Assembly (NCBI RefSeq): GCF_013113715.1
Contig: NZ_CP053344.1
Location: forward strand, 4,092,001 to 4,156,000
Length of the DNA: 64,000 bases
Direction of reading: 5' to 3'
DNA from: Herbiconiux sp. SALV-R1
Lineage (GTDB): Bacteria > Actinomycetota > Actinomycetes > Actinomycetales > Microbacteriaceae
Shown here: positions 1 to 64,000 of the stretch, one piece after another
Numbering within the stretch: position 1 is the stretch's first letter
How the letters are laid out: every line of letters starts with the position of its first letter
Position numbers and translations under genes: made by a program
Notes under the pieces: model-generated
Told to the model about the DNA's origin: nothing
The model's input: only the letters and a program-made list of their open reading frames with translations
The model's database searches: none

Positions 1-210
1 CACCACGAGCAGCTCACGCCACCCGAGCACCGCCCCGGCCACGAGGGCCGCCACCGTCGCGACGAGCACGCCCCAGCCGAAGCCCGAGACGGTCGTGAGC
101 ACCGGCCCGGCGACACGCCAGACGGGGCGCCAGGCCGTGCCCAGCCACCCCGTCACCGCCGGCCATCCGGTGCCCGTCACCCAGCCGGTCGCTTCGCGGA
201 CCCGTTTCAT
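1..210 (-). CDS. DUF58 family membrane protein (N-terminal fragment)
   Basis: This frame starts at ATG 210 and runs off the window at base 1, giving 70 residues. The start overlaps the MoxR stop codon as ATGA (207-210), so the two are translationally coupled. The fragment begins MKRVREATGWVTGTG and has one hydrophobic segment at about residues 45-65 (GWGVLVATVAALVAGAVLG). MoxR ATPases are commonly followed by DUF58 proteins, which have N-terminal membrane segments and a VWA-like fold. The DUF58 name rests on this gene order and the membrane segment; the diagnostic domain lies outside the window. Confidence 0.6.
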   Translation of the reverse strand, partial: MKRVREATGWVTGTGWPAVTGWLGTAWRPVWRVAGPVLTTVSGFGWGVLVATVAALVAGAVLGWRELLVV

Positions 211-1181
211 GCAGCCGGTTGCCTCGACTGGGGCGCCGCGACGTCGGCGAGCACCCGGGCGAGCACGTCGGCGGCGGTGGCGCCCTGGAACTCGGCCTCG
301 GCGTCGAGCACGAAGCGGTGCGTCCACACCGGCCCGGCGAGCTCCCGGATGTCGTCGGGCAGCACGTAGTGGCGCCCCTGCGTCGCGGCCCACACCTTCG
401 CGGCACGGACGAGCGCCATGGCGCCGCGCACCGAGACCCCGAGCCGCGACTCGGGGGCGAGCCGGGTCTCCTCGGCTAGCTGCGCGGTGTAGCGCAGGAT
501 GGCGGGGTCGACGTGCACCGTGGCGGCGAGATCGGCCATGTCGGCGACGGCCGAGGTGGTGATGACCGGCGACAGCCGGGCGGAGGGGTTGCGGTCGGAG
601 GAGCCGGCGAGGATCTGCTCGGCCGAGGCCAGGTCGGGGTAGCCGATCGAGGTCTTGATGAGGAAGCGGTCGAGCTGCGCCTCGGGCAGGCGGTACGTTC
701 CGGCCTGCTCGATGGGGTTCTGTGTGGCGATCACGAGGAACGGGCGGCCCACCTCGTGGGTCACGCCGTCGACCGACACCCGCGACTCCTCCATCACCTC
801 GAGCAGCGCCGACTGGGTCTTCGGCGAGGCGCGGTTGATCTCGTCGGCGAGCACGATCGACGCGAAGATCGGCCCCTTGTGGAAGTCGAACTTGTGCGTC
901 TCCTGGTCGTAGATGGTGACACCGGTGACGTCGGAGGGCAGCAGGTCGGGTGTGAACTGGATGCGCTGGTGCGACCCCTGCACCGTCGCCGCGATGGCCT
1001 TCGCCAGGCTGGTCTTGCCGGTGCCCGGGGCGTCTTCGAGCAGCACGTGCCCCTCGGTGATCATGGCCATGAGCGTGAGCCGCACCACCTGCTCCTTGCC
1101 GAGCACGGCGATGCCGACGTTCTGCACCAGCTTGTCGAAGGTGCCGGCGAACCAGGTCGCCTGCTCGGGGGTCATCGTCAT
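207..1181 (-). CDS. MoxR-family AAA+ ATPase
   Basis: A 324-residue AAA+ ATPase of the MoxR family, thought to act as a chaperone that inserts cofactors into, or remodels, VWA-domain partners. Walker A is GTGKT at about residues 53-57, Walker B is IVLADE near 110, sensor 1 is ATQNP near 153 and an arginine lies in LDRF near 171. I chose ATG 1181 (MTMTPEQATW); the frame is open further upstream but a ribosome site (AAAGGA) lies just before 1181 and family members begin here. It follows the giant Ig/FN3 protein gene at 50 bases and overlaps the DUF58 gene by 4 bases, so the three probably form an operon. Confidence 0.95.
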   Translation of the reverse strand: MTMTPEQATWFAGTFDKLVQNVGIAVLGKEQVVRLTLMAMITEGHVLLEDAPGTGKTSLAKAIAATVQGSHQRIQFTPDLLPSDVTGVTIYDQETHKFDFHKGPIFASIVLADEINRASPKTQSALLEVMEESRVSVDGVTHEVGRPFLVIATQNPIEQAGTYRLPEAQLDRFLIKTSIGYPDLASAEQILAGSSDRNPSARLSPVITTSAVADMADLAATVHVDPAILRYTAQLAEETRLAPESRLGVSVRGAMALVRAAKVWAATQGRHYVLPDDIRELAGPVWTHRFVLDAEAEFQGATAADVLARVLADVAAPQSRQPAA

Positions 1182-1230
1182 GGGAGGGGAAGTCCTTTCG
1201 GGGTGGAGGAGCTGATCGGAGTCGGGGTGG

Positions 1231-4200
1231 TCATCGCCTGGCCTGCACCTGCACGCCGTCGCATTGCATGCGCGACGCCTGGTTCTCGAGCGAGTAGTTC
1301 CCGGTGTCCTGTGTGTACCACTGGGTCTGGCGCGAACCGTTGCCGTTGCCGTCGACCGTGACCACCGTGGAGCGCACCGGGGTGCCATCCCAGGTGCAGG
1401 TGACGGTGGCCTGGCCGAGGAAGTTCTCGACGCTCAGCTGCATGCGCACGCAGGGCGGGCCGTTCACGAGACCCTCGCCGTCGCACGACTGCCAGGCCGA
1501 GACGTAGGCGCGCTTCGGCGGCGCGTCGCCGCTCTGCGCCGATGCCGAGTTCTCGGAGGTCTGCCCCGCGGCGTCGGTCGCCACGACCCGGATGCTGTGG
1601 GCCTCGCTGTAGGCGTCACCCACGGTCGCCGATCCGCTGCCGTCGCGGGAGTACAGGTTGCCGTCGATGTAGACCTCGACGCCCGTGACCGCGCGACCGT
1701 TGCCGGGAGGGGCGCTCCACGAGAGCGTCACCGACTTGGCGTTCCCCGTCGCTGAGACGCCCGGCGCCTGCAGCGGCCCGAAGGGCACACCGGCGTTGGA
1801 GGATGCGCTCGGCTGGCCCTCGTAGTTCTGGCCGTCGAGCGGCGTGACCGCCCGCACCTGCACGGTGTACGAGGTGCCGTTCGAGAGTCCGCCGACGGTG
1901 TAGCTCGAGGCGTTGCCCGGGATGTTCGTCCAGCCGCCGCCGTTCAGGCTGTACTGGTACACCAGCTCGCCCGGCGAGGCGCCGTTGCCGGCCGCATCGC
2001 CCGGCTGGCTGAAGGTGACGCTGCCGTCGCCCTCCGCCGTGATGGTGGGCTGGCCCACCTGGCCGGGAGCCGTGAAGGCGCGACGCGGGGCCGACTGCGC
2101 CGAAGGGTCGCTCTCGCCCGCCTTGTTCGTCGCGGTCACCTGGAAGGTGTAGTCGGTGGTCGACACGTCGAGCGGCACGGTCTGCTGCGTCGAGGTGCCG
2201 GACGGGATGGTCTGCACGACGCTGCCGCCGCGCAGAACGCTCAGCGTGTACGACTTGATCGCGTCGCCGTTGGCCTTCGGCGGCTCCCAGCTCACCTGCA
2301 TCTGGGCCCGGCTGCCGACGGGGTCGAGGCGGGTGGTCGAGGGTGCGGCAGGAGCATCCGGAGCCCGTGCCGGGATCTCCTCGGCCGAGAACGAGCTGAA
2401 CTCGCTCGGCTCGGGCGCCCGGTTCACGGCCTGCACCCGCACCTGGTAGGCGGTGCCGTTCTCGAGGCCCTCCCAGGTGAGCGTGTTGCCGGTGACGCCG
2501 TAGCGGGTCGCCGCACCACGCGCCGGAGCGGGCGAGATCTCGAGGTTGAACGACTGCACCGCCGAGCCCGGGGTGGGCGGGGTGACCCAGCTCACCTGGA
2601 GGCTCTCGTCGCCGAAGACGAGCGTGGGGGCCTGCGGCTGATCGGGGCGGGCGTCGGGCCGGGCCACCGCCGACTGCGGCGACGGGTCGGAGGTGCCGAC
2701 CGAGTTCGTCGCGGTGACGGTGAAGGTGTATTCGACGTCGTTGGTCAGCCCGTCGAGCGTGCAGGTCGTCGACGCGCAGGCCTTCGTGTACCCCTGCGGG
2801 CTCGTCACCGTGTACCCGGTGATCTCGGCGCCGTTGTTGATGGGCGGGTTCCACGACAGCACCACGGTGCGGTCCTGGATGCTCGTCACCGTCGGCGTGG
2901 CCGGCGCGTCGGGCCGGCCCTGCACGGTGATGCGGATGCGCCCGTCGGCCTGCCGCTCCGGGTCGCCGGTGGCGTCGGCGATGCGGTAGCGCACCACCAT
3001 CGTTCCCACGAAGTCGGCGGCGGGGGTGACGTCGACCGAGGAGCCCGCGGCGGCGGCGTTGCCCGAACCGGTCTCCACCGCGACCTGCACGATCTCGAGC
3101 GGGGTCTCGGGGAAGGGGTTGAAGTCGTTCGCCAGCACCGGCACCGAGACGGTCTGACCCTGGTTGGCCTGCGGCACCACGTCGTCGGTCGCCGAGGGCG
3201 GCGCCTTCGTGGTCGACAGCACGTTCACCGTCATCGAGCCGGTCACCGTGTTCTCGCCGTCGGAGACCTCGACCGTGAGAGGGGAAGAGGCACGCGGGGC
3301 GTCGACCGCGGCGGTCACCCGCAGCACCGAGCCGTCGAGCGAGGCGTTCACGCCCTGGCCGGCGTCGCCCGAGAGGGCGAAGGTGAGCTTCTCCAGGTCG
3401 CCCTCGTCGGGGTCTTGCGCGAGCGTGCGCAGGTCGAGGGTCGCCTCACCGTCTCCGGCCGCCACGTCGATCGACGAGTTGGTGAAGCTCGGCGGGGTGT
3501 TGATGTCGGAGATGACCTGCAGCGGGATGACGAGGGTCGCCTTCTTGCCCGCCGGGTCGTCGGGGCCGGTGCCGTCGGTGACCTCGAAGCTGATCGCATC
3601 CGGGCCGTCGTAGCGCGGGCGCGGCGTGTAGCGCAGCGTGTCCTCGTCGGCGACGAGGCTGTCGCCGTTCGAGTTCGCGGCGCGCACCTTCTCGGCCTCG
3701 GTGATGCGCACGCTCTTGCCCTCTGCCACCAGCACGTAGTCGGCGAGGTCGATGTCGACGGTCTCGCCGTCGTTCACGACGATCGGCTCGATGCCGGGGC
3801 GCAGCACCGGGGGCAGGGTGTCGAGGCCGGGCACGTTCACGAAGGCCGAGGCCTGCAGGCCGTCCTGGTCGGTGATCGTGTACCGCACGATCTGACTCGT
3901 CGGCAGCAGCTCGATGCGCAGGTTCTGGTTCGCCAGCACGGATGCGGTGGGGTCGTCGGTCGACACCGCGAGCTCGTCGATGGTGCCGTCGGGGTCGTCG
4001 TCGTTCTCGCGCACGTCGATGTCGACGTAGGGGCGGTCGAGCACATCGGAGACGGGTACCGTGTCGTCACGGGCGATCGGCGCCTGCAGCGGCGCGTCGT
4101 CGCTCACGGAGAGCAGCAGGGTGCCGATCGCCGGGGCGCCCCAGCGGTCGACGATGGTGTACTGCAGCGTGTAGTCGCCCGGCTCCTGCGGTGCCGTGAC

Positions 4201-7200
4201 CATCACGCGGCCGCCCTCGATCGAGGCGGTGACGCCGTCGGGAACCTCGAGGCCGTTCTCGCGGATGGCGATCGGGTCGCCGTCGGGGTCGGAGTCGTTC
4301 GCCATCACGTCGACGGCGAGGGTGCGGCCGGGCCGCGCCTGCACCGTGTCCTTCAGGGCGTACGGCGGCTGGTTCGAGTCGCTCGCCGGGATGATGCCGA
4401 CCTGGATGGTCGCGGTCGCCAGCCCGCCCAGCCGGTCTTGCACGGCGTAGGTGAAGGTGTCGGTGCCGACCGAGCTCGGGTAGGCCTCGTACACCAGCCA
4501 GCTCTCGCCGACCTCGGTGATGCGGCCCTTCGCGGGCGCCGAGCTCTGCCCGATCAGCTCGACCGAGTCGCCGTCGGGGTCGATGCCGTTCAGCGGGATC
4601 GGGATGCGCACGCTGGTGCCCTGGAGGGCGCGCACGGTGACGTCTTGCGGGCGGGGCGGCGAGTTGGTCTCGTTGTCGCCGACGATGCGGATGGTGATGT
4701 AGCCCGCATCCTTCTGGCCCTGCGAGTCGACGACCTCGTAGGTGGCGTAGACGGTCTTCGGCTCGGGGCCGGCGCGGAAGCGCACCACGTCTTCGGAGAC
4801 GAAGATCTGCCCGTCGGCCGGGGCGACCAGCGGCTCGATGAGCGTCTCGGAGAGGTGGATGGTGTCGCCGTCGGGGTGGTAGTCGTTGGCGAGCACCGGG
4901 ATGGTGGCGACGTCGTTCACCCGCACGGTGACCGTGTCGTCGGTGGCCACGGGGGGCTGCAGCCGTTCGGGAGCGGCGATGGGGGCGATGAACACCTGTC
5001 CCTGCGCCGTGGCCACGCCGTTCGACACCGTGTACGTGATGGTGATGGGGGTGACGAGCCCGCGGTCGGTGACGCGGAGGATCTGGTGCTCGAGCACCTC
5101 CACCGAGATGGGCGCGTCGGCCGGCACCTGCACCGACTGCACGGCGAGGATGCCGCCGTTCGGGTCGGAGTCGTTCGCCAGCACGTTCACCAGGGTGTTG
5201 CGGCCGGTGGGCAGCATCGCGATGTCGCGCACCGCGGTCGGCGGCGCCTCGGAGTCGCTCGGCGGAACGACCGTCACGCGCACGAGACCCTCCGCCGTCT
5301 TCGGGCCGTCGGCCACGAGGTACTGCACGTAGAAGGTGCCCTGAGCGGCACCCACCACGTCGAAGGTGCCCGTGGTGTAGTCGGGGGTGATGGTGAGGCC
5401 CGCGGTCTCGTTCACCTTCGCCAGGCGCAGCGGAGCGCCCGAGGGGCTGAGGTCGTTGTCGAGCGGGGCGACGGTGATGCGCTCGTTCTCGGTGGCGACG
5501 ACGTAGTCGGGGGTGGTGACGGGGGCGAGCGTGCCGGTGTCGCGCACGATGAAGCGGATGGTGCCCTCGGTCACGCTGCGGCCGTCGGAGACCACGACGG
5601 TCACGTCTTTCGGCCCGGTGTTCGGGTCGATGCTGGTGAAGGTGACCTCGCCGTCGGGGCGGAACTGCACCTGGTCGCTGGTGCCCGACGACGCGCTCAC
5701 GACATAGAGGTCGTCGCCGTCGGGGTCGATGAAGTCGGGGAGGATGTTGTGCTTCGTCGTCGCGCCGAGCTCGGTGAGCACGTCGGAGACGCGGTTCTGC
5801 TTCGGCGGGGTGTTCTGCCCCTCGGGTCGCACGGTGAGCGAGACGGTGGCGGTGTCGGTGCCGCCCCGGCCGTCTTCGACCTGGTAGGTGAAGCGGGAGC
5901 TGCCCTCCGCATCCGGAGCGACGACGACCTGCAGCGCGGCGCCGTTCAAGATCTGCTGCACCTCGCCGATCGAGGGCTGCGAGCCCTGGAGCGACGCGGT
6001 GAGCACGTCGCCGTCGGGGTCGGTGTCGTTGTCGAGCACGGGGAGGATGACGGTGCGGCCGGCGCGCACACCGAAGTCGTCGTCGACGGCGGTGGGCGGC
6101 GTGTTCTCCTCAGAGCGGTCGGGGAGGAGCACCTGGAGCTCCTCCTCGGTGCTGTCCTCCTCCTCGTCGGAGTCGCTCTCCTCGGGGGGCGGGGCGATGT
6201 CGTCCCAGTTGTCGACCTTCTTCATGTCCTGGTTCACCAGGTACACGACGCCGGTGGAGACGTCGTTCAGTACGACGACGTCGCGGTTCACGCGGAACCG
6301 CAGCTCGGCGTTCGCGGCGAGGCCGTCGATCTCCTGCTGCTTGTCGTCGGCGTCGCCGGCGCAGTCGCGCAGGTAGTTGCCCGACCCCGCCCAGGCCGCG
6401 TAGGCGCATCCGTTGAGGAAGACCGGGGCCGCGGGCTCGCCCGGCTTGTTGTTGGCGACGGGCACGACGGTCGCCTCGCCGCCCGAGAGCGGCTGGCGGA
6501 TGAGGGAGGTCTCGGTCGAGATGAGCAGGTCGTCGGAGGCGGGGCCGGAGCTCTGCACGACGCCGCCCGCGGCATCGGGAACCTCGACCTGACCGCCGCC
6601 CGGGAGGTAGACGGTGCCGCTCGCGGCGTCGAAGACGGCCGCCCGGTCGCCCACGGTGGTGAGGGTGAGCTGGGCGCCCTGGTCGACGTCGGGGAAGTCG
6701 GCCGAGGCGGTGGGCTCCTCGGGGAAGACGCCCTGGTCGGTGCGCTCGATCGTGTACAGCTTGTTCTGGCCGGTGGAGAGGGCGTGGATGGTGCCGGCGC
6801 TGTCGGCGACGGCGGCGGAGCCCGAGCCGAGCTCGTACATCGGCTTCTCGGGATCGGGGGTGAAGGAGCCGGCCTGGCTCGAGTCGACGCCCCAGAGGGC
6901 ACCGGTCTCGCGGTCGAGCAGGGTGACGGTGTCGCCGCCCAGGGTGATGGAGGCCTCGGGGGGAAGGTTCACGGGCGACTCGAGCGCCACGGTCATCGGG
7001 TTCACGGGGGTGAGGGTGGCGCCGGCGGAGTCGAGCAGGAAGACGGTGTCGCCGTTCTGCAGCACGTCGAAGTCGGTGGACGAGGTGCGGAGGCCGCCGT
7101 CGATGACCTGGGCGGGGTGGTTGAGGTGTCCGAGCAGGAGGCCGGTGGGCTTCGTCACCCACACGCCGCCGTCGTTGAGGTCGACGTCGGCGGTCTCCAC

Positions 7201-7308
7201 GCCTTCGTACATGAACGCCATGGTCGTGATGGCGATCGAGAGCGCGGCGACGGTCGCGACGGAGGCACTCGTTGCCTTGTGTCGTCGGATGGCGTCGAAC
7301 AGCCTCAC
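1231..7308 (-). CDS. Giant membrane-anchored Ig-like/fibronectin type III repeat protein
   Basis: A 2025-residue surface protein. A GTG start at 7308 has GGAG seven bases upstream. Residues 15-33 form a membrane anchor or uncleaved signal (SASVATVAALSIAITTMAF). Residues 60-370 look like a beta-propeller, followed by an acidic linker (EESDSDEEEDSTEEE). About ten cadherin/Big-like repeats follow, each with a calcium-type loop such as DNDTDPDGD, ANDSDPDGD or ENDDDPDGT. Five fibronectin type III modules then run to the C terminus (e.g. TVVLSWNPPINNG, SVTLSWSAPPGNG). Proteins of this layout sit next to MoxR-DUF58 modules in other actinobacteria; the role is unknown but adhesion or envelope organisation is plausible. 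No sortase signal is present. Confidence 0.9.
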   Translation of the reverse strand: MRLFDAIRRHKATSASVATVAALSIAITTMAFMYEGVETADVDLNDGGVWVTKPTGLLLGHLNHPAQVIDGGLRTSSTDFDVLQNGDTVFLLDSAGATLTPVNPMTVALESPVNLPPEASITLGGDTVTLLDRETGALWGVDSSQAGSFTPDPEKPMYELGSGSAAVADSAGTIHALSTGQNKLYTIERTDQGVFPEEPTASADFPDVDQGAQLTLTTVGDRAAVFDAASGTVYLPGGGQVEVPDAAGGVVQSSGPASDDLLISTETSLIRQPLSGGEATVVPVANNKPGEPAAPVFLNGCAYAAWAGSGNYLRDCAGDADDKQQEIDGLAANAELRFRVNRDVVVLNDVSTGVVYLVNQDMKKVDNWDDIAPPPEESDSDEEEDSTEEELQVLLPDRSEENTPPTAVDDDFGVRAGRTVILPVLDNDTDPDGDVLTASLQGSQPSIGEVQQILNGAALQVVVAPDAEGSSRFTYQVEDGRGGTDTATVSLTVRPEGQNTPPKQNRVSDVLTELGATTKHNILPDFIDPDGDDLYVVSASSGTSDQVQFRPDGEVTFTSIDPNTGPKDVTVVVSDGRSVTEGTIRFIVRDTGTLAPVTTPDYVVATENERITVAPLDNDLSPSGAPLRLAKVNETAGLTITPDYTTGTFDVVGAAQGTFYVQYLVADGPKTAEGLVRVTVVPPSDSEAPPTAVRDIAMLPTGRNTLVNVLANDSDPNGGILAVQSVQVPADAPISVEVLEHQILRVTDRGLVTPITITYTVSNGVATAQGQVFIAPIAAPERLQPPVATDDTVTVRVNDVATIPVLANDYHPDGDTIHLSETLIEPLVAPADGQIFVSEDVVRFRAGPEPKTVYATYEVVDSQGQKDAGYITIRIVGDNETNSPPRPQDVTVRALQGTSVRIPIPLNGIDPDGDSVELIGQSSAPAKGRITEVGESWLVYEAYPSSVGTDTFTYAVQDRLGGLATATIQVGIIPASDSNQPPYALKDTVQARPGRTLAVDVMANDSDPDGDPIAIRENGLEVPDGVTASIEGGRVMVTAPQEPGDYTLQYTIVDRWGAPAIGTLLLSVSDDAPLQAPIARDDTVPVSDVLDRPYVDIDVRENDDDPDGTIDELAVSTDDPTASVLANQNLRIELLPTSQIVRYTITDQDGLQASAFVNVPGLDTLPPVLRPGIEPIVVNDGETVDIDLADYVLVAEGKSVRITEAEKVRAANSNGDSLVADEDTLRYTPRPRYDGPDAISFEVTDGTGPDDPAGKKATLVIPLQVISDINTPPSFTNSSIDVAAGDGEATLDLRTLAQDPDEGDLEKLTFALSGDAGQGVNASLDGSVLRVTAAVDAPRASSPLTVEVSDGENTVTGSMTVNVLSTTKAPPSATDDVVPQANQGQTVSVPVLANDFNPFPETPLEIVQVAVETGSGNAAAAGSSVDVTPAADFVGTMVVRYRIADATGDPERQADGRIRITVQGRPDAPATPTVTSIQDRTVVLSWNPPINNGAEITGYTVTSPQGYTKACASTTCTLDGLTNDVEYTFTVTATNSVGTSDPSPQSAVARPDARPDQPQAPTLVFGDESLQVSWVTPPTPGSAVQSFNLEISPAPARGAATRYGVTGNTLTWEGLENGTAYQVRVQAVNRAPEPSEFSSFSAEEIPARAPDAPAAPSTTRLDPVGSRAQMQVSWEPPKANGDAIKSYTLSVLRGGSVVQTIPSGTSTQQTVPLDVSTTDYTFQVTATNKAGESDPSAQSAPRRAFTAPGQVGQPTITAEGDGSVTFSQPGDAAGNGASPGELVYQYSLNGGGWTNIPGNASSYTVGGLSNGTSYTVQVRAVTPLDGQNYEGQPSASSNAGVPFGPLQAPGVSATGNAKSVTLSWSAPPGNGRAVTGVEVYIDGNLYSRDGSGSATVGDAYSEAHSIRVVATDAAGQTSENSASAQSGDAPPKRAYVSAWQSCDGEGLVNGPPCVRMQLSVENFLGQATVTCTWDGTPVRSTVVTVDGNGNGSRQTQWYTQDTGNYSLENQASRMQCDGVQVQARR

Positions 7309-7396
7309 ACAGGTCTCCGATTCGTCGTCGGGGTGGTCACATCGGCGAGGTAAGACTGTGCGGGGTCGGCGGAACCTGCGGGTTTCTTCGACCTAC

Positions 7397-7423
7397 GGCA
7401 CGTCCTTTCGGGTCAGACGTGCC
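7397..7423. repeat. Inverted repeat in the leader of the giant surface-protein gene
   Basis: GGCACGTC (7397-7404) is repeated in inverse at 7416-7423 with an 11-base spacer. It lies 89 bases before the GTG at 7308, in a 417-base intergenic stretch (7309-7725) that otherwise holds the 65-bp palindrome and the promoter of the next gene. It could be an operator or an RNA hairpin; the sequence does not decide between these. Confidence 0.4.
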
Positions 7424-7595
7424 CCGTACTGGGGTAATTCAAGCATGGTTGCCGAAACGTCGCCAAAACGAGCGGATGGGGAGAAGTCCCCATCTCATCG
7501 GGTGTTCGTCGGGGGCTCACCGGGCGTTCCGACGGGCGCTCGCCGGCTGCTCGCCGGGCGCTCCGAGGGAGTGTCGAGGCGGCGCTCAGGGGTGC

Positions 7596-7660
7596 GAACG
7601 GTATGAGGATCGGCGCTCCGAGCCTGGGTGCGGCTCGGCGGCGTGATTCTCATACCGTTC
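7596..7660. repeat. 65-bp palindromic repeat, family A, copy 1
   Basis: The ends GAACGGTATGAGGATC and GATTCTCATACCGTTC are inverted copies with one mismatch. The same element, with the same 65-base length and nearly identical arms, recurs at 21676-21740. The centres differ but both are GC-rich and self-complementary (CTCGGCG-type arms). It resembles bacterial REP elements; no transposase is nearby. Confidence 0.85.
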
Positions 7661-7713
7661 GGGCGCCGTTCCGCCGAACTTCGGCGCCTGCGGGGCCGCC
7701 GGGGCGCGGCAGC

Positions 7714-7719
7714 TAGGCT
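7714..7719 (+). promoter_or_regulatory. -10 box TAGGCT of a leaderless promoter
   Basis: TAGGCT lies six bases before the GTG at 7726, with no ribosome site between them. This spacing places the transcript start at or next to the start codon, so the mRNA is probably leaderless. The same box and spacing precede the gene at 50532. Confidence 0.6.
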
Positions 7720-7725
7720 GGGGCG

Positions 7726-8685
7726 GTGTCGACGGGGAGAGCGCAGGAGTCCGTGCCGGGCGGTGGGCGCCGCGGGTCGCGGGAGCAGCAGCGCGCCGCG
7801 AGGCGCAAGCGCAGCACGCGGCAGGCACTGCTGGCCGGCGGGGCCACGCTGCTCGTGGGGGCCATCGTCACCGTGAGCGCGCTCGTGGCCGGGGGAGTCA
7901 TCCGGTTCGGTGCTTCCGCGGCGACTCCCGATGCCGGGCCCACCACCGCCATCCCCGCGCCCACGTTCAGTGAGGCGCCCACGCCCTCCTCTTCTGAGAC
8001 GGCTGCTGCCACGCCCGAGCCGGCCCCCGCATCCGCGTCGCCCGCCCCGGCAGCCCCGCCCGCTTTCGACCGCTCGGCCAACTCGCTCGACGATCCGCTG
8101 AGCCCCTGGGTCGTGGTCAACAAGCAGCGGCCGCTCGCTGACGGTGCGGGCTACGTGCCGCCCGACCTGGTGCAGCTGGCGCCCGACATCCCGAACCCCA
8201 ACGGGCACCTGCTGCGGGCCGACGCCGCGGCGGCGCTCGAGCAGATGTTCGCCGCGGCGCAGGCCGAGATCGGGGTGCAGCTGGTGGCGCAGAGCGGGTA
8301 CCGCTCCTACGACTCGCAGGTCGCGGCCTACGACTACTACGTGAACCAGCTCGGCACGGAGGGTGCCGACCTCACCAGTGCGCGCCCGGGGTACAGCGAG
8401 CACCAGACCGGGATGGCCATGGACATCCTCGGCCGCGACTCGGGCTGCACCCTCGACGACGGGCCCTGCTTCGCGAGCGCCGGCTCGGGCCAGTGGCTCG
8501 CAGCCAACGCCTACCGTTTCGGCTGGATCCTCCGCTACCCCGACGGCGGAACTCCCATCACCGGCTACGAGTTCGAGCCCTGGCACTACCGCTGGGTCGG
8601 CGTCCCCCTCGCCACCGAGATGCACACTACCGGCATCACCACCCTCGAAGAGTTCTTCGGCCTGCCTCCGGCCCCGGGCTACTGA
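7726..8685 (+). CDS. VanY-like D-alanyl-D-alanine carboxypeptidase (M15B)
   Basis: A 319-residue zinc peptidase expected to trim the terminal D-Ala of peptidoglycan stem peptides outside the membrane. A basic N terminus is followed by a membrane segment at about residues 34-57 and a long Pro/Ala/Ser linker (65-112), so it is a tethered extracytoplasmic enzyme. The M15 signature is complete: SGYRSYDSQ (190-198), SEHQTGMAMD (224-233; zinc ligands His226 and Asp233) and EPWHYR (284-289; catalytic Glu and third ligand His287). The GTG start fits a leaderless promoter. It stands alone between the palindrome region and the Fic gene. Confidence 0.93.
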   Translation: MSTGRAQESVPGGGRRGSREQQRAARRKRSTRQALLAGGATLLVGAIVTVSALVAGGVIRFGASAATPDAGPTTAIPAPTFSEAPTPSSSETAAATPEPAPASASPAPAAPPAFDRSANSLDDPLSPWVVVNKQRPLADGAGYVPPDLVQLAPDIPNPNGHLLRADAAAALEQMFAAAQAEIGVQLVAQSGYRSYDSQVAAYDYYVNQLGTEGADLTSARPGYSEHQTGMAMDILGRDSGCTLDDGPCFASAGSGQWLAANAYRFGWILRYPDGGTPITGYEFEPWHYRWVGVPLATEMHTTGITTLEEFFGLPPAPGY

Positions 8686-8730
8686 CGCACCGGCTGCGCT
8701 CTAACTAAAGCTTATCCGGTTATCCTTTAG

Positions 8731-8736
8731 TAAGAT
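8731..8736 (+). promoter_or_regulatory. -10 box TAAGAT before the Fic gene
   Basis: TAAGAT lies eight bases before ATG 8745, and no ribosome site is visible, so a leaderless transcript is likely. It overlaps AAGATC-A-GATCTT, and CTAAAG (8705-8710) pairs with CTTTAG (8725-8730) just upstream. These AT-rich inverted repeats are unusual here and could be an operator. Confidence 0.5.
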
Positions 8737-8744
8737 CAGATCTT

Positions 8745-9953
8745 ATGGAGGCTTCTGCTGCGTGGGCCGGGGTCGCATACGAAACCCGCCCCTGGCACCG
8801 CGACCCCGATGCGGTGGGGTCGCGTCGTGCCGTGCGCGGTGCGTCAGGGCCGTATTCGGCGGCGATTCCCCCTTTCATCGCTCGCTCATCGGTCGAGCTC
8901 CCTTCTGAAGCCGCAGCGTTGCTCGACGACGCAACCAGCGAACTCACCCGCTTCGACGCCGAGGTGGGTCTAGTGGCGGCACCCTTCTCCGCCATCCTGT
9001 TGCGCACCGAGAGTGCGTCGAGCTCGGAGGTGGAGAACATCACCTCGAGCGCCAAGCAGCTCGCGCTCGCCGAAATCGGGGAGTCGGGCTCGGGCAACGC
9101 GCGACTCGTCGTGGGGAACGTGCGAGCGATGACCGCCGCGATCGACCTGGCCGACCGCCTCGACGTCGACTCGGTGATCAGGATGCACGAGGCCCTCCTG
9201 GAGCATCATGCGCCCGACATCGTGGGCCGGTGGCGTGACCAGCAGGTCTGGATCGGTGGGGGCGGCCTCTCTCCACATCGGGCCGCGTTCGTGCCGCCGC
9301 ACGCCGAGCGGGTACCCGAGTTGATGGGCGACCTCATGTCGTTCAGCCAGCGCACCGACCTCCCGGTGCTCGCCCAGGTGGCGATCGCCCACGCGCAGTT
9401 CGAGACCATCCACCCGTTCCCTGATGGGAACGGGCGCACGGGGCGTGCCCTCGTGCAGGGCATGCTGCGTGCCGGTCGTGTGACCCGCACCGTCACCGTG
9501 CCCGTCTCGGCGGGGCTGCTGAGCGATCTGCCTGCCTACTTCGGAGCCCTGACCGCCTACCGCGACGGCGATCTGATGCCCCTGTTCGAGGTCTTCTCCG
9601 AAGCATCCTTCGCCGCCGTGCGGAACGGGCGCCGGCTCGTCGCAGAACTGCAGGATGTTCGGGCGCGCTGGGAGTCAGTGATCGCGGCCAGGGTGGATTC
9701 GTCGGTGTACCGGCTCATGTCCGACCTGCTGAGACGGCCGGTGACCACGACACGCATCGCGGCCGCCGAGCTCGGTGTCAGCATCGTCACCGCTCAGAAC
9801 GGCATCGACAGACTGGTCGAAGCGGGAGTGCTCGAGCAGGCGGGCGGCGGCCAGAGGTATCGGCGCTGGGCTGCCCCCGAGGTGCTGCAGGCGCTCGACG
9901 CCTTCGCGGCCCGTGCCGCACGCGGGACGGGGCGCGTGGCTCCGAGCGCCTGA
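8745..9953 (+). CDS. Fic family protein with C-terminal winged helix
   Basis: A 402-residue Fic-domain protein that probably transfers AMP from ATP to a target hydroxyl. The full active motif HPFPDGNGRTGR is present at residues 223-234, with the catalytic His and both Arg. A Fic_N-type region precedes it, and the C terminus (about 330-400) reads as a winged helix (ATTRIAAAELGVSIVTAQN). This Fic_N-Fic-HTH layout is widespread in bacteria and often autoregulated. I do not see a clear (S/T)xxxE(G/N) inhibitory helix and no separate antitoxin gene adjoins it. The AT-rich promoter differs from the surrounding composition. Confidence 0.92.
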   Translation: MEASAAWAGVAYETRPWHRDPDAVGSRRAVRGASGPYSAAIPPFIARSSVELPSEAAALLDDATSELTRFDAEVGLVAAPFSAILLRTESASSSEVENITSSAKQLALAEIGESGSGNARLVVGNVRAMTAAIDLADRLDVDSVIRMHEALLEHHAPDIVGRWRDQQVWIGGGGLSPHRAAFVPPHAERVPELMGDLMSFSQRTDLPVLAQVAIAHAQFETIHPFPDGNGRTGRALVQGMLRAGRVTRTVTVPVSAGLLSDLPAYFGALTAYRDGDLMPLFEVFSEASFAAVRNGRRLVAELQDVRARWESVIAARVDSSVYRLMSDLLRRPVTTTRIAAAELGVSIVTAQNGIDRLVEAGVLEQAGGGQRYRRWAAPEVLQALDAFAARAARGTGRVAPSA

Positions 9954-10008
9954 GTGCGGCGGGCGGGGGCCACTCGGCTGTGTCGGATGCTGTTCGAACG
10001 TTGACCGG

Positions 10009-10662
10009 TCAGCCCCGGGTGGGGGAGGCGGCGCAGGCCAGGGCGGGGGCGGGGAGGCTGCCGGGGCCCGGGAGGTCGGGGAGCAGGAGGGCGGGGGCCG
10101 AGGAGATCTGGGTGGTGGTGCCGCTCAGGGAGCGGAGGGCGCCGTCGAAGGTGTCTCGGGTGGGGTCGGTGGTGGTGGCCCAGGCGACGAGGTGGGGGTC
10201 GCTGGAGGTGCCGGTCGGGAGGGTGCCGACGAGGAGCCAGACGGCGTGCTCGGGGTCGGGGGCCGCGGTGAGGGAGAGCATGGTGAAGGGGTCGCCCTCG
10301 GGGTGGTAGCTCGGGCGGGTCATGGTCGCGTTCACGGCGGCGAGGGTGGCGGCGGAGGCGGGTTGGCAGGCGGGGGTGGACGAGTCGGCGCCGTCGAGGG
10401 CGGAGGAGCGGCCGGCGTCGGGGTCGGTGCTTGCGTCGGTGTCGGTGGCCGCGTCGGTGCCGGTGCCCGCTTCTGCGTCGGCGTGACTGCCGGCGTTGGC
10501 GGCGGCGGCCGGAGGAGTGGGCGACGCTGAGGCGGTGGACTGTGCGGATGCGGCGGGCAGTGATGCGTCGGCGGGCTGCGGTGTGCATCCACTCAGCCCG
10601 ACGACCAGCACGGCGAGAACCATCGTGCTTGCTGCCGCGCCCGTCCGATGTGCTCGGCGCAT
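10009..10662 (-). CDS. Putative lipoprotein of unknown function
   Basis: A 217-residue exported protein. I start it at ATG 10662, preceded by GGGAGG, because this gives a clean lipoprotein signal: basic start MRRAHRTG, hydrophobic core and lipobox LSGC. The frame is open further upstream but without signal features. Residues 30-110 are a low-complexity Ala/Thr/Asp spacer. The C-terminal region, with LTAAPDPEHAVWLLVGTLP, is the only folded-looking part. I do not recognise a family. It is divergent from the gene at 10781. Confidence 0.7.
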   Translation of the reverse strand: MRRAHRTGAAASTMVLAVLVVGLSGCTPQPADASLPAASAQSTASASPTPPAAAANAGSHADAEAGTGTDAATDTDASTDPDAGRSSALDGADSSTPACQPASAATLAAVNATMTRPSYHPEGDPFTMLSLTAAPDPEHAVWLLVGTLPTGTSSDPHLVAWATTTDPTRDTFDGALRSLSGTTTQISSAPALLLPDLPGPGSLPAPALACAASPTRG

Positions 10663-10756
10663 CGTCCCACCCCTCCCGCGCCCCGAATGCGCTGGTGCGG
10701 GCAGGCTACTCCGTCGGGTGTGGGACCTGCGTTCCCAAACCGAGGAAGGCACCCCC

Positions 10757-10778
10757 GTGTCCCCCTCATAGGGGACAC
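10757..10778. promoter_or_regulatory. Perfect 8-bp hairpin before the start codon of the amidase lipoprotein gene
   Basis: GTGTCCCC and GGGGACAC flank CTCATA. The right arm holds GGGGA, the only plausible ribosome site for ATG 10781 five bases later. It may sequester that site in the mRNA, or be an operator shared with the divergent gene. Confidence 0.5.
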
Positions 10779-10780
10779 AA

Positions 10781-11719
10781 ATGTTGATGTGTTCGTATGA
10801 GGAGATGACGACGCAGCTCACCCGAAGGTCCCTGTTCACCGGCGCACTCGCCGCGACGGCACTGGCTCTCGCGGGGTGCGCGACCGACTCCACGAGTGGC
10901 TCCGCGAACGGCTCGGCGTCGGCGAACGGTGGCGGTGCCGATGCCGCCGCCGCGGGCGAGCGGGTATCGGTGGCATCGGTGACGCCCGCCGTGGGAGCGC
11001 TCGCCGGGTCGACCGAGGTGACCGTGTCGGGGGCCGGGTTCCGGGGTGACGCGGCAGTCGCATCCGTTCAGTTCGGCACCGAGGCCGCGACCGCGTTCAC
11101 CGTGGTCGACGACACCACGATCACGCTCACCACCCCCGCCGCCTACAACTTCGCGATGGGGGCCGTGCCGGTGACCGTCACGCTCGACGACGGGTCGCAG
11201 GTGGTGGCGGATGCTGCCTACAGCTACGAGGTGCAGACCCCGGTCGACGCGCAGATGCAGTACGCCTTCACCTACTGGCAGCACTACAACCTTGCCGAGT
11301 GGGGCGAGTTCCCCGACAACGACTGCGGCAACTTCGTGAACCAGACCATGCTGCAGCGCGGTTGGGTGCAGAACGAGGACTGGTACAGCGACTACGTGGC
11401 GACGGGCGACTACAGCTACAGCTGGATCCGCGGCAACCAGATGAACGACTACTACGCCTCCCGCCCCGACACCACGCGCTTCGAGTTCGACGACCGCTCG
11501 GAGCTCAAGATCGGCGACGTCGTGATGTTCGACTGGGATCCGCAGAACGACAACGGCGTCGACCACACCATGATGATCTCGAAGGTGACGAACAACCCCG
11601 ACGGCACCATCTCGATCGCCATGGTCGGCCACACCCTCGACGCCACCTACCGCGACCTCGACTACGCCGTCACCGTCGAGAAGCCCGGCGGCACCGCCCA
11701 CTTCTGGAGCATCGCGTAG
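10781..11719 (+). CDS. Exported lipoprotein with IPT/TIG and amidase-like domains
   Basis: A 312-residue protein with a signal carrying twin arginines (TRRSLFTGALAATALALAGC), ending in a lipobox. An IPT/TIG Ig-like module spans about residues 65-150 (SVTPAVGALAGSTEVTVSGAGF). The C-terminal half matches the putative amidase domain (Amidase_6, papain-like): YAFTYWQHYN, then DCGNFVNQTMLQRGW with the candidate nucleophile Cys, and VDHTMMIS with the candidate His. The start is uncertain: ATG 10781 has GGGGA upstream, while ATG 10805 would begin directly at MTTQLTRRS but has no spacing from its GAGGAG. Cell-wall hydrolysis is inferred, not shown. Confidence 0.8.
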   Translation: MLMCSYEEMTTQLTRRSLFTGALAATALALAGCATDSTSGSANGSASANGGGADAAAAGERVSVASVTPAVGALAGSTEVTVSGAGFRGDAAVASVQFGTEAATAFTVVDDTTITLTTPAAYNFAMGAVPVTVTLDDGSQVVADAAYSYEVQTPVDAQMQYAFTYWQHYNLAEWGEFPDNDCGNFVNQTMLQRGWVQNEDWYSDYVATGDYSYSWIRGNQMNDYYASRPDTTRFEFDDRSELKIGDVVMFDWDPQNDNGVDHTMMISKVTNNPDGTISIAMVGHTLDATYRDLDYAVTVEKPGGTAHFWSIA

Positions 11720-11785
11720 CCGGAGAGGGCTTGACGGATGCTCGGGGCGGCGCCACCGGGCGTCTCAGGTCTCAGCTCAGCGGGC

Positions 11786-12796
11786 TCAGCTGAGCGGCTT
11801 CGACTCGCGCAGGATGCCGGCCAGCTCGGTCATGTGCTGCGCCTGGGAGTGGTAGTCGAGAGCCGCGCCGACCCAGCCGTCGTGCACCTGGCCGGCCGCG
11901 ATGGCCGGGTGGGAGGCGAAGGTGGGCTGCTGCAGCAGCTCGGCCTCCTGGAAGCCCTCGTTGTTCACCAGCAGCACGTCGCCGGTCATCATCTGGCCCG
12001 CGTTCTCCCAGCTGTAGATGTCCCAGTAGTAGTAGCCGTCGGGGTTGAGGTTCGTGAAGGTCACGCCCAGCTCGCTGTAGAGCTCGGTCTCCGGCTCGTC
12101 CTGCGGCTTGGTGACGTAGACGCCGTCGGCGTCGGCGTACATCTGGGTGACCTCGACGTCGCTCTCTGCGGCCGCGGCGGTGAGCTCGGCCGAGGCGGCG
12201 TCGAACTCCTCCTTCGCCGCGGCGATGGTGGCGGGGTCGGCACCGAGGTCTTCGGCGAGCCCGGCCAGCTCCTCAATCACGTCGAGACCCTTGCCGCCCA
12301 CCTCGATCGCCACGACGGGGGCGATCTTCTCGAGCTGCTCCTGCTGCTCGACGTCAGCGAAGGCGTAGTACGGGCCGTCGGTGTTGAGGGTGCCCTCGCG
12401 GTCGGTGGGGTAGATGCCGGTGACGATGAGGTCGGGGGCGGCCTCGGCGAGTGCCTCGAGGTCGATCTCGCCGTAGCTGTTGCCCACGATGGCGGCGTCG
12501 GAGATGTCGTACTCGTCGAAGCGGGTGTCGGAGGCCACGTCGAAGCGGCCGAACAGGGCCACCGGGTCGATGCCGTAGCTCAGGAGGCCGAGGGCGTAGT
12601 CGGTGTAGCTGGCGATGCGCTCGGGCGTGTGGTCGAGGGTGACCGTGGTGCCGGTGGCGTCGGTGTAGCTCCACTCGCCCTCGCCGGCTGCCGAGGTGTC
12701 GCTCGAGGCGGAGGATGCGCATCCTGCCAGCGTGGCGAGTGCCACAGCGGGGGCGATGAACAGAACGGATCGTCGGAGTGCGGCTGATGTTTTCAC
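11786..12796 (-). CDS. Iron-siderophore ABC transporter substrate-binding lipoprotein
   Basis: A 336-residue type III periplasmic-binding lipoprotein (FecB/FepB/BtuF-like). It starts at GTG 12796 and has the lipobox LAGC near residue 26. The core shows TVTLDHTPERIASYTDYALGLLSYGIDP and DLIVTGIYPTDRE, typical of ferric-siderophore binders. It lies directly downstream of the ATPase gene of the same importer, but a DtxR box fills the 25-base gap, so it has its own iron-controlled promoter. No ribosome site precedes the GTG; the -10 TAACCT inside the box ends seven bases before it, which suggests a leaderless message. Confidence 0.93.
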   Translation of the reverse strand: MKTSAALRRSVLFIAPAVALATLAGCASSASSDTSAAGEGEWSYTDATGTTVTLDHTPERIASYTDYALGLLSYGIDPVALFGRFDVASDTRFDEYDISDAAIVGNSYGEIDLEALAEAAPDLIVTGIYPTDREGTLNTDGPYYAFADVEQQEQLEKIAPVVAIEVGGKGLDVIEELAGLAEDLGADPATIAAAKEEFDAASAELTAAAAESDVEVTQMYADADGVYVTKPQDEPETELYSELGVTFTNLNPDGYYYWDIYSWENAGQMMTGDVLLVNNEGFQEAELLQQPTFASHPAIAAGQVHDGWVGAALDYHSQAQHMTELAGILRESKPLS

Positions 12797-12801
12797 GGAA
12801 C

Positions 12802-12820
12802 TTAGGTTAGCCGATCCTAA
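12802..12820 (-). promoter_or_regulatory. DtxR/IdeR iron box before the siderophore-binding protein gene
   Basis: The 19-base palindrome TTAGGTTAGCCGATCCTAA (plus strand) closely matches the DtxR consensus TTAGGTTAGGCTAACCTAA. On the minus strand it contains a -10 sequence TAACCT positioned for the GTG at 12796, so Fe(II)-loaded repressor would block the polymerase directly. Confidence 0.88.
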
Positions 12821-12821
12821 G

Positions 12822-13919
12822 TCACGAAACGGTATCGACCGCCGGAACGATGAGCGGAGTCCCCGATGCGGGGTCGGGAACGACCATCGCGTCGAGGTCG
12901 AACGCGGCCCGGAGCACCTCGGGGGTGAGCACCTCCCAGGGCGTGCCGTCGGCGATGACGCGCCCCTGCCCCACGACGACGAGCCGGTCGGAGAACCTGC
13001 CCGCGAGGCTGAGGTCGTGCAGCACCATCACGACGGTGGCGCCGCGCTCGCGGTTGATCGTGCGCACCAGGCGCAGCACGTCGAGCTGGTGGCTGAGGTC
13101 GAGGAACGTCGTCGGTTCGTCGAGCAGGATGATCGGCGACTGCTGGGCGAGCACGAGGGCGATCCAGGCGCGCTGCAGCTGCCCGCCCGAGAGGGAGGCG
13201 GCGTCGCGGTCGGCGAGCTCGAGGAGTCCGGTGTCGGCGAGTGCGGCATCCGTGATGCGGGAGTCCTCCGGGGTCCAGGGCCGGAACAGGCTCTGGTGCG
13301 GGTGGCGCCCGCGCGATACCAGGTCGCGCACCGAGGTCGCCGAGGGCGTGAGCGGCTTCTGCGGCAGGATCGCCAGGCGCCGCGCCACGTCGCGCGCCGA
13401 CAGCTTGCGCATCGGGGCGCCCTCGAGATGCACGCTGCCCTCGGTGGGGGCGAGGAGCCGGCCGAACGCCTTCAGCAGCGTCGACTTGCCGCTGCCGTTG
13501 GCGCCGATGAGGGTGGTGACCTCGCCCTCGGTGATGCTGAGGTCGAGGCCCTCGAAGACGGGGGCGCGTTCGTAGGTGAGGGTGACGCCGCGCACCTCGA
13601 GGGCGGGGGTGGGCGGGGTCGGCGGTGCGGCGGGGGCGGGCGCTGGGGCTGCGGTCGCTGCCGCTGGCGCGATTGCTCCGGATGCGGGGGTCGCTCTGGT
13701 CTCGGGGGTTGCTCCGGTCGCAGGGGTCGCTCTGGTCTCGGGGTTCGCTCCGGTCGCTGCGGTCGCTCCGGATGCGGGGGTGGCTCTGGACGCCCCGGCC
13801 GCTGCGGTCGCGGGGGTCACTCCGGTCGTGGGGGTCGTGGGGGTCGCTCCAGTCTCGGGGGTCGCTCCGGTCTCGGGGGTCGCTCCGCGTGTCGGGGGTG
13901 CTGCGGGTGGTCGGGTCAT
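12822..13919 (-). CDS. Iron-siderophore ABC transporter ATP-binding protein with repetitive N-terminal extension
   Basis: A 365-residue FepC/FhuC-type ATPase that powers siderophore import. The ATPase begins near residue 106 with LEVRGVTLTYERAPVFEGL; Walker A GANGSGKST is at about 139-147, the signature is LSGGQLQRAWIAL and Walker B is IILLDEPTTFLDL. ATG 13919 overlaps the permease stop as ATGA (13916-13919), which supports it as the start. This gives an unusual extension of about 105 Ala/Thr/Pro residues (GATPETGATPETG and similar) coded by an 18-base tandem repeat. Family members normally have about 260 residues and no such tail. A GTG at residue 109 could be an internal start but has no ribosome site. 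Confidence 0.92.
   Translation of the reverse strand: MTRPPAAPPTRGATPETGATPETGATPTTPTTGVTPATAAAGASRATPASGATAATGANPETRATPATGATPETRATPASGAIAPAAATAAPAPAPAAPPTPPTPALEVRGVTLTYERAPVFEGLDLSITEGEVTTLIGANGSGKSTLLKAFGRLLAPTEGSVHLEGAPMRKLSARDVARRLAILPQKPLTPSATSVRDLVSRGRHPHQSLFRPWTPEDSRITDAALADTGLLELADRDAASLSGGQLQRAWIALVLAQQSPIILLDEPTTFLDLSHQLDVLRLVRTINRERGATVVMVLHDLSLAGRFSDRLVVVGQGRVIADGTPWEVLTPEVLRAAFDLDAMVVPDPASGTPLIVPAVDTVS
13681..13896. repeat. 18-bp tandem repeat inside the siderophore ATPase gene
   Basis: Degenerate copies of a unit close to GGTCGCTCCGGTCTCGGG (plus strand) run in tandem. Because the unit is a multiple of three, the minus strand reads as repeats of TPETGA and TPATGA. Copy number could vary between strains without breaking the frame. 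Confidence 0.8.
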
Positions 13920-14947
13920 GACGAGGTCTCCCGGTTCTTGCGTCGGGTCAGCAGCCAGATGAGGTAGGGGGCGCCGATGACGGCGGTGACGATGCCGACG
14001 GGCGTCTCGCCGGGCAGCACCCCGCGCGCGAACGCGTCGCCGCCCGCGACGATGACGGCACCCATCAGTGCGGAGGCGATGAGCGGCGGGCGCCCCACCC
14101 CCGCCAGGCGCAACGCGATCTGCGGGGCCGCGAAGGCGACGAAGCCGACCGGCCCGGCCGCCGACACTGCCGCGGCCGTGAGCAGCACCGCGCAGGCGAT
14201 GACGAGCATCCGGTGCCGTTGGATGGCGACGCCGAGGCCGACCGCCATCTCCTCGCCGAGCTGGCCGATGTCGAGCTTCGATGACTGCAGGAGCGCGATC
14301 GGCGTGATGACGACGAGTGCCGCCAGCACCGGCCAGACGCTCGCCCACGAGATGCCCGAGAGCGACCCGACCAGCCACTGCGACGCCGCCTGGGCGTCGG
14401 TGATGCGGGCGCGCGAGATGAGGAAGTTCGTCACGCCCATGAGCGCCGCCGTGGCGCCGATGCCGATGAGCACGAGGCGGTAGCTGTCGACCCCGCCGCG
14501 CCAGGCGAGACCGTAGACGATGAGCGCGGCGCCGATGGCGCCCAGCGCGGCGACGACCGGGAGGCCGAGGCTGAGCAGGCCCGCCCCGACGGCGTAGCTG
14601 CCGCCGCCGAGCACGATCGCCGCGACTGCGCCGAGTGCCGCGCCGGAGGTGACGCCGAGGATGTCGGGGGTGGCGAGCGGGTTGCGCGCGAAGGTCTGGG
14701 TGAGGGCGCCCGCGAGACCGAGCGCCGCGCCGACGAGGAGGCCGCCGAGCACCCGCGGCATCCTGAGGTCGAACACCACGAGCTGCTGCCCGCTCGAACC
14801 GCCGCCGGTGAGGGTGACGACGACGTCGCCGATGGTGAGGGAGGAGGAGCCCACGACGATGCCGACGAGGCCCGCGGTGACGGCGGCGGCGAGGCAGGCG
14901 AGGGTGACGATGACGACGCGCCCGCTCCAGAGTCTGCGGTCGATCAC
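13916..14947 (-). CDS. Iron-siderophore ABC transporter permease (FecD-like)
   Basis: A 343-residue membrane permease of the FecCD family with about nine or ten helices. It starts at GTG 14947, overlapping the upstream permease stop as GTGA (14944-14947). Family signatures are present: RMPRVLGGLLVGAALGLAGALTQ, then RNPLATPDILGVTSGAALGA, and the coupling region GPVGFVAFAAPQIALRLAGV. The C terminus reads GAPYLIWLLTRRKNRETSS. It pairs with the next permease to form the channel through which siderophore reaches the cytoplasm. Confidence 0.93.
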   Translation of the reverse strand: MIDRRLWSGRVVIVTLACLAAAVTAGLVGIVVGSSSLTIGDVVVTLTGGGSSGQQLVVFDLRMPRVLGGLLVGAALGLAGALTQTFARNPLATPDILGVTSGAALGAVAAIVLGGGSYAVGAGLLSLGLPVVAALGAIGAALIVYGLAWRGGVDSYRLVLIGIGATAALMGVTNFLISRARITDAQAASQWLVGSLSGISWASVWPVLAALVVITPIALLQSSKLDIGQLGEEMAVGLGVAIQRHRMLVIACAVLLTAAAVSAAGPVGFVAFAAPQIALRLAGVGRPPLIASALMGAVIVAGGDAFARGVLPGETPVGIVTAVIGAPYLIWLLTRRKNRETSS

Positions 14948-16014
14948 AGGGCGGCGATCCTTCCGCGGCGCACGATGGCGATGAACGCGATGCCGCCGAC
15001 CACGGCGAGCACGACGCCGACGGGAACCTCCGCGAGGCCGCCGATGAGCCGCCCGATGACGTCGCAGACGAGCAGCACGATGGCGCCGATGAGACCGGAT
15101 GCGGGCAGCAACCAGTGATGATCGCTGCCCACCAGACGGCGGGCGATGTGCGGGGCGGTGAGCCCGATGAAGCCGATGGGGCCGGTGACCGCCACGGCGC
15201 TCGCGGTGAGCAGGGTGATGGCGGCGAGCCCGACGAGGCGAGCGCGGAGCAGGTTCTCGCCCAGCCCGTGCGCGAGCTCGGTGCCGAGGGCGAGGCTGTT
15301 GAGCGAGCGCACGTTGGCGGCCGCGCAGACGAGCCCGACGAGGGCGAACACGGCGGCGATGCCGGCGCCGTCGAGGGTGCGGCCCGAGAGCGAGCCGACG
15401 ACCCAGATGCGGTAGGCGGCGAGGGTGGTCTCGTCGGCGAGCACGAGGTACGAGGTGAGCGCCACGAGCAGGGCCGAGACGGCGGTGCCGGCGATGGCGA
15501 GCGGCACGGGGCTCGCGAGCCCGCGGCCGAGTGCGGCGACCCCGAACACGACGACGCTCGCCACGAGGGCGCCCGCCAGCGCGAGCCAGAGCGTGACGAA
15601 GACGGATGCGGTGCCGAAGACGTACACGCCGATCACGACAGCGAGGGTGGCGCCCGCCGAGACCCCGAAGATGCCGGGGTCGGCGAGCGGGTTGCGGGTC
15701 TGACCCTGCATGACGGCGCCCGCGATGCCGAGGCACGCGCCCACCAGGAGTCCGAGCACCGTGCGGGGGACGCGCGAACCCCAGACGACGGCACCGGGGT
15801 CGTCGGAGGGGTCGAGCAGGGCGCGCACCACGGCGCCCGCGTCGATGAGGTTGCTGCCGAGCAGCAGGCTGAGGGCGGTGGCGGCGAGGACGCCGAGCGC
15901 GAGCAGCGCGAGCACCACGGGGCGCGACAGGGCCCGCGGGCGCGGGCGCAGGCGCGGGCGTTCGTGCGCGGTCGCCGCAGTCTCCGGTCGCTTCAGGGTC
16001 TCGCTGGGCACCAT
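14944..16014 (-). CDS. Iron-siderophore ABC transporter permease (FecC-like)
   Basis: A 356-residue FecCD-family permease, first gene of the permease-permease-ATPase operon. It starts at ATG 16014, two bases downstream of a DtxR box. It has RVPRTVLGLLVGACLGIAGAVMQ, then RNPLADPGIFGVSAGATLAV, and GPIGFIGLTAPHIARRLVG. It is a paralogue of the permease that follows and overlaps it by four bases. About nine transmembrane helices are visible. The importer should be induced under iron starvation. Confidence 0.93.
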   Translation of the reverse strand: MVPSETLKRPETAATAHERPRLRPRPRALSRPVVLALLALGVLAATALSLLLGSNLIDAGAVVRALLDPSDDPGAVVWGSRVPRTVLGLLVGACLGIAGAVMQGQTRNPLADPGIFGVSAGATLAVVIGVYVFGTASVFVTLWLALAGALVASVVVFGVAALGRGLASPVPLAIAGTAVSALLVALTSYLVLADETTLAAYRIWVVGSLSGRTLDGAGIAAVFALVGLVCAAANVRSLNSLALGTELAHGLGENLLRARLVGLAAITLLTASAVAVTGPIGFIGLTAPHIARRLVGSDHHWLLPASGLIGAIVLLVCDVIGRLIGGLAEVPVGVVLAVVGGIAFIAIVRRGRIAAL

Positions 16015-16015
16015 G

Positions 16016-16034
16016 TAAGCGTAGCCTCACCTAA
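16016..16034 (-). promoter_or_regulatory. DtxR/IdeR iron box before the siderophore permease operon
   Basis: Read on the minus strand, TTAGGTGAGGCTACGCTTA matches the 19-base DtxR palindrome in most positions and ends one base before ATG 16014. The near-contact with the start codon suggests a very short or absent leader. Confidence 0.82.
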
Positions 16035-16068
16035 GACATTTGTCTCAGCGGGCCCCTGCACGCACGTT

Positions 16069-16118
16069 GGTCGCGCAAACTGCTCCCTCGAGCGCGAATG
16101 CGAGCACTTTGCGCGACC
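16069..16118. repeat. 50-bp intergenic palindrome
   Basis: GGTCGCGCAAACTGCTC (left) pairs with GAGCACTTTGCGCGACC (right) with one or two bulges. It lies between the siderophore operon promoter and the 3' end of the SDR gene. Only one copy is seen here. It could act as a terminator for neither neighbour in particular, so a REP-like element is more likely. Confidence 0.6.
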
Positions 16119-16150
16119 GAAGTGAGGTGGGTGCGCGACCGGGCGGGGGG

Positions 16151-16906
16151 TCAGGTGGCGGCGGGGCGGAGGCGGAGGTTCTGCATGCCGCCGTCGACGG
16201 CGAGGGAGGTGCCGGTGGTGGAGCCCGCGCGCGGGCTCGCGAGGTACGCGACGGCCTCGGCGACCTCGGCGGCGGTGACGAGGCGGCCGTGGGGCTGGCG
16301 GGCGTCGAGGGCGGCGCGCTCGGCGACGGGGTCGTCGGCGGCGTCGAGGAGGCGGGCCACCCAGGGGGTGTCGGCGGTGCCCGGGCTGACGCAGTTCACC
16401 CGCACGCCCTCGCGCAGGTGGTCGGCGGCCATCGCTCGGGTGAGCGAGAGCACCGCACCCTTCGACGCCGAGTACAGCGCGCGCTGCGGCAGACCCGCGG
16501 TCGCCGCGATCGAGCAGGTGTTGACGATCGCCGCCGACGGCGACTCGCGCAGCAGGGGCAGGGCCGCGCGGCTCACCCGCGCGAGACCCACCACGTTCAC
16601 GTCGAACACGCGATGCCACTCGTCGTCGGGGTTGTCTTCGACCGACCCCGCCGCGCCGATTCCCGCGTTGTTGACCAGGATGTCGAGCCTGCCGAACCGC
16701 TCGGCCACCGCCTCCACCGCCCGCCGCACCGACGCGTCGTCGGCCACGTCGGCGACCACCCCGAAGTGCTCGGGAGCGGCCGCGCTGATGTCGCGGTCGA
16801 GCACGGCGACGGATGCGCCGCCCTCCGCCAGCCGATCGGCGATCGCCGCCCCGATTCCCGACGCGCCACCCGTGACGATGGCGACGAGCCCCGCGAACTC
16901 CTGCAT
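16151..16906 (-). CDS. SDR oxidoreductase, probable 2-keto-3-deoxy-L-fuconate dehydrogenase
   Basis: A 251-residue short-chain dehydrogenase. The cofactor motif TGGASGIG is at about residues 12-19, followed by VLDRD, which favours NAD. NNAG and the catalytic Ser plus YSASK are intact. [14 protein letters not shown] is typical of dehydrogenases in the oxidative L-fucose/L-rhamnose pathways. It lies 31 bases after the FAH-family hydrolase gene on the same strand, so the two are probably cotranscribed. In that pathway it would oxidise 2-keto-3-deoxy-L-fuconate to the 2,4-diketo acid; L-fucose dehydrogenase is the alternative. Confidence 0.87.
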
Positions 16907-16937
16907 GCCGCTCCCTCTCTCCCTGCGCCCGCCGCGC

Positions 16938-17783
16938 CTAGGCGTCGACGAACTCCTGCCGCTGCGCCCCGAGTCCCTCGATGGTGAGCTCGACCACGTC
17001 GCCGGCCTTGAGGTAGGGGAACCGCCCCGACAGCGCGACACCCTCGGGCGTGCCCGTGAGCACCACGTCTCCGGGCTCGAGCGTGAGGTACTGGCTGAGC
17101 TGCCACACGATGAACTCCACCCCGAAGATGAGGTCGGAGGTGCGCGAGTCTTGCCGCGCCTCACCGTTCACGGTGCTGGTGAGTCGCAGGTCGCGGTGGT
17201 CGACCTCGTCGGGCGTGACGAGCCACGGCCCGAACGGCGTGAACCCCGGGGCGCTCTTGCCCTTGCCCCACTGCCCGCCCGAGATCTCGAGCTGCCACTC
17301 CCGCTCCGAGAGGTCGTTCGCCACGGCGAACCCGGCCACGTGCGCGAGGCTCTCGTCGGGCGAGGAGAGGTACGAGGCGCGTTGCCCGATGACAACCGCG
17401 AGCTCCACCTCCCAGTCGGTCTTCGTGCTGCCGCGCGGAATGCGCGCGACGTCGTTCGGCCCCACCACGGTGTTGGGCGTCTTGAAGAACAGGATGGGAA
17501 CCTCGGGCGGCGCCGACCCCGACTCGGCGGCGTGCGCCGCGTAGTTCATGCCGATGCACAGCACGGCACTCGGCCGCGCGATGGGGGCGCCGACGCGCAG
17601 TCCCTCCCCGTCGAACGCGGGAAGAGCGCCCGCCTCGTAGGCGCCGCGCACCCTCTCGAGTCCGCCCGACTCGAGGAACTCACCCGTGATGTCGGGCGTG
17701 ATGCCCGCGAGGTCGAGGAACCCCTCGTCAGTCACCAGCACCGGATGCTCGGCACCCACTTCGCCCAGTCGCGCGATGCGCAT
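16938..17783 (-). CDS. Fumarylacetoacetate hydrolase family protein, probable 2,4-diketo-3-deoxy-L-fuconate hydrolase
   Basis: A 281-residue FAH-family enzyme that would cleave 2,4-diketo-3-deoxy-L-fuconate to pyruvate and L-lactate. The fold signature is clear: [45 protein letters not shown] with acidic metal ligands, [11 protein letters not shown], and [14 protein letters not shown]. It starts at ATG 17783. It is divergent from the L-fuconate dehydratase gene, and the 150-base gap between them presumably carries both promoters. The specificity is inferred from this pairing. Confidence 0.9.
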
Positions 17784-17933
17784 CCGGTCACCATCCCTTC
17801 ACCTTTGATCAGAAGTCTCCACCCAGTATGGGACATATGGCCGCCGCCAGGCACCATTGTGGACAAAAACATCGGATGTCTACACTGTGGAGAACCCACC
17901 GCATCCGACCCACCCCTTCGAGGAGGCCCGACG

Positions 17934-19229
17934 TTGAGCCTGATCACCGCGCTCGAGACCAGCGACATCCGCTTCCCCACCTCGCTCCAGCTCGACGGCT
18001 CCGACGCGATGAACCCCGACCCCGACTACTCGGCCGCCTACGTACGCCTCGTCACCGACGCCTCAGACGGCCTGGAGGGCCACGGCTTCGTCTTCACGAT
18101 CGGCCGCGGCAACGACGTGCAGGTGGCGGCCATCGACGCGCTCGCCCACCACGTGGTGGGCCGCGAGGTCGAGGAGCTGCTCGGCGCGATGGGCCGCACC
18201 TGGCGCGAACTCGTGCACGACTCGCAGCTGCGCTGGCTCGGCCCCGAGAAGGGCGTGATGCACATGGCCGTCGGTGCCGTGATCGACGCCCTCTGGGATC
18301 TCAAGGCCAAACGCGCGGGCCTGCCGCTCTGGCAGCTGCTCGCGCGCCTCACCCCCGAGCAGCTCGTCGAGCTCGTCGACTTCCGCTATCTCACCGACGA
18401 CCTCACCGAGGCGGAGGCGCTCGACATCCTGCGCCGCGCCGAGCCCGGCCGCCGCGAGCGCACCGAGAGGCTGCTGGCCGAGGGCTACCCCGGCTACACC
18501 ACCACCCCGGGCTGGCTCGGCTACGACGACGACAAGCTCGCCCGCCTCAGCCGGGAGGCGGTGGCCGAGGGTTTCACGCAGATCAAGCTCAAGGTGGGGG
18601 CAGACATCGACGACGACGTGCGGCGGATGCGCATCGCCCGCGAGGCGATGGGGCCGGGCATCCGCATCGCCGTCGATGCCAACCAGCGCTGGGACCGCGA
18701 CGACGCCATCGCCTGGATCGACCGGCTCGCCCCCTTCGACCTCGCCTGGGTGGAGGAGCCGACGAGCCCCGACGACGTGCTGGCCCACGCCGCGATCGCC
18801 CGGGCCATCGCACCCGTGCCGGTGGCGACCGGCGAGCACATGGGCGGCAGGGTGATGGCGAAGCAGTTCCTGCAGGCCGAGGCGCTCGGTGTGCTGCAGA
18901 TCGACGCGACGCGGGTGGCGGGCGTGAACGAGAACATCGCGATGCTGCTGCTCGCCGCCAAGCACGGCGTGCCGGTGTGCCCGCACGCGGGGGGCGTCGG
19001 CCTGTGCGAGCGCGTGCAGCACCTGTCGTACCTCGACTACATCGCGGTGAGCGGCGAGCTCGACGGTCGCGTCATCGAGTTCGTCGACCACCTGCACGAG
19101 CACTTCGTCACGCCGGTCGAGGTGACCCGCGGCCGCTACCGTGCGCCCTCGTCGCCCGGGTCGGGTGCCGAGATGCTCGAGGCGAGCCGGAGCGAGTACG
19201 CCTACCGGGGAACGGGCGACGCACGATGA
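17934..19229 (+). CDS. L-fuconate dehydratase (enolase superfamily)
   Basis: A 431-residue mandelate-racemase-like dehydratase that removes water from L-fuconate to give 2-keto-3-deoxy-L-fuconate. TTG 17934 is chosen as start because AGGAGG lies eight bases upstream. The fuconate-dehydratase signature [14 protein letters not shown] is present near residue 185. The general base Lys is in IKLKVG, metal ligands are in [16 protein letters not shown] and ATGEHM, and the His-containing [11 protein letters not shown] follows. It overlaps the lactonase remnant as ATGA (19226-19229). It is the anchor for calling this a fucose-degradation locus. Confidence 0.94.
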
Positions 19230-19420
19230 CCGACGCCCCTCTGATCGACGCGCACCTGCACCTCTGGGACATCGCCTCCGGCGGCTACGAATGGCTCACC
19301 TCGGCTGCCGGCCCGCTGTACGCGACCTTCACCGCCGAGCAGGCCGAGGCCGAGCTCGCCGCGCGGGCCGCCGTGCGCGGCGGCACCGCCACCCGCGTGT
19401 ACGGCCTTGGGAGTCGCTGA
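19226..19420 (+). pseudogene. L-fuconolactonase-type amidohydrolase, internally deleted
   Basis: Only 64 codons remain. The first 50 residues are a normal amidohydrolase start (PLIDAHLHLWD with the two metal-binding His, then GYEWLTSAAGPLYATFTAEQ). They run straight into RGGTATRVYGLGSR, which looks like the last helix of this family (normally GGTAxRVYGL). An intact enzyme has about 280-290 residues, so roughly 230 codons of the barrel are missing while both ends stay in frame. The product cannot be active. The intact gene would convert L-fuconolactone to L-fuconate, the step before the upstream enzyme. Confidence 0.8.
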
Positions 19421-19483
19421 CGCCAGCGCACCGCAGCTCATCGCACCGCGGCGCAGCGCAGCGCGGCTCACCACGCGCCCCGT

Positions 19484-19834
19484 TCAGGCTGCGAGTCCCA
19501 GCGCGCGCAGCGCCGGCACGAGCACGGGTACGCCGCCGATCTCGCCGAAGCCGCCGGCCGAACCGATCGACAGCACCGAACCCACCGAGCCGATCGAGAG
19601 GAACGAGCCCGCCGAGCCGATCGACAGCGCCGAGGCGAACGAGCCGACCGAGAAGAACGAGAGGCCGCTCAGCGCCGAGGCGGCCGAGGCGCCACTGAAC
19701 ACCGAGGCCCAGCTGAAGACGGATGCGACGCTGACTGACGAGAACAGTGACCAGATCGAGCGGTGGCTGGTGCGCCGGATGGCGTCGCCGAGGGAGAACG
19801 GAAGGGGCGAGATCGGGGTGGTCTGGGTGGTCAT
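19484..19834 (-). CDS. Small Ser/Gly-rich repeat protein under TetR control
   Basis: A 116-residue protein starting at ATG 19834 with GAAAGG eight bases upstream. After a basic lead (SLGDAIRRTSHRSIWSLF), residues 30-100 are repeats of about ten residues such as VLSIGSAGS, SFLSIGSVG and SVFSGASAAS. The regular Ser-hydrophobic-Gly spacing suggests a short beta-solenoid or membrane-associated stack. I do not know a function. It is divergent from a TetR gene with two perfect operators in between, which argues that it is a genuine regulated gene. Confidence 0.72.
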   Translation of the reverse strand: MTTQTTPISPLPFSLGDAIRRTSHRSIWSLFSSVSVASVFSWASVFSGASAASALSGLSFFSVGSFASALSIGSAGSFLSIGSVGSVLSIGSAGGFGEIGGVPVLVPALRALGLAA

Positions 19835-19878
19835 GGCTGCGGCCTTTCGTTGATGTCAGAAGAGGGGAAAGCCGGTCA

Positions 19879-19893
19879 CTTGACAGTGTCAAG
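19879..19893. promoter_or_regulatory. TetR operator, copy 1
   Basis: CTTGACAGTGTCAAG is a perfect 15-base palindrome around a central G. It lies 45 bases before the repeat-protein gene (minus strand) and is the twin of the site at 19923-19937. Confidence 0.82.
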
Positions 19894-19922
19894 CGATCGA
19901 TGGCCCCACTCTGCACCCCCGG

Positions 19923-19937
19923 CTTGACACTGTCAAG
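19923..19937. promoter_or_regulatory. TetR operator, copy 2
   Basis: CTTGACACTGTCAAG is a perfect palindrome extended by GG and CC to 19 bases. It lies 21 bases before the TetR start codon and contains TTGACA, so binding would cover a -35 region. Its centre is 44 bases from the first copy. Confidence 0.82.
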
Positions 19938-19958
19938 CCCCTGTCGAAAGAATGGAGC

Positions 19959-20570
19959 ATGCCCGCCCAGCCCGCACCCGACTCCTCCGCCCATCGAAGC
20001 CTCCTCGAGGCGGCTCGGGCGGAGTTGGCGGAGGGCGGCCACGCCGGCGTGAGCCTCCGCGCCGTCGCGCGGCGCGCCGGCCTCTCGCACGCCGCCCCCG
20101 CCCATTTCTTCATCGATCGGGCGGGCCTGCTCACAGCGGTGGCGACGGAGGGCTTCCGGCAGCTCACCGAACGACTCGACCAGGCTGCCGCCGCTTCAGA
20201 GCCCTCGGAGCGACTCGCCGCGCTGGGCCGTGTGTACGTCGATTACGGGCTCGAGCATCCGGCCCTCGTCGACCTCATGTTCCGCCGCACCGAGCTGCAT
20301 CCCGACGACCCGGAGCTGCAGGAGGCTCAACGCGCCTCGATCGGCCGCCTCGTGGCTGCGGTCTCGGCCACCGAAGGAGGGGAGGCAGGTGGCAACGAGA
20401 ACGCCGACCGCTGGGCGTTGGTGAGCTGGGCGCTCGTGCACGGTCTCGTGGTGCTCGCGCGCGAGGGTGTGCTGTCGCGGGCTGCCGACCGGCCCGACGG
20501 CGAGTCCGCCGACGTCGCGCGCGAGCTGGTGCGCTTCTACACCGCCGCGCTCCCGCGCCACGGCGGCTAG
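19959..20570 (+). CDS. TetR/AcrR family transcriptional regulator
   Basis: A 203-residue TetR repressor starting at ATG 19959. The DNA-binding helices are at residues 12-58 (SLLEAARAELAEGGHAGVSLRAVARRAGLSHAAPAHFF). The C-terminal part (HPALVDLMFRRTELHPDDPELQEA, then ALVSWALVHGLVVLA) matches the WHG-type ligand domain. The perfect palindromes at 19879 and 19923 are its likely operators, giving autoregulation and control of the divergent Ser/Gly-repeat gene. The inducer is not predictable. Confidence 0.9.
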   Translation: MPAQPAPDSSAHRSLLEAARAELAEGGHAGVSLRAVARRAGLSHAAPAHFFIDRAGLLTAVATEGFRQLTERLDQAAAASEPSERLAALGRVYVDYGLEHPALVDLMFRRTELHPDDPELQEAQRASIGRLVAAVSATEGGEAGGNENADRWALVSWALVHGLVVLAREGVLSRAADRPDGESADVARELVRFYTAALPRHGG

Positions 20571-20707
20571 TGGCCCTGCTCGAACGCTTCCTTCGAACTT
20601 GCTGGCCGAAGACTGTGGCGGTGTTGCCGATTCGGTGACGAGGAGTGGGATGGGGGTGACCGAGACGGACGCACCCGTCACGCCATCGACACGATCGGAG
20701 CGAAGCA

Positions 20708-20881
20708 ATGAGCGCAGGAGACAAGATCGAGAACGCCGCCCAGGACCTTGGCGGCAAGGCCAAGGAGGCCTTCGGCAAGGCGACCAACGACGACTCCAAG
20801 GTCGCCGAGGGCAAGAAGGATCAGACCGCCGCCGACCTCAAGCAGGCCGGCGAGAACGTCAAGGACGCGTTCAAGAACTGA
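20708..20881 (+). CDS. CsbD family stress protein
   Basis: A 57-residue, highly charged protein: MSAGDKIENAAQDLGGKAKE at the start and LKQAGENVKDAFKN at the end. The KIENAAQDLGGKAKEAFGKAT core is the CsbD signature. GGAG lies eight bases before ATG 20708. CsbD proteins are small, Gly/Lys-rich and induced by general stress; their biochemical role is unknown. It stands alone. Confidence 0.9.
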   Translation: MSAGDKIENAAQDLGGKAKEAFGKATNDDSKVAEGKKDQTAADLKQAGENVKDAFKN

Positions 20882-20929
20882 CGCCGAACCGGGCGCCGAT
20901 CACGGCGCATCCGTCACGACGCCCCTGCT

Positions 20930-21634
20930 TCAGCGCGGGGGCGTCGTGCTGCCGGCCTCGCCGCTCCAGCGCCGCAGCCACGTCTCGACGCCCGCGATGT
21001 GTGCGACGGCGAGGGCCTCGACGAGCACCGCGTCGTCGGCCTCGATCGCGTCGACGAGGGCGGAGTGCTCGCGCAGCGTGCGTTCGACCGCGTTCTCGTC
21101 GGTGAGGCCGCGCCACAGCCGGGCCCGTGCCGTGCGGCCGGAGAGCGACTCGAGCAGGGTGGAGAGGTAGCCGTTTCCGGCCGCCCGCACGATGTCGGCG
21201 TGGAAGGCGAGGTCGTGCGCCACGAGCCGCTCCACGTCGGGGTCGGCCCCCGCCTCCTCGATCGAGGCGCGCAGGGCCGCGATGGCGGTCTCGTCGAGGT
21301 GTGGCGTGGCGAGCGCTGCCGCAGCGGGCTCGAGGATGCGCCGCACGGCGAACAGCTCGAGCATCGACTCGTCGTCGCGCCGGGCGTCGACCACGAAGCT
21401 CATCGCCTCGAGCAGCAGCTCGGGTTCGAGGCTCGTCACGTAGGTGCCGTCGCCGCGCCGCACGTCGAGCACCCGCAGCACCTCGAGCGCCTTCACCGCC
21501 TCGCGCATCGAGCTGCGCGAGAGCCCGAGCCGCTCGCTCAGCTCCTTCTCCGGTGGCAGCCGGTCGCCGGGCTGCAGCTCCCCCGAGAGGATCATCCCCT
21601 TGATCGTGAGGATCGCCTCATCCGTGACCGCCAT
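20930..21634 (-). CDS. GntR family transcriptional regulator (FadR subfamily, FCD domain)
   Basis: A 234-residue regulator. The winged helix is at residues 1-70 (IKGMILSGELQPGDRLPPEKELSERLGLSRSSMREAVKALE), and the all-helical FCD ligand domain follows, with metal-ligand-like residues in HDLAFHADIVRAAGN and REHSALVDAI. I start it at ATG 21634; the frame is open upstream through the 65-bp palindrome but that part has no homology to the family. FadR-type regulators often control sugar-acid catabolism, so the fuconate genes about 3 kb away are possible targets, but no shared operator is obvious. Confidence 0.9.
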   Translation of the reverse strand: MAVTDEAILTIKGMILSGELQPGDRLPPEKELSERLGLSRSSMREAVKALEVLRVLDVRRGDGTYVTSLEPELLLEAMSFVVDARRDDESMLELFAVRRILEPAAAALATPHLDETAIAALRASIEEAGADPDVERLVAHDLAFHADIVRAAGNGYLSTLLESLSGRTARARLWRGLTDENAVERTLREHSALVDAIEADDAVLVEALAVAHIAGVETWLRRWSGEAGSTTPPR

Positions 21635-21675
21635 GGCCCCATCGTAGTTTCGGCCGGTGGGCCCCCGTGCCGGCT

Positions 21676-21740
21676 GAACGGTATGAGAATCCCGCCGCCG
21701 AGCCCTCGGGGAGCTCGGCGCCACGATTCTCATACCGTTC
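21676..21740. repeat. 65-bp palindromic repeat, family A, copy 2
   Basis: The arms GAACGGTATGAGAATC and GATTCTCATACCGTTC are perfect inverted repeats. Length and arms agree with the copy at 7596-7660, while the GC-rich middle has diverged. It lies 42 bases upstream of the GntR start, between divergent genes. Confidence 0.87.
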
Positions 21741-21817
21741 AGCCGGCCACACGGTCGACGGCACCATGTGCCGGGACCGATGTTGATTTTTGCTCAGCGA
21801 TAGCTGACGATTGATCA

Positions 21818-23392
21818 ATGACGTTCATCATCGCTCACGAGGTCATCGCGACGGCCACCCGGTTCGACGGCAGCGCGGGCGGAGGGTGGAGCCCCAGGCT
21901 CTCGGTGACGCTGGGCGGCCCCGTGCCGCCGGCGGCCGAGCTCGTCTGGGCGGTGCAGCACTCCGACGGCTGGCCGTGGTTCGAGCACCGCGTCGAGGTG
22001 CCCGAGCGGGCCGCCGGGGAGCTCGCCACCGTCGAGCTGCAGCACGGGGTCGAGGGTGTCGACGGCCACGACACGGGGGTGATTCGGTTCTCGCTCACGC
22101 TCGGGTCTGCGTTCGGCGGTGCTGAGGAGCTGGTGCACGACGGGCTCCTCCGGGTCGAGCGTGTCGAGGGCCTGGGCTACGTCGTCGACGAGAGTGCCCG
22201 TCTCCGCTCGGCGACGCTCGCCCTCGACGCGGCAGACGAAGCGGATGCGCCGCCCCTCCGCGTCGCGGCCTACCTCCCGGGAGAATTCGAGACCCACCGG
22301 GTCTCGGTGCACTGCTTCCGCGCGGGCGAGCGGCTCGCCGAGGCGTCGCGGGTGTGGAACGAGCGCGTCTTCACCTCGCACGAGGGCCGGGTGACCGGTC
22401 AGCAGGTGGCGGCGGTGTTCGAGAGCGTGCGCGGGTGGAACAACCTCGCCGTTTCGGGCTGGGGCGAGGGCTGGCACCTCCTCGACCACCACGACGGCGA
22501 CTACGAGCTGTGTTTCGTGCTCGGCAGCCAGCTGCTCCGCACGGTCACCTTCTCGGTGCTCGGCGGTCGCATCGTGGCCCAGGGCCCCATCGAGATCGAC
22601 TGCGCCACCGGTCACGCTCTACTCCTCGGTGACACCCCCTCCGCATCCTTCTACGGCATCACCCCGGCCCCCGAAGCCCTGGCCATCATCGCCGACATCT
22701 ACGCGCTTCGCCTTCCGACCGATCCCACGGCTGGTCCGCCCGCCGCGGAGGCGCCGTCTGCCGAGGCGCTGACCGCGTACGCCGAGCGGGTGGAGCGGCT
22801 GCTCGCGACGTGGGAGTCGGAGCTGCTCGGCGCTTGCCCGCCGTACGACCTGCAGCAGGTGCTCGCGGCTGAGGCGGTGCTCAGGGAGCGACCCGGCTAC
22901 GACGAGCGCGCCGCCGCGGTCGCCGCTGCGAACGACGCCTCCGCGGTCTCCATCACGGGCGAGTCCCACACCCTGGGTGAGCTCCGTGAGCGGATGCAAG
23001 CCCTCTTCACCGCAGCCGAGAGCCGTCTCCACACCGCCGCTTCCGACGTCGATGACGACCTCGCCCCCTACCGGCAGGTGCTCACCGGCGACAAGCTCGC
23101 CCTGTTCGACGACCGCCCCATCGGCGACTTCGAGTACCGCACCCTCGAGCGCACCATCATCTCCACCCCCGAAGAGCTCCGCGACGCCGAGTACTGGTTC
23201 TTCGAGGGTCCCGCCGAGCTGACGTCGACCGCCGCGCTCGACGGCGAGACCGTGAAGGTCACCACCACCGGCTGGCGCGTCGTCGGCTGGCGCTTCACCC
23301 CCGACGGCACCATCGCCGACCGGATCGAGCACCAGGGCCCCGGCCCCGACGCCCCCCTCTGGGCCTACCGCGCCCCGATTAAGCACCCGTGA
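21818..23392 (+). CDS. Hypothetical protein, 524 residues
   Basis: I do not recognise this family. It has no signal peptide or membrane segment, so it is probably cytoplasmic. The N-terminal 290 residues look beta-rich (SPRLSVTLGGPVPPAAELVW, then RVEVPERAAGELATVELQ). A helical Ala/Glu-rich stretch follows (310-440), and the C terminus has a small mixed domain (VKVTTTGWRVVGWRFTPDGT). It starts at ATG 21818 with no evident ribosome site. Codon use matches the surroundings. It stands alone between a GntR and a MerR gene. Confidence 0.75.
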   Translation: MTFIIAHEVIATATRFDGSAGGGWSPRLSVTLGGPVPPAAELVWAVQHSDGWPWFEHRVEVPERAAGELATVELQHGVEGVDGHDTGVIRFSLTLGSAFGGAEELVHDGLLRVERVEGLGYVVDESARLRSATLALDAADEADAPPLRVAAYLPGEFETHRVSVHCFRAGERLAEASRVWNERVFTSHEGRVTGQQVAAVFESVRGWNNLAVSGWGEGWHLLDHHDGDYELCFVLGSQLLRTVTFSVLGGRIVAQGPIEIDCATGHALLLGDTPSASFYGITPAPEALAIIADIYALRLPTDPTAGPPAAEAPSAEALTAYAERVERLLATWESELLGACPPYDLQQVLAAEAVLRERPGYDERAAAVAAANDASAVSITGESHTLGELRERMQALFTAAESRLHTAASDVDDDLAPYRQVLTGDKLALFDDRPIGDFEYRTLERTIISTPEELRDAEYWFFEGPAELTSTAALDGETVKVTTTGWRVVGWRFTPDGTIADRIEHQGPGPDAPLWAYRAPIKHP

Positions 23393-23403
23393 GATGGGCA
23401 TGA

Positions 23404-23434
23404 TTGACTCTCCTGCACGGGGAGACCGGATGCT
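23404..23434 (+). promoter_or_regulatory. MerR-type promoter with 19-base spacer
   Basis: TTGACT (23404-23409) and GATGCT (23429-23434) are separated by 19 bases, the long spacer typical of MerR-controlled promoters. The spacer holds TCTCC and GGAGA as an inverted repeat. The predicted transcript start falls on the ATG at 23441. Confidence 0.68.
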
Positions 23435-23440
23435 GGAGTC

Positions 23441-24263
23441 ATGATCAAGATCGGTGAGTTCGCGGCAGTGACCGGCCTGAGCGTCAAGGCGCTCCGCCAC
23501 TACGACGAGACGGGGGTGCTCATTCCGGCCGACGTCGACCCGCGATCGTCGTATCGCAGCTACGACGATCGGCCAGGTGCGCGCAGGCGTGCAGGTGCGG
23601 GCGCTGCGCGATGCGGGCGTTCCGCTCTCGGCGGTGGGAGAGGCGGTCGCCTCCGGAGAGGTCGAGGGTGCCCTGGAGCGGCATCGCCGCGAGGTCGACG
23701 AACGGCGACGACGCGAAGACCGGGCGTTCCGCGACGCGGCGGCGGTGCTGCGTGCGCTCGCGGCGCCCGTTGCGGTGCGCGAGCGCACGATGCCGGATCA
23801 ACCGTACGTCGGGCAGGTGATCCTGCTCTCGGTCGACGAGACTGATGCCGTCACCGACGACGACGCGAATGTCGTGCTCACGGGGCTCTACGAGTGCGTC
23901 GCGCAGGCGGGGCTCGGGCCCACGGGCCCGTTCTGGACGGCCCTGCGGGCTGGCGCCGCCCGGGAGACGATCGAGCTCGTGTGCTGTTGGCCGACCTCCT
24001 CCCTGGCTCCCCAGGGTGCCGTCGCGTCAGACGCGTTCGCGTCCACGCTCCCGGTGCGCACAGAGCTCGTGGCCACCTGGCGGCCGGGCGCGGGGGAGGA
24101 GGCGCCCGAGGGTGCCCTCCACCCCGCCGTGGTCGCGCTGTTCGACACCGTCTCGACGAGCGGGTTCGAGCTCGCCGGCGGCACCGAGATCCGCCAGACG
24201 GTGCTCGCCCAGAACCCCGACGACTACGCGGTCGAGGTCTCGGTGACGGTGTCTGACCGCTGA
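23441..24263 (+). pseudogene. MerR family regulator split by a frameshift
   Basis: Two frames together make one MerR protein. The first (from ATG 23441) gives MIKIGEFAAVTGLSVKALRH and reaches YRSYDD at 23569. The second continues QVRAGVQVRALRDAGVPLSAV from 23574 to 24263, followed by a coiled-coil and a GyrI-like effector domain. Between them are four bases (CGGC, 23570-23573) where three would keep the frame. The rest of both halves is conserved, so the one-base shift is recent, a sequencing error, or recoded. An operator-like promoter remains intact upstream. Confidence 0.8.
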
Positions 24264-24530
24264 CCCCCCCGGCCGCCTGGGTGGCGGCTGCCCGGCGGCG
24301 GCTGAGCAGGTGGCGGCTGAGCGTTCGGTGGCTGAGCAGGCGGCGGCTGAGCGTTCGGTGGCTGAGCGGGCGGTGGCTGACCGGCCCCCGGCTGACTGGG
24401 TGGCGGCTGACTGAGCGGCGGCTGCCCAGGTGGCGGCTGCGCGGGCCTCGGCTGACCGGCGGCTGGCCGGGTGGCGGCTGACCGGGGCGGTGGCCGAGCA
24501 GGCGGCGGCTGCCCGTGCGGAGGCTCGGAC
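24264..24530. repeat. Degenerate tandem repeat between convergent genes
   Basis: The stretch repeats GGTGGCGGCTGAGC-like units of about 14-15 bases with drift (GTGGCGGCTGACTG, GCGGTGGCTGACCG). It fills the whole gap between the MerR gene and the 3' end of the SDR gene. The open frames across it are rich in Arg/Trp or Pro and have no start signals, so I regard it as noncoding. Confidence 0.75.
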
Positions 24531-25331
24531 TCAGACGAGGGTGGTGAGCACCCCGCCGTCGGCGCGGACGGCCGCGCCGTTGGTCGCTGAGGCGAGCGGG
24601 CTCGCCAGGTACACCGCGAGGTGGGCGATCTCGGCGGGTTCGAGGAAGCGTCGCAGCAGCGAGGTGGGGTGGTCTTCGGCGATCGACGCCTTCAGCACCG
24701 CCTCGTCGACGCCCTGTGCTGCGGCGATGCCGCTCACCGCATCCGCGACACCGTCGGAGTAGGTGGGCCCGCCGAGGATGGTGTTGACGGTCACGCCCGT
24801 GCCCCGGGTGAGCTTCGAGAGGCCGTTGGCCACGGCGATCATCGCCGCCTTGGTCGCGCCGTAGTGCACCATGTCGCCCGGCACCGAGACGCCCGACTCG
24901 CTGCTGATGAACAGGATGCGCCCCCTGCCTCGGGCGAGCATGGCCGGGAGGACGGCGCGCGAGAGGCGCACCCCGCTCATGACGTTCACCTCGAAGTAGT
25001 CATTCCACTCGGTGTCGGAGATCTCGGTGAAGGCGGCGACGCCGAAGAGGCCGACGTTGTTGACCAGGATGTCGAGGCCGCCTAGGTCGCTCAGCTCGCC
25101 GACGAGGCGCGCGACGTCGGCGGGGTCGCGGAAGTCGGCGGCGATGCCCGAGACGCGGGCCGTAGGGAACTCGGCGCGGAGGTCGCCCACCACGGAGGCC
25201 ACTCGTTGCTCGCCGCGTCCGTTCACGATCACCTCGGCGCCCTCGGAGAGGAGTCCTCGCGCGATGGCGAGGCCGATGCCTCGGGTGGAGCCGCTGATGA
25301 AGGCTCGGGCGCCGGTCAACTGGGTGTCCAT
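24531..25331 (-). CDS. SDR family oxidoreductase under MarR control
   Basis: A 266-residue short-chain dehydrogenase starting at ATG 25331, with AAGGAG ten bases upstream. The cofactor loop is GSTRGIG, the active site has ISSESG and YGATK, and the usual NNAG is NNVG. VIVNGRGEQ after the second strand suggests NADPH. The C-terminal region (TILGGPTYSDGVADAV) resembles quinone or xenobiotic-type reductases of the SDR class, but the substrate cannot be told. It is divergent from a MarR gene with two operator-like repeats between, so it is probably induced by a small molecule. Confidence 0.88.
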   Translation of the reverse strand: MDTQLTGARAFISGSTRGIGLAIARGLLSEGAEVIVNGRGEQRVASVVGDLRAEFPTARVSGIAADFRDPADVARLVGELSDLGGLDILVNNVGLFGVAAFTEISDTEWNDYFEVNVMSGVRLSRAVLPAMLARGRGRILFISSESGVSVPGDMVHYGATKAAMIAVANGLSKLTRGTGVTVNTILGGPTYSDGVADAVSGIAAAQGVDEAVLKASIAEDHPTSLLRRFLEPAEIAHLAVYLASPLASATNGAAVRADGGVLTTLV

Positions 25332-25356
25332 GCTGGGGGTGCTCCTTCTCGATTCA

Positions 25357-25368
25357 TTGCTCAGGCAA
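25357..25368. promoter_or_regulatory. MarR operator half, copy 1
   Basis: TTGCTCAGGCAA is an imperfect palindrome, and TTGCTTGGGCAA is found 33 bases further on. It lies 26 bases before the SDR start on the minus strand. Confidence 0.6.
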
Positions 25369-25389
25369 GCAAATGTACTGTGCATTTCG

Positions 25390-25401
25390 TTGCTTGGGCA
25401 A
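25390..25401. promoter_or_regulatory. MarR operator half, copy 2
   Basis: TTGCTTGGGCAA shares TTGCT--GGCAA with the first copy. GCAAATG and CATTTCG-like words around it add weaker dyad symmetry. It sits upstream of the MarR -10 box. Confidence 0.6.
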
Positions 25402-25421
25402 ATAAACGAGCAAATGCCCGA

Positions 25422-25427
25422 TATGCT
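25422..25427 (+). promoter_or_regulatory. -10 box TATGCT of the MarR gene
   Basis: TATGCT is six bases before ATG 25434. As with other promoters in this window, the spacing predicts a leaderless transcript. Confidence 0.55.
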
Positions 25428-25433
25428 CGGAGC

Positions 25434-25928
25434 ATGGACTCAGGAGAGACCGCGAGCGACCTCGACGGAGACGACCTCGCCACCTGGGCCTCGCTGGCCA
25501 CGGTGCTCGAGTGGTTGCCGCCGGCCCTCGACGCGCCCCTGCTGCGCGAGTTCGAGCTCACGCACTTCGAGTACGGCATCCTCTACGCCCTCACGTCGAG
25601 CAAGGGGAGGCAGCTGCGCATGAGCGTGCTCGCCGGCTACGCCAACAGCACGATCTCGCGCCTCTCACGAGCCGTGTCGCGCCTGCAGTCGCGCGGGCTG
25701 GTCGAGCGCCGGCCCGACCCTGCCGACGGGCGGTCGATGCTCGTCGTGCTCACCGCGTCGGGCACCCGGCTGTTCGAACGGGCGACACCCGTGCACACCG
25801 CGTCGGTGCGCCACCTCGTGCTCGACGTGCTCACGGCCGCCCAGCGGCGGCAGCTGCGCGAGATCACCGGGCGCATCCAGCGTGCAGTGACAGCCGACGA
25901 CGGATGGCGGGCGCCGACCCCGTCGTGA
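25434..25928 (+). CDS. MarR family transcriptional regulator
   Basis: A 164-residue MarR protein. The winged helix spans about residues 40-110: ELTHFEYGILYALTSSKGRQ, then LAGYANSTISRLSRAVSRLQ, and the wing RRPDPADGRSMLVVLT. The C-terminal helix (VRHLVLDVLTAAQRRQLREI) would form the dimer. ATG 25434 fits the -10 box and family length; the frame stays open upstream but runs through the operator region. It most likely represses itself and the divergent SDR gene. Confidence 0.92.
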   Translation: MDSGETASDLDGDDLATWASLATVLEWLPPALDAPLLREFELTHFEYGILYALTSSKGRQLRMSVLAGYANSTISRLSRAVSRLQSRGLVERRPDPADGRSMLVVLTASGTRLFERATPVHTASVRHLVLDVLTAAQRRQLREITGRIQRAVTADDGWRAPTPS

Positions 25929-25958
25929 GCGACGGCTGAACCCTGACAGAGTGGGGTC

Positions 25959-26606
25959 ATGACTGCTGACGTGCTCGACGACCTCCACCGCCTGCTCGAC
26001 GAGAGCGGGCTCCTTCGCGAACAGGCCGTCGAGAACGGCATCGTGCACGGCCGCGCCGCCTTCGCCGCCGCCGGGGTGGACGTCGCCGTGAACGTCGACC
26101 CCGAGCTCGACGACGAAGACGACGAGCGGGACCCGGACGCCCAGGCCGACGCCGCCACAGAGACCGACGCCAGCGCCGCCGACGACGCCGACGCGGGCCT
26201 CGACCCCGACCCCGCCGCCCTCGTCGCCTCCCTGGCGCGACTCCTCGCCCTCGACCCCGCCGCGTGGCGCACCCTCGTCGACACCATCGCCGAGGAGATC
26301 GAGGAGGCGGTCGGCGACGACGAGGTCGAGGAGCAGACCGACCTCCGCGACGACCTCACCCTCACCTCGATCGTCGTCTTCGCCGACGCCACCGTGTTCG
26401 CCTTCACGGCTCCGCACCAGTTTCCCAGCTCGCGCCTGCTCGCCCAGTTCGACGCCGACCTCGACATCGAGCACCTCGAGGTGCTGCCCCTCGACGACGA
26501 CGCCGAGTTGCCCGATGCCGACCCCACCCTCGAGGTGCGCTCCTTCGGCACCCTCGAAGCCCTCCTCACCCACATCTCCGTCGACGAGGAGCCCGAGACG
26601 CCCTAG
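25959..26606 (+). CDS. Acidic hypothetical protein
   Basis: A 215-residue, strongly acidic protein without signal peptide. Residues 47-88 are a low-complexity Asp/Glu/Ala linker (DPELDDEDDERDPDAQAD). The N-terminal helix (VLDDLHRLLDESGLLREQAVENG) and the C-terminal half (SIVVFADATVFAFTAPHQFP, then DADLDIEHLEVLPLDDD) look folded. I cannot assign a family. It follows the MarR gene by 30 bases on the same strand but has its own GGGG-type ribosome site. Confidence 0.75.
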   Translation: MTADVLDDLHRLLDESGLLREQAVENGIVHGRAAFAAAGVDVAVNVDPELDDEDDERDPDAQADAATETDASAADDADAGLDPDPAALVASLARLLALDPAAWRTLVDTIAEEIEEAVGDDEVEEQTDLRDDLTLTSIVVFADATVFAFTAPHQFPSSRLLAQFDADLDIEHLEVLPLDDDAELPDADPTLEVRSFGTLEALLTHISVDEEPETP

Positions 26607-26635
26607 AGGCACCCCACCCCGCTGTGTACTATTAC

Positions 26636-26652
26636 TTCACACGCGATGTGAA
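26636..26652. promoter_or_regulatory. Palindrome before the ketopantoate-reductase-like gene
   Basis: TTCACACGCGATGTGAA has perfect six-base arms (TTCACA/TGTGAA). It lies 25 bases before ATG 26678 in an AT-rich pocket (TACTATTACTTC), where a promoter is expected. It may be the operator of the XRE-cupin regulator at 35881 or of an unlinked GntR/LacI protein. Confidence 0.5.
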
Positions 26653-26677
26653 CTAATAAGTGACAAGCGAGGATTCA

Positions 26678-27697
26678 ATGGTGAAGATCGCCGTAGTGGG
26701 TACGGGCGCCAATGGTGCGGGCATCGGGGCCGACATGGCCAGGGCGGGGCTCGACGTGACGTTCATCGAGCAATGGCCGGCCCACGTGGAGGCCATCCGC
26801 GAGCGCGGCATCGAGGTGCGCCTGCCCGACCGCACCGAGGTCACCGAGGTGCCCGCCTTCCACCTGTGCGAGGTCGCGACTCTGCGCGAGCCCTTCGACA
26901 TCATCTTCCTCGGTGTCAAGGCCTACGACACACGGTGGGCCGCCGAGCTCATCAAGCCGCTGCTGAAGCCCGACAGCCTGGTGGTGGGCCTGCAGAACGG
27001 CATGTCGATCGACGACATCGCCGACGTGGTGGGCGTCGAGCGCACCATCGGCGCCGTCATCGAGCTGGCCTCGAACATGTGGGAGCCGGGCATCACGACC
27101 CGCCAGAACCCGCCCGAGGAGACCTGGTTCGCCGTCGGCGGCCTCACCCCGTCGGCGCAGGCCCGCGCCCACGAGGTGGCCGAGGTTCTCGGGCATGCCG
27201 GCACGGTCGAGGTCTCCGACGACATCCGCTCCTCGAAGTGGATGAAGCTCGTCGTCAACGCCGCCGAGCTCGTGCCCTCGGCCATCCTGGGCCTCGAGCT
27301 GAACACCGCGGCCGAGGTGCCCGGCATGCACGACTTCATGCTCGCCTGCGGCAAGGAGGCCGTGCGAGCGGCCGCGGCGAGCGGCAGCAGCATCCGCCCC
27401 ATCTTCGGCATGACCGCCGAGAACGTGAACGACCCCGACGCCTTCGCCGAGCAGCTGTTCCACGTCGTGCTCACGACCTTCTCGCTGCCCGACACGAAGA
27501 CCACCTCGCTGCAGGACTGGTTGAAGGGCCGGCGCAGCGAGGTCGCCGAGATCAACGGGCGCGTGGTGGCCGAGCTCGAGGCCGTGGGTGCCGACGCCCC
27601 GCTGAACCGGCTCGTGGTCGAGCTGGCGGCCCGGGTCGAGGCGGGCGAGCTCGCGCCCGCTCCGGAGAACATCGAGCTGCTGCTCCAGCCCGTCTGA
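26678..27697 (+). CDS. Ketopantoate reductase family (ApbA/PanE-like) oxidoreductase
   Basis: A 339-residue NADP-dependent reductase of the ApbA/PanE family. The Rossmann start VKIAVVGTGANGAGIGADMA is at residues 2-20, and the conserved Lys lies in SSKWMKLVVNAAE near residue 190. ATG 26678 has GAGG six bases upstream; an in-frame GTG at 26660 is less well placed. It sits at the head of the amidohydrolase/ABC island, so it more likely reduces a keto acid or handles an intermediate of that pathway than makes pantoate. The substrate is unknown. Confidence 0.87.
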   Translation: MVKIAVVGTGANGAGIGADMARAGLDVTFIEQWPAHVEAIRERGIEVRLPDRTEVTEVPAFHLCEVATLREPFDIIFLGVKAYDTRWAAELIKPLLKPDSLVVGLQNGMSIDDIADVVGVERTIGAVIELASNMWEPGITTRQNPPEETWFAVGGLTPSAQARAHEVAEVLGHAGTVEVSDDIRSSKWMKLVVNAAELVPSAILGLELNTAAEVPGMHDFMLACGKEAVRAAAASGSSIRPIFGMTAENVNDPDAFAEQLFHVVLTTFSLPDTKTTSLQDWLKGRRSEVAEINGRVVAELEAVGADAPLNRLVVELAARVEAGELAPAPENIELLLQPV

Positions 27698-27699
27698 AG

Positions 27700-27712
27700 T
27701 CATACTGTATGA
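27700..27712. promoter_or_regulatory. Palindrome TCATACTGTATGA
   Basis: A 13-base palindrome with perfect six-base arms, two bases after the reductase stop codon and about 80 bases before the first amidohydrolase gene. It has the size of a GntR or XRE operator. Confidence 0.45.
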
Positions 27713-27715
27713 CAA

Positions 27716-27753
27716 TGTAAAGTCCGAGTTGACAACGCCAGTCGGACTTTACA
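27716..27753. repeat. 12-bp stem inverted repeat before the amidohydrolase operon
   Basis: TGTAAAGTCCGA and TCGGACTTTACA are perfect inverted copies with a 14-base loop. There is no T-run, so a classical terminator is doubtful. It may attenuate read-through or bind a regulator of the genes from 27791 on. Confidence 0.6.
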
Positions 27754-27790
27754 TACTGAAGGCGTTCCGGTTACTCGACGAGGAGAAATC

Positions 27791-29299
27791 ATGCCCGCAA
27801 TCCCTGAGGTGTCGAGCCCAGGCTCACGCATCCTCATCCGGGGCGCGGCTGTCGCGACGGTCGACCCCGTGCTCGGAGACCTCGAGCGGGCCGACATCCT
27901 CATCGAGGGCGGCCGCATCGCCGCCGTCGAGCCGGCGTCGCGCGAGACCGGCGAGAGCATCCTGCATACCGCCGGAACGGATGCGGGCGGCACCGCCGAG
28001 GTCATCGACGCCTCCGAGATGATCGCCATCCCCGGCATGATCGACACCCACCGCCACACCTGGCAGGCGCAGCTGCGCGGCATCCTCGCCGACGGCACCA
28101 TCCCCGACTACCTGCGCGGCATGCGCCTGCAGATGGCCATCCGCTACCGGCCCGAAGACATGTACGTCGGCAACTACGCCGGCGCGCTCGACGCCATCAA
28201 CTCCGGCGTCACCTCGATCGTCGACTACTGCCACAACATCCTCGACCCGGAGTGCGCCCACGGCGCGGTCACCGGCCTCCTCGACGCGGGCGTGCGCGGC
28301 CTCTACGGCCACGGCATGACACCGGTGACGTCGAACACCTGGTCGGAGAGCGCCGGCGGCCGCGAGGGCGTCGCCGACCCCGCCGCCTTCGAGCCGCGCG
28401 CGCGTCTGGCCCGCGAGATCCGCGACCAGTACTTCCGCGACGAGAACCAGCCGCTGCGCTTCGGCATCGCCCCGCAGGAGCTGCCCATCGCCCCGGTCGC
28501 CGACGTCGCCGCCGAGTTCGCGCTGGCCCGCGAGCTCGGCGCCCGCATGACGATGCACGCCAACCAGCTCGCCGTGCGCCAGCTGTTCCAAGACGTCAAG
28601 GTGCTCTCCGAGCACGGCCTGCTCGGCCCCGACCTCCTCCTCGTGCACTGCAGCTTCAACACCCCCGAGGAGTGGGAGCTGCTGCGCGACACCGGCACCA
28701 CCGTCTCGATCTGTGCCGAGACCGAGATGCAGATGGGCATGGGCTTCCCCACCATCCGCGAGGCCACGGAGTACACGCCCGGCCCCGGCCTCGGCATCGA
28801 CTGCGTGAGCGGCGACTCCGGCGACCTGCTCTCGCACGCCCGGCTCGTGCTGCAGGCCACCCGCTGGCGCGACGACAGCGCCGGTTACGAGAAGCTCATC
28901 GCGCCGCAGGAGATGCGCTGGACCACGAAGGATGCGCTGCGCTGGATCACCCAGAACGGTGCGGTGGCCGCCGGCATCGGCGACGAGGTGGGTTCGCTCA
29001 CCCCGGGCAAGCGCGCCGACGTGGTGCTGCTCGACATGAGCGGCATCAGCCAGGCGGGCTGGAACCGCCGCGACCCCACGGGCATGGCGATCGCGCAGAC
29101 GAACTCGGGCAACGTCGACACCGTGCTCATCGACGGCCGCGTGGTGAAGCGCCACGGCCGTCTCGTGCACGTCGACGTCGACGCCGCCCTCGCTCGCACC
29201 CGGGCCTCCCACGACTACCTCTACGAGCAGATGGACCGCCACGGCGGTTTCATCCCGCAACCGCCCCTCGACATCCCGCTCTACCGCGAGCGGGCCTGA
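27791..29299 (+). CDS. Amidohydrolase (COG0402, deaminase/chlorohydrolase type), paralogue 1
   Basis: A 502-residue metal-dependent hydrolase of the cytosine-deaminase/AtzB-like group, starting at ATG 27791 with AGGAG upstream. The first metal site is [10 protein letters not shown] (HxH as HRH). Later come [17 protein letters not shown] with a His, and an Asp in [12 protein letters not shown]. The C terminus has [15 protein letters not shown]. Members deaminate or dechlorinate nitrogen heterocycles. A paralogue follows 91 bases downstream, then a ribose/nucleoside-type importer, so the substrate is probably an imported N-heterocycle or its glycoside. Confidence 0.88.
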
Positions 29300-29390
29300 A
29301 CCCGGCGGTACCGCCCCGACCCCGGCACCGTCGTCCCCCCCATCCGTCCTTCGCTCACACCACCACCACCATGCAAAGGAGCATCCACCC

Positions 29391-30779
29391 ATGACCGACT
29401 CGAGAGACATCCTCATCACCGGCGGCACCGTCATCACCGGCGTGGCCACCGACCCGGCTCTCACCGATGTCGACGTGCTCATCCGCGACGGCAAGATCGC
29501 CCAGATCGGCCCCCGCATCGACGCCCCGGGAGCCGATGTCATCGACGCCTCCGGAAGCGTGGTGATGCCCGGCTTCGTCGACACCCACCGCCACACCTGG
29601 CAGGCCATCGTGCGCAACATCGCCTCCGACTGGTCGCTCGACGAGTACATGGCGGGCCTGCACGTGGGCCTCAGCAAGCACTTCCGCCCCGAAGACACCT
29701 ACGTCAGCAACTACCTCGGCGCGCTCGAGGCGCTCGACTCGGGAATCACCACCCTCGTCGACTGGTCGCACAACCTGCGCACCACCGACCACGCGGATGC
29801 GGCGGTCAAGGCCCTCGAAGACACCGGCATGCGTGCGGTGTTCGCCCACGGCGGCGGCGCGGCCCAGTGGGGCGGCGTGATGCCCTCGCCCGTCGAGCAC
29901 CCCCGCGACGACGCCACCCGCCTCCGCACCGAGCACTTCGCCTCGAACGACGGGCTCGTCACCATGGCGCTGGCCCTCCGCGGCCCGCAGTTCACCACCC
30001 GCGAGGTGAACCGCGCCGACTTCCAGCTCGCGAAAGACCTCGACCTGCGCGTCACCGTGCACGTGGGCGACGGCCACTGGGGCAAGATGCGGCCGATCAT
30101 CATGCTGCAGGAGGACGGTCTGCTCGCCGACACCATCACCTACGTGCACTGCACCACCCTCTCCGACGAGGAGCTGCGCATCATCGGCGACACCGGCGGC
30201 TCGGCCTCGGTCGCCCCCGACGTCGAGGCGCAGATGGGCCACGGCTACCCCGCCACCGGCCGGCTGCTCGCCGCGGGCGTGCGCCCGTCGTTCTCGATCG
30301 ACGTCTGCTCGTCGAACGGCGGCGACATGTTCGGCACCATGCGCACCGCGATCGGCCTGCAGCGCGCTGCCGACAACAAGGAGCTGGTGGATGCGGGGGC
30401 CGTCATCGAGCGCCTCAGCCTCAACTGCGCCGACGTCATCCAGTTCGCCACCCTCGACGGCGCGAACGCGGCGGGCCTCGGTGCCCAGACCGGTTCGCTC
30501 GAGGTGGGCAAGGCCGCCGACGTCATCGTGGTGAGCGGCAACTCGCTGGCCATGTCGCCCCTCAACAACCCGTTCGGCGGCGTGGTCTACAACGCGCATC
30601 CGGGCCTCGTCACCGACGTCGTCGTCGACGGCGTGGTGAAGAAGCGCGGCGGCCAGCTCGTCGGGGTCGACGTGAAGAAGCTGCGCGACGACGCCTCGAA
30701 CGCCCGCGACTACATCCTGTCGCAGATGCCCGAGGCCTCGGTCGACGGCGCCTGGCACCCCGAAGTGGCCCACGCATGA
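29391..30779 (+). CDS. Amidohydrolase (COG0402 type), paralogue 2
   Basis: A 462-residue homologue of the preceding enzyme, with AAAGGAG ten bases before ATG 29391. It shares [10 protein letters not shown], the RPED-Y--NY-GALEA segment and [16 protein letters not shown]. The second-metal His is in [13 protein letters not shown] and TYVHCTT, and the late Asp in [12 protein letters not shown]. Two diverged copies in tandem suggest successive hydrolytic steps or a hetero-oligomer. It overlaps the permease gene as ATGA (30776-30779), tying the enzymes to the transporter. Confidence 0.88.
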
Positions 30780-31834
30780 CCATCGGTTCGGAGCGGCGAT
30801 CGCCGGCCGGCGGCGGCCCCGCCGGCCTGACGGCCGAGCGCCCCTCGATCAAGCCGATCAGCCCGCTGGCCCGGGTGGCCTCGTGGCCGGCGGCCCGCGC
30901 GCTCATCGCCGTGATCGTGCTGTTCGCCATCAGCCCGCTCATCGCGCCGGGCAGCATCTCGGCCACCGCGATGTCGTCGATGCTGCCGTTCGCGGCGCTC
31001 ACCGCCGTGGTGGCCGTCGGTCAGACCCTCGTGATCATGCAGGGCGGCCTCGACCTGTCGGTGGCAGGCGCCATCACGCTCGGCGCCCTGATCGTGGCGA
31101 AGTTCGGCGGGCCCGACCAGCTCGGCATCGGCGGCGCCATCGTGCTGGCGCTCATCGTGCCGGCGCTGTTCGGCCTCATCAGCGGCCTCGTGATCGCGTT
31201 CTTCGGCCTGCCGCCGCTCGTCGTCACCATCGCGAGCAACGCGCTCATGGTGGGCACCGTGCAGGCGGTCTCGGGCGGCTACGGCGGCCAGGTCGTCGAC
31301 TCGCTGTCGCAGTTCTCGCTGTCGCGGTGGCTCGGCATCCCGGTTCTGGCCATCATCGCCACCATCGTGGTGCTGGTCGTGCACGTGCTGGTGAAGGCCA
31401 TCAGGGTGGGCCGCCGCTTCGAGCTCGTGGGGGCCAACCCCCGTGCGGCCCGCAGCATCGGTCTCTCGCCCAACGGCTACGTCGTGGGCGCGTACACGCT
31501 CTCGGCCCTGCTCGCGGCCTCCTGCGGCGTGCTGCTCGCGGGCCTCCTGCGCTCGCCCACCCTCACCGCGGGCGACGCCTACCTGCTGCCCTCCATCGCG
31601 GCGGTCGTGCTCGGCGGCACCGCGCTCACGGGCGGCAAGGGCAGCATCGTCGGCACCGCGCTCGGCGCGCTGTTCCTCGGTCAGCTCGGCCAGCTCGTGC
31701 AGACCTTCACGCAGACCACCGCCGCGCAGAACATCATCCAGGCCGTCATCATCGCCGTCGGCATCGTCGTGCAGATCAAGCTCGGCGGCAACACCTCGCG
31801 GCTGAAGGCGATGTTCACGCGCTCGAAGACCTGA
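30776..31834 (+). CDS. Ribose/nucleoside-type ABC transporter permease
   Basis: A 352-residue permease of the BPD_transp_2 (RbsC/LsrC) family with about nine or ten helices. The start ATG 30776 overlaps the amidohydrolase stop. Family marks are [58 protein letters not shown] and [21 protein letters not shown]. It would pair with the permease half of the fusion protein encoded at 33152. Confidence 0.93.
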
Positions 31835-31961
31835 GCGACCCGCCCCGAACCGCCCCGCCCCGCCCCGGCCCATCCCGTCCCGCCCCATCGCATCCCGTTC
31901 CGTTCGACCCGTCCCGCCCCATCCACCACAGCACCACTGCACTCGAAGAGGAGTCATCCCG
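31835..31961. repeat. C-rich low-complexity intergenic stretch
   Basis: Irregular copies of CCCGCCCC and CCATCCCG run through this 127-base gap between permease and binding-protein genes. The plus strand is almost free of G. A GAGGAG ribosome site sits at its end. No hairpin is obvious. Confidence 0.6.
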
Positions 31962-33149
31962 ATGAAGAAACACCCCGCCTTCCGCACCCGCCCGGCGCTC
32001 GCCGTCGGCAGCGCCGTCACGGTCGCCGCCCTCGCCGTGCTGCTCGGCGGATGCTCGTCGACCAACGCCGGCGGCACCGCCTCCACCGGCTCGGCCGCCG
32101 ACATCGCCGTCGGCAAGACCGGCACCATGAGCGAGTTCGCCGACATCTCGAGCATCTGCCCCGACGAGGGCGAGATCACCGTGGGCGTCGTCGACGGCTA
32201 CGGCACCAACTCGTGGTCGAAGACCGTGCTCGCCGAGATCGAGGCCGAGGCCGCTAACTGCCCCGCCATCAAGGGAGTCGAGTTCGCCGCCGGCCGCGGC
32301 GACCTGCAGGCCACCACCGCCGCCATCACGAGCATGGCGGCCAAGGGCACCGACATCGTGCTGGTGATTCCGGATGCAGGACCGGGCGAAGCCCACCTCT
32401 CCGCCCTGCGGAGCGCGGTGCAGACCGGATCGACCGTCGTCGCGTTCGCCTCCGACCCCGAGGGCACCGCCGGCACCGACTACCTCGACTACACCGACTG
32501 GTCGCCGGAGTTCAGCGGCCGCACCTGGGCGCAGTGGGTCGTCGACCAGCTCGGCGACGCGGGCGGCAACGTCGTCTTCCTCGGTGGCCCCGCCGGCAGC
32601 GCGGTGTCGTCGCAGGAGCTCGAGGGCGTGAAGGCCGTGCTCGACGAGAACCCGCAGGTGAAGCTGCTCACCGCAGACCCCGTCACCACCAACTGGGACC
32701 CGGCTCAGGCCCAGCAGGCGATGAGCGGTCTGCTCTCGCAGTACCCGCAGATCGACGCCGTCATCTCCGACTACGGGGCGTCGACCGACGGCGTCATCCG
32801 CGCCTACGAGGCAGCCGGCATCACCCTCCCCATCATCGCCACGACCGACCAGAACAGCCTGAGCTGCGGGTTCGAGGCGCTGAAGGCCTCGAACCCGTCG
32901 TACGAGCTGGCCACCGTGTCGTCGCGCACCTGGGTGGGCCGCGTCGCGCTCCGCAAGGCGCTCGCCTCCTTCTCGGGCGTCTCCGACACGGAGCCCTCGA
33001 TCTACGACCTCTCGCTGGCCGAGGACTCGACCGGTAAGACCGAGGGCGCCAAGACGCCCTCCGAGGTCTGCTCCGAAGGCGCTCCCTCCGATGGTTCCCC
33101 CTCGTCGCTGCTCACGCCCGACGAGGTCGCCGCGGCCTTCGCCAACTGA
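31962..33149 (+). CDS. Ribose/nucleoside-type ABC transporter substrate-binding lipoprotein
   Basis: A 395-residue type I periplasmic-binding protein (Peripla_BP_4). The signal ends in the lipobox LLGGC near residue 30. The fold is visible in DEGEITVGVVDGYGTNSWSK, AAKGTDIVLVIPDAG, GNVVFLGGPAGSAVSSQELEG and AVISDYGASTDGVIRAYEAAG. Two Cys (SICPDEG and SLSCGFEA) could form a disulphide. It lies between the permease and ATPase-permease fusion genes of the same system and should define the ligand. Confidence 0.92.
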   Translation: MKKHPAFRTRPALAVGSAVTVAALAVLLGGCSSTNAGGTASTGSAADIAVGKTGTMSEFADISSICPDEGEITVGVVDGYGTNSWSKTVLAEIEAEAANCPAIKGVEFAAGRGDLQATTAAITSMAAKGTDIVLVIPDAGPGEAHLSALRSAVQTGSTVVAFASDPEGTAGTDYLDYTDWSPEFSGRTWAQWVVDQLGDAGGNVVFLGGPAGSAVSSQELEGVKAVLDENPQVKLLTADPVTTNWDPAQAQQAMSGLLSQYPQIDAVISDYGASTDGVIRAYEAAGITLPIIATTDQNSLSCGFEALKASNPSYELATVSSRTWVGRVALRKALASFSGVSDTEPSIYDLSLAEDSTGKTEGAKTPSEVCSEGAPSDGSPSSLLTPDEVAAAFAN

Positions 33150-33151
33150 TC

Positions 33152-35803
33152 ATGACCGAGCCCACCACCGCATCCGTGTCATCGTCAGCCGTTCCCCCCG
33201 CCTCCGTGCCGCCCGCCTCCGCGCCCTCAGGGGCCGGGGCGGGGGCCGGGCAGGGCCGCGCATCCGGAGCCCTGCTGACGCTCTCGGGCATCGGCAAGCA
33301 GTACCCGGGGGTGCGCGCCCTCGACGACGTGAGCCTCGAGGTGCTGCCCGGCGAGGTGCACGCCGTGCTCGGCGAGAACGGCGCCGGCAAGTCGACGCTG
33401 GTGGGCATAGCCGCCGGGTCGGTCGTTCCCGATGACGGAACGATCGACCTGGGGGCCGGACCTCGGCCCCGCATGTACCCGCGCGAGGCGCGGGAGCAGG
33501 GGCTGGCGATCGTCTACCAGATCCCGGCACTCGCGCCCTCGCTCACCGTCGTCGACGCCATGCTCCTGCTGCTGCCCGAGTCGGTGCGCCCCTCGCGGCG
33601 CGCCGCCACGCAGTGGACGGCGGAGCTGTTCGCCCGGCTCGGCCTCGAGATCGACGTGCGGCGCCGGGTGTCGGCGATCTCGCAGCGCGAGGCGCACCTC
33701 GTCGAGATCGCCGCGGCGCTCGCCTCCGACCCGAAGGTGCTCGTGCTCGACGAGCCCACCGAGGCGCTCGGAGCCGACGAGACCGCGTGGCTGTTCGCGC
33801 AGGTGCACGAGCTGCTCGCCAAGGGGTCTGGTGTGGTCTACATCACGCACCGCATCCCCGAGGTGATGGAGATCGCCGACCGCATGACGGTGCTGCGCGA
33901 CGGCAAGGTGGTGGGTCGCGGCGACGTGGCCGGCTACTCGGCCGAGCAGATCGTCGAGCTCATCGTGGGCCGCTCGCTCGAGACGACGTTCCCCCACAAG
34001 GCCGGGGGAGCATCCGTCGATGCCGCCCCCGGTATCGAAGCCGCACCCGGTGCCGGGGCTGGTGGTGGCGCCGGCACCGAGGTGCTCTCCGTCACGAGCT
34101 TCACCGGTCGCGCCTTCCGCGACGTCTCGTTCGAGGCGCGTGGCGGGCAGATCGTCGGGCTCGCCGGCGTCGAGGGCAACGGGCAGCGCGAGTTCATGAA
34201 GGCGCTCGCCGGAGCCGTGCGCTCGAGCGGCGTGGTGAAGCTCAACGGGCGGGAGCTGCGCGCCCTCTCGACTCGCCGCGCCACGGCCGAGGGCATCGTC
34301 TGGCTGCCGGGTGACCGGCTCGGCGAGGCGATGTTCGGTCAGCTCAGCGTGCGCGAGAACGTGATCGCGCCGAACCTCGACCAGGCGATGCCCGCCGGGT
34401 TCACCGCTCCGCGCACCGAGGAACGCCTCGTGCACCAGGCCATCGGCGGCCTCGCGGTGAAGACCCCCACCATCGAGACGCCCATCACCTCGCTCTCGGG
34501 CGGCAGCCAGCAGAAGGTGCTGCTCGCCAGGGCCCGCCTCGGCAGCCCCGCGGTGCTGCTCGTCGAAGACCCCACCCAGGGTGTCGACGCGGGCGCGCGC
34601 GTCGAGATCTACAGCTTCTTGCGGGCGATGGCCGACGACGGGGTGGCCGTGGTCATCCTCTCCACCGACGCCGTCGAACTCGAAGGGCTCTGCGACCGGG
34701 TCGTCGTGTTCTCGCGCGGACGCGTGCAGGCCGAACTCGCCGGCGACACGCTCACCGAGCGCGAGATCACGGGCGCCGCGGTGCTCGCCACCGAGACCTC
34801 CATCAGCGACGACACGGATGCTGCAGAGCTCACCTCGAAGAAGGGCCTCCCGCTGGTGCAGCGCGGCGAGGTGCAGACCGTGTCGCTCGTCGTCATCTCG
34901 GTGGCGCTCGTCGCCATCACCGCAGGGATAGCCCCCTCGTTCCTCAGCCCGCTCAGCATGGGTGCGCTGCTCGCGTCTGCGGCCATCCTCATCCTGGTCG
35001 GCCTGGCCCAGCTCTCGGTCGTCATCACCGGAGGCATCGACCTGTCGATCGGTTCGGTGGTGGCGCTCTCGGCGGTGATCATCTCCTTCTTCGGCGAGGG
35101 CGGGCCCGGGATGCTCGCACTCGGCGTGGTCGTGGCGCTGGTCGCCGGGGTGGTGGTCGGTGTGGTCAACGGCATCCTCATCACGCGGCTCGGCATGCCG
35201 CCCGTCATCGCGACCCTGGTGTCGTCGATCGCGGTGCTCGGCGGGGCGCAGCTGCTGCGCCCGCAGCCGGGCGGGCAGGCGAGCGCCGAGCTGATGACCG
35301 CTCTCGGCACGGCCATCGCCGGTGTTCCGCTGGTGCTCGTCGTGGCGATCGTCATCGCGGTGCTGCTGTGGCTCGGCCTCAACAACACCGGGCTCGGGCG
35401 CGGCTTCCGGGCCGCGGGTTCCGACGCGCTCAAGGCCACGCGCATGGGTGTCGACGTGAACCGCATGCGGCTGCTCGCCACCATCGCCTCGAGCGTGCTG
35501 GCCGCCGTCGCCGGCGTCGTGCTCTACACGAAGACCGGCATCGGGGATGCGGGGGCCGCCCAGGCGTTCACCCTCACCTCGGTGACGGCGATCGTGATCG
35601 CGGGTGTGAGCATCTTCGGCGGTTCGGGCTCGGCGCTCGCCGTGGGTGCCGCGGCGCTGCTGCTGCAGACGATCACGAGCGCGCTGCCGTTCCTCGGGGT
35701 GAACCTGTCGTGGCAGTACTGGATCCAGGGCATCTTCGTGCTCGTCGCCGCCGTGCTGCCGATGGCGGTGCGGCTGCGGAAGCGGCGGAGCATCCCGGAG
35801 TAG
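33152..35803 (+). CDS. ABC transporter fusion: two RbsA-type ATPase domains plus RbsC-type permease
   Basis: An 883-residue fusion. After an Ala/Pro/Gly-rich lead (1-38) comes ATPase domain 1 with Walker A GENGAGKST (74-82), signature region ISQREAHLVEIA and Walker B VLVLDEPTEALG (about 196-207). Domain 2 (about 305-540) has the degenerate Walker A GVEGNGQRE usual for RbsA, signature LSGGSQQKVLLARA and VLLVEDPTQGVD. A linker leads to a complete permease (about 570-880) with SVVITGGIDLSIGSVVALSA and MPPVIATLVSSIAVLGG. RbsA (about 500 residues) and RbsC are normally separate. The start follows the binding-protein stop by two bases. Confidence 0.93.
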   Translation: MTEPTTASVSSSAVPPASVPPASAPSGAGAGAGQGRASGALLTLSGIGKQYPGVRALDDVSLEVLPGEVHAVLGENGAGKSTLVGIAAGSVVPDDGTIDLGAGPRPRMYPREAREQGLAIVYQIPALAPSLTVVDAMLLLLPESVRPSRRAATQWTAELFARLGLEIDVRRRVSAISQREAHLVEIAAALASDPKVLVLDEPTEALGADETAWLFAQVHELLAKGSGVVYITHRIPEVMEIADRMTVLRDGKVVGRGDVAGYSAEQIVELIVGRSLETTFPHKAGGASVDAAPGIEAAPGAGAGGGAGTEVLSVTSFTGRAFRDVSFEARGGQIVGLAGVEGNGQREFMKALAGAVRSSGVVKLNGRELRALSTRRATAEGIVWLPGDRLGEAMFGQLSVRENVIAPNLDQAMPAGFTAPRTEERLVHQAIGGLAVKTPTIETPITSLSGGSQQKVLLARARLGSPAVLLVEDPTQGVDAGARVEIYSFLRAMADDGVAVVILSTDAVELEGLCDRVVVFSRGRVQAELAGDTLTEREITGAAVLATETSISDDTDAAELTSKKGLPLVQRGEVQTVSLVVISVALVAITAGIAPSFLSPLSMGALLASAAILILVGLAQLSVVITGGIDLSIGSVVALSAVIISFFGEGGPGMLALGVVVALVAGVVVGVVNGILITRLGMPPVIATLVSSIAVLGGAQLLRPQPGGQASAELMTALGTAIAGVPLVLVVAIVIAVLLWLGLNNTGLGRGFRAAGSDALKATRMGVDVNRMRLLATIASSVLAAVAGVVLYTKTGIGDAGAAQAFTLTSVTAIVIAGVSIFGGSGSALAVGAAALLLQTITSALPFLGVNLSWQYWIQGIFVLVAAVLPMAVRLRKRRSIPE

Positions 35804-35847
35804 GGGGCGGGGCGGGGCGGCTGCGGGCCGCGCCGGCGTGCTCGGTC

Positions 35848-35853
35848 TACCCT
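35848..35853 (+). promoter_or_regulatory. -10 box TACCCT before the XRE-cupin gene
   Basis: TACCCT lies 27 bases before ATG 35881 and fits the TANNNT pattern. Here a GAGGAG ribosome site is present, so the message has a normal leader. Confidence 0.45.
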
Positions 35854-35880
35854 TGAGGCATCGTCAACGAGGAGCCGCCC

Positions 35881-36681
35881 ATGTCGCCGAGCACACCCCG
35901 CGATCCCGACGCCGACGCGGCGAAGCGGCCGGCCGCGCCCGGAGTCGGGGAGCGCATCCGGGAGGCCCGCCAGGCGGAGGGCATCTCGCTGCGCGAGCTC
36001 GGCAGCCGGGTGGGCGTCTCGGCGAGCTTCCTCTCGCAGGTCGAGCTCGGGCGGGCGATGCCGTCGATGGGCACCCTGTGGACCATCGTGTCGGAGCTCG
36101 ACCTGTCGTTCGACGCGCTGCTCGGAACGGTGGCGCCGGGGCCGGGGGCGGGCGCATCCGGTGTGGGTGCGGCCGCAGCATCCGGTGTCAACGGCGTCGG
36201 CTCGTCGCCCGCGCCCTCGCCTGGTTTCGAACGCCTCACCACGGTCGGCCTCCCGGGCCTCCGCCGCGCGGACACCGCGCCCGACATCCGCATCGGCGGC
36301 GTGCGCTGGGAGCGGCTCACCCCGGGCGACGACCCCCTCGTCGAGTTCGTGCGCGTCACCTACTCGCCCGGCAGCGAGTCGAGCCCCGCCGACAACATGA
36401 TGCGCCACACCGGCCTCGAGTACATGCACGTGATGAGCGGGCAGATGGACATCCAGGTCGGCTTCGACAGCGACACCGTGCAGCCGGGCGACAGCCTCAC
36501 CTTCGACGCCTCCATCCCGCACCGCATCGTGAACCCCTACGACGTTCCCTGCGTCTCGATCTGGGCCGTCGTCGGCCGCCACGGCTTCGCCCCACCCCAC
36601 GAGATCGCCCGCCGCCTCGCGGAGTACGGCACCCCCGCCTCGACGATGCACTTCGGCGGCGGGCACCACTCGGGGGAGTGA
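35881..36681 (+). CDS. XRE family regulator with C-terminal cupin
   Basis: A 266-residue regulator. The helix-turn-helix is at residues 22-78 (RIREARQAEGISLRELGSRV, then GVSASFLSQVELGRAMPS). A Gly/Ala/Ser linker (82-115) leads to a cupin_2 ligand domain (165-240) with GLEYMHVMSGQMDIQVG and GDSLTFDASIPHRIVNP. XRE-cupin proteins usually sense a catabolic substrate or product. It follows the transporter fusion by 77 bases on the same strand with its own promoter, and is the natural candidate regulator of the 26678-35803 island. Confidence 0.9.
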   Translation: MSPSTPRDPDADAAKRPAAPGVGERIREARQAEGISLRELGSRVGVSASFLSQVELGRAMPSMGTLWTIVSELDLSFDALLGTVAPGPGAGASGVGAAAASGVNGVGSSPAPSPGFERLTTVGLPGLRRADTAPDIRIGGVRWERLTPGDDPLVEFVRVTYSPGSESSPADNMMRHTGLEYMHVMSGQMDIQVGFDSDTVQPGDSLTFDASIPHRIVNPYDVPCVSIWAVVGRHGFAPPHEIARRLAEYGTPASTMHFGGGHHSGE

Positions 36682-36692
36682 GCGGCCCGCGC

Positions 36693-36750
36693 GTTCTCCC
36701 CCACAAAGTCCGGGATGACCACGATCATCACGGACTTTGTGTGGGAGAAC
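36693..36750. repeat. 58-bp near-perfect palindrome
   Basis: GTTCTCCCCCACAAAGTCCG and CGGACTTTGTGTGGGAGAAC pair with one mismatch, and GATGA/TCATC extend the stem around a six-base loop. It begins 11 bases after the XRE-cupin stop. The lack of a T-run makes a simple terminator less likely. No second copy is seen in this window. Confidence 0.75.
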
Positions 36751-36787
36751 GGATGCGCGGGGCCGGGGCGCCTGTCACACTTCAGAG

Positions 36788-37165
36788 ATGAGTGACGTGT
36801 CGAGACGAGTCGTGCTGCGAGCCGGGGCCTGGACGGTGCCCGTGGTGGCGCTCGCCGTCGCCGCGCCGGGTGCCGCGGCGTCGGGGTCGGCGGGGGTTCC
36901 CGAGCTCACGCTGACCGCGGTGCGCAGCGGCACCGACGTCATCCTCACTGCCACCGCGCGGAACGCCGCCGGCGCCGGTGTCGACGTGGCGTACCGGCTC
37001 GAACGCACCACCGACGGCCAGACCTGGGTCTTCGACGGCAACGTGCAGACCGGTCCCACCGGCACCAGCACCGTGACGCTCCCGCTCGACGGCGCCATCT
37101 CGTTCCGCGCCAGCACCGTCATCGACGGCATCCCGGTCGTGACGGTGGCGCCCGTCACGAGCTGA
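36788..37165 (+). CDS. Small exported protein of unknown function
   Basis: A 125-residue protein starting at ATG 36788, with a signal that carries paired arginines (SRRVVLRAGAWTVPVVALAV) and a cleavage site near APGAAAS. The mature part is beta-rich (LTLTAVRSGTDVILTATARN, then VAYRLERTTDGQTW), like a single Ig-type domain. I do not recognise a family. It is convergent with the haem-cluster operon, whose last gene ends eight bases away. Confidence 0.7.
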   Translation: MSDVSRRVVLRAGAWTVPVVALAVAAPGAAASGSAGVPELTLTAVRSGTDVILTATARNAAGAGVDVAYRLERTTDGQTWVFDGNVQTGPTGTSTVTLPLDGAISFRASTVIDGIPVVTVAPVTS

Positions 37166-37172
37166 GAGCGTG

Positions 37173-38435
37173 TCACACCGGCGACCCCGCCCGCCGCGAC
37201 CAGGGGAGGGCCCTCATCATGCTGAGCACCGCAATGATGCCGAGGCCGAGGGCGGATGCGGCGGCCAGCAACGGGAGAACGAGCGGCGACAGAGTGCCGG
37301 AGCCCTCGGGCACGAGTCCGACCGGTTGCGGCAGCAGCGTCTGGGGTGCGTTCAGCGCCACGAGCTCGCTGGCCAGGGCGTCGGCGGGCACCACGGCCGG
37401 CGCTCGGACGACGGGGTTGTCGGGCGCCGCCCCTCCGCCGGCCGAGCCTCCCGCGCTCGCGGGTGGGGTGACGGGCGCGGAGGCGTCGTAGCTCACCGTG
37501 AGGGGGCTCGCGGGTTTCGCGGCGTCGCGCACGCCGCCGGTGGTCACCCAGTAGCCCTGCTGGCCGGTGAGGCGGTGGAAGTCGACGAACGACTGCGGGA
37601 ACGACCCCCAGTGGGCCTCGTTCGACGCGGAGCGGGCGACCTGTCCGCTGCCGGAGCTCGACACCCCGAGATACCGCGGCGTGACGGTGAACCCGCCGCC
37701 CTTCGCGACCTCGGCGCCACTGATGTCGGCGAGGGTGACCTTCACCGGGTCGAGGGCCTGCCACTTCGTCATGTCGTCCATCGAGGTTCCGTAGCCGCTG
37801 GCGAGCCCCGTCAGCTCGCCGTCGCCCGAGGCGTCGAGCGAGAGCTCGGGGTCGGTGACGCTCCAGTAGGTCATGCCCCCGTAGAACACCACAGTGAACG
37901 AACCGGTCCAGCGGATGCGCACCCCGTCACCGTCTGACGAGCCGGTTCCGCCCTGCATCACGACCTGATTGCCGCTGGTGCTCGACGTCGACGACACCGA
38001 CACCGCCGCGCCCTGCGGGTCGAGGCAGCGGGCACCCCAGGTGGCGTCGGCCCATTGCCCGTCGGCGGTGGGTTTCTCGATGTGCACCGACCCGTCGTGC
38101 GAGCGGTAGAGGCCGTCGCCCTCCTGCCACACGCGGGAGCCGCCCGCGTCGCCCGCTCGACCCGCGCTGAGGAAGTTGCATCCGCCCGCGAAGGCACCGG
38201 CGCCCGACTCGGCGTTGAGCCCCCAGCGCAGCTCCGCGTTGGTGATGCTGCCCCCCGTGCTCGGCGTCGGGGTGCGCTCGGGCACGGTGACGATGATGTC
38301 GTCGGCGTCGCGCGCGGCTGAAGCCGAGGCCGAGGCCGAAGCCGCGGATGCGGTGCCCAGACCCAGCACCGTCCCCAGCCCCAGTGCGAGGGCGACAAGC
38401 GCGGCCGCGTGCCGCCCGCGGCGAACCGCGGTCAT
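37173..38435 (-). CDS. HtaA-domain haem-binding surface protein with C-terminal membrane anchor
   Basis: A 420-residue exported protein, last gene of the haem operon. ATG 38435 overlaps the preceding stop as ATGA (38432-38435). After a signal peptide and an Ala/Ser stretch comes one HtaA domain (about 65-310): ELRWGLNAESGAGAFAGGCN, YYGGMTYWSVTDPEL-like motifs and SGYGTSMDDMTKW. Conserved Tyr and His of this domain bind haem in corynebacterial HtaA. A Pro/Ala-rich linker precedes a C-terminal helix (VLPLLAAASALGLGIIAVLSM) and a basic tail (RRAGSPV), so it is membrane-tethered. Confidence 0.9.
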   Translation of the reverse strand: MTAVRRGRHAAALVALALGLGTVLGLGTASAASASASASAARDADDIIVTVPERTPTPSTGGSITNAELRWGLNAESGAGAFAGGCNFLSAGRAGDAGGSRVWQEGDGLYRSHDGSVHIEKPTADGQWADATWGARCLDPQGAAVSVSSTSSTSGNQVVMQGGTGSSDGDGVRIRWTGSFTVVFYGGMTYWSVTDPELSLDASGDGELTGLASGYGTSMDDMTKWQALDPVKVTLADISGAEVAKGGGFTVTPRYLGVSSSGSGQVARSASNEAHWGSFPQSFVDFHRLTGQQGYWVTTGGVRDAAKPASPLTVSYDASAPVTPPASAGGSAGGGAAPDNPVVRAPAVVPADALASELVALNAPQTLLPQPVGLVPEGSGTLSPLVLPLLAAASALGLGIIAVLSMMRALPWSRRAGSPV

Positions 38436-39592
38436 CGCAGCGCCGCTTCGTCGACGGCCTGAGGTGTGGGCGTCTCCGATGCGAGCTCCGGCTGCTGCGG
38501 CACGACCGCGCCCCCGTCCACGCCCGGGCGCGCGGCTCGCCGCGCGCGGCGGCGCGCCAGGGCGCGGGCGATCGCGGTGATGACGCTCGCCACCACGAGC
38601 ACGAGCGCCAGCGCGATGCACCCGAGCATGAGCACGATGGCCCACACGGGTGCGGCGGGCGCGGCGCTGCTCGCCTCGGCCGAGGCGGCGACCCCGCCCG
38701 TGACGGTGACCTCCGCCTCGGCCACGCCGCCCGACCCGGCCCCGCGCAGGGTGACGAGGTGCGTGCCGTCACGGATGTCGCGGGGAACGGGAAGCGCGGC
38801 GGCGATCTCGCCCTGGGTTCCGGCGGTGAGCGGGCCCACCGCCGTCAGCCCCCCGTCGAGGGAGGCGACGACCTGCTCACCGGGTGTGAAGCCCTGCCCC
38901 GTGAAGACGATCGACGATCCTGCGGAGACCGTCGCCGCATCCACACCGACGCGAACCGCTCCTGCCGCGCCGGGCGCGGAGGGCGCGGCCTCCGCTGCCG
39001 ATGCGGCGGCATCCGAGGCGAACGACACCGGCGTGAAGGTCTCGTTGTTGGCGTTCTTCACGCCGTGGGCGCCGATGGTGATGATGCCGCAGGTCACCGT
39101 CCGGCAGTCCACCTCCGTGATGTTCCCGTCCCGGTCCTGGCTCTCGAAGGTGGCGCCGGGGGTGACCATCGACACCGTCCACGAACCGTCTGCGGCGATC
39201 GTGCCGTTGGCGGAGCTCTCCGTCTGGCTGCCGGGGAAGGCGAGGAAACGCTGGAAGCCGTTGTTGTCGGCCGACTCGGCGTCGGGAACGTAGCGGTAAT
39301 CTTCGCCGACGACGCCGCCGGCGCTCGGCCGCCAGGTGCCGCTCGCGGCGTCGTCGACCCAGCCGAAGAGCACGTAGATGCCTCCGAAGCCGTTCTGGAT
39401 GGACTGGAAGCCGGTGCCGCTCACCGTGACGTCGGTCGCGTAGTCCGGCGACACCGAGGCGCTCCCGTCGGGGCCCGACACGGAGACGCTGCCGGCAGCC
39501 CAGGCGGGAGTCGCGGTCGCGAGAAGCGCCACCGCGGAGACGGAGAGGGCGACGGCGACGGCGGTCGCGGTGAGGTGGACGCGACGTTTCAT
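38432..39592 (-). CDS. Exported membrane-anchored protein of the haem operon
   Basis: A 386-residue protein starting at ATG 39592, which overlaps the hmuV stop. It has a signal peptide (cleavage near AWAAG), then a domain (34-200) whose core VTVSGTGFQSIQNGFGGIYV and WRPSAGG parallels the middle of the HtaA-WxL protein at 42759. A second Ig-like module (about 205-300) has IVFTGQGFTPGEQVVASLDG. The C terminus has a membrane helix (WAIVLMLGCIALALVLVVAS) and basic, Pro-rich tail. No HtaA motif is present. By position it should pass haem between surface and HmuT or scaffold the others. Confidence 0.85.
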   Translation of the reverse strand: MKRRVHLTATAVAVALSVSAVALLATATPAWAAGSVSVSGPDGSASVSPDYATDVTVSGTGFQSIQNGFGGIYVLFGWVDDAASGTWRPSAGGVVGEDYRYVPDAESADNNGFQRFLAFPGSQTESSANGTIAADGSWTVSMVTPGATFESQDRDGNITEVDCRTVTCGIITIGAHGVKNANNETFTPVSFASDAAASAAEAAPSAPGAAGAVRVGVDAATVSAGSSIVFTGQGFTPGEQVVASLDGGLTAVGPLTAGTQGEIAAALPVPRDIRDGTHLVTLRGAGSGGVAEAEVTVTGGVAASAEASSAAPAAPVWAIVLMLGCIALALVLVVASVITAIARALARRRARRAARPGVDGGAVVPQQPELASETPTPQAVDEAALR

Positions 39593-40395
39593 GCTGGTTC
39601 TTCTCCGATGTCCGAGTGGTCGGTGGCGGATGGTTCGGCGATCACCCAGAGGGAGTCCCCGACCCCGGGCGCCACGTGGATGGGGTGCCGGTACACGCGT
39701 GTCAGCAGCGCGGAGGTGAGCACGGCACGGGGAGCCCCGACGGCGGCGAGACGGCCCTGTTCGAGCAGCGCGATGCGATCGGCGTAGGCGGCGGCGAGGT
39801 TGAGGTCGTGCAGCACGACGACTGCCGCCCCACCTCGTCGCACACGGTCTCGGGTGCGTGCGAGCACCCGGTGCTGGTGACGGATGTCGAGGCTCGCGGT
39901 GGGTTCGTCGAGGAGGGCGATGCGGCACTGCTGGGCGTACGACCGCGCGAACGCGGTGCGCGCCCGCTCCCCGCCGGAGAGGGCTGTCACCGCGCGCGTC
40001 GCGAAGCTCTCGACCTCCCCGGCTTCCATCGCGGCGGCGACGATCTCGTCGTCGAGCGCGGCTTCGGGCCGATGTCGCCACGGTGCCCGCCCCATCCGCA
40101 CCACCTCTCCGACCGCGAACGGGAAGGAGACCTCGTTGCTCTGCGTGAGCACCGAGCGCCGCCGCGCCCGCTCGGCCACGGGGTGGCTCTCGAGCGACGC
40201 CCCGTCGAGCTCGACCATCCCGCTGGTGGGCGCACGATCCCCGGCGAGCACCGACAGCAGGGTGGACTTGCCCGCACCGTTCGGCCCGACAAGCACCAGC
40301 AGCTCCCCGGCGCGCACCTCCACATCGACGCCGTCGAGGATGCGGCGCTCGCCGATGTCGACGGTGACCTCCCGTGCGCGCAGCACCGCGGTCAT
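39589..40395 (-). CDS. hmuV: Haem ABC transporter ATP-binding protein HmuV
   Basis: A 268-residue ATPase of the haemin/siderophore importer class. Walker A GPNGAGKST is at 37-45, the signature is LSGGERARTAFARS and Walker B is IALLDEPTASLD. SVLTQSNEVSFPFAVGEVV and MGRAPWRH are typical of HmuV rather than FecE. ATG 40395 overlaps the permease stop as ATGA (40392-40395). Confidence 0.93.
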   Translation of the reverse strand: MTAVLRAREVTVDIGERRILDGVDVEVRAGELLVLVGPNGAGKSTLLSVLAGDRAPTSGMVELDGASLESHPVAERARRRSVLTQSNEVSFPFAVGEVVRMGRAPWRHRPEAALDDEIVAAAMEAGEVESFATRAVTALSGGERARTAFARSYAQQCRIALLDEPTASLDIRHQHRVLARTRDRVRRGGAAVVVLHDLNLAAAYADRIALLEQGRLAAVGAPRAVLTSALLTRVYRHPIHVAPGVGDSLWVIAEPSATDHSDIGEEPA

Positions 40396-41519
40396 CCCCA
40401 GCCTCCCGAGCGTCGACGGGTGCGTCTGAGCAGCCAGAAGAAGAACGGACCTCCGATGAGGGCGGTGAGCATCCCGATCGGCAGCTCGCTGCCGGGCACC
40501 GCGGTGCGCGCGACCAGGTCGGCGGCCAGGAGCAGCACCGACCCGCCCAGAGCGCTGGCGGGCAGCAGCAGGCGATGCCCGGGGCCGAGCACCATGCGCA
40601 TGAGGTGGGGCACGACGAGACCGACGAAGCCGATGATGCCGCAGAACGCGACAGCCGCGCAGGTGAGCAGCGCGATGACGACGATCGCGACGACGCGGAG
40701 TCGCTCCACGCGCACTCCGAGGTGCTCGGCCTGCCGCTCGCCGAGAGCTAGGAGGTCGAGGTCGGCAGACATCAGAAGGCACGCCGCGATGCCCACCGCG
40801 GTCAGCGGGGCGACGATCGCGAGGTCGCCCCAGCGGGTTCCGTTGAGCGAGCCGAGCTGCCAGAACACGATCTGCTCCCGCTCCTGGGTCGACCCGAGGT
40901 AGGTGAACAGGGCGATGGCCGCTCCTCCGACGGCGTTTACCGCGATGCCGGTGAGCACCAGCGTGACGACCTCGGTGCGGCCGTCGGCGCGTGCGGCGGC
41001 GTACACGACGGCGATCGCCGCGAGGCCCCCGAGGAACGCCAGAGCCGGCAGGGTCAGGGGGCCGAGGAACCCGAGGCCGAAGACGATGGAGGCGGATGCT
41101 CCGACCGCGGCGCCCGACGAGATGCCGATGACACCCGGCTCGGCGAGCGGATTGCGGAACACCCCCTGCATCACGACCCCGGCCGACGCGAGCGCCGCTC
41201 CCACGAGCACCGCCATCAGGAGCCGCGGAGCACGAATGAGCCACAGCGTCGCCTCGGCGTTGACGTGCGACATCGGTGCCCCCTCGGGGAGGGAGAGGAT
41301 GCCGAGCCCCACCGACTGCACGGCTCCGTTCCACGCTCGCGACGCAGCGCCCACGACTTCGGCGGGTGGGATGTGCAGTTGTCCGCTGCCCGCCGAGACG
41401 ATCATCAGCGCGAGCAGTGCGATGCCGAGGGCCACGAACATGAGTGGTCCCCGCGTCACCCTCCGCTGGGACGGCGCGGCGAGCCGGGTGAGGGGCCTCT
41501 CCTCGGTCGCCAGGCTCAT
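40392..41519 (-). CDS. hmuU: Haem ABC transporter permease HmuU
   Basis: A 375-residue FecCD-family permease with about ten helices. It shows RAPRLLMAVLVGAALASAGV, RNPLAEPGVIGISSGAAVGA, CGIIGFVGLVVPHLMRMVLG with the VPH coupling loop, and GPFFFWLLRR. ATG 41519 overlaps the hmuT stop as ATGA (41516-41519). It would form a homodimeric channel for haem, energised by HmuV. Confidence 0.93.
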   Translation of the reverse strand: MSLATEERPLTRLAAPSQRRVTRGPLMFVALGIALLALMIVSAGSGQLHIPPAEVVGAASRAWNGAVQSVGLGILSLPEGAPMSHVNAEATLWLIRAPRLLMAVLVGAALASAGVVMQGVFRNPLAEPGVIGISSGAAVGASASIVFGLGFLGPLTLPALAFLGGLAAIAVVYAAARADGRTEVVTLVLTGIAVNAVGGAAIALFTYLGSTQEREQIVFWQLGSLNGTRWGDLAIVAPLTAVGIAACLLMSADLDLLALGERQAEHLGVRVERLRVVAIVVIALLTCAAVAFCGIIGFVGLVVPHLMRMVLGPGHRLLLPASALGGSVLLLAADLVARTAVPGSELPIGMLTALIGGPFFFWLLRRTRRRSGGWG

Positions 41520-42607
41520 CCGGCTGCCTCGGGGGCGTAGATCGCCACCGCGAGTGCGTCGAGCACGTCGGCGGACGCGGGCCCGAAGCTGAGGACGGTG
41601 GTGTCGGACATGTCGACGATGCGGTGGTTCCGCCCCGCATCCGTCTGGGCGATGGCGGGGAGGTGCTCGACCAGCCCGTCGACCCCGCCGACCGATTCGA
41701 GTCCCTTCGTCATCATGATCAGCAGGTCGGGGTTGGCGTCGACGAGGGCCTCGTCGGTGACGGGCCGCATGCCCTTCCAGCCGATCTCGCCGGCGACGTC
41801 GATGCCGCCGAGCGCGCGGATCAGGCTGTCGGCCCCCGACTCCTCGCCGAACAGGTAGTACACGCCCGACTGGCCGCGCACGTAGAGGAACATCATCCGC
41901 AGCCTCTGCACCGGATCGGCCGGTGCCACCGCGGCGATCTGCGCGATCTTCTCCGCGACCGCAGCGTCGCTCCGCGCGGCGAGCGCGTCGGCGCGCTCGG
42001 GCACGCCGAGGGCCGTGCCCACCTGGTCGATGAGCGACCCGACCGATTCGAGCGAGCGGTGCGAGTCGACGACCACGACGGGGATGCCGGCGTCGCGCAG
42101 CTGCAGGATCGTGTCCCACGGGCCCAGACTGGTGTCGGTGAGGATGACCGTGGGCGCCGCCTCGAGGATGGCCTCGGCGTTCAGATCGTGGCCGTTCTCG
42201 GTGACGACGGGGAGGTCGGCAGCCTCCGGGAAGCCGCTCGACGTGTCGCGAGCGACGACGGATGCGCCCAGACCGAGCTCGAACACGATGCGCGACAGGG
42301 AACCGTAGATGTCGAGGGTCAGGATGCGGCTCGCGTCGGTGACCGTGACCGAAGTTCCCTGCGCATCCGTCACCGTCACCGGGAGCACCTGAGCTCCGTC
42401 GACGACGGGGTCGATGGCGGCCGTCGCCGCGACCGCCGTGGAGGGGCCTTCCCACGCGAGCGGATCGCTGAGCGGAGTGACCTCCGACAGCGGCGGCGTG
42501 GCAGGGGCGCCGGACGTGCCCGAGGGCGCTCCGGCGCCGCAGGCGGTCAGGCCGAATGTCACCGCGAGCACGGTGACGGCAGCGACGAAGTGGCGTGCGC
42601 GCATCAT
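41516..42607 (-). CDS. hmuT: Haem-binding lipoprotein HmuT
   Basis: A 363-residue type III binding protein, first gene of the operon. I start it at ATG 42607 because GGAGG lies seven bases upstream; a TTG at 42622 is in frame but would overlap that site. The lipobox is LTAC near residue 23. The core has TVTDASRILTLDIYGSLSRI, LPVVTENGHDLNAEAILEAA, and LYVRGQSGVYYLFGEESGAD. The linkage to HtaA genes and DtxR boxes supports haem as ligand, as in Corynebacterium hmuTUV. Confidence 0.92.
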   Translation of the reverse strand: MMRARHFVAAVTVLAVTFGLTACGAGAPSGTSGAPATPPLSEVTPLSDPLAWEGPSTAVAATAAIDPVVDGAQVLPVTVTDAQGTSVTVTDASRILTLDIYGSLSRIVFELGLGASVVARDTSSGFPEAADLPVVTENGHDLNAEAILEAAPTVILTDTSLGPWDTILQLRDAGIPVVVVDSHRSLESVGSLIDQVGTALGVPERADALAARSDAAVAEKIAQIAAVAPADPVQRLRMMFLYVRGQSGVYYLFGEESGADSLIRALGGIDVAGEIGWKGMRPVTDEALVDANPDLLIMMTKGLESVGGVDGLVEHLPAIAQTDAGRNHRIVDMSDTTVLSFGPASADVLDALAVAIYAPEAAG

Positions 42608-42623
42608 GAGAAAAGCCTCCAAT

Positions 42624-42642
42624 TTAGGTAAGCCTATCCTTA
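42624..42642 (-). promoter_or_regulatory. DtxR/IdeR iron box of the hmuTUV operon
   Basis: TTAGGTAAGCCTATCCTTA (plus strand) matches the DtxR palindrome. On the minus strand it contains TAGGCT (42636-42631), the favoured -10 box of this genome, 23 bases before ATG 42607. Repressor binding would hide the promoter. Confidence 0.87.
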
Positions 42643-42669
42643 ACGTTGCGCTGGAACACAGCCTTCTGC

Positions 42670-42688
42670 TTAGGTAAGGCTAACCTGC
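42670..42688 (+). promoter_or_regulatory. DtxR/IdeR iron box of the HtaA-WxL gene
   Basis: TTAGGTAAGGCTAACCTGC matches the consensus at nearly every position. TAACCT (42681-42686) is a candidate -10 for the plus-strand HtaA gene. With the box at 42624 it makes the divergent haem genes jointly iron-regulated. Confidence 0.88.
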
Positions 42689-42758
42689 CTTTGCGCTCAC
42701 CCGGGCGCAGCTGACGCGCGCGTCGGTCTGCCAGAGAAGGCTGAGAAGGGATGTACCC

Positions 42759-44573
42759 GTGGACTCCTCCTCCACACCACGCCGGCGATTCAGACGCACC
42801 GCCCTCGCGGGGCTGACCGTCGCCGCTCTCACGCTGGGCGGCGTGCTCGTGGCCGCACCCGCCTACGCCGCCGAGTCGACGATCGACGGCGCGGTCTTCC
42901 GCTGGGGCCTGAACGCCGAGTCGAACGCCGCCGCGTTCGCGCCCGGAACGGTGAACCTCCTCTCCGCCGGAGTGGTCACCGCGACGTCGTCGGCCGACAG
43001 GGTCACGCAGAGCAACTGGAAGCAGAGCGAGGGCAACACCACGATCCTCAAGCGCCAGTCGGACGGCAGCTACGCCGACGCCACCTTCGCGGGGCTCCGC
43101 ACCGACGCCGCGGGCACCACGATCACGACCGGCAACGGCCTGAACTCAGGTCATGTCGCCCAGATCTCCGCGGGCACCGGCACCGTCGACGTCGAGGCGA
43201 ACACCGCGGTCATCCAGTGGACGGGCACCTTCACCTCCGCCTACTACTCGGGGATGACACGCTCCTGGATCACCGACCCCAAGCTCACCGTCGACTCCGA
43301 CGGCACGGGCACCATCACCGCCACGCTCGGCGGCTACGGCACCTCGATGGACGACCCCGACAAGTTCGAGACCCTCGCCCCCGCCGAGAACGTGGTCGTC
43401 GCCACCCTCACCGGGGTCGACGTGACGCCGACCGGCTTCACCGTCACCCCTGACTACCTCGGGCGCACCGTCACCACGCCGGCGGATGGCGTCGCCCAGG
43501 TGACCTCGGGGGCCAACGCGGGCGCGTTCCCGCAATCGTTCGTCGACTTCCAGAGCAAGACCGGCCAGGGTTCCTACTGGTACTCCTCGGGTGGAGCGGC
43601 CGACGCGCGCAAGCCCGCCAGCGCGGTCTCCGTCGCCTACACCACGGCCCCGACCACGTTGGCGCCGACGGTGACCGTGTCGAAGACCACCGGTCTGACG
43701 CAGGGCGAGACCGTCACCGTGTCGGGCAGCGGGTTCCTGCCGTCGGGAACGGCGACGAACGGTACCCGCCCGCCGCTGGCCGGGCAGTTCAGCGGCACCT
43801 ACGTCGTCTTCGGCAAGTTCGCCGAGGCGTGGAAGCCGTCGACCGGGGCCGCATCCTCCACGCGGTCGGTCATCGCCCAGAAGTGGGCGCTGCCCGCCGC
43901 GAGCATGTCGACGGTCGGCGGCGCGAACGCCGGGGCCGTCGAGCTCAAGGCCGACGGCACCTTCTCGGTCGACCTCACCCTCACCACCACCGAGGCGCAG
44001 AACATCGCGGCGGGGAACTTCGGTATCTACACCTACCCCGGTAGCGGTGCGAGCTACGCCCCCTTCGAGACCTACACGCCGCTGGCCTTCTCCACCGCAT
44101 CCGACGTCATCGTGGAGGTGCCCGACTGGGTCGACAACCCGACCGGGTCGTTCGGCTGGGCCTTCGAGGGCACCTCGCCCGCCAACCTCGGCACCGCGGT
44201 GCAAGACGGCGGCAACTTCGTCGCGACCGGCTCGCTCACCAACATCATCGTGACCGACACCCGCGCCGGCGGAACCTCGCCGTTCACGTGGAGCATCTCG
44301 GGCCAGGCCGACGACTTCGCCTCCACCGGGGGTGGCTCCTTCTCGGCCGGCTACCTCGGCTGGACGCCGAAAGTCGTCGCCGGAGCCGTCACCGGCGGCG
44401 CCGAGGTCGCCTCGACCCGACTGGGCGGCGCCGGTCTCGGCTCCTCCCGCGTGCTCGCCTCCTCCACCTCCGCGGTGAGCGCGACGGTGGGAGCCGACCT
44501 GTCGCTCGTCATCCCCGGCACCACCACCGCGGGTGACTACACCAGCAAGCTCACCATCACCGCACTGCAGTAA
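42759..44573 (+). CDS. HtaA haem-binding protein with C-terminal WxL-like domain
   Basis: A 604-residue secreted protein starting at GTG 42759 with AAGGG upstream and a signal peptide cut near AYAAE. Residues 40-295 form an HtaA domain (GAVFRWGLNAESNAAAF, YYSGMTRSWITDPKLTVD, YGTSMDDPDKF). Residues 300-445 repeat the unit seen in the 38432 protein (VTVSGSGFLPSGT, TYVVFGKFAEAWKPSTG). Residues 448-604 look WxL-like: IIVTDTRAGGTSPFTWSISG, YLGWTPKVV and the closing AGDYTSKLTITALQ. WxL domains bind peptidoglycan non-covalently. There is no membrane anchor or sortase signal, so the WxL-like part probably holds it at the wall. The WxL call is by motif reading and less sure than HtaA. Confidence 0.88.
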   Translation: MDSSSTPRRRFRRTALAGLTVAALTLGGVLVAAPAYAAESTIDGAVFRWGLNAESNAAAFAPGTVNLLSAGVVTATSSADRVTQSNWKQSEGNTTILKRQSDGSYADATFAGLRTDAAGTTITTGNGLNSGHVAQISAGTGTVDVEANTAVIQWTGTFTSAYYSGMTRSWITDPKLTVDSDGTGTITATLGGYGTSMDDPDKFETLAPAENVVVATLTGVDVTPTGFTVTPDYLGRTVTTPADGVAQVTSGANAGAFPQSFVDFQSKTGQGSYWYSSGGAADARKPASAVSVAYTTAPTTLAPTVTVSKTTGLTQGETVTVSGSGFLPSGTATNGTRPPLAGQFSGTYVVFGKFAEAWKPSTGAASSTRSVIAQKWALPAASMSTVGGANAGAVELKADGTFSVDLTLTTTEAQNIAAGNFGIYTYPGSGASYAPFETYTPLAFSTASDVIVEVPDWVDNPTGSFGWAFEGTSPANLGTAVQDGGNFVATGSLTNIIVTDTRAGGTSPFTWSISGQADDFASTGGGSFSAGYLGWTPKVVAGAVTGGAEVASTRLGGAGLGSSRVLASSTSAVSATVGADLSLVIPGTTTAGDYTSKLTITALQ

Positions 44574-44650
44574 GACGCCGTGCGTGGGGCCTCGGCGTGA
44601 GCCGGGGCCCCCCTCGCGTCTCGACAAGGTCTCGACCAGAAGGAACACCC

Positions 44651-45679
44651 GTGCCCACCACCCGTCGCACCCCCGTCTTCGCGCTGGCAGCACTCACCGC
44701 GCTGCTGCTCACCACGCTGCTGCTCACCGCCGCCGCGCCGGCGCCCGCGGCCCGGGCGGAGGACGGCGGCGTGGCCTGGACGGTGAAGACCGCCGACAAC
44801 GCCAACGGGGCAGGGCGCGCCAACTTCACCTACGACGTCGAGCCGGGTGCGGTCATCTCCGACACGATGGTCGTGGTCAACACGGGCACCGAGCCGCTCC
44901 CGCTCGCGGTGTACGCCGCCGACGCGTTCACCGCCTCCAGCGGTGAGATCGACGTGCTCGTCGACGGCAGCCCGTCGGTGGGCGCCGGCACGTGGGTGCA
45001 GGTCGACACCGGCAGCCTCGAGTTGTCGCCCGGGCAGTCGGCCGACATCCCTTTCAGCATCAGCGTGCCCGCCGACGCCCGGCCCGGCGATCACTCGGCC
45101 GGCATCGTCACCTCCCTCACCAGCGCCGACGCCTCCGCCTCGCTCTCGGTCGACCGGCGGCTGGGCACCCGCATCAACCTGCGTGTCGCGGGGGAGCTCA
45201 CCCCTGCCGCACAGGTGGGCGAGGTGCAGGCGGAGTACCTCCCGAGCTGGAACCCTTTCGCGCCCGGTACCGTCACCATCCGTTACCGGCTCGCCAACAC
45301 GGGCAACACGCGCCTCACCGGCACCGAGACGGTCACCGCCTCGGGCGCCTTCGGTCTTCTCGACGCCACGACGGCGCCCACGCAGCTCAGCGAGATCATC
45401 CCCGGCTCGGTCGTCGACGTCGTGCGCGAGGTGCCGGTGCTGTCTCTCGGGTGGGTGCACGGATCGACGACGGTGACGCCCGAGGGGGTCGGGCTGGGGG
45501 CCGCGGCGGTCGACGTCGTCGCTGCGGACTTCGAGGTCGTCGCGGTTCCGTGGAGTCTCTACGCCGTCATCGTGCTCATCGCCGGTGTCGCCGTGGCGAG
45601 CATCCTCGTGGTCCGCCGTGTGGTCAGGGCATCAGGAAGCCGAGAAGGCCGTCAGACCCTTCGTGGTCGTCGGCCGTGA
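44651..45679 (+). CDS. DUF916 WxL-interacting protein-like membrane protein
   Basis: A 342-residue exported protein starting at GTG 44651 with AGGAAC upstream. After a signal peptide (cut near AARAED) the WIP peptidoglycan-binding domain (DUF916) spans about 40-160: FTYDVEPGAVISDTMVVVNT, LELSPGQSADIPFSISVPAD, ARPGDHSAGIVTSL. A second beta domain follows (INLRVAGELTPAAQVGEVQA). A membrane helix at about 305-325 (WSLYAVIVLIAGVAVASILV) and a basic tail end it. WIPs bind WxL proteins in Firmicutes. It follows the HtaA-WxL gene by 77 bases on the same strand. Its end overlaps the convergent hydrolase gene by 56 bases. Confidence 0.87.
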   Translation: MPTTRRTPVFALAALTALLLTTLLLTAAAPAPAARAEDGGVAWTVKTADNANGAGRANFTYDVEPGAVISDTMVVVNTGTEPLPLAVYAADAFTASSGEIDVLVDGSPSVGAGTWVQVDTGSLELSPGQSADIPFSISVPADARPGDHSAGIVTSLTSADASASLSVDRRLGTRINLRVAGELTPAAQVGEVQAEYLPSWNPFAPGTVTIRYRLANTGNTRLTGTETVTASGAFGLLDATTAPTQLSEIIPGSVVDVVREVPVLSLGWVHGSTTVTPEGVGLGAAAVDVVAADFEVVAVPWSLYAVIVLIAGVAVASILVVRRVVRASGSREGRQTLRGRRP

Positions 45680-46475
45680 CCGTGATGACGGCGTCGGGCG
45701 TGAAGACGATCATCTGGCCGCAGGCGCCGTGCAGGCGCCAGCCGGTTCCGGGCCCCTCCCAGCCGGACAGGGCGTAGCGCCGGTACCCCGGGCCGGTGCC
45801 CGCCTGCACCCACTCCGAGTGCATCGTCTCCACGCCTCCAGGGGAGACGAGAGTGCGGCCCTGCCAGCGTCCGCGATCGCGGATGAGTCGCCCGACTCGG
45901 GCGAGCTCCTCGGTGCGAAGCGCCAAGCCGCCTCCCGCGACCGGGAACCCCAGCGGGCAACGCTCCCACGACGCATCCGTGATGCCGAGCGGATGCAGCA
46001 CCACCCGGTCGACGTAGTCGCCCACGTCGCCGACGACCTGGGCGAGAACCCGCATCGCCGTGTAGGTGCTGGCGTTCGAGTACTGGAACACGCGCCCCCT
46101 CGAGGGCCGGCCGAGGAACTCGAGGGCGAGGTCGGGCCAGTCGGTCATCATGGTCGGTGACCAGGGCAGGTCGATCCCGCTGGTCATCGTCAGCAGGTGG
46201 CGGAGGGTGACGGATGCCGAGCCCTCACCGAACTCGACGGCGGGAAGGTACTGCGACACCGGGGCGTCGAGCGAGATCAGCCCCTCGTCGGCGGCGCGGA
46301 GGGTCGCCAGGGCGCAGAGGCCCTTCGTGACCGACTGGATGTCTTCGCGGACATCCGCTGTCCACCGATGCTCGGCGGCGTCGTCGCCCACGAGCACGTG
46401 CACCCCGTGAGCCCTGAACCCGCGCTCGCCGATCTCTCCCACGATGCGGTCGAGGAGGGGCTGTGCGGCGTTCAC
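45624..46475 (-). CDS. Beta-lactamase/penicillin-binding-like serine hydrolase
   Basis: A 283-residue serine hydrolase (class C beta-lactamase/esterase fold) without signal peptide, so probably cytoplasmic. The nucleophile motif is SVTK (in DIQSVTKGLCAL) near residue 43, the YxN motif is YSN (FQYSNASTYTAM) near 125, and HGACGQM near the end replaces the KTG/HxG element. The GTG 46475 start is uncertain because GGAGG lies only one base upstream. Roles in the family include esterases and D-amino-acid peptidases. It is convergent with the DUF916 gene and overlaps its last 56 bases. Confidence 0.82.
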   Translation of the reverse strand: MNAAQPLLDRIVGEIGERGFRAHGVHVLVGDDAAEHRWTADVREDIQSVTKGLCALATLRAADEGLISLDAPVSQYLPAVEFGEGSASVTLRHLLTMTSGIDLPWSPTMMTDWPDLALEFLGRPSRGRVFQYSNASTYTAMRVLAQVVGDVGDYVDRVVLHPLGITDASWERCPLGFPVAGGGLALRTEELARVGRLIRDRGRWQGRTLVSPGGVETMHSEWVQAGTGPGYRRYALSGWEGPGTGWRLHGACGQMIVFTPDAVITVTADDHEGSDGLLGFLMP

Positions 46476-46514
46476 CCCTCCAGTCTGCCTGCCGGCGGGT
46501 GCAAGACTCGTCGT

Positions 46515-46802
46515 GTGGAACGCGAGCGGGAGCTGCAGGAGTCGTTGCGGGAGTTGTCGACACTGCTTCGCGCGGTCGGCGAGATGCCCTGGGCCGACCG
46601 GTGCGCCTGGGCGGCCGATCGCGTCGGTGCCGGTGGAGACCCGGCCGAGGTGAGACGGATGTTCGGCGGAATGGGCAGCCTGAGCGACCTGGTCATCCAC
46701 CCCGTCAACGGCCATGCGGTCGCGGATGATCAGATCGCCCGCGTCAACGAGGCGCTCACCGGATTGCGGGAGCGGGTGTATCTCGCCTCCCAGCCTCGGT
46801 GA
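46515..46802 (+). CDS. Small helical hypothetical protein
   Basis: A 95-residue protein from GTG 46515, divergent from the hydrolase. It reads as helical: ERERELQESLRELSTLLRAV, then DRCAWAADRVGAGGDPAEVRRM and FGGMGSLSDLVIHPVNG. The layout resembles a small DUF6966-type family, but I am not sure. The frame ends in GTGA overlap with an upstream in-frame GTG of the large surface protein. No strong ribosome site is visible. Confidence 0.6.
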   Translation: MERERELQESLRELSTLLRAVGEMPWADRCAWAADRVGAGGDPAEVRRMFGGMGSLSDLVIHPVNGHAVADDQIARVNEALTGLRERVYLASQPR

Positions 46803-46869
46803 TCCGATCGATCCCGAACGGTTCCCGCCAGCCCCAGGACGGGGGCTCACCCCTGCGCGACCGCTCCGT

Positions 46870-46875
46870 TAGGGT
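46870..46875 (+). promoter_or_regulatory. -10 box TAGGGT
   Basis: TAGGGT fits the local TANNNT pattern and lies 34 bases before GTG 46910. This supports a start at 46910 over the upstream GTG at 46799. Confidence 0.45.
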
Positions 46876-46909
46876 GGGGCCACCCCGCGCCCCCGGATTG
46901 GACCGACCC

Positions 46910-49900
46910 GTGCCCCACCCATCCTCCCTCCGCTCCCGCGTGGCGGCAATCGCCGCTGCGGCGGTGGGCATCGCCCTGCTCGGCGTGCCCGCTCTCCCGG
47001 CGCACGCCGAGGTCAGCCCGCCCTGCCCGGCCGTGGAGCGCATCCCGGTAGCTCCCGCCGCTGGCGACAGCACCGCATCCGACACGGCGACGGATGCTGC
47101 GGCAGGCGGGCTCGGCGAAGACGCGGCCGAGTCCATCCTCGGCAGCCTCGCGGGCAAGCTGCTCGACGAGGTGATCGCCGGCGTCGGCGGCGACATCGGC
47201 GGCGACGTGGCCGGGTGGATCATCGGCAGCCTGAGCGCCCCGCCCGACTCCACGCCGACGCCCGTGCAGCAGGAGGAGCTCGACAAGCTCGCGGGGCTCT
47301 CCTCCGACCTGCAGGCCCTGCAGACCCAGGTCGCCGCGCTCAGCACGCAGATCAGCTCGGTGGAGCAGGAGCTGATCAGCGTCACCGAGGCCGCCCAGGC
47401 CTACGGCACCTATCAGCAGCAGGCCACCGCCCTCAGCGACGGGGCGCTCGCGAGCATGGTGACCGACATCCAGAACGTCTGCGAGATAGCCAACGAGCAG
47501 TACAACGCGGCGGTCGCGGCCGGCGAGACGACGGCACTGACCGGCGACCAGACCGCCCAGCTGCAGACCATCGTCACGAACAACTCCGAGTACGTCGACG
47601 CCATGAACGCGGCTCTCGTGGGCGACGGCAACTCGGCCGGACTCATCACCGTCTACTCGCGCGTGCTCTGGCTCGCCCAGGGCACCGCCGACACGATGCC
47701 GTCGGGCACCCTCATCCCGTCGGCGCTGCTCACCGAGATGCAGACGATCGTGCAGTTCTACGCCAGCGTGGCCACCCTGCACCTCGAGGCCTTCATCGAG
47801 GCGGTGCACGCCCTGCCGGGCTACGCCGACAGCGAGGCCATCTACGAGTACTACGTGAACTCGTACGTGCCCTACATCCAGCAGTGGTCGTACGAGGCCG
47901 GCCTCAACCTGCCGAGCCTCGACCCCGCACTCATCGCCGACGTGAGCGCCGGCGCCTCCCCGAACCCGGGCACGGCCACGACGCCCGGCACCATCCGCGT
48001 CTGGACGGCCGTGCCCGCCCAGATCGCCGGGCAATCGCAGAGCCGCTACTGCGTGCAGCAGGGCATGTGCGTGGCCCCCGACTACTACCCCGCCACCACC
48101 GGCGGCGACCCGATCGCCGTGAGCGTGGTGCCTGCCGTGGCGCCGCTGTCGTCGTACCTCGACGCCCCGCAGTACGGACTGACCGGTTGGCGAGTGCCGA
48201 CCATCGCCGACTGGCAATCGCTCACCGTGGCCCGCGACTCCATCATCCCCGCCGTGCCGGGAGAGCCGACGCCCCCGCCGCCGTCACCGGCGAACGGGGT
48301 GGCGGCGTGGGCCGGCATCGAGGGGCTCGCCGTGCTCGAGACGGCCGACGTGCCGTACCCCACCGGCAGCATCGCGTCGATCCCGCCGCTCGTGGTCGAC
48401 GATCCCGAGATGCAGGCGCTCATCTTCAACGGCTCGACCTTCACCGGTGACGCCGCCGGCATCGCAGCCTACGACCAGGGGTACACCTTGGGCGGCCAGC
48501 TCGCGCTCGTGCAAGACGTGGCGGTGGCGCCGCCGGTGCTGCCCGCCTACCCGTCGTCGGACGTGTCGAACGGGCGCGGTGCAGCACCGGGTGCGGTGGA
48601 TGCGGCGGCAGCGTCGGGAACGTCGGGAACGGATGCTGCGGTCCACGACGCGGCCACAGCATCCGAGCCCTCCGCCCCCCGCACGACGGATGGCACGACG
48701 GATGCGGCGGTCGGCTCCACCTGGAACGCCACCACCTATGACACCCCGGCCGCCTGCACTGACCAGAGCAACCAGTACGTGCAGCCCGCCGGCGCCAACG
48801 CGGTGCAGGTGACGGTGGCGGCCGGCGCGGGCGGCGTCGCCTCGGGCGGCGGCCAGTTCTCGGCGAACGTGCCCGGAGGCCTCGGTGCTCAGCTCACGGC
48901 CACCATCCCGGTGGCGGCGGGTACGACCCTCTACATCGGCGTCGGAGGTCGCGGGGGCGACTGGAACAGCCTGCCGAACGGCGAAGGAGCCCCGGGCGGC
49001 GTCGGCAACGGAGGGCCCGGTGGCAACGCCAACCAGGACAATCAGGGCAACACCCTCGGCTACACGGGCGCCGGCGGCGGCGGGCTCTCGCAGATCACGC
49101 TCGACGCCGGATGCTCCCTGCCGCTCGCCGTGGCCGGCGGCGGGGGCGGCGCGGGAATGGGCATAGTCCCGACCTACGTGCCCTTCGGAGGCAACGGGTG
49201 CATGTCGACGGGGTGCACCGGTTCCATCGTGGGGACCAGCAACCAGGAGGGCACCCTCACCTCGGGTGGCAGCGAGGGCGGCAACTATCAGGCAGGTCCC
49301 CAGTCGGGTCTCGGCGCGCCGCCGCTCGGCACCTCCGGGGGGCAGGGTGGTGCCGTGGGAGTGCAGCTCGGGGGCTTCGGTGAGCCCTCCTACACCGGGG
49401 GCGCCGGTGGCGGTGGCGGTGGCGGCTTCACGGGCGGGGGCGGGGGTGGCGGCACCACCAGCTCCACCGCGCAGAACGGTGTCAACGGCCAGAACGTGAC
49501 GTCGGGGCCGGGCTCGGGCGGGTCGAGCTACCTCGCCGTCGGCTCGGTCGACACCGATCTCGCTCTGAACACCGCCGCAGACGGGCAGGGGTTCGTCACC
49601 ATCACGCCGGTCGTCGTGCCCGAGTACAGCTTCGCCGTCTACAGTCCTGGCGCGCGACAGGTGAGTGCGGTGGTCTCCGAGGGTTCGGGTGGTTCGGGTG
49701 ACTCCGGCGGCCTCGGCCTCGGCGCTGCGGCGTCGACTCCTCAGGATCTCGGCGGCGAGGGCGTCGGCTGGGCGCTCCCCGCCGTCGACGCCTTCCCCGG
49801 CCCCGTCGACGTCGTCGACCCCGCCGCGAGTCTCTGCCTCGCCGCGGGCGGTCGCACGGAATCGACCTGCGCCGACCAGAGCTGGACCATCACCCCCAGC

Positions 49901-50344
49901 GGCGACGCCACACCCTTCCCGGGCTTCCCGCTCTACGACGTCACGGGGAGCGACGGCACCGCGCTCGCACCGGCCTTCGCCACGTGGGACCCGCAGGCGA
50001 CCGTGGTGCTGCAGCCCTCGACGCTGTGGACCCCGGATGCGGCACTCACCGACCCCGATCCGGGCCCCGGCCCGGGTCCCGGCCCTGGTCCCGGGCCTGG
50101 TCCCGACCCGCAGCCGACGCCCACCGTCACCCCCGCACCGCCCGCGGGTGACGGCGGCAGCGACTCGGCGAGCCCGGGCGGCGCCGGCGGCGCTCTCGCG
50201 GCGACGGGCCTCTTGGCCCTCCCCCTCGGTCTGGCCGGCTTCGCCGCGACGGCGCTCGCGGCCCTCGGCGCCCTCCTCCTGATCGCCCGCCGCCGCTCCG
50301 CCGCCCCCGCCGCCCCCGCCAGGGCCCCGCACAAGACCGATTAG
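46910..50344 (+). CDS. LAATG-anchored glycine-rich surface protein
   Basis: An 1144-residue secreted protein. GTG 46910 gives a normal signal peptide (RSRVAAIAAAAVGIALLGVP, cut after AHA). A coiled-coil at about 117-170 (LSSDLQALQTQVAALSTQIS) is followed by a helical region. Near 418 is a DUF1566/Lcl-like motif (YGLTGWRVPTIADWQSL). Residues 630-900 are a glycine-rich domain with runs of GGGG (VAGGGGGAGMG, GGAGGGGGGGFTGGG). A Gly-Pro repeat (GPGPGPGPGPGPGPD) precedes the sorting signal LAATG near 1096, a hydrophobic helix and IARRR. LAxTG fits actinobacterial class E sortases, so it is probably wall-linked. The function is unknown. Confidence 0.85.
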   Translation: MPHPSSLRSRVAAIAAAAVGIALLGVPALPAHAEVSPPCPAVERIPVAPAAGDSTASDTATDAAAGGLGEDAAESILGSLAGKLLDEVIAGVGGDIGGDVAGWIIGSLSAPPDSTPTPVQQEELDKLAGLSSDLQALQTQVAALSTQISSVEQELISVTEAAQAYGTYQQQATALSDGALASMVTDIQNVCEIANEQYNAAVAAGETTALTGDQTAQLQTIVTNNSEYVDAMNAALVGDGNSAGLITVYSRVLWLAQGTADTMPSGTLIPSALLTEMQTIVQFYASVATLHLEAFIEAVHALPGYADSEAIYEYYVNSYVPYIQQWSYEAGLNLPSLDPALIADVSAGASPNPGTATTPGTIRVWTAVPAQIAGQSQSRYCVQQGMCVAPDYYPATTGGDPIAVSVVPAVAPLSSYLDAPQYGLTGWRVPTIADWQSLTVARDSIIPAVPGEPTPPPPSPANGVAAWAGIEGLAVLETADVPYPTGSIASIPPLVVDDPEMQALIFNGSTFTGDAAGIAAYDQGYTLGGQLALVQDVAVAPPVLPAYPSSDVSNGRGAAPGAVDAAAASGTSGTDAAVHDAATASEPSAPRTTDGTTDAAVGSTWNATTYDTPAACTDQSNQYVQPAGANAVQVTVAAGAGGVASGGGQFSANVPGGLGAQLTATIPVAAGTTLYIGVGGRGGDWNSLPNGEGAPGGVGNGGPGGNANQDNQGNTLGYTGAGGGGLSQITLDAGCSLPLAVAGGGGGAGMGIVPTYVPFGGNGCMSTGCTGSIVGTSNQEGTLTSGGSEGGNYQAGPQSGLGAPPLGTSGGQGGAVGVQLGGFGEPSYTGGAGGGGGGGFTGGGGGGGTTSSTAQNGVNGQNVTSGPGSGGSSYLAVGSVDTDLALNTAADGQGFVTITPVVVPEYSFAVYSPGARQVSAVVSEGSGGSGDSGGLGLGAAASTPQDLGGEGVGWALPAVDAFPGPVDVVDPAASLCLAAGGRTESTCADQSWTITPSGDATPFPGFPLYDVTGSDGTALAPAFATWDPQATVVLQPSTLWTPDAALTDPDPGPGPGPGPGPGPGPDPQPTPTVTPAPPAGDGGSDSASPGGAGGALAATGLLALPLGLAGFAATALAALGALLLIARRRSAAPAAPARAPHKTD

Positions 50345-50364
50345 GAGCGACTGCGACCGACGGC

Positions 50365-50437
50365 GTTCAAAATCGCAAACGTCGCGACGACCAGGGCGCT
50401 CCAGCGCTCGGAGCGCGCGACATTTGCGAAACTGAAC
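50365..50437. repeat. 73-bp palindromic repeat, family B, copy 1 (intergenic)
   Basis: The ends GTTCAAAATCGCAAA and TTTGCGAAACTGAAC are inverted, with a conserved core GACGACCAGGGCGCTC and GCGCTCGG. Length and core agree with the copy at 54821-54893. It follows the surface protein stop by 20 bases. Confidence 0.87.
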
Positions 50438-50518
50438 CGCGTCGAAGCGGGGCGGACGCGCACGCCGCCGGTCCACCGCGACTGCCCGCACCCGGGAGGG
50501 TGGGTGAGTCCGGAGCAG

Positions 50519-50524
50519 TAGGCT
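50519..50524 (+). promoter_or_regulatory. -10 box TAGGCT of a leaderless promoter
   Basis: TAGGCT lies seven bases before GTG 50532 with no ribosome site between. The arrangement is the same as at 7714. Confidence 0.6.
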
Positions 50525-50531
50525 TCGTGGT

Positions 50532-51656
50532 GTGCAGACACTCAGCACACCGGTCGACGTCGGCCCCCTGACCGAGCGGGTGAGCCGACGGGAGGTTCGG
50601 CGGTCGTGGCGGGCGCTCGTGGCGGAGCATCCCGAGGCGCGTGACACCACGGGCACGATCCGCCGCGTCATGCTCGGGGTGCCGACCGTCGCGGTGGCGA
50701 TCGTCGCGCTCGTGCTCGCCGGCATCCTCGTCGCAGAGGTGGTGCGGGGCGAGACGCAGGTGTCGACGGCCGTCATCGTGCAGGCATCGCTCGGTGGGGT
50801 GCTGGCGCTGACGTGCGTGCTCACGGGCACCACATGGTTGCGCCTGCTGCGGCGGAGACGGCGCCCGCGAGTGCACCACAGGTTGATGCGTTTCGCCGCG
50901 GCGAACAGCATGAGCTACCAGCCGGGCCCCACGGGCGCCGAGCGCGGATCGCCGCTCAAGGCCCGCGGCGGCCTGAACCTCACGCGCGTGCTCCGGACGG
51001 CGGGAGAGCGCGCGATCGAGTTCGCGAACTACGAGCTCGCGGCGCCCACCTCGACGAGCACGTCGCCCCCGTTCGGTGGGTATGCCGCACTGCGGTTACC
51101 CGCCCCGCTGCCCAACATCCTGCTGCGATCGGAGGACGGCCCGCGCCGCTCCCTGCTCACGCCCGCCGCGCTGCGCGGCTCGCAGGTGCTCTCGCTCGAG
51201 GGCGACTTCGACCGCTTCTTCCGGCTGTACTGCCCCGAAGGCTACGAGCGGGATGCGCTCTACCTGTTCACCCCGGATGTGATGGCCCGCCTGGTCGACC
51301 ACCTGCGCGGCCTCGACGTGGAGATCATCGACGACTGGATGTACCTCGTCAGCTCCCGCGACCTCGTCACCGACCGCGCCGACCGCTGGCTCGCCCTCAC
51401 CGCCGCCGTCGACGCCCTCGACGATCGCGTCGAGCGCTGGGGCCGCTGGCGCGACGAGCGCGCGGCGGGCGCGGCGGGCGCCGGCGCGGCTGGCGCCGCC
51501 TCTGCGGGCGGCGTCGGGCAACCGCCCGTCCGGGTGCGACAGGTCGCGAAGCAGGGCCGCCGCCTCCGCACCATCTGGAGCCCCGGCACCATCGCCATCA
51601 CCTCCGCCACCGCACTCTGCTTCGCGGGCCTCGTCGTCGCCGTCGCCCTCCACTAG
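50532..51656 (+). CDS. Membrane protein of unknown function
   Basis: A 374-residue protein with three membrane segments: two near the N terminus (VPTVAVAIVALVLAGILVAE, about 50-70, and VQASLGGVLALTCVLTGTTW, about 84-104) and one at the end (AITSATALCFAGLVVAVAL). Between them lies a cytoplasmic domain (115-335) with LMRFAAANSMSYQPGPTG, NILLRSED and YCPEGYERDALYLFTPDVMA, ending in an Ala/Gly-rich linker. I know similar uncharacterised actinobacterial proteins by general look but no function. Confidence 0.8.
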   Translation: MQTLSTPVDVGPLTERVSRREVRRSWRALVAEHPEARDTTGTIRRVMLGVPTVAVAIVALVLAGILVAEVVRGETQVSTAVIVQASLGGVLALTCVLTGTTWLRLLRRRRRPRVHHRLMRFAAANSMSYQPGPTGAERGSPLKARGGLNLTRVLRTAGERAIEFANYELAAPTSTSTSPPFGGYAALRLPAPLPNILLRSEDGPRRSLLTPAALRGSQVLSLEGDFDRFFRLYCPEGYERDALYLFTPDVMARLVDHLRGLDVEIIDDWMYLVSSRDLVTDRADRWLALTAAVDALDDRVERWGRWRDERAAGAAGAGAAGAASAGGVGQPPVRVRQVAKQGRRLRTIWSPGTIAITSATALCFAGLVVAVALH

Positions 51657-51686
51657 GAGAGAACGGCCACCCGCCGTGGCGTCCGC

Positions 51687-52889
51687 TCAGTTCCCGCACG
51701 GCCCCAGGGAGGCCGTGACGTCGATGTACCGGGGGCGGTAGTTCGCGACGTCAGCGTAGACATCGGCGGTGTCGAAGCTGTTCACGTTGTAGGTCACCGT
51801 GATGGTGCGGCCGTGCGTGAACTGCGGATGCGCCTTCGCGTTGTAGGTGAACACGTTCCCGCCCGTCTCGGGGGTCGTGTAGAGCAGCGTCTTGTGCCCG
51901 AACGGGCCCTCGGGCGTCGACGCGGCGTACCCCACGATCTTCGCGCTCAGCGCCTCGGTGGCGTCGCCCGTGACGAGCAGGTACGCGCCGTGCACCTTCT
52001 GCACGCTGAATTCGTTCGACACGCCCTCGAGCACGCGCTTCGATGCCGTCGGATCGGCCACCCAGCCGCCGTCGGCGAGATACCGCCACGCCGACGCATC
52101 CGTCAGCTGGCCAGACGGCACCCGCGCGAGGTGCGCCCACTTCTGCGCCTGTTGGTCCTCGACCCCGTAGATGTAGGTGTACCCGCCCTCTTCGAGGATT
52201 GCCGAGCCCCAGTGGATGCCCGACTCCGGCAGGGCCGTCGTGCCGGTGAGCGCCAGGGTCGCGATGTCGAACGACGCGATCGCGCTTCCCGCGAACGCGA
52301 AGTCGAACACGCCCGTGCCCGTCTTCTCGAACTCGAGCAGCAGCACCCGCAGCGACCCGCCCTCCACAGTGCCGTCACCGAACCAGTACCAGTTCTGCGA
52401 CTCGTCGCCGCCCGGCACGGTCACGAGGGAGGTCGAATCGGCCGCAGTCCCTCCCGTGTACGTGGTGAGGGACCCGTCGTCGTCGACGATGATCGAGTTG
52501 TGCACGAACGGCGAGTCGGCCGGGCGCGACTGATCGGGGTTCACCTCGCCGAGGAAGGTGTCGGAATAGATCCAGGCGGTTCGGCCGTCGGGCAGCAGCA
52601 CGCTGTAGGAGGAGTCAGCGCCGGTCCAGCGTCCGGCGGTGTCGCCGTACTCGTTGAACAACACCGTCAGACCGTCGTTCGTGCTGACGGTGGTCTGGAT
52701 GCACGGGAGGGTCGGATGATCGGCCGCCGGCCGTGCTGAGACGCCGGTCACCGTGTGTGCCGCCGCCGCGGGAGCGACCGCGCTCGCGCTCGCCGCCACC
52801 GGGACCGCCGTCGCCGCAAGGGCGAGTGCCGTCACCGCCGCCGCCATTGTCGTCAACCCGATCGGCCGACCTCGTCGTCGCATGATCAT
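51687..52889 (-). CDS. Secreted five-bladed beta-propeller protein (DUF4185/DUF5005-like)
   Basis: A 400-residue exported protein with a signal peptide cut near AAAAHT. The mature part is beta-rich with repeated blades: GRTAWIYSDTFLGEVNPDQS, FVHNSIIVDDDG, ESGIHWGSAILEEGGYTYIY, NEFSVQKVHGAYLLVTGDAT and YNVNS near the end. Similar propellers (DUF4185/DUF5005) resemble GH43-type glycosidases or sugar-binding proteins. It starts at ATG 52889 with GAGAGGA upstream. The LacI-type operator at 52948 lies upstream, so it likely belongs to the sugar regulon on the other side. Confidence 0.82.
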   Translation of the reverse strand: MIMRRRGRPIGLTTMAAAVTALALAATAVPVAASASAVAPAAAAHTVTGVSARPAADHPTLPCIQTTVSTNDGLTVLFNEYGDTAGRWTGADSSYSVLLPDGRTAWIYSDTFLGEVNPDQSRPADSPFVHNSIIVDDDGSLTTYTGGTAADSTSLVTVPGGDESQNWYWFGDGTVEGGSLRVLLLEFEKTGTGVFDFAFAGSAIASFDIATLALTGTTALPESGIHWGSAILEEGGYTYIYGVEDQQAQKWAHLARVPSGQLTDASAWRYLADGGWVADPTASKRVLEGVSNEFSVQKVHGAYLLVTGDATEALSAKIVGYAASTPEGPFGHKTLLYTTPETGGNVFTYNAKAHPQFTHGRTITVTYNVNSFDTADVYADVANYRPRYIDVTASLGPCGN

Positions 52890-52947
52890 CAGCGGGAATC
52901 CTCTCGCGATCGGCAGACACCGCGGCCTCGACAGCTCTGTCTGCGCC

Positions 52948-52961
52948 TGTTAACGTTATCA
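52948..52961. promoter_or_regulatory. LacI-family operator, copy 1
   Basis: TGTTAACGTTATCA is a near-palindrome centred on AACGTT, the usual centre of LacI-type operators. It lies 59 bases before the propeller gene (minus) and 106 before the LacI gene (plus). Confidence 0.72.
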
Positions 52962-53066
52962 AGCCCGAACGGTAGCACCTCACGCGGTGCGACGCCAATG
53001 ATCGACCGACCCGACGGCAAGCAGGTTGTACCGTGGATCAGCGGCCTGCTCTCGAAGGGATGACAC

Positions 53067-54080
53067 GTGAAGCGCTCCGAATCGCGACCGCCCACGGTCA
53101 AGGAGGTCGCGGCCCGCGCGGGAGTGAGTCCGATGACCGTGTCGCGCACGCTCGGCGGAGGCGTGAACGTGCGACCGGAGATCCAGGAGCGGGTTCTGGC
53201 CGCGGTCGAGGAGCTCGGCTACCGACGCAACGAGAACGCGCGCAGCCTGCGGCCCGGCCAGCCGAGCGGGCTCATCGGCGTGGCCATCACGAACCTCGCC
53301 AACCCCTACTACGGCAACTTCGCGCTCGGGGTGGAGGAGATCGCGACCGAACACGGGCGGCGCATCCTGCTCGGGAACACCGGCGAGTCGATCGGCCGGG
53401 AACGGCAGCTCGTCGCCGACTTCGTCGGCCGTCAGGTGGAGGGGCTCGTACTCGTGCCCTCCGGCGGTGCCTACGACCATCTCAGCCGGGAGAGGCTCGG
53501 TGACGCCCCGCTCGTGCTGGCATCGCGCCGGGTCGACGGGCTGCACGCCGACGTGGTGGTGCTCGACGACGTCGGCGGCGCCTACAGCGGCACCATGAAG
53601 CTGCTTCGCGAGGGGCACACCCGCATCGCCTACCTCGGCAACGTGCTCTCGGTGATCACCGGGCAGCGACGGTTCGATGGCTTCCAGCGTGCGCTCGACG
53701 AGAAGGGCGTGACGCTGGCGCCGGAGCTGATCCGGCGCAGCCAGCAAGACGTCGAATCGGCTCGCATCGCGACCGAAGAGCTGTTCGATCTCGCCGACCC
53801 GCCCACCGCGATCTTCTGCGCCAACAACCGCAACACGATCGGCGCGTTGCAGGAGATCGGGCGGCGTTCGATGGCGGGTCGCCGCGAGTTCCCGAGCATC
53901 GTGAGCTTCGACGACTTCGAGCTCGCAGAACTCATGCCGGTGCCCGTGACCGTGCTGCACCATGACGCCCGCGAACTGGGCCGAGTCGCGGGGCGGTTGC
54001 TGTTCGAGCGCCTGGGCGGCGACACCGGGCCGGCGCGCACCATCGAGCTGCCGGTCTCGCTGCGCGTCGCTCGAGCCTGA
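53067..54080 (+). CDS. LacI family transcriptional regulator
   Basis: A 337-residue repressor starting at GTG 53067 with AAGGGA upstream. The helix-turn-helix and hinge are classic: TVKEVAARAGVSPMTVSRTL, then YRRNENARSLRPG. The periplasmic-binding-like core has LIGVAITNLANPYYGNFALG, HTRIAYLGN, TAIFCANNRNTIGAL and VSFDDFELAELM. Candidate operators at 52948 and 54128 place the propeller gene and the kinase-isomerase-transporter-glycosidase operon under its control. The inducer is presumably a sugar released by the glycosidase. Confidence 0.94.
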   Translation: MKRSESRPPTVKEVAARAGVSPMTVSRTLGGGVNVRPEIQERVLAAVEELGYRRNENARSLRPGQPSGLIGVAITNLANPYYGNFALGVEEIATEHGRRILLGNTGESIGRERQLVADFVGRQVEGLVLVPSGGAYDHLSRERLGDAPLVLASRRVDGLHADVVVLDDVGGAYSGTMKLLREGHTRIAYLGNVLSVITGQRRFDGFQRALDEKGVTLAPELIRRSQQDVESARIATEELFDLADPPTAIFCANNRNTIGALQEIGRRSMAGRREFPSIVSFDDFELAELMPVPVTVLHHDARELGRVAGRLLFERLGGDTGPARTIELPVSLRVARA

Positions 54081-54125
54081 ACCCGGTTCCCGGCGTACGG
54101 GTTGCGGTGGTCGACGCGGTGCGGC

Positions 54126-54141
54126 TATGGTAACGATACCA
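54126..54141 (+). promoter_or_regulatory. LacI-family operator, copy 2, overlapping a -10 box
   Basis: TGGTAACGATACCA (54128-54141) is a near-palindrome of the same type as the site at 52948. TATGGT (54126-54131) is a good -10 box, so bound LacI would block it. It lies 29 bases before the ROK gene. Confidence 0.75.
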
Positions 54142-54169
54142 AGCCAACCACATCAGAGAGGATGCGCCG

Positions 54170-55282
54170 ATGACCGAGCTCTGCATCGACTTCGGCGGCT
54201 CGGCGATCAAGCTCGGCGTCTGCGACGCCGGGCGCATCCTCACCCGCTCGGAGCTGTCGGTGCACGGCACCCCCGACGACCTCGCCCGCGCGGCCGCCGA
54301 GCTCCGCCGCCTCGTCGAGCAGCTGCCCGCGGGCGACGTGGGTCGCCGAGGAGCGTCAGCCACCGGCGGGGCTGATACCGGTGCGCAGGCGTGGGGCGGC
54401 GCATCCGTCGTCGCGATCGCCGTGCCGGGGGTCGTCGACCGCGGGCGGGCCGCGCTCGTCGCCGCACACGCCAAGTACGGGTACCTGGCCGGGCGCGACC
54501 TCGACGCCTGGGCTCGGGAGGCGTTCGGGCTGCCGGCGGTGGTCGAGAACGACGCCCGCGCGGCCCTGCTCGGTGAGACCCGCTACGGCGTCGCCCGCGG
54601 CGCGCAGAACGCCGTGATCGCCGTGTTCGGCACGGGCATCGGCACCGCCGCCCTCCTCGACGGCCGGCTGCTGCACGGCAGCCACGACCACGCCGGCATC
54701 CTCGGCGGCCACGTCACGATCGACCTCGACGGCCCCGTCTGCAGTTGCGGCAACGTCGGCTGCGCCGAGGCCATCGCCAGCACCTGGGCCCTCGAGCGCT
54801 CCCTCGCCGCCATCGAGCGCGTTCAGAATCGCACACACGGCGACGACCAGGGCGCTCTGGCGCTCGGAACGCGCGAGATTCGCGATTCTGAACCGGGGCG
54901 GGGCCGCGCGGGCGAGGGTGGCGGGCTGCGGGGGCGGATCGAGGCGGGGCGGGCGGTGGGCATCGCCGACATCGTGGAGACGCTCGAGCACCCCGACTCC
55001 CGCGCGCTGCTCGACCTCTACGTTCGCGCCTGGAGCGCTGCCATAGTCGGCCTCTGCCACGCCTACGACCCCGACGTCGTGGTCGTCTCGGGCGGCGTCA
55101 TGCGGTCGGCGCCGCTCATCCTGCCCGCCCTGACCCAACAGGTGCACGCCCACCTCTGGTCGTCGTCGTCCCGGCCGCCGCTGGTGGTGCCCGAGCACCC
55201 CGACAGCTCCGTCGTGCTGGGGCTCTCCGCCCTGGCCCGAGCGACCGACGACTCCGCAACCGAAAGGCCCCGAACCCGATGA
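54170..55282 (+). CDS. ROK family sugar kinase with a palindromic-repeat insertion
   Basis: A 370-residue ROK kinase, larger than the usual 300-320. Phosphate-1 motif CIDFGGSAIKLGV is at residues 4-17, the catalytic Asp lies in VENDARAA, the glycine loop is FGTGIGTAALLDGRL, and the zinc motif CSCGNVGCAE starts at 191. Residues 218-242 (QNRTHGDDQGALALGTREIR) are coded by a 73-bp palindromic element and followed by a Gly/Arg-rich run, placed between IER and the ROK helix GRAVGIADIVETL. The frame is kept. It overlaps the isomerase gene as ATGA. It probably phosphorylates a hexose such as mannose. Confidence 0.9.
   Translation: MTELCIDFGGSAIKLGVCDAGRILTRSELSVHGTPDDLARAAAELRRLVEQLPAGDVGRRGASATGGADTGAQAWGGASVVAIAVPGVVDRGRAALVAAHAKYGYLAGRDLDAWAREAFGLPAVVENDARAALLGETRYGVARGAQNAVIAVFGTGIGTAALLDGRLLHGSHDHAGILGGHVTIDLDGPVCSCGNVGCAEAIASTWALERSLAAIERVQNRTHGDDQGALALGTREIRDSEPGRGRAGEGGGLRGRIEAGRAVGIADIVETLEHPDSRALLDLYVRAWSAAIVGLCHAYDPDVVVVSGGVMRSAPLILPALTQQVHAHLWSSSSRPPLVVPEHPDSSVVLGLSALARATDDSATERPRTR
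54821..54893. repeat. 73-bp palindromic repeat, family B, copy 2 (inside the ROK kinase gene)
   Basis: GTTCAGAATCGC and GCGATTCTGAAC form perfect ends. The core CGACGACCAGGGCGCTC is identical to the intergenic copy at 50365-50437, and both are exactly 73 bases long. It is read in frame as part of the kinase. Confidence 0.9.
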
Positions 55283-57177
55283 GTTCCCGCCCGTCGAGCT
55301 ACGACAAACAGCCCACCATTCCGCTGCCCGACGGCGCGACCGTGCTGCACGGCGGCGAAGCCTGGGCCGCGGTCGACGTCGCCGCCCGGGAGCGCAGCGG
55401 CGAGCGCGCCCCCGTCATCGCGATCGACACCTACCCCGGCGTCGATCTCCCCGCCTTCACGCGGGCCGTCGCAGCCGCCCTGCCCGAGTACCACGTCATC
55501 GACATCGAAGATGCCGCGGCCCTCCCCGTCGAGACCATCGACCGCCTCATCGCCCCCAACCTCACCGACGACCGCGTGTTCGGTGTGCTGAGCCACCTCA
55601 CCCTCCCCGCGTTCTACGATTCGGAGCGCCTCGCCGCAGTACGCCGGCGCCTGGCCGGCGGAGCCGGCGGAGCCGACGGAGCCGACAGAGCCGGCGGCGC
55701 CGATGGAGCCGGTGGTGGACTCGACCGGCCCACCGTCGTCATCGGCTGGGGTGCCGAGCTCGCCGCACCGCACGCCGACGCCCTCGTGCTGGTCGACCTC
55801 GCGCGCTGGGAGCTCCAGCTGCGGCTGCGGGCCGGCGCCACCAACTGGCGCACGCCGAACTCCACCGAGGAGACCCTGCGCAAGTACAAGCGCGGCTTCT
55901 TCGTCGAGTGGCGCATGGCCGACCGCCACAAGCGCCGCTTCTTCGACCGCGTCGATTTCGTGGTCGACGGCGCCGCTCGCGACGCGACGGGCGGCATGGT
56001 CACCGGCGACGCGTTCCGCGCAGCGCTCGAGAAGGCCACCACGGGCCCGCTGCGCGTGGTCCCGTTCTTCGACCCCGGCGTCTGGGGCGGTCACTGGATG
56101 CAGGACCGCCTCGACCTCGAACCCACGGCGAACAACTACGCCTGGTGCTTCGACTGCGTCCCCGAGGAGAACTCGCTGCTGCTCGAGGGCGTCACCCCGG
56201 AGGGCGAGCGCGCGGTGGTGGAGATCCCCGCCATCGACCTCGTGCTGCAGCAGCCGCGCGAGCTCCTCGGCGCCAAGACCTTCGCGCGGTTCGGGGCCGA
56301 GTTCCCCATCCGCTTCGACTTCCTCGACACGGTGGGCGGCGGCAACCTGTCGCTCCAGGTGCACCCTCTGACCGACTACATCCAGCAGACCTTCGGCATG
56401 CACTACACGCAAGACGAGAGCTATTACCTGCTCGACGCCGACGACGACGCCGTGGTGTACCTGGGGCTGAAGTCGGGAACCGACCCGGCCGAGATGATGC
56501 AGGCGTTGCGCGCGGCGACGGATGGGGAGCATCCTTTCGATGCCGACCGATTCGTCAACTCCTACCCGGCCAAGAAGCACGACCACTTCGCGATCCCCGC
56601 AGGAACGGTGCACGCGTCGGGTGCGAACTCGATGGTGCTGGAGATCTCGGCGACGCCCTTCATCTTCACCTTCAAGCTCTGGGACTGGGGCCGACTCGGC
56701 CTCGACGGCGTTCCCCGGCCGGTGCACCTCGAGCACGGCGGCAACAACATCCAGTGGGACCGCACCACCGACTGGGTCGCCGAGAACCTGCTCGACCAGG
56801 TGGAGATCCTGCAGGAGCATCCGAACGGCGACCGCGAGGAGCGCACCGGCCTGCACGAGCTCGAGTTCATCGAGGTGCGCCGCAACTGGTTCGCCGACGA
56901 GGCGGCGCACGACACCGAGGGCACGGTGAACGTGCTCAACCTGGTGGAGGGCGACGAGGTCGAAGTGGTCAGTCCCACTGACGCCTTCCCTCCGTACACC
57001 GTGCACTACGCCGAGACCTTCATCGTGCCGGCGGCCGTGGGGCCGTACATCATCCGGCGCACCGCGACCTCGGCGAGTGAGCGCTTCGCCACCGTCAAAG
57101 CCTCCGTGCGCGGCACGGAAGACCCCGCGCACCACGCGACACCGCACCATCACACCGAACGAGGGAGTTCACGATGA
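55279..57177 (+). CDS. Class I mannose-6-phosphate isomerase-like protein with extra N-terminal domain
   Basis: A 632-residue protein. The C-terminal half (about 310-610) is a cupin isomerase of the ManA type: GGNLSLQVHPLTDYIQQTFG, HYTQDESYYLLDADDDA, and DHFAIPAGTVHASGANSMVLEIS with metal-ligand His/Glu. The first 300 residues are separate: VIAIDTYPGVDLPAFTRAVA, HVIDIEDAAALPVETIDRLI and FFVEWRMADRHKRRFF suggest a P-loop-kinase-like fold that has lost its Walker A. A Gly/Ala/Asp run (GGAGGADGADRAGGADGAG) sits near 130. Typical ManA has about 390 residues. The ATGA overlaps on both sides tie it to kinase and transporter. Confidence 0.88.
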   Translation: MSSRPSSYDKQPTIPLPDGATVLHGGEAWAAVDVAARERSGERAPVIAIDTYPGVDLPAFTRAVAAALPEYHVIDIEDAAALPVETIDRLIAPNLTDDRVFGVLSHLTLPAFYDSERLAAVRRRLAGGAGGADGADRAGGADGAGGGLDRPTVVIGWGAELAAPHADALVLVDLARWELQLRLRAGATNWRTPNSTEETLRKYKRGFFVEWRMADRHKRRFFDRVDFVVDGAARDATGGMVTGDAFRAALEKATTGPLRVVPFFDPGVWGGHWMQDRLDLEPTANNYAWCFDCVPEENSLLLEGVTPEGERAVVEIPAIDLVLQQPRELLGAKTFARFGAEFPIRFDFLDTVGGGNLSLQVHPLTDYIQQTFGMHYTQDESYYLLDADDDAVVYLGLKSGTDPAEMMQALRAATDGEHPFDADRFVNSYPAKKHDHFAIPAGTVHASGANSMVLEISATPFIFTFKLWDWGRLGLDGVPRPVHLEHGGNNIQWDRTTDWVAENLLDQVEILQEHPNGDREERTGLHELEFIEVRRNWFADEAAHDTEGTVNVLNLVEGDEVEVVSPTDAFPPYTVHYAETFIVPAAVGPYIIRRTATSASERFATVKASVRGTEDPAHHATPHHHTERGSSR

Positions 57178-58442
57178 AATCGACACCGCGCAGAATGGGC
57201 GTGCTCGCCACCGTCTCGGTGGCCGCACTGGCCCTGACCGCCTGCTCCGGCGGGGGAGGCGACTCCACAGACGGCGCCACGACCGGCACCCTGAACTTCT
57301 ACACCGACAAGGCGGCCTGGGAGCCCGACTTCGACACGCTCAGCGAGACCTCCTCGGGCGATGTCGACATCGAGCTCAACACCACGGGGTACTCGGATGC
57401 GAACCAGTACGACGCGTTCATCCGCCAGTCGTTCCGCACCAACAAGAGCCCCGGGCTCTTCAGCTGGCACACCGGGTCGTCACTCAAGGAGCTCGTCGAC
57501 GAGAATCTGGTCGCCGAGACGACCGACATCTGGACCAAGGCCATCGACGACGGCTACGTCAGCGAAGACCTGAAGAAGTACTACACGATCGACGGCAAGC
57601 AGTACTGCGTGCCGATGAACATCGCCTACTGGATCATGTACTACAACAAGGCGATCTTCGACGAGAACGGGCTCGACAAGCCCACCACGTGGGAGGAGCT
57701 GATGGACGATGCCGCGACCCTCAAGGCGAACGGCGTGACGCCGTTCTACCAGACCAGCGTGCTGTTCACCTTTCCGTGGTTCCAGCAGCTCGTCGCCGGC
57801 ACCGACCCGGAGCTCTACAACGGCCTCTCGACCGGCGAGGTGAAGTACACCGACCCGCGGATCGTCGACATCATGAACGTGTGGCTCGACCAGCAGAAGC
57901 AGGGTTGGTTCAGTGATGCCGGCAGCACCACCGACCCGGCGGTCATGCTGAAGCAGGGCGACATGGCGATGATCAACTTCGGGAGCTTCTTCGGGGCGTC
58001 GCTCGATGCCGCAGGCATGACACAGGGCACCGACTACGACTTCTTCGTCATCCCCGCCGTCGACGCCTCCGTCACCCCGAACCCGGTGGCGGTCGAGACC
58101 GGTCCGCTCTGCACCGCCGAGAACTCGCCGCAGCGCGACCTCGGCATGGCCTTCGCCGAGTGGTGGATGAGCCCCGAGGCGCAGACCGCGTGGAGCGACG
58201 CCCGCGGCGACGTGCCCTTCAACCCCAAGGCGACCGTGGCCAACGAATCGCTGAGCGAGCTCGGCACCTCGGTCGCCACCGACGACCAGCTCGTCGAGCG
58301 CTACTTCGAGGCGACGCCCACCCCCATCCTCACCGTCGCGCTCGAGCAGTTCGGCGCGTTCAACGCGAATCCGGGCGACCCGCTGCCGTTCCTGCAGAAG
58401 ATCCAGGATGCCGCCGACGCGTACTGGGCCGACCAGAACTAG
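57174..58442 (+). CDS. Sugar ABC transporter substrate-binding lipoprotein
   Basis: A 422-residue type II binding protein of the CUT1 class (SBP_bac_1). The lipobox is LTAC near residue 24. Family features include PGLFSWHTGSSLKELVDENL, YCVPMNIAYWIMYYNKAIFD, PTTWEELMDDAATLKANGVT and AFAEWWMSPEAQTAW. ATG 57174 overlaps the isomerase stop. It should deliver an oligosaccharide to the two permeases that follow. No ATPase gene is present, so a shared MsiK-type ATPase is expected. Confidence 0.94.
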   Translation: MKSTPRRMGVLATVSVAALALTACSGGGGDSTDGATTGTLNFYTDKAAWEPDFDTLSETSSGDVDIELNTTGYSDANQYDAFIRQSFRTNKSPGLFSWHTGSSLKELVDENLVAETTDIWTKAIDDGYVSEDLKKYYTIDGKQYCVPMNIAYWIMYYNKAIFDENGLDKPTTWEELMDDAATLKANGVTPFYQTSVLFTFPWFQQLVAGTDPELYNGLSTGEVKYTDPRIVDIMNVWLDQQKQGWFSDAGSTTDPAVMLKQGDMAMINFGSFFGASLDAAGMTQGTDYDFFVIPAVDASVTPNPVAVETGPLCTAENSPQRDLGMAFAEWWMSPEAQTAWSDARGDVPFNPKATVANESLSELGTSVATDDQLVERYFEATPTPILTVALEQFGAFNANPGDPLPFLQKIQDAADAYWADQN

Positions 58443-58457
58443 GAAGCGGAAGCCTTC

Positions 58458-59336
58458 GTGTCTCGTCGTGACTCGACCAGCTACCAGTGGTCCGCCCGGG
58501 GGTTCATCGCCCCGGGCGTGATCCTGGTGGCGGTGCTGCTGTACGCACCGCTGCTGTGGACGACCTACCTCAGCTTCACCGAGTACAACGGCCTCGGCGA
58601 CCCCGACTGGGTGGGCCTCGCCAACTACGGCGCGATGTTCGCCGACCCCGAGTTCTTCGGGTCGCTCGGCAACACACTGCTCTGGGTGGCGGGCACGCTC
58701 ATCGTGCCGGTGGGGCTCGGGCTGGGGCTGGCCCTCCTCACCTTCGATCTCAAGGGCGGCATCTGGCTGCGGCTGCCCTTCCTCATCCCGTACGCCATCT
58801 CCGGCATCGGGGTGGGGCTCATCTGGTCGTTCATCCTGCAGAGCGACGGGGCGCTCGACCAGGCGCTCGCGCTGGTCGGCGTCGTCGATCCGCCGCGGTG
58901 GCTGCTGGATGCTCCGCTCAACACCGTCGTGATGATCCTGGCGTCGGCATGGCAGGGCGTCGGCGTCAACGCGCTGCTGTTCACGATCGGTCTGCAGTCG
59001 ATCCCGAAGGAGCCGCTCGAAGCCGCGCGGCTCGACGGAGCCCGAGGGGCGCGGCTGTTCGGCAGCATCCTCTGGCCGATGCTGCGCCCGCTGACCGCCG
59101 TGGTGATCGGGCTCTCGATAGTCGCGAGCCTCAAGACCTTCGACATCGTGCAGGGCATGACCAAGGGCGGGCCGGGGCGAGCGTCGGAGACCTTGGCGCT
59201 CACCATGTACAAAGACACCTTCGTCAACAGCGACTACGGGCTCGGTTCGGCGATCGCGGTGTTCCTCACCATCGTCACGCTCGTGGCATCCGTGCTCTAT
59301 CTCCGGCAGCAGCTGTCGAAGAAGAACGAGATCTAG
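58458..59336 (+). CDS. Sugar ABC transporter permease 1 (MalF-like)
   Basis: A 292-residue CUT1 permease with six helices, starting at GTG 58458. FIAPGVILVAVLLYAPLLWT is the first helix. The coupling motif is EAARLDGARGARLFGSILWP. FDIVQGMTKGGPGRASETLA is typical of MalF/UgpA proteins. It is in an operon with the binding protein and the second permease. Confidence 0.94.
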   Translation: MSRRDSTSYQWSARGFIAPGVILVAVLLYAPLLWTTYLSFTEYNGLGDPDWVGLANYGAMFADPEFFGSLGNTLLWVAGTLIVPVGLGLGLALLTFDLKGGIWLRLPFLIPYAISGIGVGLIWSFILQSDGALDQALALVGVVDPPRWLLDAPLNTVVMILASAWQGVGVNALLFTIGLQSIPKEPLEAARLDGARGARLFGSILWPMLRPLTAVVIGLSIVASLKTFDIVQGMTKGGPGRASETLALTMYKDTFVNSDYGLGSAIAVFLTIVTLVASVLYLRQQLSKKNEI

Positions 59337-59344
59337 GGGGCTCG

Positions 59345-60157
59345 ATGTCGAGATCCATCCGCACCGCCGTCTTGATCGTCGCCGGCATCATCTGGCTGTT
59401 GCCCGTCTACCTCCTGGTCATCAACGCCGCCAAGTCGCCCGCCGACTTCACCTCGAAGGAGGCGTGGCTGCCCAACGGCTTCGCGCTGTTCGACAACATG
59501 GCGGATGCGCTGTCGCTGTCGGGCCTCGGAGACGCCGTGCTCAGCACGCTCATCTACGCCGTCGTCTCGCCGATCGTCGCCGTGCTCGTCGGTGCGGCGG
59601 CCGGTTTCGCCATCGTCGCACTGCGGTTGAAGCACGGGTTCGCGTGGTTCGTGGTGATCTTCGGCGGCACCGTGTTCCCGCTGCAGATGGTGCTCATCCC
59701 GCTGTTCGACGGCTACTCGCGAGTGGGCCTGTTCGACACACGATTCGGCATGGTGCTGATCTACACCGCCATCTCGGTGCCGTTCTCGGCCTTCGTGATG
59801 CGCAACTTCTTCTCCGGCATCGCGCACAACGTGTTCGAGGCCGCGGTGGTGGACGGTGCGTCGACGTGGCGCATCTTCACGCGGGTCTACATCCCGATGG
59901 CGATGAGCGCGCTGGTGGCCATCTTCATCCTGCAGGCCACCTTCGTGTGGAACGACCTGCTGCTCGGGCTCACCCTCAGCCAGTCCGACGACGTCCGGCC
60001 CATCGTCACGACGCTCAGCGGCATGCAGAGCACCTATGGCGGCGCGCAGCTCTCGACGGTGCTGGCGGCGGGCATCCTGGTGTCGCTGCCGACCGTCGTG
60101 CTGTTCCTGTTCACCCAGAAGTTCTTCGCCAAGGGCCTCGCGCTCGGGCAGTACTAG
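59345..60157 (+). CDS. Sugar ABC transporter permease 2 (MalG-like)
   Basis: A 270-residue CUT1 permease with six helices starting at ATG 59345, eight bases after the first permease. It has WLLPVYLLVINAAKSPADFT, the loop FEAAVVDGASTWRIFTRVYI (EAA motif) and FVWNDLLLGLTLSQSDDVRP. Family length is normal. Confidence 0.94.
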   Translation: MSRSIRTAVLIVAGIIWLLPVYLLVINAAKSPADFTSKEAWLPNGFALFDNMADALSLSGLGDAVLSTLIYAVVSPIVAVLVGAAAGFAIVALRLKHGFAWFVVIFGGTVFPLQMVLIPLFDGYSRVGLFDTRFGMVLIYTAISVPFSAFVMRNFFSGIAHNVFEAAVVDGASTWRIFTRVYIPMAMSALVAIFILQATFVWNDLLLGLTLSQSDDVRPIVTTLSGMQSTYGGAQLSTVLAAGILVSLPTVVLFLFTQKFFAKGLALGQY

Positions 60158-60168
60158 AGAGGCCTCGA

Positions 60169-62343
60169 ATGTCGAACCCGCTCCTCCCCACGGTCGACGA
60201 CCTGGCCGCCGACTCCGTCACCCACCACTACGACGACCTCATCGCGCCCGCCGGCCTGACCAACTTCCTCGGAACGACCCGGGTCGAGCACGACCTGACG
60301 GCGGTGGGCGCGGTGACCTTCCCGCCCGTGGCGCAGGGCGGCGCCGTGACGGGTGTGCTGTTCGTCGACGGGCGGGTCTTCGAGTCGTACGGGGTGCCGG
60401 TGACGCACGAATGGCGGCCCGATCGCGTGGTGCGCACGGCGTCGGTGAACGGGCTGGAGATCGTCACGACGACGGTCTGCGTGCCGGGTGAGACGGCCGT
60501 GGCGGTCGACGTCGTGGTGACTCCGCTCGCGCCGGCCTCGGCGGGCGGACGCAAGGCGGCCACGCTGACGCTGGCACTGAACGCGCGGGTGACCGATGCG
60601 GGGCACGCGTGGCTCGACGCCGAGCCACCGGATGCGACGAACACCGTGTCGACGGGTGCAGGCGGGTGGGCATCGGCGCTCGTCTTCGGCGACCCCGGCG
60701 GAGGTGCTTGGAGTGTGCAGGGTGTCGACGTGTCGGCCGAGGCGCGGCTGAGCGGGATCCCGGTGGGGGAGACCGAGGGGTTCGAGATCGGCATCGGTGG
60801 GATGGGGCGTGGCGGCGAGGTCGCCGTGACGCTCGATCTGACCGGTGGCGCGGCGCGATTCGGGTTCGTGCAGTGCGTCGCGACCTCGCGGGAGGAGGCG
60901 GAGGCCGGGTTCGCCCGGGTCGCGGCCGACGTACCGGGGGCGGTATGCGCATCCGAAGCCCTGTGGAACCGGCAGCTCGAGGCGATCTTCACCCCCGGCG
61001 ACAGCGAGTACTCGGGGCACCTCCCTGTGCTCGACACCGCGTCTGACGATCTGCGCCGCCTGTACTGGTGGGGAGCGCTCGGGGTCGTCTGGTTCCGGCG
61101 CGAGTTCGCGGGGAACGTGCTCGGGCGCTCGTACGACACTCTGATGCCGAACTACTGGGCCACGACGACGTTCATCTGGGACTACAGCCTCAGCTCGGTG
61201 TCGCACGCCCTGCTCGACCCCGTCGAGATGAAACGGCAGCTGACGCACTGGATCGGCAGCGACATCCACACCCACTTCGGCACGTCGTCGCTGACCGGGG
61301 GCCCGGTGGGGCGCTGGTACTCGGTGAACGACTACGCCATGACCAGACTGGTGAGCGACTACGTGCGCTTCACCGGCGACCGCGGGTATCTCGACGAGGA
61401 GATGGCCGACGGACGCCCCGTTCGTGAGCACCTCCTGTCGTGGGCGAAGGCCTGGCAGGGACTCCGCGGCGGCGGCCCGCTGGCCGACTACGGCGGAATC
61501 GACAATCTGCTCGAGTGCGTGAGCTCGTACACCCACGAGGTCGCGAGCCTCAACGCCGCGAACGTGTGGTGCCTGCGCACCGCCGCCGACGTGGCGTCGC
61601 TCGCCGGCGACGAGGTGCTCGCCGTGTCGCTGCGGGCCGAGGCCGACGACCTCGTGGCCGACGTGCTCGACCTCTACGACCCCGGAACCGGGCACTTCGT
61701 CGCCCGTCAGCCCGACGGCAGCCGGCTGCCGGTGCGGCACTGCTACGACTTCAACGTGGTCGGCACCACGATCGCCGGTGACCTGACGGCAGAGCAGCGG
61801 GCCGAGATGGTGGCGTTCTTCCGGCGCGAGCTGCAGACGGAGAACTGGATGCGCGCCCTCTCGCCCTGGGATCCCGACGCCAGTTTCTCGGTGCGCCCCG
61901 ACCATCAGTGGAACGGGGCCTACCCGGCCTGGCCCGCCGACGCCGCGCGGGCGCTCGTGGCGCTCGGCGCCGAGGGGGTGGCGACGGAATGGATCGGCGG
62001 TCTCGTGCGCTCGACCAACCAAGGGCCGACCGGGCAGGCGCATTTCGTGGAGGAGGCGCTCGCCGGCATCAACGGCGGGGCGCGCAAGGCGCCGCCGCAG
62101 CTGCCTTACATCACCGACTGGGCGTGTTCGTCGTCGGGCGCGTGGGTGGCGCTCGTGATCGAGTCGCTGTTCGGCGTCTCCGTGGCGCTCGACGGGTCGC
62201 TGTCGCTCATCGGGAGCGGTGCGGCTGCAGCGTCCGCGCTCGACCCCGACGCCGTGCTGCGGGGAGTGCGCGCGGGTGACCGCCTCTACGACGTGCACGC
62301 AGACGGGCGCGTCGTCGCCGCTCTCCCCGGGCACTACAGCTAG
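60169..62343 (+). CDS. Six-hairpin glycosidase-like hydrolase
   Basis: A 724-residue cytoplasmic protein (no signal) with GAGAGG before ATG 60169. An N-terminal beta-sandwich (1-280) precedes an alpha/alpha toroid with RLYWWGALGVVWFRREF, YWATTTFIWDYSLSS, SYTHEVASLNAANVWCLRTA and HQWNGAYPAWPADAARAL. These motifs resemble six-hairpin glycosidases (GH63/GH37/GH15-like clan). The conserved acids in WDYS and the HEV/PDHQW regions are possible catalysts. As last gene of the sugar operon it would hydrolyse the imported oligosaccharide, whose product the kinase and ManA-like enzyme use. The exact bond is unknown. Confidence 0.82.
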   Translation: MSNPLLPTVDDLAADSVTHHYDDLIAPAGLTNFLGTTRVEHDLTAVGAVTFPPVAQGGAVTGVLFVDGRVFESYGVPVTHEWRPDRVVRTASVNGLEIVTTTVCVPGETAVAVDVVVTPLAPASAGGRKAATLTLALNARVTDAGHAWLDAEPPDATNTVSTGAGGWASALVFGDPGGGAWSVQGVDVSAEARLSGIPVGETEGFEIGIGGMGRGGEVAVTLDLTGGAARFGFVQCVATSREEAEAGFARVAADVPGAVCASEALWNRQLEAIFTPGDSEYSGHLPVLDTASDDLRRLYWWGALGVVWFRREFAGNVLGRSYDTLMPNYWATTTFIWDYSLSSVSHALLDPVEMKRQLTHWIGSDIHTHFGTSSLTGGPVGRWYSVNDYAMTRLVSDYVRFTGDRGYLDEEMADGRPVREHLLSWAKAWQGLRGGGPLADYGGIDNLLECVSSYTHEVASLNAANVWCLRTAADVASLAGDEVLAVSLRAEADDLVADVLDLYDPGTGHFVARQPDGSRLPVRHCYDFNVVGTTIAGDLTAEQRAEMVAFFRRELQTENWMRALSPWDPDASFSVRPDHQWNGAYPAWPADAARALVALGAEGVATEWIGGLVRSTNQGPTGQAHFVEEALAGINGGARKAPPQLPYITDWACSSSGAWVALVIESLFGVSVALDGSLSLIGSGAAAASALDPDAVLRGVRAGDRLYDVHADGRVVAALPGHYS

Positions 62344-62400
62344 CCGAAGGGGCCGTCGGCTGGGCTACAGTTGCCGCAGGCCATTGCGAGGGAGCAGCAC

Positions 62401-63441
62401 ATGGTGGGTGACGAGGGAACCCTGTTGACGGGGGTTCGGGCGACGCGGGTCGACGGTGCCCTGTCGGAGGCCGAGCAAGACCTGATCCTCCCCTCCACCG
62501 AAGAGCATGACCTCGATCTCTTCCGCGATCGGCTCAACGCGGCGTACTACCCGGCGTTCGTCGACGTGGTCGGGTCGAAGCCCAAGCTCGACCATGGCCG
62601 ACTGAACGCCGCGAAACTCGGCCGGGTGACCGTCGGGTTCGTCCGCTTCGGTCACCAGGCGGTGGTCGACCCGGGAACCATCGACGGTTTCCATGTGAAC
62701 GTCCCGGTGGCCGGGATGATCGGCTCCCGATGCGGCGACCAGTCGGTGCTCGCGAGGCCTGGAACGGCGGCGGTCTTCACGCCGAACGGACCCACGAAGC
62801 TCCCGTTCTGGAGCGCGGACGCCGCGCAACTGTGCCTCAAGATCAGCCGGGCTGCGTTGGAGCACGAGCTCGAGGGGCTGCTCGGGCGCCCCGTGCCCGG
62901 CCGCTTGGAGTTCGGCATGGCACTCGATCTCGGCACGCCGGCCGGCCAGCAGTGGAACCGTGCTCTCCGCAGCCTCGTGGACTCCGTCAGCATGGGTGGG
63001 CTGCCCGGCACGGTGTCGGACTATCTCGAACGCGCCGTGATCTGTCAGCTGCTGTTCGCCGCCGACCACAATCTGGGGGAGGAGTTGGCGGCAGGGCGCA
63101 GCGCGCCGCTGCCTGGCGCTGTGCGGCGGGTGGTGGAGCTCATCGACGGCGCCCCCGAGGTGCTGCTCACGGCCGCCGACCTGGCTCGTCACGCCGGTGT
63201 GGGAGTCCGTCGACTCGAGCAGGGCTTCCGTGAGAGCCTCGGCACGACACCGAGCGCCTATCACCATAAGGTGCGACTCGAACGCGCGCGGGCCGATCTG
63301 CTCGAACCGGCGACAGGGGAGACAGTGACTTCGGTCATGTACCGATGGGGCTTCTCCAATCACGCGCGCTTCGCGGCGAACTATCGCGCTCGTTTCGGGG
63401 AGAATCCCGCAGAGACCTTGAGGCGTTCACTCGGCGCCTGA
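62401..63441 (+). CDS. AraC family transcriptional regulator
   Basis: A 346-residue regulator starting at ATG 62401 with GAGGGAG upstream. The N-terminal part (about 40-210) matches the AraC-binding-like domain 2 (VDVVGSKPKLDHGRLNAAKL, then GFHVNVPVAG). The C-terminal double helix-turn-helix is complete: VLLTAADLARHAGVGVRRLE and MYRWGFSNHARFAANYRARF. Regulators of this group (NahR-like XylS subgroup) often control aromatic or steroid catabolism, consistent with the flavoprotein gene downstream. Confidence 0.92.
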   Translation: MVGDEGTLLTGVRATRVDGALSEAEQDLILPSTEEHDLDLFRDRLNAAYYPAFVDVVGSKPKLDHGRLNAAKLGRVTVGFVRFGHQAVVDPGTIDGFHVNVPVAGMIGSRCGDQSVLARPGTAAVFTPNGPTKLPFWSADAAQLCLKISRAALEHELEGLLGRPVPGRLEFGMALDLGTPAGQQWNRALRSLVDSVSMGGLPGTVSDYLERAVICQLLFAADHNLGEELAAGRSAPLPGAVRRVVELIDGAPEVLLTAADLARHAGVGVRRLEQGFRESLGTTPSAYHHKVRLERARADLLEPATGETVTSVMYRWGFSNHARFAANYRARFGENPAETLRRSLGA

Positions 63442-63587
63442 GCGCTGCACGGCTCGGGTCACCTTTCGCAATCCGGCCGCCCGCGCTTCGGCACGCGGCT
63501 GTCGTGCTCTGCGGGGTGAAATCTATCGTCGTCATACCCGCCCGGTCGCACCCCGCGATCGGCCCCGCTCCCGAAAGGCTCGGATCG

Positions 63588-64000
63588 ATGACGATTCTCC
63601 GACACGACGTCTCAGCGCCCTCCGTCGAACAGCTCGACGAACTCGACCTGTACCGCCCGCACTTCGACGAGGAACTCGTCGCCAGAGCCACGGCACTGGT
63701 CCCGCTGATCCGGGAGCATGCCGCAGAGAGTTCGGCCAACCAAGCAGTATCGCCGGTCGTGATGAAGGCTCTCGAAGACGCCGAACTGCTCAACCTCTTC
63801 GTGCCGAGGCGCTTCGGTGGGCACGAGGCCACCATGCGCACCTCGATGGAGGTGCTCGCCGAGATCGCCCGGGGCGACGGCTCCACCGCCTGGGCGGCGT
63901 CGCTGCTCAACGTGTGCACCTGGTTCGCCACCACCTTCTCGGTCGAGGCGCAGAACGATGTCTTCGGAAGCAACCCGCACGCGAAGGTCGCGGGCATCTT
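63588..64000 (+). CDS. Acyl-CoA dehydrogenase-like flavoprotein (N-terminal fragment)
   Basis: The frame starts at ATG 63588 (AAAGG upstream) and leaves the window after 137 codons. ALVPLIREHAAESSANQAVS, LLNLFVPRRFGGHEATMRTS and ARGDGSTAWAASLLNVCTW match the N-terminal domain of acyl-CoA dehydrogenases of the flavin-dependent monooxygenase branch (HsaA/HpaB-like, DszC-like). LFVPRRFGG with GSTAWAASL is more typical of this monooxygenase group than of beta-oxidation enzymes. It lies 146 bases after the AraC gene. The substrate is unknown. Confidence 0.82.
   Translation, partial: MTILRHDVSAPSVEQLDELDLYRPHFDEELVARATALVPLIREHAAESSANQAVSPVVMKALEDAELLNLFVPRRFGGHEATMRTSMEVLAEIARGDGSTAWAASLLNVCTWFATTFSVEAQNDVFGSNPHAKVAGI

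Follow-up and report, generated by a model that had tools for sequence, protein, structure and literature searches.

The locus examined here, from Herbiconiux sp. SALV-R1, is probably dedicated to iron-repressed haem acquisition, with one receptor displayed via a WxL-type anchor. This receptor, hereafter HtaA-WxL, possesses an HtaA-like domain and a C-terminal WxL-like domain, and its anchoring by the WxLIP encoded next to it is well supported by comparison.

Architecture and predicted iron control of the locus

The coordinates below are positions in the window, the whole 64,000-nucleotide stretch of DNA that was analysed, and gene starts are those chosen in this analysis. The gene calls confirm the layout proposed in the sequence-only reading: divergent hmuTUV genes, HtaA-like proteins at 37173 and 42759, and a DUF916 protein following the latter.

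37173-38435, minus strand: Hta1 (HtaA-like protein 1), with an N-terminal hydrophobic stretch, an HtaA-like domain and a C-terminal helix (from hydropathy)
37485-38246, minus strand: HtaA-like domain of Hta1
38432-39592, minus strand: IgTM, an Ig-like protein with a C-terminal helix, related to the middle domain of HtaA-WxL
39589-40395, minus strand: hmuV, haem ABC transporter ATPase (NCBIfam PRK13548, 282.6 bits, cut-off 261)
40392-41519, minus strand: hmuU, FecCD permease (PF01032, E 1.4e-89)
41516-42607, minus strand: hmuT, haem-binding protein (best PDB match 5az3, E 5.5e-68)
42624-42642, plus strand: DtxR-like box 1, 3 mismatches of 19, directly upstream of hmuT
42670-42688, minus strand: DtxR-like box 2, differing from the consensus at 3 of 19 bases, upstream of the HtaA-WxL gene
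42759-44573, plus strand: HtaA-WxL, an HtaA-like/Ig/WxL-like surface protein of 604 amino acids, with an N-terminal hydrophobic stretch and no C-terminal helix
42879-43643, plus strand: HtaA-like (HbpA-like) domain of HtaA-WxL
43659-44099, plus strand: Ig-like middle domain of HtaA-WxL, related to IgTM
44142-44567, plus strand: C-terminal WxL-like domain of HtaA-WxL (VTDTR...W-S-I; second W-x-L motif absent)
44651-45679, plus strand: DUF916/WxLIP protein, with an N-terminal hydrophobic stretch, two Ig-like domains and a C-terminal helix

The hmuTUV, IgTM and Hta1 genes are read as one operon, since neighbours overlap by four bases at every junction; Hta1 is its final gene. HmuT displays a putative lipoprotein-type signal (by eye) and keeps the His and Tyr-x-Arg of CgHmuT, GH.LNAEAI and FLY.RG being retained in the 5az3 match. 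With these haem ligands, the FecCD permease and the haem ATPase, all components of a predicted haem importer are present. IgTM, for which the Pfam scan of the window proteins returned no match, is retained at the locus across genera. The nearest named loci belong to Microbacterium.

HtaA-WxL and the DUF916 protein form a unit divergent from the hmuT operon, and the two DtxR boxes noted between these units are indeed found there. They were scored against the 19-base DtxR consensus, for which 100 shuffled versions of the window gave a mean of 0.00 matches. A DtxR-like box is found in the control region of 29 of 35 loci. On account of these boxes, DtxR would repress both units. A scan of 42550-42800 for sigma-70-type promoters and terminators, as well as an Rfam scan across the window, gave no match.

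HtaA-like domains without the axial tyrosine

Single-sequence Pfam scans detect no HtaA domain (PF04213) in the window proteins or in the genome. At family level, PF04213 matches 12 of the 32 HtaA-like rows at E<=0.01 (best 7.5e-8), the window's own rows not being among them, and profile-profile comparison (hhalign) of the family with HtaA yields E 4e-8. The predicted fold of the HtaA-like part matches HtaA/HbpA, so that both the fold and the profile similarity of an HtaA conserved region (CR) are found. The HtaA-type domains read from the sequence in both proteins are thus real at family level, though Pfam misses them. Their nearest solved relative, by sequence and by fold, is the haemoglobin receptor HbpA of C. 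diphtheriae (PDB 9bch, 9bcj). HtaA domains are also treated in the consulted part of PMC10924467.

Counted ungapped from the shared Trp, the axial iron-binding Tyr and the preceding propionate Ser (S-x3-Y, helix 1) are each found in 0/32 HtaA-like rows, as against an axial Tyr in 30/30 canonical HtaA rows. The domains are therefore classified as HtaA/HbpA-like and not as canonical CRs, and haem binding cannot be assumed for them. A Tyr is located two residues past the axial place in 14 of the 32 rows (HtaA-WxL of the window has Phe there). Tyr163 and Tyr273 are invariant, the Met197 position harbors Met in 30/32, and Tyr163 aligns with the helper residue of canonical HtaA (hhalign).

With the axial Tyr lacking and HbpA as nearest solved relative, the hand-over of haem from wall HtaA to membrane HtaA and then HmuT is not supported in the form first proposed. 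It is quite conceivable, if short of likely, that the HtaA-like protein, held out by the WxL-WxLIP pair, binds no haem itself and is an HbpA-like dock for a haem-carrying protein, the released haem being caught by HmuT or others. The conservation of Tyr163, Tyr273 and Met197, together with the near-axial Tyr of 14 rows, speaks against a pure docking role and makes another haem-binding mode possible; moreover, three canonical HtaA-WxL fusions (rows L099, L101, L108) retain the axial Tyr.

The WxL-like domain and its probable DUF916 partner

Single-sequence Pfam scans likewise give no WxL match (PF13731) in the window proteins or the genome; PF13731 matches 7 of 35 WxL-like rows at E<=0.01, the window's own row not among them. 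Compared by hhalign with five Pfam-recognised actinobacterial WxL domains, the WxL-like family yields E 1.5e-16; adding L122 and L123, which seem closely related to the query family and were left out of the former comparison, brings this to 8.5e-24. The C-terminal position and the profile similarity of a WxL domain are thus both found, which bears out the WxL-like C-terminus that had been read in HtaA-WxL, without a Pfam hit for this domain itself. The Trp of the first W-x-L motif is present in 35/35 rows, as W-x-I/V/L (L in 4/35), and the Asp and Arg preceding it are invariant. An Asp at W-8, described for WxL domains (PMC9772566), is found in 18/35 rows; the window's domain and 9 other rows have it at W-11. 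The domain is termed WxL-like because the second W-x-L motif is absent from all 35 rows. In the PDB, the WxL-like family has its best, though weak, sequence match in 9i25_A (E 0.12), and the DUF916 protein has its own in the partner of that chain within the same solved complex, 9i25. The WxL chain 9i25_A is not among the fold matches listed for the HtaA-WxL model, but this model is long and the missing match is not evidence against a WxL assignment. A search of the genome with the whole HtaA-WxL protein as query found no second WxL gene.

The DUF916 profile (PF06030) scores 25.0 bits (E 2.1e-5) against the whole downstream protein, below the cut-off of 27.3, and 27.4 bits in the genome scan, slightly above it; it matches 34 of 36 DUF916 rows at E<=0.01. 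The predicted fold matches WxLIP, the known WxL partner, which supports the DUF916-type reading, and a predicted C-terminal TM helix and an adjoining WxL gene, both expected of a WxLIP, are present. No Pfam match to DUF3324 was obtained for the second domain. The HMM search suggested at the outset hence gave a borderline positive for DUF916 in the window and, for WxL, a negative in the window and a positive in part of the family. Chance as the source of the HtaA, WxL and DUF916 readings is ruled out by the profile-profile comparisons and fold matches.

The neighbourhood survey covered 74 named loci, 41 with an HtaA-WxL fusion and 33 HtaA-like loci without it. DUF916 travels with the fusion, its gene lying directly downstream in 37/41 loci; in three of the four exceptions, the contig stops at most 450 bases away from the WxL match. 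The refuting condition set at the outset, a DUF916 gene that does not accompany HtaA genes, is therefore not borne out. It occurs in 1/33 loci without fusion, L195, where a separate WxL gene lies between; DUF916 as a general companion of HtaA genes is therefore ruled out, and it goes with the WxL domain, not with HtaA as such. Within one family, WxL-like domains on other proteins also have DUF916 in 35 of 46 cases, weak DUF916 matches included. A C-terminal helix is predicted in 0/40 HtaA-WxL proteins as opposed to 38/38 DUF916 proteins, and no LPXTG-like motif is found at the end of HtaA-WxL in the window. This linkage, the complementary helices and the WxLIP fold argue well for the earlier proposal that the DUF916 protein would anchor HtaA-WxL.

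The pair is retained in each of four gene arrangements, spread over several actinobacterial families. Two other families have canonical HtaA (PF04213) joined to WxL, with DUF916 and hmu genes alongside. Loci L144 and L145 harbor two WxL genes. The Ig-like middle domain is found in most Microbacterium, in Luteimicrobium, in Bifidobacteriaceae MAGs and in genome G292, and is absent from the other fusions. In a tree of 73 WxL-like domains, whose deep forks are weak, the HtaA-like label requires six changes.

It is very unlikely that DUF916 adjoins HtaA-WxL simply through shared ancestry and does something else, such as wall sensing, instead of anchoring it. Common descent alone can yield linkage, and 11 of the 46 other WxL-like domains lack an adjoining DUF916 match; however, the pair survives rearrangement, accompanies other WxL-like proteins, is missing from 32/33 loci without the fusion, and combines complementary anchors with the fold of a known WxL partner. 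The same pair also carries phosphatase-like enzymes and a phosphodiesterase, so the display module is uninformative on haem, and HtaA-WxL might bind another tetrapyrrole or a glycan while being merely co-located with haem import. This is unlikely: at least two of hmuT, U and V accompany 34/41 fusion loci (six of the seven below this number lie on stretches <12.5 kb) and 27/33 others, HmuT keeps its haem ligands, and the fold is that of HtaA/HbpA.

Proposed mechanism and related systems

In the favoured reading, that of a WxL-anchored haem receptor, the WxLIP would sit fixed in the membrane, capture the WxL-like β-sandwich and complete it with a hairpin, and would so hold the HtaA-like domain in the wall. 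This domain would capture haem or a haem-carrying protein; haem would go on to membrane-held Hta1/IgTM, then to HmuT and through HmuUV, and would finally be opened by the haem oxygenase of the genome. A more tentative joint reading, somewhat doubtful as a whole, is that of a non-covalent, donor-strand-like WxL:WxLIP dock as a third display route beside sortase and membrane anchors, retaining an HbpA-like receptor for haemoproteins within the wall, serving as a general actinobacterial display cassette and binding haem or haemoprotein without an iron-tyrosyl link.

Isd/NEAT haem receptors are sortase-anchored through a covalent LPXTG and form a wall-displayed relay of haem to an ABC importer. 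If the proposed mechanism holds, such a relay would be common to both systems, whereas HtaA-WxL possesses neither an LPXTG-like motif nor a C-terminal helix, though the genome has two sortase matches. The Corynebacterium htaC/htaA-hmuTUV-htaB locus is described as a haem uptake locus in the consulted part of PMC13001254. It shares with the window DtxR control (predicted in the window), hmuTUV, HtaA-fold surface proteins and one membrane-anchored copy; unlike it, the window has an IgTM partner, HtaA-like domains without axial Tyr, and a receptor with a WxL-like domain and a WxLIP where the C-terminal helix would be. WxL domain and WxLIP are not mentioned for HbpA in the portions of its literature consulted.

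Firmicutes WxL clusters comprise small WxL, large WxL and WxLIP (PMC10599100, PMC9772566). As in these, a large surface protein with a C-terminal WxL-type domain adjoins a WxLIP made of two Ig-like domains and a TM helix. The window differs in being actinobacterial, in the absence of the second W-x-L motif, in its HtaA-like cargo beside a haem importer, and in having one WxL gene instead of the two by which WxL clusters are defined (PMC10599100).

No description of HtaA and WxL together was found in the open literature searched, in agreement with the sequence-only reading. DUF916 and metallophosphatases have been reported near Ang-2 genes in a paper that mentions Microbacterium, haem not being mentioned in the consulted part of that source (PMC12537917). 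WxL and heme uptake co-occur in one Carnobacterium genome paper, and WxL, DUF916 and Actinobacteria in one honeybee-gut paper. The display of a haem-uptake protein by a WxL-like domain and a membrane-held partner, found in Microbacterium and other actinobacteria, is apparently undescribed in the literature searched. The locus joins two systems so far studied apart, HtaA haem uptake and WxL/WxLIP, offers a testable WxLIP cargo outside Firmicutes, and suggests how anchorless haem-uptake proteins may remain on actinobacterial cells.

Gene layout and iron boxes of the haem locus

The genome hosting the window is 4.5 Mb in size, and Microbacterium provides the nearest named relatives of the window. 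The minus strand of the haem locus carries, in order, hmuT, hmuU, hmuV, a small Ig/TM gene (IgTM) and an HtaA-like gene (Hta1). Four-base overlaps are present at 4/4 junctions, a count that depends on the start codons chosen in this analysis, and the five genes are therefore read as a single operon. Divergent from it are the gene of a 604-residue protein, HtaA-WxL, and a DUF916 gene starting 77 bases past its stop codon.

11786-12796, minus strand: gene of an apparent siderophore binding protein
12802-12820: DtxR-like box, 2 mismatches
32836-32921, minus strand: ARAGORN tRNA-SeC call within a substrate-binding-protein gene, probably false
37173-38435, minus strand: Hta1
38432-39592, minus strand: IgTM
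42759-44573, plus strand: HtaA-WxL
44651-45679, plus strand: DUF916 protein
46799-50344: glycine-rich protein of 1181 residues, by eye predicted to be secreted and to have a C-terminal helix; no Pfam match above cut-off

HmuT is of the CgHmuT type and keeps the His and the Tyr-x-Arg motif that PMC4926363 gives as the haem ligands of CgHmuT. HmuV scores above its NCBIfam haem cut-off, and the genome encodes a haem oxygenase.

The gap between the divergent units holds two DtxR-like boxes, and the only further site in the window at ≤3 mismatches is 12802-12820. It lies directly upstream of the apparent siderophore binding protein gene, a position that fits where an iron box belongs, and is flanked on the opposite side by ABC transporter genes. 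When ≤6 mismatches are allowed, 29/35 fusion loci that contain hmuT have a DtxR-like box ahead of it, as compared to 28/700 random stretches; for the HtaA-WxL gene, the corresponding figures are 24/39 and 11/230.

The WxL-like domain and its DUF916 partner gene

The final 150 residues of HtaA-WxL belong to a 35-row family in which the Asp, Arg and Trp of the pattern V-T-D-T-R...W-x-I/V/L are invariant. Compared with seven Pfam-recognised actinobacterial WxL domains, this family yields an E-value of 8.5e-24 (1.5e-16 without the two rows nearest to it). Its top PDB sequence match, weak at E 0.12, is 9i25_A, the WxL chain of a complex with WxLIP. Whereas Firmicutes WxL domains possess a second W-x-L motif, it is missing in all 35 rows, hence the term WxL-like. 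In the HtaA-like domains, a Cys pair is found in 28/32; both are replaced in HtaA-WxL (residues 65 and 114; 42951-43100), as if a disulfide had been lost as a unit.

The sequence-only reading had coupled the DUF916 gene to HtaA-WxL, and the two indeed travel together. In 199 genomes of the bacterial family, DUF916 lies directly downstream on the same strand in 10/10 HtaA-WxL genes found and in 35/46 cases of WxL-like domains on other proteins; misses are possible, as scoring covered the top 6 and 10 candidates in each genome. The named-collection loci were chosen by two peptide patterns, both inside the HtaA-like part, and then ranked against the whole protein, the best 80 of 119 relatives being kept (74 loci), a selection that favours fusions. 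The fusion occurs in 41 of them, with DUF916 directly downstream in 37, as compared to DUF916 in 1/33 loci without it (Fisher p 2.4e-15, a test that ignores relatedness). In three of the remaining fusion loci (L166, L173, L218), fewer than 450 bases separate the WxL match from the end of the contig. The real exception is Pseudoclavibacter helvolus (L211:9764-11533), whose HtaA-WxL frame continues into unrelated sequence, with neither DUF916 nor hmu genes in 21 kb; it is possibly a rearranged copy. The pair is kept through four gene arrangements.

Divergent: Microbacterium
At the end of one hmu operon: Cellulomonas, Arthrobacter, Luteimicrobium, Tessaracoccus, Bifidobacteriaceae MAGs
At the start of one hmu operon: Pseudoclavibacter
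Convergent: Labedella and genomes G033, G165, G108, G118

Membrane anchors and other cargo

Anchors were surveyed by applying a simple hydropathy criterion to stop-to-stop frames, leaving out HtaA-WxL ORFs cut by contig edges. A C-terminal hydrophobic helix is predicted in 0/40 HtaA-WxL ORFs, in 38/38 DUF916 proteins, and in HtaA-like ORFs without WxL from the same loci (29/36) or other loci (40/65). In the window, Hta1, IgTM and the DUF916 protein have it and HtaA-WxL does not. This complementarity indicates that the WxL-like domain replaces the membrane tail of the HtaA-like protein. In L163, L212 and L213, an IgTM-type Ig domain and an HtaA-like domain share one stop-to-stop frame, which hints at a joint action of IgTM and Hta1, though such frames can be artefacts (L168 joins hmuV and HtaA-like in one).

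The WxL-like/DUF916 pair would be a general display cassette in the bacterial family. Both phosphatase-like large proteins scanned (L071, L077) match purple-acid-phosphatase and calcineurin-like models, that of L081 is a glycerophosphodiesterase, and that of L072 has no Pfam match. On reading, the large proteins of L073, L076 and L079 resemble that of L071.

A class-wide sample of 197 genomes contains three ORFs, from two other actinobacterial families, joining canonical HtaA (PF04213; E 5e-42 to 8e-50) to a weak WxL match below the Pfam cut-off.

L143:9083-11764, canonical HtaA-WxL fusion
L144:4077-7972, canonical HtaA-WxL fusion
L145:6420-10334, canonical HtaA-WxL fusion

All three are followed by DUF916, in two cases after a second WxL gene, and lie near hmuV or hmuTUV. 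Their HtaA domains (alignment rows L099, L101, L108) retain the axial Tyr, so a conserved-region domain keeping its haem ligand exists on a WxL-type anchor. A fourth ORF (G342), which likewise has HtaA, is not counted, its WxL match spanning only 46 early model positions; the surrounding 19-kb stretch gives no DUF916 or WxL-like match.

These comparisons of sequence give good support to the reading that, in a haem locus with iron boxes, a WxL-type dock would display an HtaA-like receptor; we infer the physical contact of the WxL-like domain with DUF916, the ligand and the haem flow. The locus reads as a variant, itself new, that combines two already known kinds of system.
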